The translations under genes were made by a program, and so were the position numbers. Below the pieces are notes generated by a model. That model was not told the DNA's origin. It saw only the letters and a list, made by a program, of their open reading frames with translations, and searched no databases. A stretch of 64,000 bases of DNA from Dryococelus australis (taxonomy: Eukaryota > Arthropoda > Insecta > Phasmatodea > Phasmatidae), in contig CM056997.1 of assembly GCA_029891345.1 (NCBI GenBank), positions 221,216,172 through 221,280,171 of the forward strand, read 5' to 3'. Position 1 is the first letter of the stretch. Each line of letters opens with the position of its first letter. Of this stretch, positions 1 to 64,000 are shown piece after piece.

Positions 1-125
1 TGCACGCCAGTTCAGTGCCTTGCGCGTAGCGGCGAAGTCGCTCTTGTAGCGTGTGCCAGTGTAGCCCTTATAGCTCGTGCGCTTTAAGTCTAAGAAAAGG
101 AGAAAAGCGATGCAGACACGCGGGA
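1..125 (+). repeat. family B dispersed repeat, cut by window edge
   Basis: The segment aligns by eye with 18862-18960, 56370-56460 and 60028-60130: a 'gccttgcgcgtagcggcga' type motif, then 'ggcagtgt-gcccttat'. The left part lies outside the window. At 60069 and here a family C segment follows downstream, so B and C may be halves of one larger non-autonomous element. No coding capacity is seen. Confidence 0.6.
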
Positions 126-267
126 TACACGTGGCAACTGTGTGTATACCGCGCGCAACCAGTGAGTTTGAACACTCCTTCCTTGCCTGGAGGAGAACTA
201 CTCGCTGCAACTGGCTGTGTAACGGCAACACACAAGCGAAATGGCGTAGTGTATCCTTAGATGTTGA

Positions 268-545
268 CGTAAGCACTCGTTGATTGGCTACGAGGAGCTC
301 TGGGAACGGTCCTGGTGAGTGATTGGGTACTAAATGCTGTGGAAAGCTCCCTACTGGCTGAGCTAACGATTGGCAAGAAAGTTACAAGGCGCAGTTTGGC
401 GAACGGCATTCCGATGTGTTGCTGCCTAGTGACGTCATATTGCTGACGTGTGCGATTGGAGTTGGCGGAATAAGCGGTTTTTTCATTTCTGTATTGTAAA
501 CTACTCCGCAGCACTACACGATATAACAGCTTCTATTTACACACT
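268..545 (+). repeat. family C dispersed repeat
   Basis: This is one of about nine diverged copies of a roughly 250-bp element. Landmarks in order are 'gattggctacg', a second 'attggc'-like site, 'ggcgaacggcattccgat', 'gtgttgct', then 'gacgtcatattgctgacgtg' and 'ggaataagcgg'. The same order occurs at 5535, 27780, 39690, 41860, 43640, 44240, 45100 (reverse) and 61080. It probably derives from a transposable element; termini are not defined. Confidence 0.7.
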
Positions 546-560
546 TTTATAGATGGAAAG

Positions 561-867
561 TATCTTTCTCGGGGTTCGAAGAAAACGAGGTACAATAATC
601 CCCTATTTCAGTTATTATTAGTCCAGATTTGTTTTCCAAAATGCGATAGAGTTACTGAATCGCATTCCGAAGATCGAGGGTTCAGTCTCAGCTGTTTGTA
701 CTAGAGGAGGTTCTACCCTTATGAATTTATATATCCATTGCAGAACATGTGACGGCTGAATCTGTTTCTTATGAGCCTTCATAAATCCTCTTCAAGTGAG
801 ATCCTGGTTATTTTCTGTATACAAAAATAAACTGAGATTAATAACAACAATTGTATATTTGATTAAC
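561..867. other. unannotated AT-rich stretch
   Basis: I see no open frame with coding character, no repeat shared with the rest of the window and no RNA-like motif here. Confidence 0.5.
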
Positions 868-1112
868 ACACCAGGGAGCCGCGGTGGTGTAGTGGTTAGA
901 CTACTCGCCTCCCACCTAGGTGAACCGGGTTCAATTCCCGGCGGGAATCGTGGAGGACGATGCCGCTCGTTGGCGGGTTTTCTCGGATATTTCCCATTTT
1001 CCCCGCACTTTCATTCCGGCGCTGCTCCATACTCACCTTGCTTCACCCTTATCGGCTCTCAAGAACTCCAGACTAAGAGCCGCCCAAATCTATTCACTCA
1101 CTCACTAAAAGA
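868..1112 (+). mobile_element. SINE-1 copy (tRNA-derived SINE)
   Basis: The 5' part resembles a tRNA of the Gly/Asp type. An A-box-like 'ggtgtagtggttagac' lies near 886-901 and a B-box 'ggttcaattcc' at 928-938, with tRNA-like spacing and 'ctcgcctcccacc' between them. A body of about 170 bp follows (landmarks 'ggcgggttttctcgg', 'ttccggcgctgctccatact', 'ggctctcaag') and ends in 'ttcactcactcac'. Six more copies in the window share this order. Pol III transcription and LINE-dependent retroposition are inferred from the structure. It is not a functional tRNA gene because there is no matching acceptor stem. Confidence 0.88.
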
Positions 1113-2644
1113 CTAGATCTCATCGTCCTGTATACGCTCTTGATAGCCGATAATGACTTCATGGTCTGCCGGTTCAGTTATGTATTGTTTCCATCTTTTG
1201 TGGTGATCGCAGGGGTTCGGCTACACAAACAGCGAGCAACTGATCACCATGAGGTAAGGAGCGGATAGTTCTCTTCAACCATGGTACAAACATGCCGGAG
1301 AAATTAGTTTAACTCCTTATTAACCAGTAACGCGAAATTAAACGGGAACTGAAAGCAGGTGATTGGGAAAACTCGTGCATTAATTTCGTGACAGTATAAT
1401 CTTGGAAAACCTTTCTATTTTGTCAGGAGAGCCAGTTTTTAACTGACACAACGTGACTAACCCTACTTATATAAACAACTCACAACTAGAGAAGGGACAA
1501 ATTACTTTTGAGCCAGTCTAGAACAACTTTCAGAATTATAATCGCTAGAAACACTGGGAAACATGGAACAATTTTGAGCCAAAGTACATACAATGACTAT
1601 AGCTAGATTATTTTTTTATGAATGGATGATGATAGTATAGCATTTGCGGAGACTTATAAGCACGATTAGAGAAATTGAGCGCGGCCGGCGTCTGGCAGGC
1701 AAATGAGGACAGTCAAGGAATTACTTATAGATGTGGAGCTTGCGGCCGAACTGAATTTACGGGAAAGAGAGTTGGACACGTCTCGCATACTTGAATTTTC
1801 AAACTAATTAATATTTCCCTAGAAAACTCGTTTACCTCCCATTCTGATAACTTCAAGATGGAATAAAGCACACATTAAAAATACCCTAACTTACTAACGA
1901 ACTGTTTGAATACACTACAACAGACAATGAAACGATTTACACATAACTCATATGCATCCTGAATTATATGTAAAAAAAAGGATCCCTAGCAAGCTACTAT
2001 TAACAACCTGTAAATTAAGCAGCGAATCGCACTGACATTTTTTCACAATATGAAAGGATTTAGCACTTCCACTTAACATGGGCAATTAAAGATTTTGAAA
2101 TTCGCATTTTGAATTATACCTAAAACATATTTTATTTACCTACGAATTAAATTTTAATCAGCCACAATAGCATAATAGACATACACATATATCTCCCTCT
2201 CATTTTTACACATAACTTAAATCATTTTAAAACATATCCATTCATTGTGGAGTCTGATGTAGGAATGAGTTGAGCATAGCACTTATATTGACTTATAAGC
2301 TGACTATAGATGTGGAGTGCAGTCGGAATCTGGCAGGCAACTGAGTTGAAATTATGGGAAAAACTCATAAAAGATGGAAACATTTTTAATCTTTATGAGT
2401 GAGCAAATAAACGAAAAGATAGTTAAACAAGCAACTATGTGGATGAATAAAATTATGTTTATGACACACATACTAATCTATACATTTTACTTCCCTGGGA
2501 AAAATAAATCGCTCGCATAATTTAATGATGTATCCAGAGAACTGGTTTACTGCTGTGAATAAATGTTCCTATCATAAGAAGAAGAATAATTAACTCAAGT
2601 GTCTGAGAAGAATTTTATTTTAAAAACTTATAAAGATCTTTTCT
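1113..2644. other. AT-rich stretch with a degenerate repeated segment
   Basis: No gene is seen. Segments near 1640-1775 and 2280-2370 share 'gacttataag', 'tatagatgtggag' and 'tctggcaggcaa', in somewhat different order, so they look like two decayed copies of one dispersed element. Confidence 0.4.
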
Positions 2645-2745
2645 GAGTGTGTGTAGAGTAGGTGGGTGTTTTACCTGCAGACATAATCGTGTTGAATCCC
2701 AGCAGCCGAAGTTGTAATCTGTTTTGTGTAATAAAATTTTTTTTT
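2645..2745 (+). mobile_element. possible tRNA-like SINE remnant
   Basis: A weak A-box-like 'gtagagtaggtgggtg' is followed about 35 bp later by 'gtgttgaatcccag', close to a B-box, then a T-rich tail ('aatttttttttt'). No second copy was found in the window, so this rests on the two boxes alone. Confidence 0.3.
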
Positions 2746-3391
2746 GTTAAATATTCTGTTTGCTCTGCCACTAGCTGCTGTAGAGACGCAGGTCAGTGGG
2801 AAATGTTCTTGCGGGTAGGATGGTGAGAGGTATTGACCTGCCTCTGAAAAACTATTTTTGTCAGCCCGCTTTCCCTTTCTTATATCCTTATTGTGTTAAG
2901 CTGTGGCGACGGAGGTTTCCTTGAGATACTACTCCTTAGTAGGGAAAACTAAAAAAATTTTGTGTTCACCACAAAAAATATTTGACAGTGTGATTACCAA
3001 CAAATCACTGTGTGAGCTCTACAAATAATCTTTTTCATCGTTGAAAATAGTACAAACACTTTGTAAGACGAAGTGATAGTTTGGTAAAATAACATGAAGG
3101 AATGCTGATCGGAATTTCGATCTTGATAAGGTGTTAATTGTTATTTATTACTATTTTTTATGAACACAGTTAGAATTTTTTTATATTTTTTATTTCTCTC
3201 TTACCTATTATTCATCACAGTTGTTTTCGAGTGAGAAAAAAAATTATTTCCAAGTTTCAAAAATTTAAGCCGAAATAGCCGCCAATAACTTGTTAAATAA
3301 ACTACAAATGTATATTTTGCATTGTATACAAGAAAAGTAAGTGAGTTGCTATTTATATTCCTGTATATCTTGCGCCATAACAATATGTAAA
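2746..3391. other. unannotated AT-rich stretch
   Basis: Mostly A/T-rich with short homopolymer runs. Short open frames on both strands lack coding character. Confidence 0.4.
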
Positions 3392-3411
3392 ACTAGGGGC
3401 ACAGCCCGTGA

Positions 3412-3413
<2 letters not shown>

Positions 3414-3442
<29 letters not shown>
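3414..3442. repeat. poly-T tract
   Basis: A run of about 29 T inside family A copy 1. Copy 2 has only 'tttttttagt' at the same place, so the run grew after the copies separated. Confidence 0.9.
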
Positions 3443-3547
3443 CACGTGCCTAGAACAGTTACGATGTTACAAATTTTTGTTATCATACAAAGACTGAAAA
3501 AAAGTGAAATTAATTCAATATTGAAGAGACTGCTGTCCCATTTGATA

Positions 3548-3775
3548 CTTCTCTATCCACTTGGCCACTGCGAACCCACTTAACGTAGTTCTATCCACTG
3601 AGCCAATAAGGCCCCACTTGGATATGCTCTATCCATTGAGCCACTAAGGCCCCACTTGGAATCACTCTATCCACTGAGCCACTGCGGCCCCATTTGATAT
3701 TGCTCTATCCACTTGGCCACTGCGGCCCCAGTTGGAATCGTTCTATCCACTGAGTCATTGTGGCCCCAATTGGAA
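3548..3775 (-). repeat. degenerate tandem motif resembling a pol III A-box
   Basis: About six repeats, each around 37-40 bp, of '(c/t)tctatccactgagccac' followed by '(t/g)(a/c)ggccccacttgga'. On the minus strand each reads 'gtggctcagtggatagag', which closely matches the tRNA A-box plus D-arm consensus. Copy 2 of family A has only two or three such motifs. Confidence 0.75.
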
Positions 3776-4090
3776 ATGAACTTAACATTGAAGTGAGACA
3801 TTCAAAGCAAACAAAAATGACATTCCATTACCTTGATATCTCTATGCAATAATCTCTATACATTAATACAAAACTTTGATATATGAAAAAAGTAATTAAG
3901 AAATTAGTTTTTAGGGTAAAAAGTAATGATTGCGTAATATGATCTTGCTGAAATTCGAACTTGATCTGTAGTTGACTCTGAGAATTAGCTCTGCGAAATT
4001 CGAAGATTTTCTGTTGAGTTTCAAGGGACTTAGAAGTAGTAATACAGACAGACATACAGAGATTGTCCTATTATATAATAGGATGTTATG

Positions 4091-4848
4091 GAATTGAGGA
4101 ACATAAATGCATTACTGTCATAATATGTTTACTCTGAAAGTTGGTCGACCCGACGTTATTATGTAGAACTGCTCTTGGTTGATTTTATAGTATATGAAGT
4201 TTCGCAAACCTTTAAAATACAATAAAATTTCTTGGTGTTAACTAAAGTTGCAAGTTAGTTATCGACAATGTTAAGCATACCATCCAACAAATGTACTAAA
4301 ATTACTGGAAAGGTGGGGCAGTGAGATATGGAGAATAGTCTAATTGCCGTCTGATCGAGGAACAAGTAAGCGAGGTATCAAGTATCAATGATTATTTCGT
4401 CTTTATTCCACTGAAATCTCGGATATCTTCTTCTGTGTCCACTGGGTGTCTAGACGGCTTCAGACCTGTGAGCAAGTAATGCATCAGTTTTATAAATCAG
4501 TAAGTCTGCGTGTCTTGGAAGTTATTCATCTTCGCTTTGATTTTGTGTTGTATTTACTCGAGAATTACTCCCTACAGACCGGGTCTTTACAAGCTACACA
4601 ATACGTGGACAATAGTTACATGCCCCAGGTCTCCAGAGCAAGTGCCAAATGCCTCCCAACCCTGTCCCGTTTTGTGTACTCTCAAGTACATGAAGCCAGT
4701 CTTCCAAGCCAATCTACCAATCACCGGCCGACTTTCTCCTTGAACCCCGTCCACATGCCACAATCCTGTTTTCGCTGGGACGAATTTGTTTATTTTACAA
4801 TGAAATTTCATATTTGAAATAGCAATGTACTAATTAGTGATTATTATT
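4091..4848. other. unannotated stretch between family A copies
   Basis: The interval 4446-4817 is open on both strands, but the translations show no recognisable domain, and there are no splice signals or composition change to support coding. Confidence 0.4.
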
Positions 4849-5416
4849 AACTAGGGGCCCAGCCCGCAACTTTTTTTAGTATTGTCACGTGCCTAGAATA
4901 TTTACCATGTTACAAATTTCGGTTATCATACAAAAATTGAGAAAAACAAAACCTTTTGTATAGACATAAGTAGGTAATAATTAAATTATGTGAAATTAGC
5001 TCAACATCGAAGTGACTGCGGCCACATTTGATATTTCTCTATCCACTGGCCCACTGGGCCACCCAATTAACGTATTTATATCCACTGAGCCACTAAGGCC
5101 CCACATGGAAATTAACTCAACTTTGAAGTAAGACCTTTAAAATAAACAAAAATTATATTCCATTACCTTCATATCTCTATGCAATAATTTCTAGCATTCA
5201 TACAAAACTTTAATGTAGGAAAAAAGTAATTAAAAATGAGTTTTTAGGGTAAAAGGTAATGATTGCGTAATCTGATCTTGCTAAAATTCGAACTTAAATT
5301 GTATTAGACCCTGAGGATTGGCTCTGCAAAATTTGAAGAACTTCTGTCGAGTTTCAAGGGACTTAGAAATATTAAAGACGGACAGACAGACAGAGATTGT
5401 TTCCTTATGTAGTAGG
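4849..5416 (+). repeat. family A dispersed repeat, copy 2
   Basis: This is homologous to 3392-4085 in the same orientation, starting 'ctaggggcccagcccgcaa' and ending 'gacagacagagattgtttcc' plus 'tagtaggg'. It lacks the long poly-T and most of the A-box-like expansion. The two copies lie about 760 bp apart. Confidence 0.8.
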
Positions 5417-5504
5417 GTTCTTTCAGATACTGATAATATAGTGTTTTAGGGGTTTCAGCAAACAGATTTCGTTGTTCCGAAGTTTAAAAGTAGCAGCATA
5501 ACGT

Positions 5505-5810
5505 CACAGAGTAAATAAATGCACAGAGACGAAATGATGTGACGGTTCCTTTGATGTGCGGGTACTCATTCTCTGATTGGTTGCGCGAGTCTCTGGAAAC
5601 TGTCCTTCTCTCTTATTGGCTACCGCGTGCTGTCATATATTCCCTTTTGGTTATGCTGTCAGCTAGAGAGTGAATCACCAGACGCTGTTTGGCATCCCAA
5701 CATGTTGCTGGGTAGTGACGCCATTTTGCTGGCGTGTGCGGTTGGAGTTCGCGCGGCGCTAATTTACCTCTGTATTCTTAAGTCATCTTTGATAACACTC
5801 TGCAATTGGT
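5505..5810 (+). repeat. family C dispersed repeat
   Basis: Among the clearest copies: 'agagtaaataaatgcacaga', 'cggttcctttgatgtgcggg', 'attctctgattggttgcgcg', 'attggctaccgcgtgctg', 'catgttgctgggtagtgacg', 'ccattttgctggcgtgtgcg', 'gttggagttcgcgcggcg'. The upstream 'agagtaaataaatgcacaga' matches the end of the TR9 unit at 61035, which links families B and C. Confidence 0.75.
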
Positions 5811-7197
5811 CATGACCAATTGAAATCTGATTGTGTTTGATATTATCGCCAGCAGCTGTCCATGAGACTGTGCACAGTGCAATCAATGCAGAATTCCCAC
5901 AACGGCAATCCTAGTTCGTTCCCAGGCGAATCCAGATTCGGAATAATGAGTGTGGGAAATGGGACGATCTTTCTGATGTCTGGTGGATCTTCTCGAGCTA
6001 CTCCAATTTCTCCAACTCATTTCATGTCGCACTCCATGGCTAACAGACATAAACTTGGCTAATTGCATACTAATACAACCTTATTCCTCTACACGTAGGT
6101 TCTCTAAGATTTCTATCATAATCGCTTCCTTGTCTTCACATTCTGAACGTTCCTATCCAAAATGATTACATCCTACCTACAACACTTATTCATTACACAC
6201 GCTGGTACACACACACAATTTATACGATTTACAAACAACAGAATAATAACTTGTTATAGCATCCTAAAAACCCCAATCCGGGTTTTTCAAAGTGTAACAG
6301 CGAGGTAGACGTATCTACCAGCTATGTACCAACGCATTCTGAGTCCCACGATAGATCAGGTTCTTTTTCATAGGACGGCCTGAAATGGACGATATAAATA
6401 ATTTAGCGTACGAAAGTTTTTGTCATTTTGTGGTTTTAGTTAGTTTGTTTTATTCTAAGTTACCTTCAAGGTGAAACCTCAAAAAGAGTTTCCGAAATAA
6501 ATGTTAATATTTATGTATTTATTGATAGATGATCACACATCTTCAGAAAGGAAGGATAAATATCGAAATACTTAATCGAGGCAATTATGCACGTTGATCA
6601 TGTTGCTTTGAGGTAAAATAAGCCGAAAGTAACTTTCTAATTCAAAATTACTGTGACAATTCGCTGATTTTAGTGACGTTCTGGCCACACTTGACAGTCG
6701 TATGTATACTTGAGCCGAAGTAATTTACCGATTCGATTGCTATGTCTATTGGAAGCCATTCACATGTTGACTGGATTACATGCACTTCGTTGTTTCACAT
6801 GTCGCGGGCTCGTTAATGGTACAAAGTACATTAAGTGCGTGTCAAACTATGGCCCAACTACTGGAGTAGCATAACCTACATGTTAGTTTTTTGCTAATCT
6901 CTAACCGACACGCTTGCTAACAGTGCCAAGAACTGCGGTGTATGCGAAAGTCCCTCACAGTCCTGAGGAACAGCATCCGCCGATGTAGCAATTCATGGAG
7001 CTGCACCGTTTTGAAGTCTTGCCACTAGAATGGAACACGCCCACTCTACTTCAACGCGCTACGATCGACTTGTTACTCTGCTAAAGTATTCAGATCACGG
7101 ATGTACACTTCCGTTACAAGCTAAAAACAACGTGTGTAGCGTGACGACAGTTTGTTTTCATGTGATTTCATGCGAGATGGCAACGCAAAAGGAAATA
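5811..7197. other. unannotated stretch before TR1
   Basis: About 5860-6065 is open in several frames on both strands but has no domain I recognise. The rest is AT-rich and unremarkable. The last unique bases before the array are 'aaaaggaaata'. Confidence 0.4.
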
Positions 7198-10100
7198 TTT
7201 CACTTTTCTACTTGGCCTATTATTACTTCCTTGTTCTTTACAGCTTACTTCCCCCCAAGTAACACAGAAGTGTACAGTTTTCACATTTCTACTTGGCCTA
7301 TTGTTACTTCCTTGTTCTTTACAGCTTGCTTCCCTCCAAGTAACACACCAGTGTACAGTTTCACATTTCTACTTGACCTATTGTTACTTCCTTGTTCTTT
7401 ACAGCTTAAATCTCCCCAAGTAACACACCAGTGTACAGTTTCACATTTCTACTTGGCCTATTGTTACTTCCTTGTTCTTTACAGCTTACTTCCCCCCAAG
7501 TAACACACCAGTGTACAGTTTCACATTTCTACTTGGCCTAGTTGTTACTTCCTTGTTCTTTACAGCTTACTTCCCCCAAGTAACACACCAGTGTACAGTT
7601 TCACATTTCTATACTTTGGCTATTGTTCTCTCCTTGTTCTTTACCAGCCTATACTTCCCTCTCCCACACCCCCAAGTAACACACCAGTGTACAGTTTCAC
7701 ATTTTCTACTTGGCCTATTGTTACTTCCTTGTTCTTTACAGCTTACTTCCCCCCCCCCAAGAACACACCAGTGAACAGTTTCACATTTCTACTTGGCCTA
7801 TTGTTACTTCCTTGTTCTTTACAGCTTACTTCCCCCTACCCAAGTAACACACCAGTGTACAGTTTCACATTTCTACTTGGCCTATTGTTACTTCCTTGTT
7901 CTTTACAGCTTACTTCCCCCCCAAGTAACACACCAGTATACAGTTTCACATATCTACTTGGCCTATTGTTACTTCCTTGTTCTTTACAGCTTACTTCCCC
8001 CCCGCCCCCAAAGTAACACACCAGTGTACAGTTTCACATTTCTACTTGGCCTATTGTTACTTCCTTGTTCTTTACAGCTTACTTCCCCCCAAGTAACACA
8101 CCAGTGTACAGTTTCACATTTCTACTTGGCCTATTGTTACTTCCTTGTTCTTTACAGCTTACTTCCCCCCGTCCCCCAAGTAACACACCAGTGTACAGTT
8201 TCACATTTCTACTTGGCCTAGTGTTACTTCCTTTTCTTTACAGCTTACTTCCACCCCCCCCCCAAGTAACACACCAGTGTACAGTTTCACTTTCTACTTG
8301 GCCTATTGTTACTTCCTTGTTCTTTACAGCTTACTTCCCCCCAAGTAACACACCAGTGTACAGTTTCACATTTCTACTTGGCTATTGTTACTTCCTTGTT
8401 CTTTACAGCTTACTTCCCCCCAAGTAACACACCAGTGTACAGTTTCACATTTCTACTTGGCCTATTGTTACTTCCTTGTTCTTTACAGCTTAAATCCCCC
8501 CAAGTAACACACCAGTGTACAGTTTCACATTTCTACTTGGCCTATTGTTCTTACTTACTTCCTTGTTCTTTACAGCTTACTTCCCCCCAAGTAACACACC
8601 AGTGTACAGTTTCACATTTCTACTTGGCCTAGTGTTACTTCCTTGTTCTTTACAGTTTATTTCCCCCCAAGTAACACACCAGTGTACAGTTTCACATTTC
8701 TACTTGGCCTATTGTTACTTCCTTGTTCTTTACAGCTTATATCCCCCCAAGTAACACACCAGTGTACAGTTTCACATTTCTACTTGGCCTATTGTTACTT
8801 CCTTGTTCTTTACAGCTTACTTTCCCCCCAAGTAACACACCAGTGTACAGTTTCACATTTCTACTTGGCCTATTGTTACTTCCTTGTTTTTACAGCTTGC
8901 TTCCCCCCAAGTAACACACCAGTGTACAGTTTTCACATTTCTATCTTGGCCTATGTTACTTCCTTGTTCTTTACAGTTTATTTCCCCCCAAGTAACACAC
9001 CAGTGTACAGTTTCACATTACTACTTGGCCTATTGTTACTTCCTTGTTCTTTACAGCTTACTTTCCCCCCCACCATCCCACTAATGTATACCACACCATA
9101 ACACCAGTGTACAGTTTCACTTTTCTACTTGGCCTATTGTTACTTCCTTGTTCTTTACAGCTTACTTCCCCCCCCCAAGGAACACACCAGTGTACAGTTT
9201 CACATTTCTACTTGGCCTATTGTTACTTCCTTGTTCTTTACAGCTTACTTCCCCCCAAGTAACACACCAGTATACAGTTTCACATATCTACTTGGCCTAT
9301 TGTTACTTCCTTGTTCTTTACAGCTTACTTCCCCCCCCCCCAAGTAACACACCAGTGTACAGTTTCACATTTCTACTTGGCCTATTGTTACTTCCTTGTT
9401 CTTTACAGCTTACTTCCCCCACCAAGTAACACACCAGTGTACAGTTTCACATTTCTACTTGGCCTATTGTTACTTCCTTGTTCTTTACAGCTTACTTCCC
9501 CCCCCCCAAGTAACACACCAGTGTACAGTTTCACATTTCTACTTGGCCTAGTGTTACTTCCTTTTTCTTTACAGCTTACTTCCCCCCCCCCCCCCAAGTA
9601 ACACACCAGTGTACAGTTTCACTTTTCTACTTGGCCTATTGTTACTTCCTTGTTCTTTACAGCTTACTTCCCCCCAAGTAACACACCAGTGTACAGTTTC
9701 ACATTTCTACTTGGCCTATTGTTACTTCCTTGTTCTTTACAGCTTACTTCCCCCCAAGTAACACACCAGTGTACAGTTTCACATTTCTACTTGGCCTATT
9801 GTTACTTCCTTGTTCTTTACAGCTTGCTTCCCCCCAAGTAACACACCAGTGTACAGTTTCACATTTCTACTTGGCCTATTGTTACTTCCTTGTTCTTTAC
9901 AGCTTAAATCCCCCCAAGTAACACACCAGTGTACAGTTTCACATTTCTACTTGGCCTATTGTTACTTCCTTGTTCTTTACAGCTTAAATCCCCCCAAGTA
10001 ACACACCAGTGTACAGTTTCACTTTTCTACTTGGCCTATTGTTACTTCCTTGTTCTTTACAGCTTACTTCCCCCCAAGTAACACACCAGTGTACAGTTTC

Positions 10101-10363
10101 ACATTTCTACTTGGCCTAGTGTTACTTCCTTGTTCTTTACAGCTTACTTCCCCCCCCCCCCCCCCAAGTAACACACCAGTGTACAGTTTCACATTTCTAC
10201 TTGGCCTATTGTTACTTCCTTGTTCTTTACAGCTTACTTCCCCCCCGTCCCCCAAGTAACACACCAGTGTACAGTTTCACATTTCTACTTGGCCTATTGT
10301 TACTTCCTTGTTCTTTACAGTTTACTTCCCCCCAAGTAACACACCAGTGTACAGTTTCACATT
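7198..10363. repeat. TR1 satellite array, 80-bp unit, about 39 copies
   Basis: The unit runs 'tttcacatttctacttggcc', 'tattgttacttccttgttct', 'ttacagcttacttcccccc', 'aagtaacacaccagtgtaca', g. Many neighbouring units are exactly 80 bp apart (for example 9650, 9730, 9810). Length differences come mostly from the C-run (about 5 to 14 C) and a few insertions (near 7605-7670, 8548, 9070). Both array edges fall at the same phase of the unit ('tttcac' at 7198 and at 10355). Open frames inside are repeat shadows and are not called as genes. Confidence 0.98.
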
Positions 10364-11046
10364 CAAAACCATACTACGGAGACGAATGTTTTTATTTTGA
10401 ATGCACACCTTGTAAATGGTGCCGAGTTATTTACAGTTTTCATTAAATATTGTTCGTATTATTTTCACCATTTGGCCATGATTAAAATGTTCGAGCAGTT
10501 TTATCTACTCATAACGGTCTTTTAAGAAACAATAAAAAAATTGGTTTTGAATACTATCGTAATCAGAGAAAGCGTTAGGAGATCTAAAGTCTTCTAAAGA
10601 CAATAATAATTGGTAATTATGAAAAGGAAATTCATTGACGTTATATTGGTAACACTTAGCTCTTCAAAATGCTTTTGGTTTTAACGAATATTGGAATTGT
10701 TTAAAAATCAATTTTATACGCATCCCTATAGTTAAGTAAAACTTATTAAACTACATATTTGTTTACCCATCGGATACTCAGCTGGAAGTCAAGGTAAAAT
10801 AACACTAATAAATATGTTTTCACGTTTCTAAATTATTTCATTAAAACTCTAAATTGGAATCAGTTATTTTTTACTTATTGTCAGTTGAAACTGTTCCATC
10901 CGGAATCAATATAGTAATAAAACTTCGCATCTCTTCAGTTAAATGAAATCCACTAATACAAACCGTTGGAAATCAGTTATTTATAGTTGATTAATAAAAA
11001 GCACAAGGATTAAAAACTGCGCATTATGGTTTGAAATAAATTAAGT
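10364..11046. other. unannotated AT-rich stretch
   Basis: No open frame of interest and no repeat shared elsewhere was seen. Confidence 0.5.
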
Positions 11047-11215
11047 ACATTTATTTTGTCGCAATAACCAAACTATTAGCCTACATTTACAAGGAAATTT
11101 TGGAAGTGGTTGATATCGAACCGCCATCCCAAAACGCAACACATTCTCCTGTTTCTTTTTACTAGCGTTCTACCAACCCTGCTACGTTGCCGCTGAGATA
11201 AACGGTCTCGCATTT
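11047..11215 (-). mobile_element. SINE-2 copy (tRNA-derived, decayed)
   Basis: On the minus strand an A-box-like 'gtagcagggttggtagaac' is followed about 50 bp later by 'ggcggttcgatatc', a B-box, then 'aaccacttccaaaatttc' and 'gcgacaaaataaat'. The copy at 11895-12050 has the same tail order in the opposite orientation. Confidence 0.6.
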
Positions 11216-11894
11216 GCGTAGTAACATAAACTTGCAATGGCGAACTGCTGTAAGTGTAATGTGAAAGTACTTCATGTTGTCGAAATATACGCATTATGCG
11301 TACGAAGGTACATGTCTTTGTAAGACTCGAAAGTCATTCCAAGTTAAGTCTAGTTCAGATTGTGTATTTTGAAAGAGATATATAGTGGTTTTAACGGTGT
11401 TGTCGGTGTTTTATATGTATCTGCCATTTAACAATGCAACGAGATTTTACAGAATGAAACTGTTATTTTGAAGAGACAGATTGACTAGTAATACCTGTGT
11501 TTGTCATCTCCTCATTATTTGATCTGTTAACTTGCGGACCACAAAACTTTTGTTGGTGTAAATCTACCTTTCTTATTGAATCACCGCACTATCGAGCCAG
11601 TAAAATTATCACTGATCTATATGTCACTAAAAATAATAGTTTAAATCTGTAGTGTCTCGCTACATTGTAAAAGGGCGGTTAACATCGATAACCTCGTAAA
11701 TTGAAATCACTATATTTATATTTTAAAGCACAGAATCCTAACTCAACTAAAGATAGATTGACTTTTGAACTTAGCAAAGACATGTACTTGCGCAGAAAAT
11801 CTACATATTTCTACAACAAGAAATACTTCCACATCACGAAACTTACAGCAATATTTGACATTACATTTTGTGGTCCAGTAGCCATAATAAGAGT

Positions 11895-12050
11895 ACACAT
11901 TTGGAAGTGGTACAGTAGGGTAGTGGATATGGCTGATCATGAGAGCTTCAGCATGCTTTGCTTTATGGGCGGAGGTTCGAGCCCAACCACTTCCAAAAAC
12001 GTTTTTGTGTAAACAATATTTGTGTTCTGCGACAAAATAAATCGTGCCTA
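11895..12050 (+). mobile_element. SINE-2 copy (tRNA-derived)
   Basis: An A-box-like 'agggtagtggatatgg' (about 11917-11932) and B-box 'ggttcgagccc' (11974-11984) have tRNA-like spacing. The tail 'aaccacttccaaaaac' followed by 'gcgacaaaataaat' matches the reverse copy at 11047-11215. A weaker relative with 'gggcggaggttcaaacc' occurs near 13540. Confidence 0.65.
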
Positions 12051-12304
12051 ACTTACATCATATAGGAATGCTCTGTGCTTATTTATTAATAACAACTGTA
12101 CATAAGTAGATTTCTACTGCTTGAATTAGTAGATTTATTTTAACTAGTGATAGAATTAGTGATATTTTTTCAACTGAATGTCCGTCGCAGATATCCCGAA
12201 CGCCTCGAAAATATTATTAAAAGTATTTGTAACCATCGCCTAGTACATGTAAACTGTCTCAACGAAGTTGTGTGATTCTCCGCGAGGTGTAAGTTTGACT
12301 GAAC

Positions 12305-12400
12305 GTATCATTACTGCACCAGTTGGCCATATGAACTGCGTTCGGACATGTGGCGGGTAGTGTTCGATTCCCGTTGGAACGCAGCACGGATTTAAAACAT
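12305..12400 (+). mobile_element. possible tRNA-like SINE remnant
   Basis: An A-box-like 'accagttggccatatg' and a B-box 'tgttcgattccc' (about 12362-12373) are spaced as in a tRNA. It lacks the SINE-1 and SINE-2 tails. Confidence 0.4.
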
Positions 12401-14896
12401 ATGCTACAAGACGGTTCAGTTCCGTTAATTTGATGTTTTTCTGTAATTTGGTAACTGGGTCTCGAGACTTTTCTTTAAAGAGACAGGCTAATTAAATATA
12501 CGAAACAGCAAAACCAGCTTCATTCATGCACACAATGAGACTAGACTAGTGTTTAGGTTGAGCCCATCAAACTGTAGTGAACAGAACAATACTGAATTAT
12601 ATACTTTCAGGTATGTTGAGGTAAATTAGACAACTTACGTGGAGCTTAACTCAAGTAAACATCATCTTTTCTTTTAGTAACAGTGTCATTGAATAACGTT
12701 TTAATCAGAGTTCTGACAGGATAAAATTGCGGTAAGTTGAACATTGGGTTAGTTGGCAACACTGTAAACTGTCTGTGCAGCTGAAGAAGTAGGTTCGGCA
12801 TGAGTGTTAGTCTACTCTAGAGCAAGCATATATTCAACACTCCCACCATCTTAATTTACAAGCAATTTAACACTAACCGTCTTGTACATCACATCAACCT
12901 CAAGAAGCGGCAATATCTTTGATTGGCTGCCGATCATGCTGGAATGTATTTCTCTTCTCTGACTTGACCATATGGAATTTGGTTATTCGAGTTGTAAGAG
13001 TTTACAAATAAGGCACGTCAAATTTAAAATTATCCAATCAGGTGCGCGAAACAAACGCACACTAACTAGAATTCAATAAGTTACACAAAAGTTTTCACGG
13101 ACAAAATTGTTGTTTTCTGAAATTTGACTAATTAAATAATGAGAAAATGACAAATCCAGATAGAGTTGGCTCTAACGTTTTACTGTAAAATTAGAACACT
13201 GAATACAATGACAAATATGTAACTTAAAATAACAGTCTCATTCTGCAACGTTTCGATGCGTTGTAGAGTGGCGGCTACCAGCGAACAGCGATAATCTTGT
13301 CAACTAAAACCACAGTAGTTAACTTTTAAAGCATACAGTCTGAAATAAATTTAAAATATAATACATTTTAAAACTTGTAAAGACAGTCACGTGCACAGAA
13401 TATGAACATATTTCGAGATCATTAAGTATTTTCAAGTGACAAAATTTATTGCCGTTTGTCAGTATGTGTTTTAGATATAATAATAAAAATAGAAGAGCGT
13501 TTCATGTTGAGGTAAACTAGGAGCAAATTCTTTATTTTGGGCGGAGGTTCAAACCTTATCATATTTACATTTCTAATACGTAATATTTTTATTAATTTCT
13601 CATTGGGTTGCAATTCTTTAAAGCCTGGCTCTTACTTTTAATCAACTATAAATAATACTGTTTGAATTTGTCAATTTATTTTAACTGAAAAGTTATCAGT
13701 TTATTTTCTAGTGCAGATTCCGGATGGATCAGGTTCAACTGGCAGTCAGCAAATATTTACTGATTCCAATTGAAAGTCTATATTACAAGAATGTGACACA
13801 AAACTGTAAGACCCTTAATGACGTCAGGTCGCTGAAAGAACACAGACGACAAGTGCCACCCGCTGGATCAGTTATCCCCCTACTCACTTCCTGAAAACAT
13901 ATTGGCGACCAACAACATGATAGTGGGGCATATGGCGCAAACTTCTGGACCGTCAAGTTGGTCATGCGCCGTATGCCAGCTCTAACATAGTTTAGCGAAA
14001 TGACCCGGGTGAAAATTTTAATACCTTAAATATGAAAAAGAGCATTGAAATAATGGAGACAGGAAGATATGAAGGCATATATAGCCTGCAAGTGAGCATA
14101 TTAAAATTTATTCACATACGTGTAATCTAATACAGCGTCAAATCATACAACGCAGTCTGAAATAAGATAGCAAATAAAGACGTGTATCCAGACGCATTGC
14201 TGAAGCGATTTACGACTGTTTATCACTAAGTGCGGTGTTACAAGACGTGAACGTGAATTAAGAGAAATACGGACTTTTGCGGCGCATCATTCAGACTTAA
14301 TCAATTATATAGATTGCATAGCTTAACTAAGATATTTAAGTATTGTGAGTTCGTACATTTTGTGGCAGGTAAAAATACCGCAATATTACGCTTAACTTTA
14401 TCCGCATTTTGTGAAATGTAATAATACATCTGTACGTACATTTAACACTGCGAGTTCAGTTTGATATATGCCTTTCTTATATACATAATTTAATTTAAAA
14501 CAAGGAAACAACAACAAAGTCCACTGGCTTAGGTCAGCACGTGCTGTTTAAAAACTGAATTATGGGCGGTAAGTTCAAAATTTAAGTCTTTGCAGTATGT
14601 GATAAAAAAAAATATTGCAGTGCTAAACGAAATATTTTATAGGGATTTTAAGTCATGTCGTTTCACATAAATAACTATCGCATGGACTTTTCACAAGCAG
14701 CAATTCTACATGCATACGTCGTCTTTAAACATATATAAAAAACTGAGTGGATTATTATGGTCGTATCTGGAGGCCAAATAAAAAAATCCACAAAGTCATA
14801 GGGCAGCTAACTTAGAGTTGTATTATTTATAAAGTTGCGCCACATCCTGTTTTCTTCGTCTACACAAAGTGAAGACATGCAATACATCTTGAATGA
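12401..14896. other. AT-rich stretch with SINE-2-like remnants
   Basis: No gene is seen. 'gggcggaggttcaaacc' near 13540 and 'gggcggtaagttcaaaa' near 14564 look like decayed SINE-2 B-box regions. The frame open at 13783-13965 has no recognisable product. Confidence 0.4.
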
Positions 14897-15806
14897 AAAA
14901 TGGTTAACCTAACAAAGAGGCAACATGGTTAGTGACGTGACGTGGCCTGCCTGAAACTAACAAAAGACACCGCTTCCTGTGACGCCTACCGAGCTAACAA
15001 ATGGTTAACCTAACAAAGAGGCAACATAGTTAGTGACGTAACGTAGCCTGCCTGAAACTAACAAAAGACACCGCTTGCTGTGACGCCTACCGAGCTGACA
15101 AATGGTTAACCTAACAAAGAGGCAACATGGTTAGTGACGTGAAGTGGCCTGCCTGAAACTAACAAAAGACACCGCTTGCTGTGACGCCTACCGAGCTGAC
15201 AAATGGTTAACCTAACAAAGAGGCAACATGGTTAGTGACGTGACGTGGCCTGCCTGAAACTAACAAAAGACACCGCTTCCTGTGACGCCTACCGAGCTAA
15301 CAAATGGTTAACCTAACAAAGAGGCAACATGGTTAGTGACGTGACGTGGCCTGCCTGAAACTAACAAAAGACACCGCTTGCTGTGACGCCTACCGAGCTG
15401 ACAAATGGTTAACCTAACAAAGAGGCAACATGGTTAGTGACGTGACGTGGCCTGCCTGAAACTAACAAAAGACACCGCTTCCTGTGACGCCTACCGAGCT
15501 GACAAATGGTTAACCTAACAAAGAGGCAACATGGTTAGTGACGTGACGTGGCCTGCCTGAAACTAAAAAAAGACACCGCTTTCTGTGACGCCTACCGAGC
15601 TGACAAATGGTTAACCTAACAAAGAGGCAACATGGTTAGTGACGTGACGTGGCCTGCCTGAAACTAACAAAAGACACCGCTTCCTGTGACGCCTACCGAG
15701 CTGACAAATGGTTAACCTAACAAAGAGGCAACATAGTTAGTGACGTGACGTGGCCTGCCTGAAACTAACAAAAGACACCGCTTCCTGTGACGCCTACCGA
15801 GCTGAC
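14897..15806. repeat. TR2 tandem array, 101-bp unit x 9
   Basis: Unit starts ('atggttaacctaac') fall at 14900, 15001, 15102 and so on, giving a 101-bp period and nine units. Copies differ by only a few substitutions (for example 'cgcttcctg' versus 'cgcttgctg'), so the array is young or homogenised. Each unit holds 'ttaacctaac' and, in most copies, 'gtgacgtgacgtgg', a doubled half-CRE-like motif. Confidence 0.98.
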
Positions 15807-15959
15807 TAATCAAGTAACGAACGTTAGGTACCATCACACCATAGACCACTGTTGATCTGTATTATTATTCGGTGAAAGGTAACACGATTACAGAATACTT
15901 CGTTTAAGTTGTGGCATTAATATATTTACCAACATGTGCTTAGACACAACTCTGTACAC

Positions 15960-16620
15960 GGTCTAGTTGACGTTTCTGCTAAATGAAGTTCCTCGCTTTG
16001 ATTTGATAACGCGAAATGCGTTTACCACTGACCCACAGTTCCTTATTGTGGGTTTCATTGAAGATGTTCAGGTCACAAATGTGAAACCCTAGATAGAGAC
16101 CCGAGGATTTAGCGGGCTCATATCTATACAAGTTGGGATTCATACACATGTACGTTCGTGTTACGTTTTTAATTGGTCGACGTGTTGTTTGACATCTCCT
16201 AGAGATAAATGAGCCAATAACAAACATGCAATCAATTGTGCGCCCAACCACCGCCTTTTACTACCACAATAATCGGCCAATGAATGAAAGAGTATAAGAC
16301 TGTAAAGTATAGCCTGGAGGTCATCCAACTCGCTAATTTCTCGGGTCTCTAACCATAGAGTATGTAGAGAGTAAACTTGAGCAAGAACACGTGGTATTCG
16401 CGGAAATATTTTAGGGATAAATAATAGGGACACTCGCAGAGAGTTCAGGGCAAGAGATATTTTAATACCTTCCGGATCTTTCATCAGATTTACTTTGCTT
16501 ATTGGCCGCGTGTCTTTGTGACCTGTCCTTTAGTTTGGTGATTGGCCAATCAGAATTAGGTTAGCCCGGTACTGAACGACTCTGTTTGGCAGGTACGCTC
16601 CTAAGACGAGTGACAAATAA
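15960..16620 (+). repeat. possible diverged dispersed element
   Basis: The segment is richer in GC than its flanks and contains 'gagacccgaggatttagcgg', similar in position and wording to 'gagacccgtaaattttgcgg' at 55640, followed in both by 'attggt'-rich sequence. I take it to be a distant relative of the 55600-55930 element. No coding frame is recognised. Confidence 0.35.
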
Positions 16621-17986
16621 ATGACCCGACCACGATAGTGGCTCTTAATCAAAGTGTTCTTAAATACAACTACTCAGGAAATATTTCCGGAAAAATCTGG
16701 CGTTCCTGGTTATTAGTATAGGTATTTCTAAATATGTTTGCTTATCTCGACTTTCGCAACGTTCAGGCTGTCCTCCTCCTCGGGCCAACAAAACTTAGCT
16801 ATGTCTAAAAAATGACAGCAAAGCGACAACGCACCGCAATCGTGCGCGCTCAATTTAAGTGTTGCATGAGAACTGTTTATTAATAGGCATTACAGACACA
16901 CCTATTTTCTCTCTGGTTTTACATATACTCATTATAACGGAAATGTTATAATTTATAAATAAATAAAAGTTCATTTCAATTAAAAGTGAGAAACTTTTAT
17001 GTTAATAGAAGTATAAAACACTTGCGGCGATACATGAGGCAATTTTTCATTATCAACTTCTGCGCATGACGTACAACTACCCCACACCAACACGACTGCC
17101 ACGTCACATGGTCAACCGGGGTGAATGTGTTTGTTTGTATGTTCATTTTAAAAAAGCTCCGTGATCTATATGAATAAAGTGCGTTTAACATTTCTAATTT
17201 ATTAATATTTCATTACAAGATGATTGTAGGAAATATACAAATATCTCAAAGCACTGGTTAACGTCAATAGTGTTTTATCCTAAGGTGCTCTCCCCCTCTT
17301 TTATGGCAGTTGTTTTGGCGGGAGGTAGTGCAAAGTTGCGTCTTGAAAAACCGTTTCCCCCAGCTGGAGTGTGGTCTCTAGAGACCCTAACATTTTGCAT
17401 TATAAGACAGCATGAAGCTAGACTCCACATTCCCCTACACTCTCCAGCAGAGATCACTTGTCCATAGGCTGCATGACGCCACAAGCAGAACTCAATCTTT
17501 TGTTTAACAAGGCCGCACAGAGTGAAGTCACAAAAGTGTCGAATATTTATTATTTGTTCTGATTCTTGCAGGGCGTGTATGACGAGTGGAGGTCCAATGA
17601 CAACTGTGAAACTACCTCACACTTGTATGCCGTCAACCGTTGTACCTAATAATAACGTGAAATTGGGATCACTAGAAACCTGAAAAAGTCACATTATTGT
17701 TTAAGTAAGGACTGAACTCCAAGTTACTGTGCGTTAGATCAACTTTAGATATTGTCCATAAATATGGATGACACGCCTCGGAGCACTCTTGCGCGGTAGA
17801 GTGGCAAAACTTATTTGAGGAGATCAGGAGCAGATACGTGACGTTATGACAGTGGTGCATAGGACAATAAAACCACGAACTGTGGTCACTTGTTTATACG
17901 GCAGTGTAGGCTATAATGTGACGGAAAGGTAAGACAACACGAATGAATTGTACATGTTCTCTAGTGATCCTTGTACAGTAGGGAGG
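16621..17986. other. unannotated stretch with a family G fragment
   Basis: About 17378-17405 ('agagaccctaacattttgca') matches the family G start at 20295. Otherwise no gene or repeat is seen. Confidence 0.35.
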
Positions 17987-18015
17987 GCAGCAGGCAGGCA
18001 GGCAGGCAGGCAGGC
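17987..18015. repeat. (CAGG)n microsatellite
   Basis: Six to seven uninterrupted 'caggcagg' type tetranucleotide units, directly downstream (minus-strand sense) of the exon candidate ending at 18036. Confidence 0.9.
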
Positions 18016-18035
18016 ACGAGGGGCTGGTCACTCAC

Positions 18036-18069
18036 CGGTCAGCAAATCCACAGTGGCGGCGGTGTTCAT
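18036..18069 (-). CDS. candidate first coding exon (very short, unproven)
   Basis: On the minus strand an ATG at 18069 opens the frame MNTAATVDLLT plus one base. It then meets 'gaccg|gtgagtgacc', which fits the 5' splice donor consensus, so the exon would end at 18036 in phase 1. The base at -3 is G, acceptable for an insect start context. It lies at the edge of a CpG-rich block (18070-18420), as a first exon next to a promoter would. The downstream exon would be at lower coordinates, and I could not find one, which large introns would explain. No product is recognised. A chance donor is quite possible. Confidence 0.3.
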
Positions 18070-18420
18070 GACGCAGGAGAGAGAACACTGAGCACTCACA
18101 GAGGAGCGCGCACTAGGATGTACTTCCCACAGCGCGAGAGACAACACACGCAGCTCCGGCGATTCTCACGGAAAGCGCGCAGCATGCCTGCCTGGAGGGG
18201 GTACCACAGCCTTCCGCCATTGTTGTTAGTCCGCCGCCAGGCTCCCTGCCCCTAATTAAGGACGCTGTTCGCCCGATAACGCGCCAAGCTGCAATTAAAA
18301 TGCACGGAGACTGCGGTGAGAACACGGACTCGAGGTGAGAGAACCACCATTTGGGGGCGGGGGAAGTGAAACTGCGGAAGTTGCGTTCTTCAGGTCACCA
18401 GTTGGTGGATTGAGGGGGGG
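18070..18420 (-). promoter_or_regulatory. CpG-rich block, possible promoter or 5' UTR
   Basis: About 350 bp clearly richer in GC and CpG than its neighbours, with short homeodomain-like cores ('cctaattaagg' near 18251, 'gcaattaaaa' near 18291) and a G-run at 18413-18425. It lies just upstream, on the minus strand, of the candidate exon. No TATA box is evident. A repeat-derived GC patch is the alternative. Confidence 0.3.
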
Positions 18421-18699
18421 GGGGGATGCGGGGGGTAGCTAGGTTTTCAAACGGCACAACTCTCGAAGCCGTGTTTTCTTAGGCTTGCTAGATCTGTCAT
18501 GGCGGAAGGAGGGCTAATTGTACAACGCACAACTTTCAGGCCAAGCTACGGTCGCCTTGCTTATTTAGGACCCGCCCGCCTTCCTGGCCCAACTGTGCTG
18601 CAAAGTGTTTCTAAATACGTGCCCCCCCCCCCCTTCAGAAACCATTATACGAGCGTCCGATGTGTTGTTCTATGAAAGAACGCACACTTCATATTGGAC

Positions 18700-18990
18700 C
18701 TATTGATTGCACGGCTTTTTTTTTTACAGTTCTGCGTCTCAAAATATTCGGGTCAGATACATACGAAACTACTTGAGGGACTTGTTACAGACTTCCCACC
18801 TATAAAATGATAGGGTCACCCTTTCAAGTCCTATATGTTGACGGAGTACGACAACACTGGACGTCAGATGAGAGCCTTGCACGTAGCGACGATAGCGCAC
18901 TTCGTGTGCGTGGCAGTGTCGTCCTTATTGCTCCCTAGCTCTCTTCCTGGAGCGTGTTGAGCCGCCCGTCTACTTGCAGTCGGGAGCAAT
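18700..18990 (+). repeat. family B dispersed repeat
   Basis: Shared landmarks with 56225 and 59860: 'aatattcgggtcagatacat', 'acttgagggacttgtt', 'aaaatgatagggtcacc', then 'gagagccttgcacgtagcga' and 'gtggcagtgtcgtcctta'. No array follows this copy, unlike the ones at 56225 and 59840. Confidence 0.7.
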
Positions 18991-19475
18991 ATTCCGCTTC
19001 TGTTCAAAACTGCGATCACATGAATTGCATTTCGTGTGTTACTATAGATTTTTTTGGCTGGATGAGAAGTGATTTCCCCTTTTTACTGAGCTACTGATTA
19101 ACGGCGGGAAATTTTACACAGCCAACTATGGCGTACCATAATGAATCATGAATTTAACGAAGTTTCTGAGTTTTCAAACATGTATATAACGCCAAACATT
19201 CCCGCAAATAATCACTACTTCTAAGGTTTTGCTTAGAGGTACATGTTTTCTGCGAAGAGATTCCAAAATTAGTTGTATTTCAGAATACTAGTTCAGAACC
19301 AAGAACATGATTGTATGATTTTAACTGTCACGCTTCTTAGGTTTCTGCAAGCAAGTCACTGACGTATAACGTCGAAGTAACTAAATTCTTATTGGCCATG
19401 TCAAATAAGACATGTTTTCTCATACAGGCACGCGCCCAATAGCACAAGCAAAATTTGCAATTGAAACAACTCTAC
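18991..19475. other. unannotated stretch
   Basis: AT-rich, with no coding or repeat signal that I can support. Confidence 0.4.
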
Positions 19476-19903
19476 TATAGGCTGTTCACGATAAAGTAAG
19501 CACTTTTGAAATCAACCTTAGGAAAAAGTCACTGCCCATGCCTGCATATAATTCTACGGCCGCACTGAGTGATATGCGCCCAGAAAAGTTAGTAACGATA
19601 AATGGAAAGCAGTTCCATATCTTACTGTGGAATAGAAAGTGTTGGGTAACCATTTGTGATAATTTGCATTATTTATTTATCTTTCTCTTTCTTAATGCAT
19701 CAGTGTGTAAAAATTAGCAGATTTATAAAATGTTTACTTTTCTAATAATTTCACAGTGTCACTTGACCGACGCATAAATGAATGATGTGTTGAGGCCCAT
19801 AGTAATGTTAATTTTACAAATACGGAAGAACACATAACGTGCATACAAGTAGATCTTAAGCAGGTCTTTCAAAAGTGCTCATTTTACTGTGAACAACCTC
19901 TAT
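19476..19903. mobile_element. MITE, family M, with terminal inverted repeats
   Basis: The left end reads 'tataggctgttcacgataaa' then 'gtaagcacttttgaaa'. The right end 'ttcaaaagtgctcattttac' then 'tgtgaacaacctctata' is its inverse over about 35 bp with few mismatches. The roughly 425-bp body is AT-rich and non-coding. A terminal TA on both sides suggests a TA target duplication as in Tc1/mariner-type elements, which is an inference. Confidence 0.85.
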
Positions 19904-20284
19904 ATATGTATGTATATATAATGTAGTGGAGCAAATATAGGATTATCCACTTACTGAGACGTAATTTCTCATTATATTGACTCACAGTACAGTATAACAT
20001 AGAGACCATTCATCGCGCCAGGTTACTTAAGACTTCCCAATAAAACAGCAATTAAAATTTAACTTATTTAATATTTGAAAATGACGTGACTATGCACACA
20101 TAATGTTAAAGCCTAGCTTACGTGTAAATCTTTTCGCGAGAAACACGCGGCACTAGCTATGCTAAATATGAGAATTACTACCCTATGAGTTGTAACTGTG
20201 TAGTATAAAGTAGCATATTCCTATATATGTTTAAATAATAGTATTGGTACAGGTCATGTGACGATACGGGAAAGGAATATTTTA
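19904..20284. other. unannotated AT-rich stretch
   Basis: Contains a short (TATG/TATA) patch right after the MITE and nothing else notable. Confidence 0.4.
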
Positions 20285-20420
20285 TATTCTCAGTAGAGAC
20301 CCTACCATTTCGCGTTATAATTAAGTTCCAATGTAGACAACATAAAAGGATATGATGTGTGAGAGGTGTCATTGAACCTTCGCTCATCCGACAAGCCCTG
20401 CATGTCTCAAAACCAATAGT
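20285..20420 (+). repeat. family G dispersed fragment
   Basis: 'accctaccatttcgcgttat' and, about 70 bp on, 'cattgaaccttcgctcatcc' recur in the same order at 28495-28590 ('taccatctcgcgttatattg', 'cattaaaccttcgctcatct'). Confidence 0.55.
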
Positions 20421-20862
20421 GATTGTTGAGTATAGTACTTCACTAGCTCCAGTCCGATGTAAGAGGAGAATGAGTTCTGCCTGAGGCGGCAGTGAATGGA
20501 CCAGAAATCTCTGCTGCAGTGTGTAGAGGACTGCTGAGTCCGGCTTGGTAAATGTTCACAAATCAGTCGTCGTAGCGCGATGAAATTGGGCATGCTTGAT
20601 AATTATTATGCTTTTCTTTCAGCCCTGCAATGGTGGCGTGACTGAGACAGGTAGAGATTTTCTTTCAGGAACGTTGTGAATACAGTACCTATGACATTAC
20701 TGAAACAATGTTCACTGTGTGACTATTTCCAGAGGTTGGGACCTTTCCCAAGCGTCCCTCATGAGAAAGCTACATGTCCCGCCAGACGTCCTTGCGGGTT
20801 CATTCCCCTCGCAGTATGTCTCCGCGCCATCTAGCGCTTCGCTTCGACAAGGCACATTCTGC

Positions 20863-21104
20863 TATAGCACGTTCACTGTCAAGTGAGCACTTTTGAATAA
20901 CCTCTCATTCGGAATTATAGTGAGTAAATATTTTTATTTTAGCCTTAGACGTTAACTTCCGAGTCAAGTGGAATATAGGGCCTATACACTGTGTTTATTA
21001 CTTACATTGCAATATTTATTTTAAAAGGCGGTAAAATGATACAAATGGCTGAAATGAAAAATGACCTAAGGCTAAAAAGTGCTCACTTTACCGTGAATAG
21101 CCCA
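20863..21104. mobile_element. MITE, family M, short copy
   Basis: Left 'tatagcacgttcactgtcaa' then 'gtgagcacttttgaa'. Right 'aaaagtgctcactttaccgt' then 'gaatagccca' is its inverse. At about 240 bp it is shorter than the 19476 and 53366 copies, so it carries an internal deletion. Confidence 0.8.
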
Positions 21105-21159
21105 CATTCCCTGCTGTACTTTTTCTGTGCTTTAAAGATGCTGTAAAATCTACAATATA

Positions 21160-21443
21160 GTCTATTCGCGGTTTCTTCAAACCATTTTATCCAACATTTG
21201 AAAAATCATCCCATGTATGACGTATTTGGTTTTTTTCCTTAAATATTTGCTATTTCATGATCATTTTATAACTATTTTTATTAACTTGAATGAATCTTCA
21301 CTTTTGTTAAATTGAAGGTTTACTTATATACTTACTTATATTATGCTAATACCATCATATTTACTTAAACTTTAAATAGTAATATTTACTTTATATTTAA
21401 TATGAATAAAAACAGGGAGGATAGGTGTCTTGGTAATGCCTAG
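21160..21443 (+). repeat. family F dispersed repeat
   Basis: It starts 'tatagtctattcgcggtttc' and ends near 'aggtgtcttggtaatgccta'. The second copy at 52376-52615 starts 'ctagtctattcacggtttct' and ends 'aggtgtattggtaatggcta'. The left end resembles the family M terminus ('ttcacggta'), so it may be a relative. Confidence 0.6.
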
Positions 21444-21715
21444 GTCTTGAGAGCCGATGAGGGTGAGAGGGGTTGAGAATGGAGTAGCACCGGTATTAAA
21501 GAGCGGGGGGTAGTGAAGAGATTTGGGCTGCTATTAACAGCGGGATCTTGCGCGGGGGTAGGGGGGGGGGGGTATTGGGAGATCCCCGAGAAAACCCGCA
21601 GACTAGCGACATCGCTCGGCACGAATCCCACATGCGAGAATCCGAGAGTGACCCCGCCGGGAATGGAGCCTGGTTCGCCTAGAGTAGTCTAGCCACAACA
21701 TCACCGCGGCCCCGC
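21444..21715 (-). mobile_element. SINE-1 copy
   Basis: Reverse-oriented. Reading on the minus strand: 'ggggccgcggtgatgttgtg' (A-box region), 'ccaggctccattcccggcgg' (decayed B-box), 'gcgggttttctcggggatct', and the 3' end 'ggctctcaagacc'. An expanded G/C run at 21557-21572 interrupts the body. The family F copy ends where this SINE begins. Confidence 0.82.
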
Positions 21716-22299
21716 GTGGCTGCCTAGCGCCGAACCGACCAACCGGACAGCGTTTCACGTGTTGAATTATTCTAGGCGTGTCTTACCTTCTTTTTACGAT
21801 ATTACTTCCAAAAAAAACACTGTTCATTATTTCGCGGGCTACAATGCTACACAATATTTCTGTAACATTTTTAATGCTCCGAAAATTGCGGGTAAATTAA
21901 GATTTATAGACTCAATAATAAACTCTGATTAATTTACTTCTATTTTCTCTCTTGTAGCGTAATTATTCTCTTCAATAGACATACGAGACAAGTCTAAAAT
22001 ATTTTTACTGTTATTTTGCTTGGCCGGTCCCACACTAGGAAATGCCTTATATAGCATTATTAACATTTTTGCACCCAAGTATTTTACTGTGTACGGAAGA
22101 TACTGGAACATGTTCTACAATGTGACTTAATTATAGCTGCGTAATGCTTTGCATGTTTTTACATATTTGTTGGCGACAGCTATCCTTAGGTCGCCATTCA
22201 TTTTATTTTTTATTTCTGTTATTTATATCATTTTCTGTTTTTTCTGTGGCATATAACAACATTCGCAATTGCTAGAGACTTCCAAATACGCGTAATCTA
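21716..22299. other. unannotated AT-rich stretch
   Basis: No supported feature. Confidence 0.4.
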
Positions 22300-22560
22300 T
22301 CGGTGACAGGGTGGACTCCCCTGCCTTATGAACAAGTGACCACAGTTCGTGATTTATTTGACCTTTGCACTGTAACTAACTTCACGTATCGCCTAGGTCT
22401 CCTCAAAAGAGATTGGCCACTACACGGTGAGATGATATTATTGGTTCAAGAGTTCTCTGAAGCGTGCGCAACATCATTTTGGCCAAAGTTGGCCAAACCC
22501 ACAATAACTTGGAGTTCAGGCTGTCCTTAAATAATAACGCAAATTTTGCAAGTTACTAGC
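22300..22560 (+). repeat. possible dispersed element, family D-like
   Basis: Contains 'attggccac', 'ttattggttc' and the end segment 'gttcaggctgtccttaaata', which resembles the family D end ('tctagcctgtcctacaatga' at 25930). Weak similarity only. The frame open through 22303-22530 is not recognisable. Confidence 0.3.
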
Positions 22561-23272
22561 AATTGTGTACACCCAAAACAATATTCCATACTACCATACA
22601 TTACGTTTCACGTGATTGATGCATAAGTAAATATTACAATCGGGGATGACGACAAATTATTTTGCAATTTGTGTAAATTTACGACAATTTTATAACAGTT
22701 TATATAGAGGAAATGATTCATCGCGGAGAACGTTGACTATTTGCTAGGATTCAACATACTGTACATAGTGAGGCGCCCTTCCACCCCGCAGGCGTGTCAA
22801 TCTCTATCTCACTCCACAACACACTAATATTACCTAAACTACCCCTACGAGGCAGAAAGCGATCTTATAAATATATACAATCGAAATAATATTATTCATG
22901 TTACAGCAATACAAGTCTTTCGTAAATCGGGGGGTCATTTGCAAATAAAGTCTCTCTACTCTTATGTTCCAAGGTCTTTGATTCACTATTTATTTTGCAC
23001 AAAAACGACTGTTTACAGACATTGATTCTGCTCATAATAACACACAATAAAATATATTGAAATGTTTCGCACTTAATTCACATGTAGCGTGGGCAGATCC
23101 CTTAATTGAGTTCAATGTCTTTGCCCTACGCTGTAACTTTCAATAACTGCTGCTCATAAAATTTAATATTAAAGCCACGAACGAGAATCGTTTCCACGGC
23201 ACTTCAAAAATGTTTCAAAAGAGGGTCGACGGACTACGCAGGTACAAGCTGATGACGGCGTTTATGCATTAC
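22561..23272. other. unannotated stretch
   Basis: AT-rich and without a supported feature. Confidence 0.4.
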
Positions 23273-23305
23273 TCATACCTTAAGTTTGGCATTCATTCTG
23301 AATAC

Positions 23306-23476
23306 CTTACAGCTGATCGTCAGGCCATATCGGGGAACGGCCTTGCCGCCCAGTGTCAGCTCGCTGTGGACTCCGGCCCGCTCGACGTCGGCAAAAGGAT
23401 AACAGCTGACGGGTCGTTGACCTCGGGGCCTCCACGCAAGCATGCGCGGATTTCTTGCACTCGCTAGCACTGACAC
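23306..23476 (-). CDS. candidate internal exon (unproven)
   Basis: A GC-rich segment of about 170 bp in AT-rich surroundings is fully open on the minus strand. It includes the protein-like stretch ELTLGGKAVPRYGLTISCK and ends at 'agctgtaag|gtattcag', a usable donor. The upstream boundary is unclear; 'gtccacag' near 23370 is one possible acceptor. The plus strand is also open across it, which weakens the case. No domain is recognised. Confidence 0.25.
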
Positions 23477-24050
23477 ACTCGGGAATATTCTGCGTGTTTA
23501 GCCGATACGCAAAAGTACGGGTATGCTTCCAGCACTAAGAAACCATCTGAAAAGTCGTTCGCAATGAAGCCTGCGTAAGATAAGTTGCAGATAAATGCTT
23601 AAAGTTACTTTTCTAGGCTCCAAGGAAATATTGCAAAAAACACGGGCCACTGACGTACATCACTGTTACTCCACCTACAATTTAATATGCTCGTCCTCCA
23701 GCCTTGTAAAACGGCCAGTTAAACCAGCGTGACAAAATACTATTTCACGAGCCATCAGTCACAAGTCGCGGTAACTTGTATTAAAGTGAATACTACTCGT
23801 ACACACAGCTTTTTCACACATAGTACGTCAACATTAAGTTTACGTCTGTGTGATACTTGGTCCATATTTCAAGGGCAAGGAGTTGCGTGCTACAGGCCAA
23901 CATAGCAACATTGTTTCTACGTTCATGTCCGGAATGTTCGACCAATATTCTTTAAACAGTTAATTTGTTTGCTCCTGAAAACATTACGGCGACGTTAACT
24001 TGCTCGCATAACACACAGCACATCGCGACCGGGAAGAAATTACATAGCAG
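23477..24050. other. unannotated stretch
   Basis: No supported feature. Confidence 0.4.
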
Positions 24051-24240
24051 TCTCATACTGCTAAACGTCCGCCCGACTTCCCAATACGGTCCAGCTCCAC
24101 GGTCGAGCACACACTACTTGCGGCCGGCCGTCCACACACCGCGACCGATTCTCACACACTGGCCAGAGCGCGCTGTGTTAGCCAGGTGACGTCGCGGGAT
24201 CCCGCCAACCCAAACGTCACGGTCATGACTCTTTACAAAG
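24051..24240. promoter_or_regulatory. CpG-rich block
   Basis: About 190 bp rich in CpG ('cggccggccgtcc', 'gtgacgtcgcgggatcccgc'), with a CRE-like 'tgacgtc', flanked by very AT-rich DNA. It could be a promoter or a decayed repeat; no exon is attached to it. Confidence 0.25.
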
Positions 24241-25189
24241 CGATTAACCAATTAATATCGATTACAAATATCATACACAACAACCATATAAAATATGTGT
24301 TACAATTCATAATAGATTAACGCTAAGTAATAAGAATAATTTTACCATAAAAACTATGTGAAATTAAATATATACTGGATTAATAAATGTAACCGGCCGG
24401 TATATAACCAAATATATGTACATATGAAAACAGTAAATACGCAGCGCTACCAAGTGTGATGCAAAATTACTGAAATCCTTACATTTTACTAGTTGACGAT
24501 CTTTGAATCGTCACAATACGTCAGATCATTTCCATTCATTATTGGATCTTATGCAGTTATGAAGTTATTGTCCCCTTTAACTTGGCAATTGATGATCATA
24601 ATATTCTTAAGTAGAATTTCTGTGGTTGTCTGCAAAGAATTTACCATAGTGTCATCAAATTAATCCTCCAATCATATAAGGATAAACTAGCTAGACTGTT
24701 ATTGTAGATTTGCTGTCAGAAAATTTTTTTACGATTTCCCAGTGTCTCAAAGTATATCTTAAGCTATACGGGCAATACATTTTTATGAAAATAGTTCCCG
24801 CCAAGTTGTATTTCAAAACACTTTAATTCACAGCCACTTTCGCGATTGGTAAACTCTACAATTGAAATATGTCACTGACCTTTCCTCCGAATATTTTAAC
24901 CCTTCTTTTCGACCCACTTTAATTTACGATTTCAGATGTTAAAAAAATTACGATGTGTACTGTACTTAAGTCGACACAACACTTGTTTCGTTGTCACAGC
25001 CAATCAGCTGTTAGGCTATATGTTTGGGTGCAGTTAATATGAACCAATTATGTCCTAGACCAGTGAGACGGTTTGCGAATCATTTACCGACAGGTAAGAT
25101 TATTGGTCATTAAACTTGGCAGTGTGCAGCACAGCGTAATATACACACCTGTGTACACTGGCTTTGAATGGGTTAACAGGCACGCTGAC
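24241..25189. other. unannotated AT-rich stretch
   Basis: No supported feature. Confidence 0.4.
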
Positions 25190-25350
25190 TTAGTATAAAC
25201 ATACTGTCAAGTTGGTAAAGGCGGAGGGAAAGTTGCGCCATGTCATAACGTTCAATTAAAAGAGTTAAGTTAACGTTTGTAAATACTGAAATGATTAATT
25301 TTGCTGGTTTTCAATGCATTTATGTGTAAGAATTAGGGAGATTGTAAAAT
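25190..25350 (-). mobile_element. internal fragment of MITE family M
   Basis: The minus-strand reading ('aatctccctaattcttacac', 'ataaatgcattg', 'aatcatttcagtatttacaa') matches the interior of the 53366-53768 element. No terminus is seen at its left, so it is truncated or split from the terminus at 26082 by later insertion. Confidence 0.5.
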
Positions 25351-26029
25351 AAGTTTTTTTTTTTTTTTCTCTTGGACGAGGCATGGCAGGGCCATAGAAA
25401 TGTCAACTTTTACATATGGCAGAAGAACACAGATCTTGTAGATAGCTGCACATTCTCGTTATCCACGCGACTGGCTCACATATACAGGATGTTTATTGTT
25501 GGATTATTTGAATTGTTACGCGTCTTCTTTGTCTACCAGCGGATCACGGACGGTCAGTATAGGAGATAATTAATTCTGATTGACTCACTCATGTAACATA
25601 CTCTCGTCACATAAAGCCAAGCGGCCAGTAACCAAAGGAAGGCGGCAAGTGTGCTCATATAATATTGAAGTCTAGCCTCCTCGTAAGTCATGTCGCGAAA
25701 AACAGGTGGCACTATTAGACCTACTGTGTATTTTAGAATCTCAGCTCTTTGTTCACTGGCTGCTGCCCCACAGTGAAACCACTAGGTATTACCTTCCACC
25801 AAGCAAGTCACACGTCATTCGGTGTTTGTTTACTTGTAGCTCTGTTATTGACTCAGAGTTCACACGGTCGTATCCGATCAACTCTAATCCGATTGCAAAC
25901 ATAACATAAATGTACAAGGAGCTTGAAATCTAGCCTGTCCTACAATGAATTCCCGACATTTTCCTGCCCGTAAGTATAAACTGTCTCTAAATGATAATGC
26001 AAATTTCTAGGTCTGTAGCCTATATACGA
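25351..26029. other. mixed stretch with poly-T and a family D end
   Basis: T-run at 25353-25368. 'ctagcctgtcctacaatgaa' followed by 'ttcccgaca' at about 25931-25959 matches the family D end at 33450, 44960 and 55880. No gene. Confidence 0.4.
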
Positions 26030-26300
26030 GTAGGTGTTAAGCAGGACTTTGAGAAGGGCTCTGTTTACCGTGAAGAGCGTATATAGGTTGTTCACGGTAA
26101 CCTGAGCACATTTTGAAGCCCTGCTTAAGTATGCACATTGTGTATTCTTATACCATATGTCAAACTAACATTGCCATGCACCTACACACTTTATTCCTGT
26201 CTTGGCCAAATGAAACTGTAGGAGTAGGCTATTACAAAAGTAAATCTTTCTTACACTAGATGATTCTTTCACTTATATGCTTTACAAATAACCGGATATC
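26030..26300. mobile_element. two family M termini joined tail-to-head
   Basis: The right end of one copy ('ttaagcaggactttgagaag' ... 'ttaccgtgaagagcgtata') directly abuts the left end of another ('tataggttgttcacggtaac' ... 'gaagccctgcttaa') at about 26082. Together they form an inverted repeat with arms of about 45 bp. The second copy continues to about 26300 without a clear right terminus. Confidence 0.7.
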
Positions 26301-27414
26301 ATTTCATTATACAGAGCTGTTTAACGGAACACTTTGAATTCGACGTAAAAACGTGCGTCTGTAGTTGGCAGCTAGACTAAGCGGCGCACGACACTCAGTT
26401 GATGGTGAAGGCGCCAGAGTAAGAGCGGGTGCAGTGACACGACACGAGAGTTGTTCTCATGGCGTGACAGTCGTGTTGGGGTCAACATGTCATGTGTGTG
26501 TGTGGTGCCCGCACTGTGGGACGCTTCCCAGGAACACGTTCTCTGCGATGCCATGAGAACACTAGTCGCTGTCACGTCATGTCGGCGACAACGCCCCATC
26601 TCCAGTCGGCCACCGCACTTTCCTCATTCATAAAGACATTCACCTCACCTCATAACATGCGCTCAATTTACCATTTCTGTCTGACACGGGAAAATACGGA
26701 TCAACTGAATTAATAAACACTTCAAAAATGTTGTTACATAGTCGTCTGTGCCATACCAAACCTTGATTTTTAATGTCCGGTCATAAAGTTCGATTACGAA
26801 GATTTGTAAACATAGTTCAATATGGAAGGACATATTTTCATATTTTCGTGAGCATCTTTCATCAGGAAAGTTCGCCTACTTTTGTCCGTTTCTTTCACGC
26901 CCCCGTCTTTCCCCGTTTTCTTGCGAAGTTGGCATCTACACACGCGAGTAGTTATTATTAAGCACGCTAGTTCCGTGTTGGCCTTGCTCTCCCAATCACC
27001 ATTTTTGCCGTAAAGCGGTTCCGTTTCTATTACAACCGAACTTAACCCATAAGAAAGGTTACGAAAATGCGAAAGTTGTCTTATTTACAGCCTTCAAAGA
27101 CATTAAAGCAGATACAGAAATAAAGCAACAATTCTTGGAGCTATAATTTGTAATAAACGCATACAACTTAACAGCACATCCATAATTATCCATCTTGCCC
27201 GATAGATAGATACACACATTTGCAATAATCTCCACACTGACCCCACGCCGTCAACATAAAAAACAATAGCAAAGTTTCCGGTTCAAATCTAGTATAGGCG
27301 CATTAGAGACACGCAATTATACTTACTAAGCACCGTGACCAACACAGAAACTGGTGCACAGAAATGAGGTGTCATGATCTGGAGGTGATCTCTGTTTCCA
27401 GTGCCGTTGGAACG
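26301..27414. other. unannotated stretch with a GC-rich patch
   Basis: 26360-26620 is richer in GC and holds an 11-bp inverted repeat, 'gttctcatggc' (26453-26463) and 'gccatgagaac' (26550-26560). Short frames there are open on both strands with no recognisable product. Confidence 0.35.
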
Positions 27415-27662
27415 GAGAGAGGGAAGATTTGGACCACTCTTAACATTGAGGTCTTGAGGGAGGGCGAAGTGAGCGAGTACAGAGCAGCGCCGGAATGCAT
27501 GGGCGGGAGAAACGGGAGATCTCCGAGTAAACGCGCCGATCAACAGCATCGTCCGGGACGATTCCCACATGCGAAACTCCGTGAGTGACTCCGCCGGAAA
27601 TCGAACTCGGTACGTCTAGGTTTGAGGCGAATAGTCTGGCTTCGAATCACGAAGACCCGGTA
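27415..27662 (-). mobile_element. SINE-1 copy
   Basis: The minus-strand reading gives a B-box 'gagttcgatttcc', then 'acggagtttcgcatgtggga', 'ctcggagatctcccgtttct', 'attccggcgctgctctgtac' and the 3' 'aagacctcaatgttaagag' end. The A-box region ('gattcgaagccagactat') is decayed. Confidence 0.8.
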
Positions 27663-27689
27663 ATAGAGTAAGTAAGGATACAGATGTGA

Positions 27690-27930
27690 AACAGCCGTTT
27701 ATTAGGCTACCTTCATCCACACGCACCAGAAAGTTCGCGTCACTGACCAGCAAAATGTTGCAACACCTTTCGGTTCCGTTGATGCGGTCGTACCCATTCT
27801 CTGATTGGCTGCGTGAGGCCCTGTAACGGGCATTGTTCCTAATTGGCTACTACGTGACTGATCAGTGATGGCATTTTGCTGGCGTGTGCGACAGTCGTTG
27901 GCAGTGTTATCTCTGTTTGTTGTGTCCATG
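27690..27930 (+). repeat. family C dispersed repeat, shortened
   Basis: 'cggttccgttgatgcggtcg', 'cattctctgattggctgcgt', 'attggctactacgtgactg', 'cattttgctggcgtgtgcga'. The middle portion present at 5620-5690 is missing. Confidence 0.65.
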
Positions 27931-27989
27931 CCTAACTCGGTATTTGCAACTTGGTATCTCGGCGTCTGGGCCCGGGTGAGAAGGGATAA

Positions 27990-28420
27990 TCAAGAACGTG
28001 GAGAAATGGAAGTAACAGTGTGACGACGGCGAGGCGACGGGAGAAAGCAGTCTCCCAGGAGCATTACAGGATGGCAGACAGCCCGGTCAGACGTAGAAGA
28101 GGGGGCAGGTGTCCTTGTCGCGCATGCTGATTGGCCGCGAGCGGCAGCACGCGGTTGGTCGCGTGCGCGGCGTGTCCGCGGAGACAGAGACAACCAGATG
28201 AGAGCGAGAGAGAGAGGAGGAGGAGGCATCCGGCGGTCCAGCGCCGGTAGTAGGACACGCGCCACGGGCTTCATCAAGTCACGTGCCGTCGTTTCTGAGG
28301 ACCACATCCTCTCTCGAACCGTGACTCACCTGCAGTCGGCTACAATGCTCTGCCGCGCCGGGAACCGCTACCTGCGGCAGCTGAATACACAACACCACCA
28401 CCACAAGTCGCGCTTTCTTA
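27990..28420 (-). promoter_or_regulatory. CpG-rich block with a consensus splice donor
   Basis: About 430 bp of GC- and CpG-rich sequence ('gattggccgcgagcggcagc', 'ggtcgcgtgcgcggcgtgtc'). On the minus strand 'gactgcag|gtgagtcac' at 28330/28329 is a full-consensus 5' splice site. The frame before it is open for about 40 codons with a C-x2-C-x4-C pattern (CDRCAGTGCKK). It may be a first-exon region, and a chance donor is the alternative. Confidence 0.3.
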
Positions 28421-28489
28421 CAGCCAGTGCCGGCACACCGATCACATCTTACACCTCATTAACACTTCCAGTCCTCCACATATTTATCG

Positions 28490-28625
28490 ACATACTACCA
28501 TCTCGCGTTATATTGCTGTGACAGACTAGTTGCCATGAAAATATATGTTAGCTTGTTGTGTATCATTAAACCTTCGCTCATCTATCACGTCCTTCAGGAC
28601 ACAGCGCTAATAGTCAACATGTAGC
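28490..28625 (+). repeat. family G dispersed fragment
   Basis: 'taccatctcgcgttatattg' and 'cattaaaccttcgctcatct' match 20295-20390 in order and spacing. Confidence 0.55.
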
Positions 28626-29751
28626 ACTCTTGGCGTCTTCATTTCGTTTGGCCGAGTCGAACAGGAGACTGTGGTAGCGACCAATAAAAAAAAATGTAAA
28701 TGTTTGTGAAATATAGCATGTTGCCGTTTAATGAAACGAAACTATAGGGTGTCTACATATTTACAGATATACAAAAGAAGCTATAAGTGAACCACATATA
28801 ACCACCACAACAGGAAAACTATTCATGTTGCTCTCTATATTGCCTTTGTATCTGCTCACATTATACCAGACAATCCGAAGTAATGTACAACGCTCATTAC
28901 TGGCCGACTGTTAATTAATATAGTGCCGAGTTCACAGTCTTATAATCAAAATTCCTCTTTTGCTTGATATGATTTACATTCCACCACCAGTAAATTCGTA
29001 GTCTTAAAAACATCTAATCTTTCCTTCACGAAAATGTTTCTTGATCAATGGAAGTGTTCATGAAAATTGATGATATAATATAACAATGAATCAATATTTA
29101 TCCTATTTTTGTGTTCAAGTTTCTATAGACTAGGTACATTTACAGATTTGCTTCGCTGGAATTACACTCGGCCAAAGAAGTCCTTCTGAAAGTGTTAATT
29201 ATATTCCCTACGAACGGAACACATTTGCAAATAAACAATAATCTGGATATACTGAAGAAATTTGGTGGTCAAAATTTTTTTCCACCGCCTTCAAAATTTT
29301 CCACACACTTTCGTCCACATTCTGGAAGGTCGCAAACATATCGGCATGATCATTATTTCAGGACGTGTAGAAACATTCTCAATGAAGTACGACGTGTAGT
29401 TATGTGCATTCCATGCCCTCCGCAGACATGGACTTTCTAGAATAGGAGAATGTCACCTACACATTTTACATAATATATCACGAGAGGGAGTGCTGTTAGG
29501 TAAATGGTGCTGTGTAGGGAAACGAAAGTTTTGCAAATTTATTTGAGGAAAAAATAGACTTCAAACGCGCCTACAGTTGAGTTACTATTGTAATTGACTA
29601 GTAGTTAATTAGACATGCTGTTAACTATTCCAAACCAACAACATAACCTGCATGAAACAAAGTAACAAATCGCGTGCTACTTTTCAAGGATAAAACTGGC
29701 TTCACACTGAGGAGGCAAGCAATGAACGATCAGCTGAAGCTCTAGTGTAAG
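28626..29751. other. unannotated AT-rich stretch
   Basis: No gene or shared repeat was seen before TR3 begins. Confidence 0.4.
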
Positions 29752-32700
29752 GATTACTGCCGAGTCTAGCCTTGCATAGTGTACCTCGGCAGCGCCAGGT
29801 GTTGGCAAGGCGGACGAAGGAGAGCGGGTATGTCATTACTGCCGAGTCTAGCCTTGTATAGTGTACCTCGGCAGCGCCAGGTGTTGGCAAGGCGGACGAA
29901 GGAGAGCGGGTATGTCATTACTGCCGAGTCTAGCCTTGCATAGTGTATCTCGGCAGCGCCAGGTGTTGGCAAGGCGGACGAAGGAGAGCGGTTATGTCAT
30001 TACTGCCGAGTCTAGCCTTGTATAGTGTACCTCGGCAGCACCAGGTGTTGGCAAGGCGGACGAAGGAGAGCGGGTATGTCATTACTGCCGAGTCTAGCCG
30101 ATAGTGTACCTCGGCAGCGCCAGGTTGGCAAGGCGGACGAAGAGAGCGGTATGTCATTACTGCCGAGTCTAGCCTTGTATAGTGTACCTCGGCAGCGCCA
30201 GGTGTTGGCAAGGCGGACGAAGGAGAGCGGGTATGTCATTACTGCCGAGTCTAGCCTTGTATAGTTACCTCGGCAGCCCAGGTGTTGGCAAGGCGGACGA
30301 AGGAGAGCGGGTATGTCATTACTGCCGAGTCTAGCCTTGATAGTGTACCTCGGCAGCGCCAGGTGTTGGCAAGGCGGACGAAGGAGAGCGGTTATGTCAT
30401 TACTGCCGAGTCTAGCCTTGTATAGTGTACCTCGGCAGCGCCAGGTGTTGGCAAGGCGGACGAAGGAGAGCGGGTATGTCATTACTGCCGAGTCTAGCCT
30501 TGATAGTGTACCTCGGCAGCGCCAGGTGTTGGCAAGGCGGACGAAGGAGAGCGGTATGTCATTACTGCCGATCTAGCCTTGATAGTGTACTCGGCAGCGC
30601 AGGTGTTGCAAGGCGGACGAAGAGAGCGGTATGTCATATGCCGAGTCTGCTTGTATAGTGTACCTCGGCAGCGCCAGGTGTTGGCAAGGCGGACGAAGGA
30701 GAGCGGTTATGTCATTACTGCCGAGTCTAGCCTTGTATAGTGTACCTCGGCAGCACCAGGTGTTGGCAAGGCGGACGAAGGAGAGCGGGTATGTCATTAC
30801 TGCCGAGTCTAGCCTTGTATAGTGTACCTCGGCAGCGCCAGGTGTTGGCAAGGCGGACGAAGGAGAGCGGGTATGTCATTACTGCCGAGTCTAGCCTTGA
30901 TAGTGTACCTCGGCAGCACCAGGTGTTGGCAAGGCGGACGAAGGAGAGCGGGTATGTCATTACTGCCGAGTCTAGCCTTGTATAGTGTACCTCGGCAGCG
31001 CCAGGTGTTGGCAAGGCGGACGAAGGAGAGCGGTATGTCATTACTGCCGAGTCTAGCCTTGTATAGTGTACCTCGGCAGCGCCAGGTGTTGGCAAGCGGA
31101 CGAAGGAGAGCGGGTATGTCATTACTGCCGAGTCTAGCCTTGTATAGTGTACCTCGGCAGCCCAGGTGTTGGCAAGGCGGACGAAGGAGAGCGGGTATGT
31201 CATTACTGCCGAGTCTAGCCTTGTATAGTGTACCTCGGCAGCGCCAGGTGTTGGCAAGGCGGACGAAGGAGAGCGGGTATGTCATTACTGCCGAGTCTAG
31301 CCTTGTATAGTGTACCTCGGCAGCACCAGGTGTTGGCAAGGCGGACGAAGGAGAGCGGGTATGTCATTACTGCCGAGTCTAGCCTGATAGTGTACCTCGG
31401 CAGCCCAGGTGTTGGCAAGGCGGACGAAGGAGAGCGGGTATGTCATTACTGCCGAGTCTAGCCTTGTATAGTGTACCTCGGCAGCACCAGGTGTTGGCAA
31501 GGCGGACGAAGGAGAGCGGGTATGTCATTACTGCCGAGTCTAGCCTTGTATAGTGTACCTCGGCAGCACCAGGTGTTGGCAAGGCGGACGAAGGAGAGCG
31601 GGTATGTCATTACTGCCGAGTCTAGCCTGTATAGTGTACCTCGGCAGCGCCAGGTGTTGGCAAGGCGGACGAAGGAGAGCGGGTATGTCATTACTGCCGA
31701 GTCTAGCCTTGTATAGTGTACCTCGGCAGCACCAGGTGTTGGCAAGGCGGACGAAGGAGAGCGGGTATGTCATTACTGCCGAGTCTAGCCAGTGTACCTC
31801 GGCAGCACCAGGTGTTGGCAAGGCGGACGAAGGAGAGCGGGTATGTCATTACTGCCGAGTCTAGCCTTGTATAGTGTACCTCGGCAGCACCAGGTGTTGG
31901 CAAGGCGGACGAAGGAGAGCGGGTATGTCATTACTGCCGAGTCTAGCCTGTATAGTGTACCTCGGCAGCACCAGGTGTTGGCAAGGCGGACGAAGGAGAC
32001 GGGTATGTCATTACTGCCGAGTCTAGCCTTGTATAGTGTACCTCGGCAGCACCAGGTGTTGGCAAGGCGGACGAAGGAGAGCGGGTATGTCATTACTGCC
32101 GAGTCTAGCCTTGTATAGTGTACCTCGGCAGCGCCAGGTGTTGGCAAGGCGGACGAAGGAGAGCGGTATGTCATTACTGCCGAGTCTAGCCAGTGTACCT
32201 CGGCAGCACCAGGTGTTGGCAAGGCGGACGAAGGAGAGCGGGTATGTCATTACTGCCGAGTCTAGCCTTGTAAGTGTACCTCGGCAGCACCAGTGTTTGG
32301 CAAGGCGGACGAAGGAGAGCGGGTATGTCATTACTGCCGAGTCTAGCCTTGTATAGTACCTCGGCAGCACCAGGTGTTGGCAAGGCGGACGAAGGAGAGC
32401 GGGTATGTCATTACTGCCGAGTCTAGCCTTGTAAGTGTACCTCGGCAGCACCAGGTGTTGGCAAGGCGGACGAAGGAGAGCGGGTATGTCATTACTGCCG
32501 AGTCTAGCCTTGTATAGTGTACCTCGGCAGCACCAGGTGTTGGCAAGGCGGACGAAGGAGAGCGGGTATGTCATTACTGCAGAGTCTAGCCTTGTATAGT
32601 GTACCTCGGCAGCACCAGGTGTTGGCAAGGCGGACGAAGGAGAGCGGGTATGTCATTACTGCCGAGTCTAGCCTTGTATAGTGTACCTCGGCAGCACCAG

Positions 32701-33052
32701 GTGTTGGCAAGGCGGACGAAGGAGAGCGGGTATGTCATTACTGCCGAGTCTAGCCTTGTATAGTGTACCTCGGCAGCACCAGGTGTTGGCAAGGCGGACG
32801 AAGGAGAGCGGGTATGTCATTACTGCCGAGTCTAGCCTTGTATAGTGTACCTCGGCAGCGCCAGGTGTTGGCAAGGCGGACGAAGGAGAGCGGGTATGTC
32901 ATTACTGCCGAGTCTAGCCAGTGTACCTCGGCAGCACCAGGTGTTGGCAAGGCGGACGAAGGAGAGCGGGTATGTCATTACTGCCGAGTCTAGCCAGTGT
33001 ACCTCGGCAGCACCAGGTGTTGGCAAGGCGGACGAAGGAGAGCGGGTATGTC
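29752..33052. repeat. TR3 satellite array, 82-bp unit, about 40 copies
   Basis: The unit reads 'attactgccgagtctagcct', 'tgtatagtgtacctcggcag', 'c(g/a)ccaggtgttggcaaggc', 'ggacgaaggagagcgggtat', gtc. Two inverted pairs interlock within it: TGCCGAG with CTCGGCA, and GCCTTG with CAAGGC. The G form of the internal (g/a) dominates the left half and the A form the right half. Small deletions cluster at 'ccttgtatag'. The unit at about 30575-30655 is the most eroded. Long open frames here are repeat shadows. Confidence 0.98.
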
Positions 33053-34081
33053 AGACTTACGGACTCCAGTGTTGCCAACTGTTGTTAACCGAGACAACCA
33101 GCGGTGATCGGGAGTATCTCTTTCCCCCTGCCCATTAAAAGGAGGGGGGGCGAGGAGGAGGGGGCGCATAAATAACGCTGTAATCTGCTCAGGTTTGGGT
33201 GACGTAAAAAAAGGATATTCATGTCCCGAATGATTGGGGAAGGAAAATGTCGCGTTTTAAAATACCTGAACACCAGATTCCACTGTCCTATAAATTTTCA
33301 AGCCTCAACTGACTGTTCATTGTCTACTACTATATATAGTTTTACCTGATGCCAGGTGTCGCGGGATTCGGAGCTTATTTCCTTGCAGATCGGTTACTGG
33401 CTCGATGTTATCCTGGGCTTGGTAATGGAAATATGAATATGTTTGAAGTCTAGCTAGTCCTAAAATGAATTCGCGAAATTGTCGAGTCGCTAGCAATGGC
33501 GTGTCACACGGGGATACTTTCGTATTCACCACACAACGTACAGTTCCGTGTTGAAAAGAGCAGTAACGGCAAGCTCGCACGCACCACAAACAGCTGCTTT
33601 TCAAAATGGGATCTGAGAGAGAGATAATGAGCAGGGCGTAGCGGTACACTTGCTGGGTGCCGCGGAATGAAGTTCGCATGGCTACAAGCTAGCAGAATAA
33701 TGCACGGGATTTCTGGAGACTGCCTGAGAAGGTTGAGGGAGGGGGTGTTGGCACAGTTACAAGAGGCAGGATGTGTTTCTCACGCGCTGTGAGAACCACC
33801 GGCATTGAGGGAGGGTGGTAGGCAGTGAGGGAGCACCCCCCCCCTTCTCTTTCAAGACTCGGGGGTAATTGTGCGTGCCCCTGGGAACCTGGCGCGCGCA
33901 GATAGTTATCTCACACGCCACTGTTCATCAACTCCCCCCTTCCCCCTTCCAATGCCAAAACCACACATACACCTGGGTCTTCGTTAATGACCGTCTCGGG
34001 CAGAACGCGGAAAACCTGTTGGCGGCACCCGTATTTAGCATCGCCTGCAATTAGTCGGGCTTAATTAGCCGCTGAACACGA
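33053..34081. other. spacer between TR3 and TR4
   Basis: Contains G- and C-runs (33141-33166, 33835-33843), a family D end at 33445-33480 ('atgaattcgcgaaattg') and two homeodomain-like cores at 34047-34073 ('caattag', 'ttaattag'). The frame open on the minus strand at 33317-33679 gives no recognisable protein. Confidence 0.4.
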
Positions 34082-36990
34082 AACCTGAGGTCCAGCACGC
34101 TTGTCTCTAGCCAGGAAGATGTCCTCCACTCCCTCATTCTGAGGTCGTCATAAGATACTCGGACGCCCTGGCTGTCAGGAGAGCCGATCCGGCCACTAAT
34201 GTGTCTCCTTGTCGTATCCTTCCAGGAACCTGAGGTCCAGCACGCTTGTCTCTAGCCAGGAAGATGTCCTCCACTCCCTCATTCTGAGGTCGTCATAAGA
34301 TACTCGGACGCCCTGGCTGTCAGGAGAGCCGATCCGGCCACTAATGTGTCTCCTTGTCGTATCCTTCCAGGAACCTGAGGTCCAGCACGCTTGTCTCTAG
34401 CCAGGAAGATGTCCTCCACTCCCTCATTCTGAGGTCGTCATAAGATACTCGGACGCCCTGGCTGTCAGGAGAGCCGATCCGGCCACTAATGTGTCTCCTT
34501 GTCGTATCCTTCCAGGAACCTGAGGTCCAGCACGCTTGTCGCTAGCCAAGAAGATGTCCTCCACTCCCTCATTCTGAGGTAGTCATAAGATACTCGGACG
34601 CCCTGGCTGTCAGGAGAGCCGATCCGGCCACTAATGTGTCTCCTTGTCGTATCCTTCCAGGAACCTGAGGTCCAGCACGCTTGTCGCTAGCCAAGAAGAT
34701 GTCCTCCACTCCCTCATTCTGAGGTAGTCATAAGATACTCGGACGCCCTGGCTGTCAGGAGAGCCGATCCGGCCACTAATGTGTCTCCTTGTCGTATCCT
34801 TCCAGGAACCTGAGGTCCAGCACGCTTGTCTCTAGCCAGGAAGATGTCCTCCACTCCCTCATTCTGAGGTCGTCATAAGATACTCGGACGCAATGGCTGT
34901 CAGGAGAGCCGATCCGGCCACTAATGTGTCTCCTTGTCGTATCCTTCCAGGAACCTGAGGTCCAGCACGCTTGTCTCTAGCCAGGAAGATGTCCTCCACT
35001 CGCTCATCGTGAGGTCGTCATAAGATACTCGGACGCCCTGGCTGTCAGGAGAGCCGATCCGGCCACTAATGTGTCTCCTTGTCGTGTCCTTCCAGGAACC
35101 TGAGGTCCAGCACGCTTGTCTCTAGCCAGGAAGATGTCCTCCACTCCCTCAGTCTGAGGTCGTCATAAGATACTCGGACGCCCTGGCTGTCAGGAGAGCC
35201 GATCCGGCCACTAATGTGTCTCCTTGTCGTGTCCTTCCAGGAACCTGAGGTCCAGCACGCTTGTCTCTAGCCAGGAAGATGTCCTCCACTCCCTCATTCT
35301 GAGGTCGTCATAAGATACTCGGACGCCCTGTCTGTCAGGAGAGCCGATCCGGCCACTATTGTGTCTCCTTGTCGTGTCCTTCCAGGAACCTGAGGTCCAG
35401 CACGCTTGTCTCTAGCCAGGAAGATGTCCTCCACTCCCTCATTCTGAGGTCGTCATAAGATACTCGGACGCAATGGCTGTCAGGAGAGCCGATCCGGCCA
35501 CTAATGTGTCTCCTTGTCGTATCCTTCCAGGAACCTGATATCCAGCACGCTTGTCTCTAGCCAGGAAGATGTCCTCCACTCCCTCATTCTGAGGTCGTCA
35601 TAAGATACTCGGACGCCCTGGCTGTCAGGAGAGCCGATCCGGCCACTAATGTGTCTCCTTGTCGTATCCTTCCAGGAACCTGAGGTCCAGCACGCTTGTC
35701 GCTAGCCAAGAAGATGTCCTCCACTCGCTCATTCTGAGGTCGTCATAAGATACTCGGACGCCCTGGCTGTCAGGAGAGCCGATCCGGCCACTAATGTGTC
35801 TCCTTGTCGTGTCCTTCCAGGAACCTGAGATCCAGCACGCTTGTCTCTAGCCAGGAAGATGTCCTCCACTCCCTCATTCTGAGGTCGTCATAAGATACTC
35901 GGACGCCCTGGCTGTCAGGAGAGCCGATCCGGCCACTATTGTGTCTCCTTGTCGTATCCTTCCAGGAACCTGAGGTCCAGCACGCTTGTCTCTAGCCAGG
36001 AAGATGTCCTCCACTCGCTCATTCTGAGGTCGTCATAAGATACTCGGACGCCCTGGCTGTCAGGAGAGCCGATCCGGCCACTAATGTGTCTCCTTGTCGT
36101 GTCCTTCCAGGAACCTGAGATCCAGCACGCTTGTCTCTAGCCAGGAAGATGTCCTCCACTCCCTCATTCTGAGGTCGTCATAAGATACTCGGACGCCCTG
36201 GCTGTCAGGAGAGCCGATCCGGCCACTATTGTGTCTCCTTGTCGTATCCTTCCAGGAACCTGAGGTCCAGCACGCTTGTCTCTAGCCAGGAAGATGTCCT
36301 CCACTCCCTCATTCTGAGGTCGTCATAAGATACTCGGACGCCCTGGCTGTCAGGAGAGCCGATCCGGCCACTAATGTGTCTCCTTGTCGTATCCTTCCAG
36401 GAACCTGAGGTCCAGCGCGCTTGTCTCTAGCCAGGAAGATGTCCTCCACTCGCTCATCGTGAGGTCGTCATAAGATACTCGGACGCCCTGGCTGTCAGGA
36501 GAGCCCATCCGGCCACTAATGTGTCTCCTTGTCGTATCCTTCCAGGAACCTGAGGTCCAGCACGCTTGTCGCTAGCCAAGAAGATGTCCTCCACTCGCTC
36601 ATTCTGAGGTCGTCATAAGATACTCGGACGCCCTGGCTGTCAGGAGAGCCGATCCGGCCACTAATGTGTCTCCTTGTCGTGTCCTTCCAGGAACCTGAGA
36701 TCCAGCACGCTTGTCTCTAGCCAGGAAGATGTCCTCCACTCCCTCATTCTGAGGTCGTCATAAGATACTCGGACGCCCTGGCTGTCAGGAGAGCCGATCC
36801 GGCCACTATTGTGTCTCCTTGTCGTATCCTTCCAGGAACCTGAGGTCCAGCACGCTTGTCTCTAGCCAGGAAGATGTCCTCCACTCGCTCATTCTGAGGT
36901 CGTCATAAGATACTCGGACGCCCTGGCTGTCAGGAGAGCCGATCCGGCCACTAATGTGTCTCCTTGTCGTATCCTTCCAGGAACCTTCAG
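34082..36990. repeat. TR4 tandem array, 145-bp unit x 20
   Basis: Units start at 'aacctgaggtccagcacgct' (34082, 34227, 34372 and every 145 bp) and end 'ctaatgtgtctccttgtcgt', 'atccttccagg'. Copies are very similar with a small set of linked variants (gaggtcc/gagatcc, tctagccagg/gctagccaag, ccctc/cgctc, actaat/actatt, gtatcc/gtgtcc). These alternate in pairs from about 35677. The unit end resembles a branch point plus 3' splice site. The array ends in the opening bases of a 21st unit ('ggaacct'). Confidence 0.98.
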
Positions 36991-38312
36991 ATAGTGTTCG
37001 TGCAAAGTATTATATTCTCAAGAAACGTGGTAAAGTTTTGCCAGTCTAATTAATCATTTGTCTTATTGTTGACGGGTAGAGATGGGTATACCAACAGATT
37101 GAACAATTAAAAGTTTCCTACTGGCCGAAGTGTCTAATATAAAAAAAATTAATAATACATACATAAACGAATATATAAACCGACTAACTGTAGTAAACAA
37201 TAAAAACCAAAATTGCAGGAAAAATTGCTTTCATAATAATTGTGTGCAATAAGAAGAGAGAAGAAATTGCATCGATATACGAAACATATCGAATATGACC
37301 AAAGCAATGAGCATCTTAATGAGCAGAAATGAATAATTTTTACATTAACGAATTACCTGTATATATTCCTAGTTCATATACATTGTCTTCTAAAAAGGTT
37401 TATGTTTTACGACATATATAGCGTCCAGTGTCCATACATATAGCGTCCAATATCCATATATTATATATAGTGTAGAACTATGTATGTATATGCAGATATA
37501 CAGTTACCCCTCCCTCTCCTGTCAGAAGCGGGCGTTCCGCCACGGTGGGGTGTATGTCACCATTAACTGCCTGCCTTTATGTCGCATGACGGACAGGATG
37601 ATTGACAGCTACCTAGATTGGCGTCATCGAACCCCTTCCCCTTTCCTAATTCCAATTTTCCTTCTTGAGAAGTCTGCCGCGGCGGGCTGTTGAATGAAAC
37701 TTCTGGCAATCTCTGTCCTCAATGCAACTCTATAAGTCAAGAAGATTCTGGACCACTACCGATGACACTATAGAGACACCCGCAGCCGGAGGACAGGAGA
37801 GGGTTTTTGTGGCTGTAGTGCGCCAATCGGGCTCTGGCCGCGAAACAACTGCTGAGGAGTGTTCGTGTGCTGTGGATGGACGAGGGGGTGTGCTATCCTA
37901 CGACTAGAATACTACTCTATATGAAGGCGGACTGGTGAATGTGGACTGAATTAAGGTGGTACTGTATAAATGTGTGATACAGAAGTTATGGCAAATATTG
38001 AAGCTGTCAAACACGGACGTATAATTTATAAAATAATTCAACGGGTTATGATACACTCTTTATTTCGAATGATTTTAGTTATTTCATTGCAATTAGATTA
38101 TGTGAAATAATAGATGACAATGTAAATATTAATTGTAAATAGCAAGGGATAGCCATTACTGTGATATATTAAACTGAGAGTATTTTCTCTGTAGCGTTTG
38201 TAAATAGATTACAAAATTATTATTAACTGTTTTATTTAATTAAGACCCCCATTCTTTTAAGAAACCAGCTAATTCCACTGACTTTGAGAAATTGTAACAA
38301 TATGTGTTATGC
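36991..38312. other. unannotated stretch, GC-richer at 37500-37910
   Basis: Two short frames (37484-37693 and 37722-37907) are open in the GC-richer block but show no domain or splice support. The remainder is AT-rich. Confidence 0.4.
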
Positions 38313-38870
38313 CTATATATAAAAAGGCTTTCCATAGTCGAATGTAGGCTTTCCATTCACCTTGATGGCTTCCCTTCTAGCATTCTCCCCGTTGAACTTC
38401 TCTCTTCTCCGAAAGGTCTCCTGAAGAATCTTGTGTAGTTCATTTTTTTCCCTGGGAACTCTGTTCGAAGCCAAGAGCATTCGGTCATGTTGTTCTGTAT
38501 AAGGGAACAGAATCATGTTACTACCTCCCGTCATTACTGTGGCTATTGCAGCTGACAGTATCGACATTTCTTCTGAATTACGGGTTCGTTCCCCTAGCTC
38601 TGCCATATTATAGAATGGTGTAGGATCGACTGCTACCCATCTCTGATCTCGTGCTTGAATCATCTCTTCAGGTGGAGCTACTTATTCTTGATCAGATTCT
38701 TCCTCTTCCAAGTAGAGAGCAAGCATTCCATCTTCTGACCTTCTCACCCGGCACCAAAGATCTTGCTCGTGGAAGGAAGTCGCAGTTCTCGAGGACACTA
38801 GACCCGATATACAGGACGAGTCCTTTAAAAGAGATCCCGTGGGACATTTGTATAACGGAGCGAGGGCCAC
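38313..38870 (-). pseudogene. decayed protein-coding remnant, unrecognised
   Basis: On the minus strand one frame is open from 38870 to 38313 except for a single TAA at 38682-38684. Before the stop it has an acidic run (LEEEESDQE). After it come about 122 codons with protein-like composition, including RDQRWVAVDPTPFYNM and KVNGKPTFDYGKPFYI before the final stop. Another piece in the same frame lies at 39261-39431. An inverted duplication (38803-39033) disrupts the region between. I do not recognise the family; a transposon gene or a retrogene are the main options. The first codons lie in the duplication, so the true start is unknown. Confidence 0.45.
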
Positions 38871-39033
38871 TTCGAGAACCTACTCTAGGTATTTTGTTGT
38901 CACACTGGACTGTATGAGGAAATACAGTCCAGTGTGACAACAAAATACCTATATTAGGTGTTGAAAGTGGTCCTCGCTCCGTTACACACATGTTCCACGA
39001 GGCCTCTTTTAAAGTACTAACCCTGTAGATGTT
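38803..39033. repeat. imperfect inverted duplication, arms about 110 bp
   Basis: The left arm (about 38806-38914) and right arm (about 38921-39030) are reverse complements with about one mismatch per five to six bases in the outer part. They are perfect near the centre ('cctaggtattttgttgtcac'-like, 'actggactgtat'), with a spacer of about 6 bp. Read outward to centre, both arms encode the same peptide pattern (CxTERGPL then GILLSHWTV). Confidence 0.9.
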
Positions 39034-39260
39034 CAATATGTTTGATCTGTTTTCTTGGTGTTGTCAGTTCAGACACTGCTCTATGTGTAGCATTTCTCAC
39101 ATGCTGTACGTGCTATCTGCATGTACAGAACTCCCAAGCTTCTGCCACAGGCTTAGAGAGAAACACCACTGGCTCCCAGTTAAATGGCCATCTTGATTCA
39201 CTCCTCATGTTATTCTTCAAACTCTACACTGTGCAAGCTACTTCTTTCTTCGCCTTTGAG

Positions 39261-39431
39261 TCAGGCATCAAACTCTTCGAGTCTGCTACCTGCCTCTCGA
39301 GCGAAGCTTGCGAAGATCTTCGCGGTGCCCCGCCATCTGTGGACTTGTCTGCTGTCTATTTCAACCATATCGTACTCTAATAGCTGTTCCTTGGTCTTAA
39401 ATCTTATGTTTCTCGATTTTGATACATTCGT
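39261..39431 (-). pseudogene. coding-like fragment of the same decayed gene
   Basis: This minus-strand frame is open for about 56 codons, in the same reading frame as 38313-38870. It has protein-like content (KEQLLEYDMVEIDSRQVHRW, then FASFAREAGSRLEEFDA), ends in TGA at 39261, and stays open for 17 more codons after it. No domain is recognised. Its neighbourhood suggests the N-terminal part of the remnant at 38313-38870. Confidence 0.35.
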
Positions 39432-39679
39432 CTATGATGCGCCGATCCGTGTGCACAGTCTATCAGACTGTGTGTTCTGTCTTTAAACGCTACGTTCCAA
39501 GCCACACAGGTGTTTGTACATTTGGACCGCCCAAAGAGCGGACGACACACCTCAACTCTTCACCGCAGGTACTCCCAGCTCTCACATGTGTTGGCAGACA
39601 ACCAAGTTCATATGTGGCTCACTGGTGCACACGGTCGCGCTATGGAGTAGACAAGTACGCCTTCACAAAGCGAAATCAG

Positions 39680-39960
39680 GCGTTCCCTTTGGTGTGGACA
39701 TGCCAATTCGCTGTGCGAGGCCCTGGAACTTTCCTTTTGTCTGATTGGCTACTGCGTGCTGCAAGAGACTACCTATTGGCTGGACGGCCGGCTATTACGT
39801 AGGAAACCAGGCACTGATTGACGAACGCTGTTCCGATACGTATCTGACCAGTGACACCATTTAGCTGACACGTGCAACTGGAGGTAACGGAATGTGCGAC
39901 TGTTTAGACTCTGTACTCTTGAAGTATTCTGAGCTAAGAATGTGAAACATGGCCTACATT
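39680..39960 (+). repeat. family C dispersed repeat
   Basis: 'gtctgattggctactgcgtg', 'ctattggctggacggc', 'cactgattgacgaacgctgt', 'accatttagctgacacgtgc', 'ggtaacggaatgtgcgactg', then 'ctgtactcttgaag'. Confidence 0.65.
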
Positions 39961-40189
39961 GCACTGACTCCACGAACTTAGGAACTCGTAAAAAGTACTC
40001 ATTTTTCGCGAGAGCACTTATTCATCGGCTGTCATCTCGGTGAGAACTCACTCTCCTGTTTTACGCAGCCACATGGAGTATTGACCAACCAGAGTTCTGG
40101 GTGTTTACTAGTGATTGTGAGTGCTTCACGTAGTGTCGGATAAGCAGAGGTTCAGTTTTACTTGTATTACGTGTACCTTGGCACTGGGC

Positions 40190-40428
40190 GAGTGAGTGAA
40201 GAGATTTGGGCGGCTCTTAACTCCGAAGACTTGAGAGCCGATGAGAGTAAAGCGAGGTGAGTATGGAGCAGCGCCGTAATGAAGGGGCGGGGGAAACGGG
40301 AGATCCCCGAGAAAACCCAAAACAATAACTATGGGATCCGGAGAAGATCTGCCCACACGCTGTACGTATGTACAGATTAACTGGTGAGAGGTAAGTAGTC
40401 TAACCGCTCAGCCACCGCGGCCCTCGTG
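40190..40428 (-). mobile_element. SINE-1 copy
   Basis: The minus-strand head 'agggccgcggtggctgagcg' with 'gttagactacttacc' gives a clear A-box. The B-box region is decayed ('tctccggatcccatag'). The body 'gttttctcggggatctcccg' and 3' end 'ggcgctgctccatactcacc', 'ggctctcaag', 'ttcactcactcgcc' are well kept. Confidence 0.85.
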
Positions 40429-41502
40429 TCACTAAATGGCACCGTCTCTAGCTATTAATCATCGCTGGGTGAGGACATATCAGACCGCGGCCACGAAGCA
40501 TAGCAAAAAATGGACCACGAAATTAAATATATTTTTTGTGTGTGTCGAGCGAGGGTGGGGTGAGCCAAGATACGTGTCCGCTTCACGCGGCGCTATCGGC
40601 GTCAGAGAGCGCGTCCGTCGCTCGGCGTGCGTTCGTGCGTGCGTGAGCACGCAGAGCCTGGGCGTGACCTCCGTGAGGGGGGCCACATTAACCACCGGCC
40701 CGCAAAAACTCTTCGGCCAGGCAATACTACGTGAGCACGCCGGCCATTACTGCCCGCCCGCCACTTTCCCAACCACTCTTCACACTACATACACTCACGT
40801 ATCGTAATATTATATATCTCCCGAAACATAACAACTCCCGCTCCTGGGCTGGTGGGTGTAGATGGCATGACGGCGAAGCATCGTGGACAGCCAGGGTGTA
40901 TACTGGCCACGAAATACTGCGGAAACCTGGAAATACCAGGGAATTAAATATATATCTTGGAAATTAAGGGAAACCTCGAAATATCAGGAATTTTTTCTTG
41001 CTGCCTCTTAATACAATTTAGTAACACCACATGAAATAAATACAAATTTACCACGTTTCCATGTCGTTTTCAAAACGATTTTAATATGTTCTGTACTCAA
41101 TTCCAACAAAGTATGATTCATTGATGCGTTATTTATTAAAGTGAAAGTAAATGATAGAGCACATAGCCAACATATCTGGATATTTTACACAGAGTACCAT
41201 AGGTGAGGCAACGTTTTAACCACTTTTGTCCAGTTTTTGAACGTAATTATATTACGCTGAATGTCACTGTTGTCTATGCAATAGGACTTCCTGAGAATAA
41301 AGAAAACCTATAATATCCTGGAATAAGTAAGGAAATATTTCCCAAGACCAAGTAGCATCCTGGCAGAGACACAATCAAATCTAAAAATTCTTCTGAGCCG
41401 GCTTGTCTTCAATAGCACTATATATAGTTTATCCTTTCATGACAGAATAATCAAGATTTTAATCGACCAAATTCTCTGAGCACCAGTCGCCAACAGGTTT
41501 AG
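40429..41502. other. unannotated stretch, GC-rich at 40430-40830
   Basis: The GC-rich part is open on both strands (40436-40807 and its reverse) with low-complexity CGTGCG content and no domain. The rest is AT-rich. Confidence 0.35.
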
Positions 41503-41735
41503 ACCAAGATGGTCTAGTGGCTATACTACTCGCCTACTACCTAGGAGAACCGGATTCGATTCCCGGCGGGGTTGTCCCGAGATTTTCGCATATGAAAATA
41601 ATGCCGAACATTCCCGCTGGCCGGCGGGTTTTCTCGGGACTCTCCAGTTTCCCCCGCCCTTGCATTCTGGCACTACTCCATACTCGCCTCGCTTCAACTC
41701 TCATCGATTCTCAAGACCCAATCACCAACGTCCTA
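41503..41735 (+). mobile_element. SINE-1 copy
   Basis: A-box-like 'gatggtctagtggctata', B-box 'ggattcgattcccgg', body 'ggcgggttttctcgggactc', 'attctggcactactccatac' and 3' 'tctcaagaccc'. Confidence 0.87.
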
Positions 41736-41779
41736 CTTCAGAGTATATAGTAGTTGATCGTAAGATGACTTGGGTCCCT

Positions 41780-42155
41780 TGCGAAACACTAAAAACATAA
41801 TGTTGGATGGCGATTGCACAGAGGCAATATGGCATGGCGGTTCTCTGGCTGAATACTGCACGTTGCGAATTCTCTCTGATTGGCAGGGCCGCCGACGCTG
41901 ACTGGCGAATGGCGTTCCGACTAATTTCCGCCAAGTGGCGCCATTAGTGCTGGCGTGTGCTGTCGGAATTCGTGGTACAAAAGGTACTTTCAAATATTTT
42001 CTGGTAGAAAAACTGACGCCAATAGAGTTACTTTTCCTGTTGTTTGACATCAGGTAACTTACTTGTAGCTGGTTGCCCAACCATACAGGGACATTATTAG
42101 CGGCACGCGGTAGCCAATCAGAGAATGGAGAGACCCACGTAAAATAAACTGCCAC
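41780..42155. repeat. family C copies in inverted arrangement
   Basis: A plus-oriented C segment (41860-42000: 'tctgattggcag', 'gactggcgaatggcgttccg', 'gccattagtgctggcgtgtg') is followed by a minus-oriented one (42085-42150: 'gcacgcggtagccaatcaga', 'gaatggagagacccacgt'). Confidence 0.6.
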
Positions 42156-43579
42156 ACCAGTTTCCTAGCACGGACCCCCCCCCCCCCACATGTCGGTCGT
42201 CATGGGTTTTCTCCAGCGCCCTCGTCTGTTTACCATGAACCTTCTACGGCGAGAAAAAGCCCCTGTCCACACATCGTCTGCTAGACACTCCGAACCTCAT
42301 TAGCTGATCGATGCACGTTGCTCTGAATCCCTTTTTAGTTTGTAGAGAGTGTAGGTCGAGGGCCTGGCACGCACTTAGAATCTGTTCCCCCTCAAAAATA
42401 TTACTAACATAGTATGCGCCTCTCCATGGACACCAAGAACACACATGATTGCCTCTTGGGTGCTGTGTGACTGGAGCAATGTTCCTGGTGGAGCCTCACC
42501 ACCACCCCTCCTGGCCGGCCCCTTAAAAGTGTATTCCAGGAGAAATACATTCTAACTTGCTCTAGTTTTTTGCAAACAAAAGCTAAACTCGGCCCAAGAT
42601 GTTGATGTGCCATCGGGGACATGTTGATCTGTTCATTGGCCGTCTTCACTATAGAGGGCATAGAGCACGTGAAGAATATTTATGGCCAGTACTGCACAAA
42701 ACCAGGCATGAGTACCCAGTTCTTTGATAGTCTTCCCTACAGGTAATCTGATTTGTGAACGTTACAACACGTATGGTTTATGAATGGCTGATGGTATCGT
42801 ATTGCAGCACGTTGTTCCCTGGTCGCAAGAAGCACACTAGACACAAGTACAGCGCACGTCGACATATTACACAGTTGCAACACTTCGGCTCACAAATTAA
42901 TGCGTGGCAGAACGGTTATACCCCGCGCCCATGACCGCGGACATGTTGCACATGAAGGATTCTCTCATTGGTGAATGGTTAAGCCGACATCAGCGACCAT
43001 CCAATACGTTGCTCAGTGGTTGCTACAAGCACATTTTGCATAGGAAAAACGCCCATCAGAAAATTAAACTATTCCATTAATTGAGGTCGTAAATGAATTT
43101 GGTAGGCACTGAACGGGTTTAATGTTGATCCGCAATGTTATGGAAGGACTCAATATTGGTATAAATGAGTATAAAATAAAGTATGTGAGCGATGGGCTGT
43201 GCGACGGTATGATGCAGGGCGGGTGGAGAAAGTGAGAGAGCTAGTTGTCGGTTTGCTTCTCACATCTGATGAAGGAGAGTACTAGAGCTGCGAGTCACGT
43301 GACAACACCGCTCCTACCTGCGCCGCAACAACTACAACTTCCTACAACACGAGTCCTACAGTTATTCTTCTACGAGAAAAGCGAGCCTCCGTAAGCAGTC
43401 GATTACGACGGATAAACTGGCGATACCTTCACGACCATCGCATTTGTCGTAGTGAAACTGAAGATTCAGATAAGGATATTCATGTTGACATAGGAACGCG
43501 AAAACTTACGGCTATGTATTGCAACACTTGTCCGTGGACACTTCATAAATAAGTACATAGAGTCAAAACGGAGTGGCGC
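42156..43579. other. unannotated stretch with a C-run
   Basis: C-run at 42175-42187. 42960-43030 has CCAAT/ATTGG-type sites like family C, but the order of landmarks does not hold. No gene is seen. Confidence 0.35.
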
Positions 43580-43830
43580 TTTCTTTAACGTGTAAGTGTC
43601 CTTTCTGTGTGAGGATCTGGAGCGAGCATTGCGAATTATCGGCTACTGCATTCTGCAAAAAATCTCCTCCTTTTGGCTGGCAAGTAAACGTTGATTGGTG
43701 AACGGTGCTGTTACATGTCGCTGGCCACTGCTGCTATTTTGCTAGCGTGTGTGGCTAGAGTTCGCGGAACAGACGGCTGTTTCACCTCTGTATACTCGTG
43801 TCCATGGACGGAAACACCGTTATAAAGGAG
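43580..43830 (+). repeat. family C dispersed repeat
   Basis: 'ttttggctggcaagtaaacg', 'ttgattggtgaacggtgctg', 'ttacatgtcgctggccactg', 'attttgctagcgtgtgtggc', 'agttcgcggaacagacggct', 'cctctgtatactcg'. Confidence 0.7.
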
Positions 43831-44169
43831 GATTTTTCATTAAAACTACAACTGTTATTTAAACAAGTTAAGGCAGGAAAATTATACCGTGAAGTAATGG
43901 GCAACATCAAATCAAGCGCACTGTTTGAACTATACGACTGAAACAAACAACGCTTAACCTTTTAAACGTATGGATACGAGGCTGTTCATGTTGCAGACTC
44001 AAAGTCGAAATTTAATATAAACGTTAACGAAAGCTGGCGACCTGCCCAAACATCCATTCATCCCCCCTCCCCCCAATCAAGACTTCAATCCAATTCCACC
44101 AGCCGCTACTCCGGATAAATCTGCCACAGTCACTTACTGGCAATGCTTACAGTTGCCGGAAGTAGCTAG

Positions 44170-44445
44170 TATCGCCTTGTCCTGGGTACAGTCACAGTCT
44201 TTGATGTGTGCATACTCACTCCCTGGTGTTGGCTGCGTCGGAACTAATCTTCTGTCTGATTGGTTAGTACGCGCTGCGTAAGGTTCTGTATTAGCCGAGC
44301 TGCCGTGTCGGTATAAGGTTACCAAGCGCTGATTGGCGAATGGCGTCCCGACATGTTGCAAGCCAGTGGCGCCATTTTGCTGACGTGTGCGGCGGAAAAT
44401 CGCGGAGTAAGCGGCTGTTTCGCTTCTGTATACTTTAGTGCTCTG
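44170..44445 (+). repeat. family C dispersed repeat
   Basis: 'ttctgtctgattggttagta', 'cgctgattggcgaatggcgt', 'cccgacatgttgcaagccag', 'cgccattttgctgacgtgtg', 'gcggagtaagcggctgtttc', 'cttctgtatactttagtg'. It is followed by a C-run at 44471-44482. Confidence 0.72.
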
Positions 44446-44649
44446 TGGTGCAGTCGTGCCGTAAAATTAACGCCCCCCCCCCCTCTCCATGAGGAAAAAT
44501 TAATTAAAAGAAAGAGGCTTGTGTATTTAATGGCACCATTTTGTGGCACATCGAGATGCCTGTGTGTTTAGTAATGAAGTAACTCCGCATGTTTTAAATG
44601 TAGACTACCTCCAATACCAATGGACACGTGACTTTGTTGGAGTGTGTAG

Positions 44650-45010
44650 AGTACAGGAGGAGTGTAGTTTGGTGACGTCTCATAACCTGAAATGGCAGGG
44701 TCTCTTATCAGTAAAACCCTGAGTATTTCGTGGAATGAGTTGGCAGCAAGCTAGGCTGGACAGCCCTCTCTATACAATCGAGACATTATCGTTTGCTTAT
44801 TGGTCGCTGTGATCAAGTGAGGCTTCTGTACAGGACTGTTAAACACTCACTCACAATACTGCTTGCTGTTTACTACTGGCTCACAGTTACACGTGGCGTG
44901 GCTAAACAACTGTCATCCAATCACAACAGTAGGAGAAAAGAATTAGTATTTGGTGTCTACCTCATCTCCGAATGAATTCGCGAAATACTCCTGGCTATAT
45001 CCATTAAATA
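44650..45010 (+). repeat. family D dispersed element
   Basis: The right end 'ctcatctccgaatgaattcg' then 'cgaaat' matches 33450-33480, 25930-25960 and 55875-55910. Internal 'cttattggtcgctgtgatca' is similar in position to 'ttattggtcgaaagcagtcc' at 55794. The frame open at 44793-44975 is not recognisable. Confidence 0.45.
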
Positions 45011-45084
45011 TTCTGATCGGTGTGTTGGAAATGGAAACAAACTGAAAAGAGTGTTATAGCATGTGGTTTTAATTTGGATAGCTT

Positions 45085-45430
45085 TAGAGGAATGTGTTAC
45101 TGATTAGCAGCAAGATAGAAAAGAAACTATTATCAGTCTCCAAGATACAGAGATGGCTGGAGCGTTGCTGGTCATGTTGTTGACATGCCTGAATCGCATT
45201 TTGAGAACGCCACAGAGTCAGCAACACTGCGTTACTAGTTAGAAATATGCGAGAACTCCGAGAGTTCGCCAATCAGTGCGTGGGATCTTACTCAACAGTC
45301 TACAGTCCAGCAAGTAATGCATGCAGTATTCAATGAGACACAGGCCCGCTTCTAGAGCCTCGATCAGCCAATCAGAGGATGGGTACACGCACATCAAAGG
45401 AACCGCAACCGTCTCTGAGTATTAATCTAC
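45085..45430 (-). repeat. family C dispersed repeat, reverse
   Basis: The reverse strand reads 'cggttgcggttcctttgatg', 'tgcgtgtacccatcctctga', 'ttggctgatcgaggctctag', 'gcactgattggcgaactctc'. It is about 345 bp long, the longest copy seen. Confidence 0.65.
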
Positions 45431-46733
45431 TCAGTAATACCATCGTGTCTTCAATGTTGGGTATTAAATGAAATACTTATTTTACGACGTTAATCATTGT
45501 GTCTGACAAACTTGCAGTAACAGTTTTGGAAAAAGAGTTCCAAATTGATGAAAAACTGCTAGTTGCCATAAGTGTTTGTTTTTCCCCTCAGAGACAACTA
45601 ATGTACGAGTAACGCATTGATACCCATATGTTCGTTTTGATGGAACTGTTCGGTACTTTACGACAAAATGGCTAAAATGAAGGGCCGCAAAAATGTTCTT
45701 ATTCTTACGACTATACAGTAACATTTTTAACACAGCTTGTCTAATTAACTTTGAAAATAATGTAGTAAAAACAAATGAAGCAAAACAAATTTTTTTTCTA
45801 GGAAATGATTTATTTTGTAAACGCGATACTAAATTATCTGCTAGTGACCCTTTTTTTACGTTTTCAATTCCCCGGTTTGATAAGCCATTAAGTTAACTTC
45901 TCAAGTCGGTGTAGGAGAACGCTCCGATCAAAGTTATTTATTTATTGTCTGCTTTGTGATATTCCTTCGCGTTATTGAATTGTTTTGCACGTAGTTAGTT
46001 AATTCTGTATATTGACTTACAGTTCACTAACACATATCAAAATGAAGAGTGGTCCAATTGAAAAAGGAGCATAAAATACAGTCGTATAAGGTTTAGCCTG
46101 TCTTCAAAGCAATGGGCTAATTTCGCTGGTTTCTTATTTGTAAAATGTCTCACGTCACTGTAAAGGACGACCGGTTTCCAAAATTGGGAAACTTGTTGGC
46201 AAACGCACGAAATTATTCTGGCCTCTTATTTAACGAGGGGACAGGCGGCCTTACAAAAATAACCGCTTTAAAATGGCCGGCAGTTGTGCGCAAATGACCA
46301 ATGATGAACGTGTACAATTCACGACAAGTGTTGCACCTCTTGCAACATACTATGTGTTGTTTAGAAAAAATAAGAATGGAATTCCTAATATTTAGGTGCA
46401 GGTACTACCTGGCTTTATTTTTAATTTATATACTCATTACAAGTTATTTCGCGCTAAGTAATGAAGGGTATTAAGGTTCCGATCATACAGGATCAAGCTA
46501 AGTGAGTTAGATATTCTCTAAACTTCCATCACGACTGGAAATCCCGCTTGCTGCTTGTCCATAGTTGGTTCGTGGCACGTTTTGTAAACCATTTCCTCAA
46601 ATCGATGGTGATTTGCTCTTATTTTTTGATACATAACTGGGAAATATTTACCCGCAGAAGTTCAGGGACATTTCTCAATGCCTTCCCTGTCTTGCTATAG
46701 CCTCTGTCTCATTAGTTCGCTGACCGTAGAATC

Positions 46734-46768
<35 letters not shown>

Positions 46769-48507
46769 GCACCTATAGTCCATTCCCCACTGGAAGAGAC
46801 TTTCTCGGAGCCCTGCTAAATATCTACTTGCAGTCCCGTTTCGTATCCTTCCGCCAAATGTAAACAAACATTGCCATGTGACTGTCATGTAGCATCTGAC
46901 AAAATCAATGGTTACAATCCGTTATGTGTTTGTGTGTACATGTGTTCGTATACTTTCGCTACACCTAAACATAAACATTGAAATGTGACTTCTACTTTTA
47001 TACCTGTCAAATGCGTTGTTTACTGTTTACAGCTTTTCACAGAATTCTGTCACATTGCAAAAATCATTCCGTACGAGAATTCATAGTTTAGGCCTATAAC
47101 ATAATTTAGGTCAGCTTTATGACGTTTTAAAAATGCTTGTATTAGCGATAGTTCTTACAGTTATTTTACATTAACACGTTTGTTTTCCACGACATAGCAC
47201 ATTATACGTACTGAACGTTAATATTATGCCGTGACTGTGTTTTACAGTTACAATTGCGGGGTAAAGAATTGTAGTATTTAACCTTTTGTTATTGATGTGT
47301 GTTGGTTTATTTCCTTAAAAGGGCGGCCTCAGTTGGAATAAATATTAAAACGAAGGGACAACCAGTCGAACGAAAAAGGCACATTAAATTCAAGCATGCA
47401 ACTTGTGTCGCGTATTTTTTCTCGTACAAACTTAAAACATAGCGGTGAACATGCACACAAAAAAGCCTAGCGTAAATTTTATTCTGTTCATATTTCTATG
47501 TATTGCTACTTCCCTACTGTTTATTAGGTTTATTGAAATTCATCGGGCTGGGCTTAGTATTTTGTTGGAATTGTAGCAAATCACATTACACGACTGTGTT
47601 TCAAAGACATAGGGCAAAGGTAACAACGTTGTGATAAATAAACAGACATGGATGTAAGTAATTAATTTCGTCATAAAAACAGTTCACAGTTAAAACGTAT
47701 GAATAGTGCACATGAAATATTTTAAATCACGCACTCACACACAGGGACAGCGTAACGACCACCACACAGCAACATCACGCCCTTATACACGCAATGGTTG
47801 ACGAAACACACGTCACAGTATATTTATTACTGCAGTGGAAACACAGATTTACCACAACATCGTAACTTGCCTAGGTAGGTTTAAAAACCACAACGTCTAA
47901 ACGTGATGTGGTAATTTGAAGTATTTTTCTTAGTAAGAGTAATTTACGTTTCGTTTGGCAAAAAGCAACACGCCATGTCATGGCTCGCCACGTCTGGCAA
48001 CTTAAGATGGTAGGCCTAACTGTCCCGCCGTCATATCTAAATATATACTAAAATATGTATTCAAACATTAAAATCTCTTTTCAGTTGTAAATTACAAATT
48101 CAAAAATCATTATTTTGCTTTAATAAGTATGAAATATGCTACAATTGAAAACATGTATAATGTCATTGCTTACTAGCGATGCGAAACTTCCCAGTGTGAG
48201 AGAGGCAAAGAAAGAGTGAGCGACAAGCTCCGTCCAGCCGACAGTTGCTTCCTCAGTCGATAAAACAAACACCGTGCCACTACAGCCTATGCACAATATT
48301 TTGCGCTGTTATTCTAAACTGTAAAAATGAAATATGTTGCTATCGGGGCTACCTAAATATTTAAATATTTTAATAGGAACAGTTTAATTTACAAACGGCA
48401 TACTAAAAAACTAGGTGAAAATAATATTGTGACAGCTATCCCTGCACATTGAACGAAACCTAATACCGACGGAGCCATATTGAAGCTGAGAAAATGTTGG
48501 TCGTTAC
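45431..48507. other. unannotated AT-rich stretch
   Basis: About 3 kb with no supported gene. A (TA)n microsatellite lies at 46738-46764. Short frames are ordinary for AT-rich DNA. Confidence 0.4.
46738..46764. repeat. (TA)n microsatellite
   Basis: Thirteen uninterrupted TA dinucleotides. Confidence 0.95.
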
Positions 48508-48627
48508 CTTCGCTGCGACGGAGGTGTGTTTGACGAGCTCCACGCCTCATATCCGCTAGGAAGGCCTGCTGGTCTGCAAGTGTGGGCGCCACGGAACTGC
48601 TACCGCCCGCGAAATGTATGACTGCCC
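48508..48627 (-). CDS. candidate exon with splice donor (unproven)
   Basis: The minus strand is open across a GC-richer patch. It encodes a protein-like peptide (VAPTLADQQAFLADMRRGAR, then a basic THLRRSE) and reaches 'agcgaag|gtaacgacc', a good donor, at 48508/48507. The L-x2-M-x2-G spacing loosely recalls WH2 actin-binding motifs, but the basic residues sit too far downstream, so I do not assign it. The upstream boundary is open; 'cttgcag' near 48575 and 'gtagcag' near 48600 are possible acceptors. Confidence 0.3.
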
Positions 48628-48639
48628 TCCCCTCCCTCG

Positions 48640-50307
48640 TACATCACCTTGACCACGTGACACCAGCCAGCCAGTCACGTTCCACCAGAGTGCCCTTTCA
48701 GGACTTCCCGAGATCGGTGGAGTGAAGATCATTTTGTATCGTTCTCGATGGTTTCAAATAAAATATAGACTCACTTAGGTTCGGGGAGACAGTACACGTG
48801 GATTCTGTTAGGCAAGAACTGCTGTTCCATTTACATTTTAAAAAGGGGGAAAAAAAGGTGGGGGGGGGCCCCTTGCTGCAATTTTACTTAAGAGATAAGT
48901 ATCATGTAAATTTATTGTATAGCCAAATTTGTATATATCATGTAAATTTTGGCAAAGACATGTTTTATATCTCATGTAAATACTTCGGGAAATAACTATT
49001 TTTATACCCAATGTAATCAGTGAGAAAATTGTAAATATATATTTTTATATAAAATTATTTATAAGTGAGATTGGGGGAAAAAACTATGTAAATGTATATA
49101 TTTGGATATAAAAACCAAGGCAACGAATTTTCACTTTTTCACTGGACTCAACCTATATCCCTTTTTTGACATCATTTCTCAGCTGTTTCCCCACCTAACA
49201 CCTACATTCAGGAGGCAGTTGAGATAAAGACGTAGCCATGTGTGTGTTGGCAAACACCCTCACAATATTATAACTGTGAACAATTTCTTACCGGCCATTG
49301 CCAACACGTTGCTGTTCTCGCTGTTCATAATCCATATTTAATATGAAATAAAGATTACAACTTATAGAAGATACTAAGGTAAAGTTTAATTTATTCAATA
49401 ATACAGTACTCTTAATTTAACCACAGTGTTATATATTTGTGGAATACAGGTTATTGAAAAATCTGGTTGACATGTTACGCCTAAATTAATTTTTCAAATG
49501 TTCGTTTTCAAAAGTGTCTTCCAGTCGGGAATGGGCTACACGTAGGTGTTTTTTTTTTTTTATGATGGTATTTTTCAACTAAGCGGATCGAAACCAAGTA
49601 TTAGCGTTGTTACATAAAATTTATTTTATTGAAGTTAGTATTATTTGACTACGGTTTTCTAAAGCGTATTAAATTAACAATGTGGTAGCCTACTTACACA
49701 CGCCTATACTGAATTATGTATTTACAAATAATTACTAACCATCAAATAATTAAGTTTATATCATTACCAAAATAAAACGCGAACATTTTTCATCTTACTA
49801 CGCTCTGTCATAATCTCAGTTTATCAAATATGGAATGAAAGTCAAAGGGTATGTAAACAAATACAGCGTGCTCTACATTCCTTAGGCAATTAATTACATT
49901 TTCATAAACAATACATACTCCGATTTATATGCCAACATGTTAAGTTTTTACCCTGACTAAATGGCGTTACCAACTTTTGCTTCCAACACAGTTTTCAATG
50001 GTTTAACGTAATGAAACATCGAGTGGTATGTGATAAAACTGTGTGCTATATTATTTGTAAGATTGTGAAGCTCACCAGCAAACTACACTAGCGTTGGTCA
50101 CTTTCTTCAGCGGTTTACAACCGCAGCGGAAGGTTACGCACACGGGACTAAAACACGAGAACTCATTGGATAGCGTGTAACTTCACCACGGAAGAACGAG
50201 CGTATACCACTCCAATCACGAATAAACCTCATTACAGCAAGGAAACATTTTTTACTGAGTTTTACTTTAATGCTACATGTTCATGCATAATGGGCTATTA
50301 GTAGTAT
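48640..50307. other. unannotated AT-rich stretch
   Basis: Three spaced 'atcatgtaaat' or 'ctcatgtaaat' motifs at 48901-48981, a short G-run at 48859-48868 and a T-run at 49551-49561. No gene. Confidence 0.4.
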
Positions 50308-50315
50308 CAGACACA

Positions 50316-50357
50316 GACACGCACACACACACACATATGTATTTATATATATATATT
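50316..50357. repeat. (CA)n and (TA)n microsatellites
   Basis: 'cacacacacacaca' followed within 10 bp by 'tatatatatatat'. Confidence 0.9.
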
Positions 50358-50519
50358 AGAATGGGCTTACCCCCCTTAGAAAGGACGCTATTCTCCTCAT
50401 GTGTATAGTAGAAATCTGCTTCTAATACAGCAGGTGGTGCGCATCGTGGTGAACATTGAGTTAGGTTAATAAACCTGTCAGTCTCCGAGGCTGACATCAC
50501 TATGGATCGAAATGCTAGT

Positions 50520-50785
50520 TCAACCAGGGTGAGTGTTGAAGAGAGCTTTAGGCGGCTCTTAATATCGAGATCTTGAGAGTTGATGTTGGTGAAGCGAGGT
50601 GACAATGGAGCAGCGCCGGAATACCAGGACGAGGGAAACGGGAGATCCCTGAGAAAACCCGCAGACAAGTGGCATGGTCAGGCAAGATTCCCACGTGCGA
50701 AAATCCGGGAGCGACCCCACAGTGTAAGAAACCCAGTTCGCATTCGTGGGAGGCAAGCGCTCTGATCACTACGACAGCGCGACCC
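50520..50785 (-). mobile_element. SINE-1 copy at the start of TR5
   Basis: The minus-strand head 'gggtcgcgctgtcgtagtga', 'tcagagcgcttgcctcccac' is the A-box side, 'gcgaactgggtttcttac' a decayed B-box, 'gggttttctcagggatctcc' the body and 'ggcgctgctccattgtcacc' the 3' part. Its 5' end (50748-50785) is the sequence that reappears in every TR5 unit. Confidence 0.85.
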
Positions 50786-51716
50786 ATTGCAGGTAGCTCC
50801 GACTTGCGCACGCAAGTGTTTCATGTGTAAAGTTAGGTTAGTTCAGTAGCGAGGCCTTTCCCTACCCAGCTTCCTGCCATGAAGTGTGAGGCAAGCGCTC
50901 CGGTCACTACGACACCGCGACCCATTGCAGGTAGCTCCGACTTGCGCACGCAAGTGTTTCATGTGTAAAGTTAGGTTAGTTCAGTAGCGAGGCCTTTCCC
51001 TACCCAGCTTCCTGCCATGAAGTGTGAGGCAAGCGCTCTGGTCACTACGACACCGCGACCCATTGCAGGTAGCTCCGACTTGCGCACGCAAGTGTTTCAT
51101 GTGTAATAGGTTAGTTCAGTAGCGAGGCCTTTCCCTACCCAGCTTCCTACCATGAAGTGTGAGGCAAGCGCTCTGGTCACTACGACACCGTACCCATTGC
51201 AGGTAGCTCCGACTTGCGCACGCAAGTGTTTCATGTGTAATAGGTTAGTTCAGTAGCGAGGCCTTTCCCTACCCAGCTTCCTACCATGAAGTGTGAGGCA
51301 AGCGCTCTGGTAACTACGACACCGCGAAACATTGCAGGTAGCTCCGACTTGCGCACGCAGGTGTTTCATGTGTAAAGTTAGGTTAGTTCAGTAGCGAGGC
51401 CTTTCCCTACCCAGCTTCCTACCATGAAGTGTGAGGCAAGAGCTCCGGTCACTACGACACCGTACCCATTGCAGGTAGCTCCGAATTGCGCACGCAAGTG
51501 TTTCATGTGTAAAGTTAGGTTAGTTCAGTAGTGAGGCCTTTCCCTACCCAGCTTCCTGCCATGAAGTGTGAGGCAAGCGCTCTGGTCACTACGACACCGT
51601 ACCCATTGCAGGTAGCTCCGACTTGCGCACGCAGGTGTTTCATGTGTAAAGTTAGGTTAGTTCAGTAGTGAGGCCTTTCCCCACCCAGCTTCCTACCACG
51701 AAGTGTGAGGCAAGTG
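50748..51716. repeat. TR5 tandem array, 134-138-bp unit x 7
   Basis: Unit landmarks: 'gaggcaagcgctctggtcac', 'tacgacaccgcgaccc', 'attgcaggtagctccgactt', 'gcgcacgcaagtgtttcatg', 'gcgaggcctttccctaccca', 'gcttcctgccatgaagtgt'. 'attgcagg' starts at 50786, 50924, 51062, 51196, 51331, 51468 and 51604. The 134-bp units lack 4 bp ('gtaatagg' for 'gtaaagttagg'). The first 37 bp of each unit equal the 5' end of the adjacent SINE-1. Confidence 0.96.
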
Positions 51717-52240
51717 GTCACAGTTGACCATGAGTAGGTAGTGCAGTGTCGACCAGTGCTGTACAACGTGAAGTAGAAGCAACGTTGTCCACGTCAGTGT
51801 TAATTGTGCATACAAATGGTATAATAATACACAAAGTGAATACAAGTAGATGTTGAGGAGGACTTTGAAAAGTGGTCACAGTTGACCATGAGTAGGTAGT
51901 GCAGTGTCGACCAGTGCTGTACAACGTAAAGTAGAAGCAACTTTGTCCACGTCAGTGTTAATTGTGCATACAAATGGTATAATAATACACAAAGTGAATA
52001 CAAGTAGATGTTGAGGAGGACTTTGAAAAGTGGTCACAGTTGACCATGAGTAGGTAGTGCAGTGTCGACCAGTGCTGTACAACGTAAAGTATAAGCAACT
52101 TTGTCCACGTCAGTGTTAATTGTGCATACAAATGGTATAATAATACACAAAGTGAATACAAGAAGATGTTGAGGAGGACATTGAAAAGTGGTCATAGTTG
52201 ACCATGAGTAGGTAGTGCAGTGTTGACCAGTGCTGTACTA
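51715..52240. repeat. TR6 tandem array, 158-bp unit x 3.3
   Basis: 'tggtca(c/t)agttgaccatgag' starts at 51715, 51873, 52031 and 52189, giving a 158-bp period. The stretch 'gaatacaagtagatgttgag', 'gaggactttgaaaagtggtc' matches the family M terminus at 19840-19895 ('gcatacaagtagatcttaag', 'caggtctttcaaaagtgctc'). It joins TR5 directly. Confidence 0.95.
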
Positions 52241-52375
52241 AGGGAAGTGAGAGGAAGTTGACTGTGGCAGCTCGAAACACACCCCTGTTGTCTCTTCCTC
52301 AGACGCTCTGCCATACTAACCACTGGCTGGCCCACCCTCACACCGCTCACTTCTACTTGTCTCCACTCACAATAT

Positions 52376-52615
52376 AACTAGTCTATTCACGGTTTCTACA
52401 CACTTTTTGAAGCAAACCTTTGGAAAACCACTCCATGCAATAAATGTTTGGCTGCTTCCTTAATACCTCATATATCGCAAGCGTTTCGTACTTTCTTGAC
52501 ATATGCGTATCCTAATTTTGCTTCAATTGAAATCTTCCTTGGGTTATCGATATTTAATAATACTTCATTTATAACTCATACGAATATGACTGGAGAGGTG
52601 TATTGGTAATGGCTA
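52376..52615 (+). repeat. family F dispersed repeat
   Basis: It starts 'ctagtctattcacggtttct' and ends 'aggtgtattggtaatggcta', matching 21160-21443. Confidence 0.6.
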
Positions 52616-53365
52616 GTAAGAGATTGTGTTATGAAGAAGCGGTGCGTGGTAAATTTGATAGACTTAGCTAAGCATTGTTTGCACGGGGCGGAGGAATGGC
52701 CTGAACCTAGAACTTGAGCAGGGCTTCAGGATAGTTTGAAATAACCTTGATTGGACTATAGCAGGAGTGCTGTCGTATTTCTGTCAATTTCCGTGGCTGA
52801 CGTCGCTAACACAGCTTGGTAAAATTAAAAATTAATTCGGACATTCGCCATCGCAAAGCTGTGTCGCCAGGGAATTTTTTGCCCGAAGATGGGAATATAT
52901 GCCAGTTCTCGTCAAGAAAATTGTGGTTTAGATGGATTGTGTAAAGCATGAATTTCGGGCTGTGTTTATGTTAGCAAAATGTATATTCACGTAATGAGGG
53001 AAATACTGACGTTGCCTCACTGTCACAGTATGTGAGTCACAGCATTTACCTCGCTTACGCGAAGAGACTCACATGTTTGACCCTAGGCAAGCTTCTCTGT
53101 TAAAATTAATGGTTTGTGTTTGGATTTCACGTTATAATATCGCCGAAAAGGAAAAAGCCAAATATCACACAAGCTCTTCATTAGAGGAAATTCTCAACCG
53201 TAGAGGAAATACGACGTAGACTGCGTATTCCAACCACGTTGTAAGATACATCTAAGTCACGGCATTAAGTAACATTCTTGACTCTACATCTGTCAACACC
53301 ACATGGCTTCCAGAAAAGTTAACACTTGTTTACATAAACGGTTTGGAAATTTGCTACATTTCGTA
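52616..53365. other. unannotated stretch
   Basis: No supported feature. Confidence 0.4.
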
Positions 53366-53768
53366 TATAGGTTGTTCATGGTAAACTGAGCTCTTCTAAA
53401 AGCCCTGCTGAGACCTATTTGTATGTAAATTGCATATTATTCTGCCATACACATGTAAAACATTGCCATGGGTCTGATTAATTCATTCATACGTAAGTCA
53501 AGTGAAACTGTGACGTTATTAGAAAATTATGCATTTTACAAAGTGGCTTATTCTTACACATATATGCATTAAAAAAACAGAAACGAAAAGAAATAATTTC
53601 AGTATTCACAAATTTTATCGTACATATTTTAATTCGAAATGAAAATAGGGAACAAGTTTCCATTCATGGTTACCAACTGTACTGTGAGAGTGTCAGTCAA
53701 GTTCCCCTGCGAAATATATACGTCAAAGGTTGATTTCAGAGTGTTCAGATAACAGTGAACATCCTATA
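53366..53768. mobile_element. MITE, family M, full-length-looking
   Basis: Left 'tataggttgttcatggtaaa', 'ctgagctcttctaaaagccc'. The right end, read inverted, is 'tataggatgttcactgttat' and 'ctgaacactctgaaatcaac'. The 403-bp body aligns in reverse with 19476-19903 ('catgtaaaacattgccatgg' against 'ccatagtaatgttaatttta'). Terminal TA on both sides; no coding capacity, so it would need a transposase in trans. Confidence 0.85.
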
Positions 53769-54003
53769 ATGATTTTTAATACGCCTGAGATTGACCAAAG
53801 TTATGATTATTTTTGATGATAAAGCTTGAATCTGTTGGGCTGTTGGGCTACGTACATAAAAATGCAGGATATTCGTAGGTGCGTTGTAGAGAAGACTAGA
53901 GGTGGTGTAGATCGTGTTGAGTGTGTAGTGTAACGGCGTGATGCATCTACTCGCATGCGCATAAATAACGACATGTAAAGTGTTGAGCATGAACGTGACT
54001 TAC

Positions 54004-54193
54004 CACTGACTTCCTTTGTTACCAACACGAGTGTGAGCTTCCCAAGGGTGGTGGGGGGTGGAAACTGTGCCACTGCATAATTACCAGCGTGGAGGGGTGC
54101 GACGCACCTTCCACCCCCGCCAACATACATACATAACTCCAGCATTGGTTCCCCAGCCACCCTCGACACCTGTCCACGCTGCTCCACCTTCAT
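54004..54193 (-). CDS. candidate first coding exon (unproven)
   Basis: On the minus strand an ATG at 54193 opens 63 codons with Gly-, Val- and Pro-rich content (MKVEQRGQVSRVAGEP, later GKLTLVLVTKEVSG). The frame then meets 'gtcagtg|gtaagtcac', a near-consensus donor, at 54004/54003 in phase 1. A TATA-like 'tttataag' lies at 54230-54237, about 38 bp upstream of the ATG, leaving a very short 5' UTR. The block is GC-richer than its flanks. No signal peptide or domain is recognised. The plus strand is also partly open. Confidence 0.35.
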
Positions 54194-54229
54194 TAGGCGC
54201 CGTCACGGACCCCGTGATGTGTTGTCGCC

Positions 54230-54237
54230 CTTATAAA
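54230..54237 (-). promoter_or_regulatory. TATA-like element
   Basis: 'tttataag' on the minus strand, placed to serve the exon candidate at 54193. It is only a motif match and AT-rich genomes give many. Confidence 0.2.
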
Positions 54238-54391
54238 CAGCCCTTAATGAGACTTCCCCCGCCACCACCGCCACAATGAAACTGCCCTCCACGGAACCCC
54301 TGACGGGACGTGCGTGCTCACTCATTCACATTCGTTTCACAATCCCCGCCCTCCACACACCAGTCACCATCCAGTGTTTCCACGAACATTT

Positions 54392-54612
54392 AACTTTACT
54401 TATTCCTCACACTGACGATCCAACTGAATGCGTCACTGTTTATAGCCATGTAGGCTTATTTTACATCACTTATTCCTCACACTGACGATCCAACTGAATG
54501 CGTCACTGTTTATAGCCATGTACGCTTATTTTACATCACTTATTCCTCACACTGACGATCCAACTGAATGCGTCACTGTTTATAGCCATGTACGCTTATT
54601 TTACATCACGTA
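54392..54612. repeat. TR7 tandem repeat, 70-bp unit x 3
   Basis: 'tattcctcacactgacgatc' starts at 54401, 54471 and 54541. The three units are almost identical ('gtaggc' in the first against 'gtacgc' in the others). Confidence 0.96.
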
Positions 54613-54797
54613 TTCTGCGTAAAAAGCCATTACTCTTTGACTGAGTTCCTGTTGTATCTGCAATTATGTTACTGGCTGGGGCACTATCCGGACGTATTCA
54701 ATAAACCTAGTTACACTCGCGGAAATAGCACTGACAAACTAGTGTTTCGAGTTATACTTGTCACATCCCAATCGAATTTTTCTAATCATTAAATACT

Positions 54798-55055
54798 TGG
54801 GAGTCATGGTGGTTGAGCGGTTAGCCTGCTCGCCTCCCACAAATGCGAACCGGGTTCGACCCCCGGCCGGGTCATCCCGAATTTCGCATGTAGGAATCGA
54901 GTCTGACGATGCCCGCTGGTCGGCGGGTTTTCTCGGAGATCTCCAGTTTCCCCCACTCCTTCATTCCGGCGCTGCTACGTACTCACCTGAATCACCTGAA
55001 TTGGCTCTCAAGACCTCGCTGTTAGAAGTCGTCCAAATCTCTTCACTCTCTTACT
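54798..55055 (+). mobile_element. SINE-1 copy
   Basis: A-box-like 'catggtggttgagcggttag', B-box 'ggttcgacccccgg', body 'ggcgggttttctcggagatc', 'attccggcgctgctacgtac', 3' 'ggctctcaagacctcgctgt' and 'ttcactctcttact'. Among the better-preserved heads. Confidence 0.9.
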
Positions 55056-55599
55056 AAATAGTGACTTAAATTTCGTAAGTATACATATAATAGTGAGTGG
55101 GTAAAAGTATATATCCTGCAGCATTTAAAACGGACTGCTAGAGGAAGTGAACAACTTGAACTTATTCAAGGCAGTAACATAAGATCAGAACTAAAATAAT
55201 AGACCGGTAGCTACTTTTGGGGATTATCACATTCTTGTTCGTGTATAATTTTAACGCAGCCTTATCCAAATGTAATAATATCCATTGAATGTGGTTAATT
55301 AGGGAAAGAAAGTATAATGCATCAGACGGTTTACTATTTAATTTAAAATAATATGCACATTTTCTTACACCTTTACAAAAGAAAACAAAAAGATCCACAA
55401 GTTAGCGAATAAATACATTTACTAAATGATTACATTTTTCACCTGGAAATTTGAACACAATTTACTGAGCACGAAACCACTTTATACAAAATAATCTATT
55501 TCGTTTCGTAAATAAAGTTGTTTTATGAACTTTACAACTTATCAAACAAAATGTTCAAATGTTTACTCGACTTATTTTGCAAGGCTTATTAACTAATGA
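55056..55599. other. unannotated AT-rich stretch
   Basis: No supported feature. Confidence 0.4.
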
Positions 55600-55930
55600 A
55601 TGCCTCGACTTGTAATCTGAGATCGTAGGTTATAAACAGAGACCCGTAAATTTTGCGGATTCATTCAGCAACAAGCTAAACTTGACACTCTTTTGTGTAC
55701 TCGAGCCTCAGTTAGTTGTTTATTGGTTGGTGATATAACTTAACTCCCGAGCAGGTATCTCGGTATTCCGTTATTGTTTCCCTTGCAAGTTCGTTATTGG
55801 TCGAAAGCAGTCCGGTGCGTACATAACAAACCATAGTCCAATAGAGATGACAATTCAAGTGTATATGTTGTTGAAGTTTAACTTGTTCTCAAATGAATTC
55901 GCGACATTTCCGAATCTCTCGTTATAAAGT
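55600..55930 (+). repeat. family D dispersed element
   Basis: 'gagacccgtaaattttgcgg' near the left, 'tattggttggtgat' and 'ttattggtcgaaagc' inside, and the right end 'ttgaagtttaacttgttctc', 'aaatgaattcgcgac', which matches 33445, 25930 and 44960. Confidence 0.5.
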
Positions 55931-56224
55931 CAACTTCATCCACAGTTAGAATAGAATGATAATAGCAGTTAAACGTAACTGTTTTCAACAAAATTTCAAA
56001 ATTAAGACTAGAAATTAAACCTTGCATCCTAATCATTAAGGAACCCACCTAACTGGTGTTTCAATTGCATTGCAGTGTGATGAATGCAGTTTTTTATAAT
56101 GAAACTGTTATATGAGTGTCAATAAAGACCTCACAGACTAATGCCAGCTGATTGCTGTCAATAAATTACGCACAATAGAAACAAAATTTCGAAGGACACA
56201 AACATAGCACGAAACGTCTTTTTA
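55931..56224. other. unannotated AT-rich stretch
   Basis: No supported feature. Confidence 0.4.
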
Positions 56225-56465
56225 GAAACACTGTTTCTCAGAATATTCGGGTCGAATACATACACAACTTCCCGAGGGACCTGCAGTTAATCTTCCTGCA
56301 GAATTCACACAAAGAAAATGACAGGCTCACCTCTTCAACTCCCTTGCGCACAGGCAACAAGACGAGAACACTGCACGCCAACCCTGTGGTTTGCGAATAG
56401 AGGCGATGAGAGACTTTACCTGCGTGGCCGTAACGCCCTTATCACTCACGATCTTGATGAGTAAA
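56225..56465 (+). repeat. family B dispersed repeat
   Basis: 'agaatattcgggtcgaatac', 'acttcccgagggacctg', 'aaatgacaggctcacctctt', 'cactgcacgcca', 'gcgtggccgtaacgccctta'. Same order as 18730-18940 and 59880-60110. TR8 starts about 50 bp downstream. Confidence 0.7.
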
Positions 56466-56509
56466 ACGGATGGTCGAGACTAAGCTCCTCGTCGACAACG
56501 CGGCAAGTG

Positions 56510-57415
56510 GCTCACTCAGGGCCAGGGGAGAAAGTTGTCGCGGGATCATCACAACGTTGGCTTGGGGCAGGGGAGAAAGTTGTCGTGGGATCATCACAAC
56601 GTTGGCTTGGGCCAGGGGAGAAAGTTGTCGCGGGATCATCACAACGTTGGCTTGGGCCAGGGGAGAAAGTTGTCGCGGGATCATCACAACGTTGGCTTGG
56701 GCCAGGGGAGAAAGTTGTCGCGGGATCATCACAACGTTGGCTTGGGCCAGGGGAGAAAGTTGTCGTGGGATCATCACAACGTTGGCTTGGGGCAGGGGAG
56801 AAAGTTGTCGTGGAATCATCACAACGTTGGCTTGGGCCAGGGGAGAGAGTTGTCGCGGGATCATCACAACGTTGGCTTGAGGCAGGGGTGAAAGTTGTCG
56901 CGGGATCATCACAACGTTGGCTTGAGGCAGGGGAGAAAGTTGTCGCGGGATCATCAAAACGTTGGCTTGGGGCAGGGGAGAAAGTTGTCGTGGAATCATC
57001 ACAACGTTGGCTTGGGCCAGGGGAGAGAGTTGTTGCGGGATTATCCCAACGTTGGCTTGGGGCAGGGGAGAGAGTTGTCGCGGGATCATCACAACGTTGG
57101 CTTGAGGCAGGGGAGAAAGTTGTCGCGGGATCATCAAAACGTTGGCTTGGGGCAGGGGAGAAAGTTGTCGCGGGATCATCACAACGTTGGCTTGGGCCAG
57201 GGGAGAGAGTTGTCGCGGGATCATCACAACGTTGGCTTGGGCCAGGGGAGAAAGTTGTCGCGGGATCATCACAACGCTGGCTTGTGCCAGGGGAGAAAGT
57301 TGTCGCGGGATCATCAAAACGTTGGCTTGGGCCAGGGGAGAAAGTTGTCGCGGGATCATCACAACGTTGGCTTGGGCCAGGGGAGAAAGTTGTCGCGGGA
57401 TCATCACAACATTGG
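56510..57415. repeat. TR8 minisatellite, 45-bp unit x 20
   Basis: The unit reads 'g(c/g)caggggagaaagttgtcg', 'cgggatcatcacaacgttgg', cttgg. 45 is a multiple of 3 and the unit has few stops, so frames of 300 codons or more stay open on both strands (for example a 15-residue DDPATTFSPGPSQRC repeat on minus). Openness in several frames at once, with no splice or start context, argues against coding. Variants (gagagag, tgaggcagg, atcaaaac) recur in blocks. Confidence 0.97.
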
Positions 57416-57535
57416 CATTGGCCGATTTCAGAAAAGCATAGATAATTCAGATCGGGAATGCAAGACAGGGAATCGAACACTTGTTCTCCTGAGTTTGTGT
57501 CCGGTGCATTACCACCACGCCACATCTGTTGGTTT
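57416..57535 (-). mobile_element. SINE-3, tRNA-derived, next to TR8
   Basis: The minus strand reads A-box-like 'ggcgtggtggtaatgcaccg', then 'aggagaacaa', B-box 'tgttcgattccc', and tail 'gatctgaattatctatgctt', 'ttctgaaatcggcc'. Its tail runs straight into the TR8 unit. Confidence 0.7.
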
Positions 57536-57993
57536 TCTGTGTGAGATTGCGTCATGTGCTCTTAACTAAGAAATTATCACGTGTTCTTCACATCATTATA
57601 AAATATCTCGATTACATAACATAATCAACTTCAGTTAAGTCAAATATTTTGCTGTCCGAAATACAGTTAGACGTATGCCTAGGTCACATTTTAAAGAAAC
57701 TATAATATAACAGAAAAGGTATTTCAAAATGTTAATTTTGCTGCTTATATTTATTTTAGGAGTTACCGTCCAAAATCTTAACTGTAACAGATTTTGAATA
57801 TTCAATGCATGGCCAAGGATTAAAAATTCAGCATGATTTCGATGTCTGTTTTAAAATTATATTTCATTTACTACTATTCTGCTAGTGTAATAATGAATAA
57901 AATAATTCTTAAGGTGTTATATACACACCATACACGAATATTAAGCAATTCTTATCTCCTAGTACGGTAAATGGAGTTTAACACCTTTTCCTG
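57536..57993. other. unannotated AT-rich stretch
   Basis: No supported feature. Confidence 0.4.
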
Positions 57994-58146
57994 ATTAGGT
58001 CCAGACAAAATACTGAAGTCTGTTTCCAAACAGTGGTCTTAAATTAGGCCCAGACAAAATACTGAAGTCTGTTTCCAAACAATGGTCTTAAATTAGGTCC
58101 AGACAAAATACTGAAGTCTGTTTCCAAACAGTGGTCTTAAATTAGG
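57994..58146. repeat. TR10 tandem repeat, 49-bp unit x 3
   Basis: 'attaggtccagacaaaatac', 'tgaagtctgtttccaaacag', 'tggtcttaa' starts at 57994, 58043 and 58092 with two or three substitutions. 'attaggc' at 58141 begins a fourth. Confidence 0.96.
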
Positions 58147-58434
58147 CGATACTGGTGTTAATAATATTCTTAGTAGCAGTTTAATGTCAGATCCATTACA
58201 TTAGAAAAAAACTTACCCTGCACGAACAATAAAATCACAGATTCAAATATTCTGTAGCTATTTCCTTCTTAACAGGCATTTTCCCATTATATTATTATAT
58301 GAAGGGTCATGCGAAATTAAAAATTGGCAAGGTTCCATTACAAAAATTACATTCATGTGAAAATTATAAAATGTTTACACAAAATGAGTGAGCACAAGTG
58401 TGGAAAAGTTAAGGCCACACAGACTTGCACGCAT
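58147..58434. other. unannotated AT-rich stretch
   Basis: No supported feature. Confidence 0.4.
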
Positions 58435-58540
58435 ACGTATATTCTGTACATATTATATATCATATATTACATTATAATATATAAGATATATATTTAAATA
58501 TAATATTATGATGTAATATTACATATTATATACATACCCT
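58435..58540. repeat. AT-rich imperfect palindrome
   Basis: About 100 bp made almost only of A and T with repeated 'atattacat', 'tataatat' and 'atgtaat' blocks in both orientations, able to extrude as a cruciform or hairpin. Confidence 0.6.
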
Positions 58541-59839
58541 AATCCAGCTGCGCAAAAGAGCGGAATACGTATTAAAACCTATGTACTTGAATGTTTATTT
58601 GAGGGCTAATCGTAAAGTTTGTGTTGCAAAAAAAATCGCGGTGTTGCCACTGAAGGACATTTTGTAAATTTCCTTCCTCACATGCAGTTATTGATTATAT
58701 TGTTTGAGAAATTTTGACGATAAGTGTAGTGCAGTAAAAGTATAATTTTATGAGTGGTAAGTAACATTAACTAATTGTAAACTATGTATAAAAACAAGTG
58801 GCCCAAGGACATATATTATAAAGATTGTATTCTTCAGTTTTACGCATTAGTTTGTGAGCAAACGTATTTGTTCAAAATAATATATAGGACGAAAGCAATA
58901 TTGCACAAATACGTTCTACAAATGATGCAACAACGTCAAGTAAACCAATCACTGTTAAATGTTAAATGTACAAAAGACATTCTACTCTGCGTCTGTTCTT
59001 TTTCTGTTTCCAGTTACATCCTCAATGCCTCTTCTTTTATTTGGACATATTTTCAGGTTTCAGATTCATTATTATGTTAGCCCTAGCCTATAGATATTCT
59101 TGTAATTTGTTGAAGTTAGTTTTTATACAGAAACAAATAATTGTCCCGGAAATACATTTGTGTCATTGATATGCAGTGAAAATATCGATTATCTGTCGTG
59201 AGGAAAGGAATAGGACATTTTATGGTTTTGACACATAATAATCAGTAATTTTCCTTCCTCGTCTACGTCACTTTAAATTTGACTTTCTTGTGGAATTGAA
59301 AGTGACAAGAAGTATAATAATGTTCTTTTGCTACAGTCAACATGTCTGCGACAACTGAATAACATAGGGTATGGAACAATCACAAAGGAAACTGTGAACA
59401 CTTTATCACTATGCTACCGAAAACAACTCAATCATAAATTATAATAACTCTAAGCATGTGGTTGCAAGTAGTCAGTCAGGTGCTACACACGCGGAGTGTC
59501 TGATGTTAAGGCCTCCGCCTACCTGGACGGTGCTTGAACTGCGCCGCAGTGTGTTTGAAATACTCGCTTTCACAAGAAACTATTAAACACGCGCCCAATG
59601 TGCTCATCTACGAAGAGAACACACACACACGTCAGACGAGGGCTGTTGTTGATTGCTTTCAAGACGCCCACTGAAAAAAAAAAAATAGTTGCGGCCACAA
59701 CACGTTTTGATGGCAATCACAGTGTCGAATATTTTTCGTGATGTACACAATTTTTTTTTTTTTTTTTTTTTTTAAGTTCTCGCCACTAAACTTTGGTGGC
59801 AGCCACAAAGTATTTTTTTTTCAGTGCACGTATATTAGA
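58541..59839. other. unannotated stretch
   Basis: 58784-59080 is an open AT-rich frame without a recognisable product. Poly-A at 59675-59684 and poly-T at 59750-59773. No gene. Confidence 0.4.
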
Positions 59840-60068
59840 AACACCGTTTCAGAGCGCTCGAAAATGGCCGAAAACGACATTTTTAGAGTGCTGTCTTTCA
59901 AAATATGCACGTCGGATACACACAAAATTACTCAAGAGTCTTGTTTGTACTGAACCTTCCTATTGATTTCCACCAATAAAATATCAGGGTGACCGCTGAA
60001 AGTGCCTTAGGTACACGCAGTGCGTGGAGAACACTGCGTGTCTGTCAAGAGCCTTGCACTTAGCGGCG
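59840..60068 (+). repeat. family B dispersed repeat, left of TR9
   Basis: 'caaaatatgcacgtcggata', 'aaaattactcaagagtcttg', 'aaaatatcagggtgacc', 'caagagccttgcacttagcg'. It continues without a break into the first TR9 unit ('gatgcgcatggcagtgtcgc'), which is the normal family B continuation. Confidence 0.7.
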
Positions 60069-61047
60069 ACGTCTCACTTGATGCGCATGGCAGTGTCGCC
60101 CTTCTAGGCCTCTAACGTGGAGTAAGGCGGGAGTAAAGAACACTTACTGCTATACTTACAAACGTACCGAGTCACATCCTTGATGACGGCAGTCCGTCGC
60201 CAGTCGTCACAGTGACGCGGAGTAAGTAAATACGTCTCACTTGATGCGCATGGCAGTGTCGCCCTTCTCGGCCTCTAACGTGGAGTAAGGCGGGAGTAAA
60301 GAACACTTACTGCTATACTTACAAACGTACCGAGTCACATCCTTGATGACGGCAGTCCGTCGCCAGTCGTCACAGTGACGCGTAGTAAGTAAATACGTCT
60401 CACTTGATGCGCATGGCAGTGTCGCCCTTCTCGGCCTCTAACGTGGAGTAAGGCGGGAGTAAAGAACACTTACTGCTATACTTACAAACGTACCGAGTCA
60501 CATCCTTGATGACGGCAGTCCGTCGCCAGTCGTCACAGTGACGCGGAGTAAGTAAATACGTCTCACTTGATGCGCATGGCAGTGTCGCCCTTCCAGGCCT
60601 CTAACGTGGAGTAAGGCGGGAGTAAAGAACACTTACTGCTATACTTACAAACGTACCGAGTCACATCCTTGATGACGGCAGTCCGTCGCCAGTCGTCACA
60701 GTGACGCGGAGTAAGTAAATACGTCTCACTTGATGCGCATGGCAGTGTCGCCCTTCTCGGCCTCTAACGTGGAGTAAGGCGGGAGTAAAGAACACTTACT
60801 GCTATACTTACAAACGTACCGAGTCACATCCTTGATGACGGCAGTCCGTCGCCAGTCGTCACAGTGACGCGGAGTAAGTAAGTACGTCTCACTTGATGCG
60901 CATGGCAGTGTCGCCCTTCCAGGCCTCTAACGTGGAGTAAGGCGGGAGTAAAGAACACTTACTGCTATACTTACAAACGTACCGAGTCACATCCTTGATG
61001 ACGGCAGTCCGTCGCCAGTCGTCACAGTGACGCGGAGTAAGTAAATA
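60069..61047. repeat. TR9 tandem array, 163-bp unit x 6
   Basis: 'acgtctcacttgatgcgcat' starts at 60069, 60232, 60395, 60558, 60721 and 60884. Copies are nearly identical (ctagg/ctcgg/ccagg, cgcgg/cgtag). The left part of the unit is family B sequence and the right end ('acagtgacgcggagtaagta') resembles the start of family C at 5505. Confidence 0.97.
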
Positions 61048-61240
61048 CATACAGACGAGATGGCGTCGCGGTTCCATTGATGTGGGCGTACCCATTCACT
61101 GATTGGCTACGCGAGTCTCTGTGCCTGACTGGCTACCGCGCTCTGCGAAGTGTATCCTTATACTGGCTGGGCTACTGAGTTGCAATTACGTCACCAGGCG
61201 CTCATACACGAACGATGTACTGATATATTGCGTGCCGAAT
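61048..61240 (+). repeat. family C dispersed repeat, right of TR9
   Basis: 'cgcggttccattgatgtggg', 'cgtacccattcactgattgg', 'ctacgcgagtctctgtgcct', 'gactggctaccgcgctctgc', then a decayed middle ('cgaacgatgtactgatatat'). Confidence 0.7.
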
Positions 61241-63689
61241 AAGCTGCTATGTGATCCCTGCATTCTTTTTTACTCTTTGGCACGACCTATGACTAGTCAA
61301 TTTGCAATATCCCCTCACTTCTTACGTTGATGAGCGGAGACTTAAACTTATGACGTCATGGCGCGTCGCGCACGTGCTATAATTACAATATCAATGGTGC
61401 CAATATGTTCCAAGCAAGTTTTTAAATAACACACATAACCAAGAGCTGTCACGTTCTTCAACGTTATATAAATAAAGAAATTGTGCTAATAAAAATTTTG
61501 CGACGTCCAAGTCACAATTTTATGGCATTTTTACTTATAAAATTATATAGACATCCGCTAGTTTGTTAAACATTACGAAGTGGGGGAATATATTCAGACA
61601 TATAGTTCTGTTCCCGCAAAAGTCTTTATGCAGTAGTCGCCAGCTGAGATTATTTAACTGCTATTTACGTGTAATTACGACATTCCTAATTTAAATATAT
61701 GGTTCTATTCTAGCGCTAACTTAAGTTATTGCAAAGTCAATATTTTTATTTTGCACATGCGGCTGTACTTATGATACACAACGTGTTGTGACAACTCTCT
61801 CTACTCAGGTTTACAAACTTGCGTTGGTTGGTACCTGGCTGAGTTATCTTGCAGCCCGCTAAACAGACTACAGTGTAATATTATTTCCCTCTAAATAATT
61901 CCTCATAACAACGATTTATTTACATTTATTTCAGTACTAATCTTTGACGAATCTCAATAACATAATCGTAAATATGCAATCTAGAAATTTACCGCTTGAT
62001 TAAAACCTAACATTAAATGAATCTCCAAAATATTTTCAGCATTCATGAAAAGTGTGTTAAGCATTTGATTTGCCACAAGTTTTTTTCTTTTCATACCTAG
62101 CTAGGATATACAACTTAACAGCTGTCACTTTTTTTGTTGGTTGTTGCCTTCTTGAAAAGATATCTGCTGATGTAAAGGGACTGGTCGATATTCCAGTGTT
62201 CCGTACTTGATCCTTTCTTTTGGCTAAGATCTTCGAAACTGGGCGTGTCAAATAAATTGCCGATTGTTCGTAGAAATAAAATACGCTCTCTGCTAAGTGA
62301 AGCAAACACTGAGTCGTAATGAAAACCTGTGTTCTGTAAGTCTCTGTGAATGAGTCAAATGCGAATATGGTTATTACTTTATCTGAGATGCACGAGACAG
62401 GAATACTTCCCTTATTGGTTTACTGACAGTGTTCAAGTGAAAGAGTTGCCGTTCCCTCTAGTATATCCGACACACTCTTGTGGGATCTGAGACAGTAACG
62501 AGCGATACTAGGGAGAAATAATACTGAACATACTTGAATAGTATATCGAAGTCACGTGAATTGAGATGGTGATTTATTGAGAAAACGTCGGACAGCATGT
62601 TAGGTTTCAGCGACCTATGCACACGTCTGCTATGTATCATACCTAGAGCCACCTGTTTTTCACGAAAAGATGTATGCATAACCTATACTTCAATTGTTAC
62701 GTGCAAGCTTGCAAATTCACTTTCACGATTGGCCACGTGTCTGTGTGAGAAGACACTTTATACTCGACTGGGACAATCAGAGCAGTCCCCCAGACACTCA
62801 ATATCCATGATTGGCTAGCAGAGACGTGAGACGCATGCAAGTTGAAACCATGCAACAGCGATATTGATTATGAACTAACGTGTTTTGGAGTTCAACTAGT
62901 CGTGGAATATTTTACCGGAAAATAAGTGACCCTAATGATACCTTACTGGTCACCGTACATGTGAGGAACTTTTGCCTTCGACTGTAGCCCACTGAGACTT
63001 CTGTTGCTCTCACACTGCGAGATGCTGCTAATGTACCATCCAACCGTAAAAGCAGAGAATTGGAGACTAATTATAGATAAATGGTAGTATTTGCATATGT
63101 TACTGCTTTCTGACTGTACGTACAATGAAGCCTGTCTCACGAACGACGGCAGTTCTTGACACTTCTAAAGGCAGTCCTGTTTACAGCTGTATCCCCAGAC
63201 ATGGTGGTGTCTGCCACTGCCACAGATGATGTTTACATAAACACCCCCTGAGTTAACTATCAACCTGCCCAGTATGTCAACAGAAAGCATTTTTCCATAG
63301 AAATAATTGTAAACAAGAGCCCTTGCAGAATTGTAAAATAATAAGCTCATTTGTTAGTGAGACAGACTTAACTGTTAAAAATTTCCGTATATATATATGG
63401 AAATACCTACGGAAATGGGATGATTGTTTTTCCTATAACTTCGGGTTTCGGGGACGAAGACTGCCGAGTCCACACGAAGCATTCTTCGCAGCTGTAAGCA
63501 GAATTTTGTCGTTTCTGCGGCATTCACGTGGTTATCCACGACACTAAGACATATTCTTTCAAATATTAAAAAGTAGCATCAGGCGTCTGTAACATTTAGC
63601 AACCCTTAAAATACGCTTATTTTAATAGAAACTGAAAAAGTTGCTTATGTGTCTGTATTGCAAATACCAAAGTTATACCACAGGTAATA
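61241..63689. other. unannotated stretch
   Basis: Mostly AT-rich. 62720-62830 has 'cacgattggccacgtg' and 'catgattggctagcag', reminiscent of the ATTGG-rich families C and D, but without the ordered landmarks. No gene. Confidence 0.4.
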
Positions 63690-63800
63690 TGTAAGAGTCA
63701 TAGCTGGGTGGTTAGATCGTAGATTTGTAACATTTTGACTCAGGTTCAAATCTTGCTCAAGTATTAAATATTAGCTTTTCAAATACATCTTTTATACACA
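63690..63800 (+). mobile_element. possible tRNA-like SINE
   Basis: A-box-like 'tagctgggtggttagatc' and, about 30 bp on, a B-box 'aggttcaaatcttg', with AT-rich tail. Spacing is tRNA-like. No second copy is seen in the window. Confidence 0.45.
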
Positions 63801-64000
63801 GTAGAACACCCGAATGACGAGAATTAAAGACTTTCTCACTGTCTCCTTTTATTTCTAAGAGGGAGTAGAGCAAACAACTAGGAAATTAATGGAGAGGTTT
63901 TGTGAATTCTCGGGAAGTTGTGTGAAATCATCGGGAAGTCCGTTTACGGAATTCAATGTGTTCCTAATTTTATGGAGAATTTACCGACACACCTGTATAA

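Follow-up and report, generated by a model that had tools for sequence, protein, structure and literature searches.

We report that TR5, a short tandem array in Dryococelus australis, in all likelihood (we put the probability at about 0.92) is a tandem duplication of the 5' junction of an old SINE-1 copy that was amplified and shuffled by unequal exchange and is promoterless. The analysis concerned 64,000 nucleotides of contig CM056997.1 (GCA_029891345.1), here referred to as the window. Specifically, the architecture of TR5, the descent of its unit heads from the adjoining SINE-1 copy, the restriction of its flank-derived part to this locus and the fact that its units do not fit one tree are direct observations. 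The array is probably without function. TR5 is an unusually clear view of the birth of an array, but not a new kind of thing; what is new here is that its plan recurs at no fewer than four further loci of this genome, though SINE 5'-junction arrays may already have been described, the literature covered having included few subscription journals.

TRF placed TR5 at positions 50746-51714 with a period of 138, 7.1 copies and 95% matches. Cutting at GAGGCAAG gave seven whole units with lengths of 138, 138, 135, 134, 138, 137 and 137 bp (range 134-138 bp), which together occupy 50750-51706 and are followed by an 8 bp remainder at 51707-51714 (Table 1). Read on the minus strand, a unit consists of approximately 102 bp of flank and then approximately 36 bp of SINE 5' end. 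In unit 1 the approximately 102 bp part is the 5' flank of the adjoining SINE, in agreement with the first-pass annotation, which had taken the remaining roughly 100 bp of the unit to be flanking DNA, and the edge of the SINE itself forms the head of that unit. The array is real within the span 50520..51716 first assigned to it, but the end of that span lies 2 bp beyond the TRF end and 10 bp beyond the last whole unit, and the bases from 51712 rightward belong to a separate 158-bp array outside TR5.

Table 1. Coordinates and properties of the TR5 units, the neighbouring elements and the four opened arrays elsewhere in the genome
Feature	Position	Strand	Remarks
SINE-1 copy, tRNA-type head and conserved body	50537..50785	-	5' end at 50785; first 36 bp = unit 1 head
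TR5 unit 1	50750..50887	-	SINE 5' end 50750-50785 and 5' flank 50786-50887
TR5 unit 2	50888..51025	-	
TR5 unit 3	51026..51160	-	3-bp deletion in common with unit 4
TR5 unit 4	51161..51294	-	3-bp deletion as in unit 3; 1-bp deletion as in units 6 and 7
TR5 unit 5	51295..51432	-	
TR5 unit 6	51433..51569	-	1-bp deletion as in units 4 and 7
TR5 unit 7	51570..51706	-	1-bp deletion as in units 4 and 6
End piece of broken eighth TR5 unit, 8 bp	51707..51714	-	GAGGCAAG; AAG overlap with next array
Adjoining 158-bp array	51712..52238	+	3.3 copies; unit = part of a dispersed repeat and other DNA
C11 array (L087)			71-bp unit, 9 copies; 39 bp SINE head; edge SINE-1 86% to consensus
C7 array (L089)			82-bp unit, 5.1 copies; 52 bp SINE head; edge SINE-1 81%
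C8 array (L090)	C8:7128200-7129400 and on to at least 7141163		77-bp unit; ≈44 bp SINE head; edge SINE-1 78%
C3 array (L091)	C3:141048600-141049600		≈104 bp unit; 55 bp SINE head; edge SINE-1 86%

The SINE at the edge of TR5 matches positions 2-248 of the SINE-1 consensus at 50785-50537 on the minus strand with 83% identity. Genome-wide, 5,386 first-look candidates for this SINE were obtained, and among the 40 that were scored all but the copy itself had 77-82% identity. In an alignment of 33 copies the 5' end of the edge SINE was in common with the other copies while the upstream DNA was unrelated, and the TR5 flank is therefore not a 5' extension of the SINE family. For the edge SINE no target-site duplication above shuffles was detected (351 of 500 shuffles did no worse). 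Rfam gave no matches at the gathering score, no tRNA genes were found in a search using the bacterial setting, and no Pfam families were detected at E-values up to 0.01 for ten of the 41 ORFs of 110 amino acids or more in the window. For one sodium-channel exon the best PDB match was a PaFPC1 chimera, an insect channel, with an E-value of 1.2e-7 and low similarity.

The 36 bp at 50785-50750 and the plain unit head differ at 2 of 36 positions; hence the approximately 37 bp which had been said to equal the SINE 5' end are present in each unit but nearly equal it. The head match is not due to chance, since two of the unit heads came back with E-values of 2.7e-7 and 6.2e-6 when the whole genome was queried with an 86-bp piece of the SINE. 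The plain unit head and the edge SINE each differ from the family consensus at nine positions, and eight of these changes are common to both, while the best of the 33 other copies has three. Because the unit head has eight of the nine changes of this SINE copy, we conclude that the units descend from it. One locus outside the 33 (L054) has five of the eight changes (positions 22, 26, 27, 28 and 31) and another (L047) has part of this five-change set. As the changes at 22, 26-28 and 31 may mark a subfamily, the firm evidence is positions 4, 12 and 20, and no other copy that was examined has the combination seen at these positions in the edge SINE and the units. Moreover, the edge SINE lies at an edit distance of 2 from the unit head, and 58 further SINE loci that were fetched, 54 of them distinct, lie at 5 to 15, which speaks against the possibility, anticipated at the first pass, that the unit head might be no closer to this SINE than to other copies. 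A pattern scan of the genome allowing up to 3 mismatches gave four places, all at the TR5 locus (the SINE itself and units 2, 3 and 5), the 1-bp deletion of units 4, 6 and 7 being one that such a scan does not tolerate. At head position 21 the edge SINE has the commonest base (30 of 33 copies) and the plain unit head has another, a pattern that fits the direction from SINE to array. Among the TR5 units, the SINE-derived head varies threefold relative to the flank (mean 7.4% vs 2.4%).

When one unit was searched against the genome (3.415 Gb, 646 contigs) seven matches were obtained, all of them TR5 units and all from one first-look candidate. The search for other TR5 loci that had been recommended thus places the unit at one locus only, with the qualification that very common words are skipped. 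The TR5 flank gave no match in the other loci fetched. The name "satellite" is a strong one for a 0.97 kb array at one place; classical satellites form long heterochromatic arrays of many copies.

The first-pass annotation also placed a pol III A-box remnant in every unit. Scored against the A-box and B-box motifs, the SINE-1 consensus has an A-box at 11-21 and a B-box at 54-64, with 0+0 mismatches. The edge SINE has 2+3 mismatches at best, the second box at another place, and the best A+B box pair of the TR5 array has 2+4. A doubled TR5 unit has 2+5 box mismatches (7 in all), which is no better than shuffles. Within the units the A-box has 2-3 mismatches, while the best B-box match on either strand has 4, and TTTT is absent from the minus strand of unit 2. 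A decayed A-box is therefore what is left of the remnant, and pol III in every unit is unsupported because the A-box is decayed and the units are without a B-box; TR5 has neither a promoter nor the properly spaced A-box and B-box of a type 2 pol III transcription unit. To judge from these sequences, the SINE promoter was probably dead before the array formed.

With respect to timing, the SINE body, compared with the consensus over 213 columns, shows 31 mismatches as well as 2 gap positions (15.5%), and between TR5 units the mean difference is 3.8% and the largest 7.3%. These values (15.5% vs 3.8%) represent rough ages, since the consensus was built from copies chosen for their likeness to the edge SINE and exchange between units lowers the differences among them. 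Eight of the nine head changes predate the split between SINE and units (exact 95% interval 0.52-1.00), or fewer if some mark a subfamily. We read the duplication as a late event at an old SINE insertion, and the original proposal, a tandem duplication of the SINE/flank junction after insertion, is thus upheld by the common head changes with the correction that it came late. Among pairs of informative sites, 11 of 21 are incompatible with one tree, including the pair formed by the two indels (units 3 and 4 vs units 4, 6 and 7), and this points to exchange between units.

Together, these data suggest the following route. An old SINE-1 copy occupied 50537-50785, its 5' end pointing to the right, and a segment across its 5' junction (approximately 36 bp of head and 102 bp of flank) would have been duplicated head to tail through a rearrangement at the DNA level. 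The first step might have been replication slippage or end-joining with little homology, after which unequal exchange would have given the seven units and shuffled the variants among them. The first breakpoint of TR5 can no longer be read because the outer native end has been lost into the 158-bp array. The 8-bp microhomology (GAGGCAAG) was considered as the breakpoint and dropped, since what follows on the right is the 158-bp array and the native flank no longer continues there. The border between the two arrays looks like a later break, given that the left end of the 158-bp array is cut inside a dispersed repeat. A hairpin was likewise rejected as the cause: the flank has the motif ACTTGCG-CA-CGCAAGT, but the single-stranded fold of unit 2 was no better than that of shuffles (z +1.64; 194 of 200 shuffles equally good).

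The exact head 16-mer TTAGACTACTCGCCTC is present at 7,349 places in the genome (3,643 + 3,706). Pairs of this 16-mer gave one match at a spacing of 95-125, eight matches in three places at 65-95, and 235 matches at 125-155, of which the first ones were listed; reversed control patterns gave 0 matches at each of the three spacings. Four arrays were opened (C11, C7, C8 and C3; Table 1), a set that excludes the single pair C3:368228926 and the unlisted matches at 125-155. In all four a near-complete SINE-1 is continuous with the last unit, and in all four the unit takes in DNA just 5' of the SINE. Arrays resembling TR5 with no SINE at the edge, which would have spoken against the first proposal, were thus absent from this set. 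The C8 array extends over at least 12 kb (listed matches from 7,129,074 to 7,141,163), i.e. it is a satellite-sized array with the parent SINE at one edge and can be described as the plan of TR5 grown to at least 12 kb. The C3 array sits between two head-to-head SINE-1 copies and has pieces of both heads in each unit; its unit also includes an intact B-box, contributed by the opposing SINE and lying on that element's strand, and an A-box-like site that is 2 mismatches off.

The upstream parts of the TR5, C7 and C8 units had no match among the other fetched sequences, the genome-wide search being that of TR5's part alone. For C11 there was one weak match among the fetched sequences (L066, 81% over 31 bp, E-value 0.005), and in C3 most of the upstream part is head sequence from the second SINE. 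Since the upstream DNA differs from locus to locus, the arrays look like separate births. The unit heads have the changes of their own edge SINE in 5/5 cases for C7, 5/7 for C3, 2/6 for C8 and 1/3 for C11; because few edge changes are shared in C11 and C8, descent from the edge SINE rests on position in these two. At the three readable loci the sequence shared at the outer joint, as judged by eye, is approximately 2 bp in C7, 0 in C11 and 2 in C3.

Of the 27 TRF rows for the window, 12 arrays were kept, with short simple repeats and overlapping rows omitted, and these cover 14,361 of the 64,000 bases. In the 158-bp unit next to TR5 a dispersed repeat occupies positions ≈76-158 and 1-25 (275 first-look candidates, 40 scored). 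Another array, at 3537-3778, is composed of tRNA-like heads of approximately 38 bp (such as GGGGCCGCAGTGGCTCAGTGGATAGAG) and resembles the stretch 5015-5112; it is perhaps a second array in the window that was derived from a tRNA-type element. The array at 60069-61048 has a 163-bp unit of which 46 bp are matched in another fetched locus (L056), and this array may therefore contain a piece of a dispersed repeat.

The SINE may have had a part in causing the duplication or may have been caught in it by chance. The pol III-type head, being open, transcribed or fork-stalling, could make the SINE 5' junction a preferred birthplace of arrays, which we regard as rather unlikely. All five arrays span the 5' junction, but the chance of this alone is 0.20, and while the head 16-mer gave three loci at the 65-95 spacing against one for a body 16-mer, whose word is approximately twice as common in the fetched sequences, the corresponding p is 0.12, or 0.62 at equal copy numbers. 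Furthermore, 4 of the 12 window arrays hold a piece found elsewhere vs 95 of 300 random 140-bp stretches, so that arrays are not enriched in dispersed repeats, and among 54 other SINE loci an array was present on the SINE in none, within 100 bp in two and somewhere in 14. A related suggestion, to which we give the same low credence, is that an array arises or persists if its cut falls between the A-box and the B-box, leaving half a promoter in each head. The unit matches to the own edge SINE end at 40 (TR5), 39 (C11), 52 (C7), 44 (C8) and 55 (C3), and a cut at 37-53 in all four head-16-mer loci has a chance of 0.004 under a uniform model. Against this, C3 is an imperfect fit, with a match that reaches 55, just inside the B-box, and an intact opposite-strand B-box in its unit; it fits promoter splitting only insofar as each of the two opposing heads lacks one box. 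Without C3 the chance figure becomes approximately 0.02 (product of three values), and the test was post hoc with the unlisted arrays uncounted.

The other alternatives concern the order of events. SINE integration finishes at the 5' end, and repeats could have been made in its course through template switching while the second strand was being synthesised there. All five arrays are located at that end, and the unit heads of C11 and C8 are 2 changes from the consensus. We consider this very unlikely, as the TR5 units carry the changes at 4, 12 and 20 of this particular SINE, a combination absent from the other copies examined, show much less divergence among themselves than separates the SINE from its family, and are paralleled by the C7 units with all five edge changes. 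Least probable, to the point of being almost negligible, is an older array with a tRNA-like motif into which the SINE landed or which it resembles by chance. Such heads are common here, as in the 38-bp array at 3537-3778, but the SINE 5' end coincides with the head/flank border of the unit, and the unit head has eight changes in common with this copy. Late duplication of the SINE 5' junction remains our preferred reading. It can be compared with the double insertion of a TE, which McGurk and Barbash reportedly described in 2018 as a satellite seed: in both a mobile element provides the start of the array, but for TR5 a single element together with its flank is enough, and a second insertion is not required.

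The closest known counterparts to TR5 and its sister arrays are the SINE-derived satellites of squamates (sSats), which have the same edge plan; these are described as tandem units from a portion of a SINE in which the terminal unit runs into the SINE terminus, with short loci of variable units beside long ones and with some units having 14 or 44 nt of unexplained origin (PMC10702118). TR5 agrees in part with regard to the unit, 36 of its 138 bp being SINE and the other 102 bp flank. The continuation of the terminal unit to the SINE terminus is seen in TR5 unit 1 (50785-50537) as well as in C11, C7, C8 and C3, and TR5 has seven units where an sSat has at least four middle units. By contrast, sSats have one unit type at several loci with homogenisation between loci, whereas TR5 is a single locus (common words skipped in the search). 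The sSat unit is mostly SINE and one type occurs at many loci, while here SINE head makes up 26-63% of the unit and the rest is upstream DNA that differs per locus (in C3 largely a second SINE head); the part of the head retained in snake sSat units is that with the B-box, whereas TR5 and its sisters keep the A-box part (PMC10702118). A preference of sSats for subtelomeric regions is also described (PMC10702118). TR5 lies 6.9 Mb from the end of its 228 Mb contig and C8 7.1 Mb from the start, with C7, C11 and C3 further inside.

Two further systems bear some likeness to TR5. The monomer of PcH-Sat of the limpet Patella caerulea includes a piece of Nin-SINE, and as in TR5 a SINE piece without pol III boxes is thus part of a repeated unit; unlike TR5, it is the 3' SINE part, and PcH-Sat is pericentromeric and present in several species, the text seen reporting no parent SINE at an edge (PMC11121367). 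Hy/Pol III and Xenopus Satellite 1, the latter with a tRNA-related region, have a tRNA-type, SINE-like head in the unit as TR5 does, but are named repeat families while TR5 is one array (PMC9659126); the tRNA origin of Hy/Pol III has been doubted (PMC10702118).

How satellite arrays begin is difficult to investigate, as the starting point is no longer preserved in old ones. Here five places show the parent element, its flank and the product next to one another, the divergence of the SINE orders the events at TR5, and rates, breakpoints and any role of the pol III-type head become countable in one genome. On the unlikely reading that arrays depend on promoter splitting, the SINE-1 5' junction would be a recurrent birthplace of arrays, with five births in hand, each beside its parent, the smallest of seven or fewer units and the largest of 12 kb or more.
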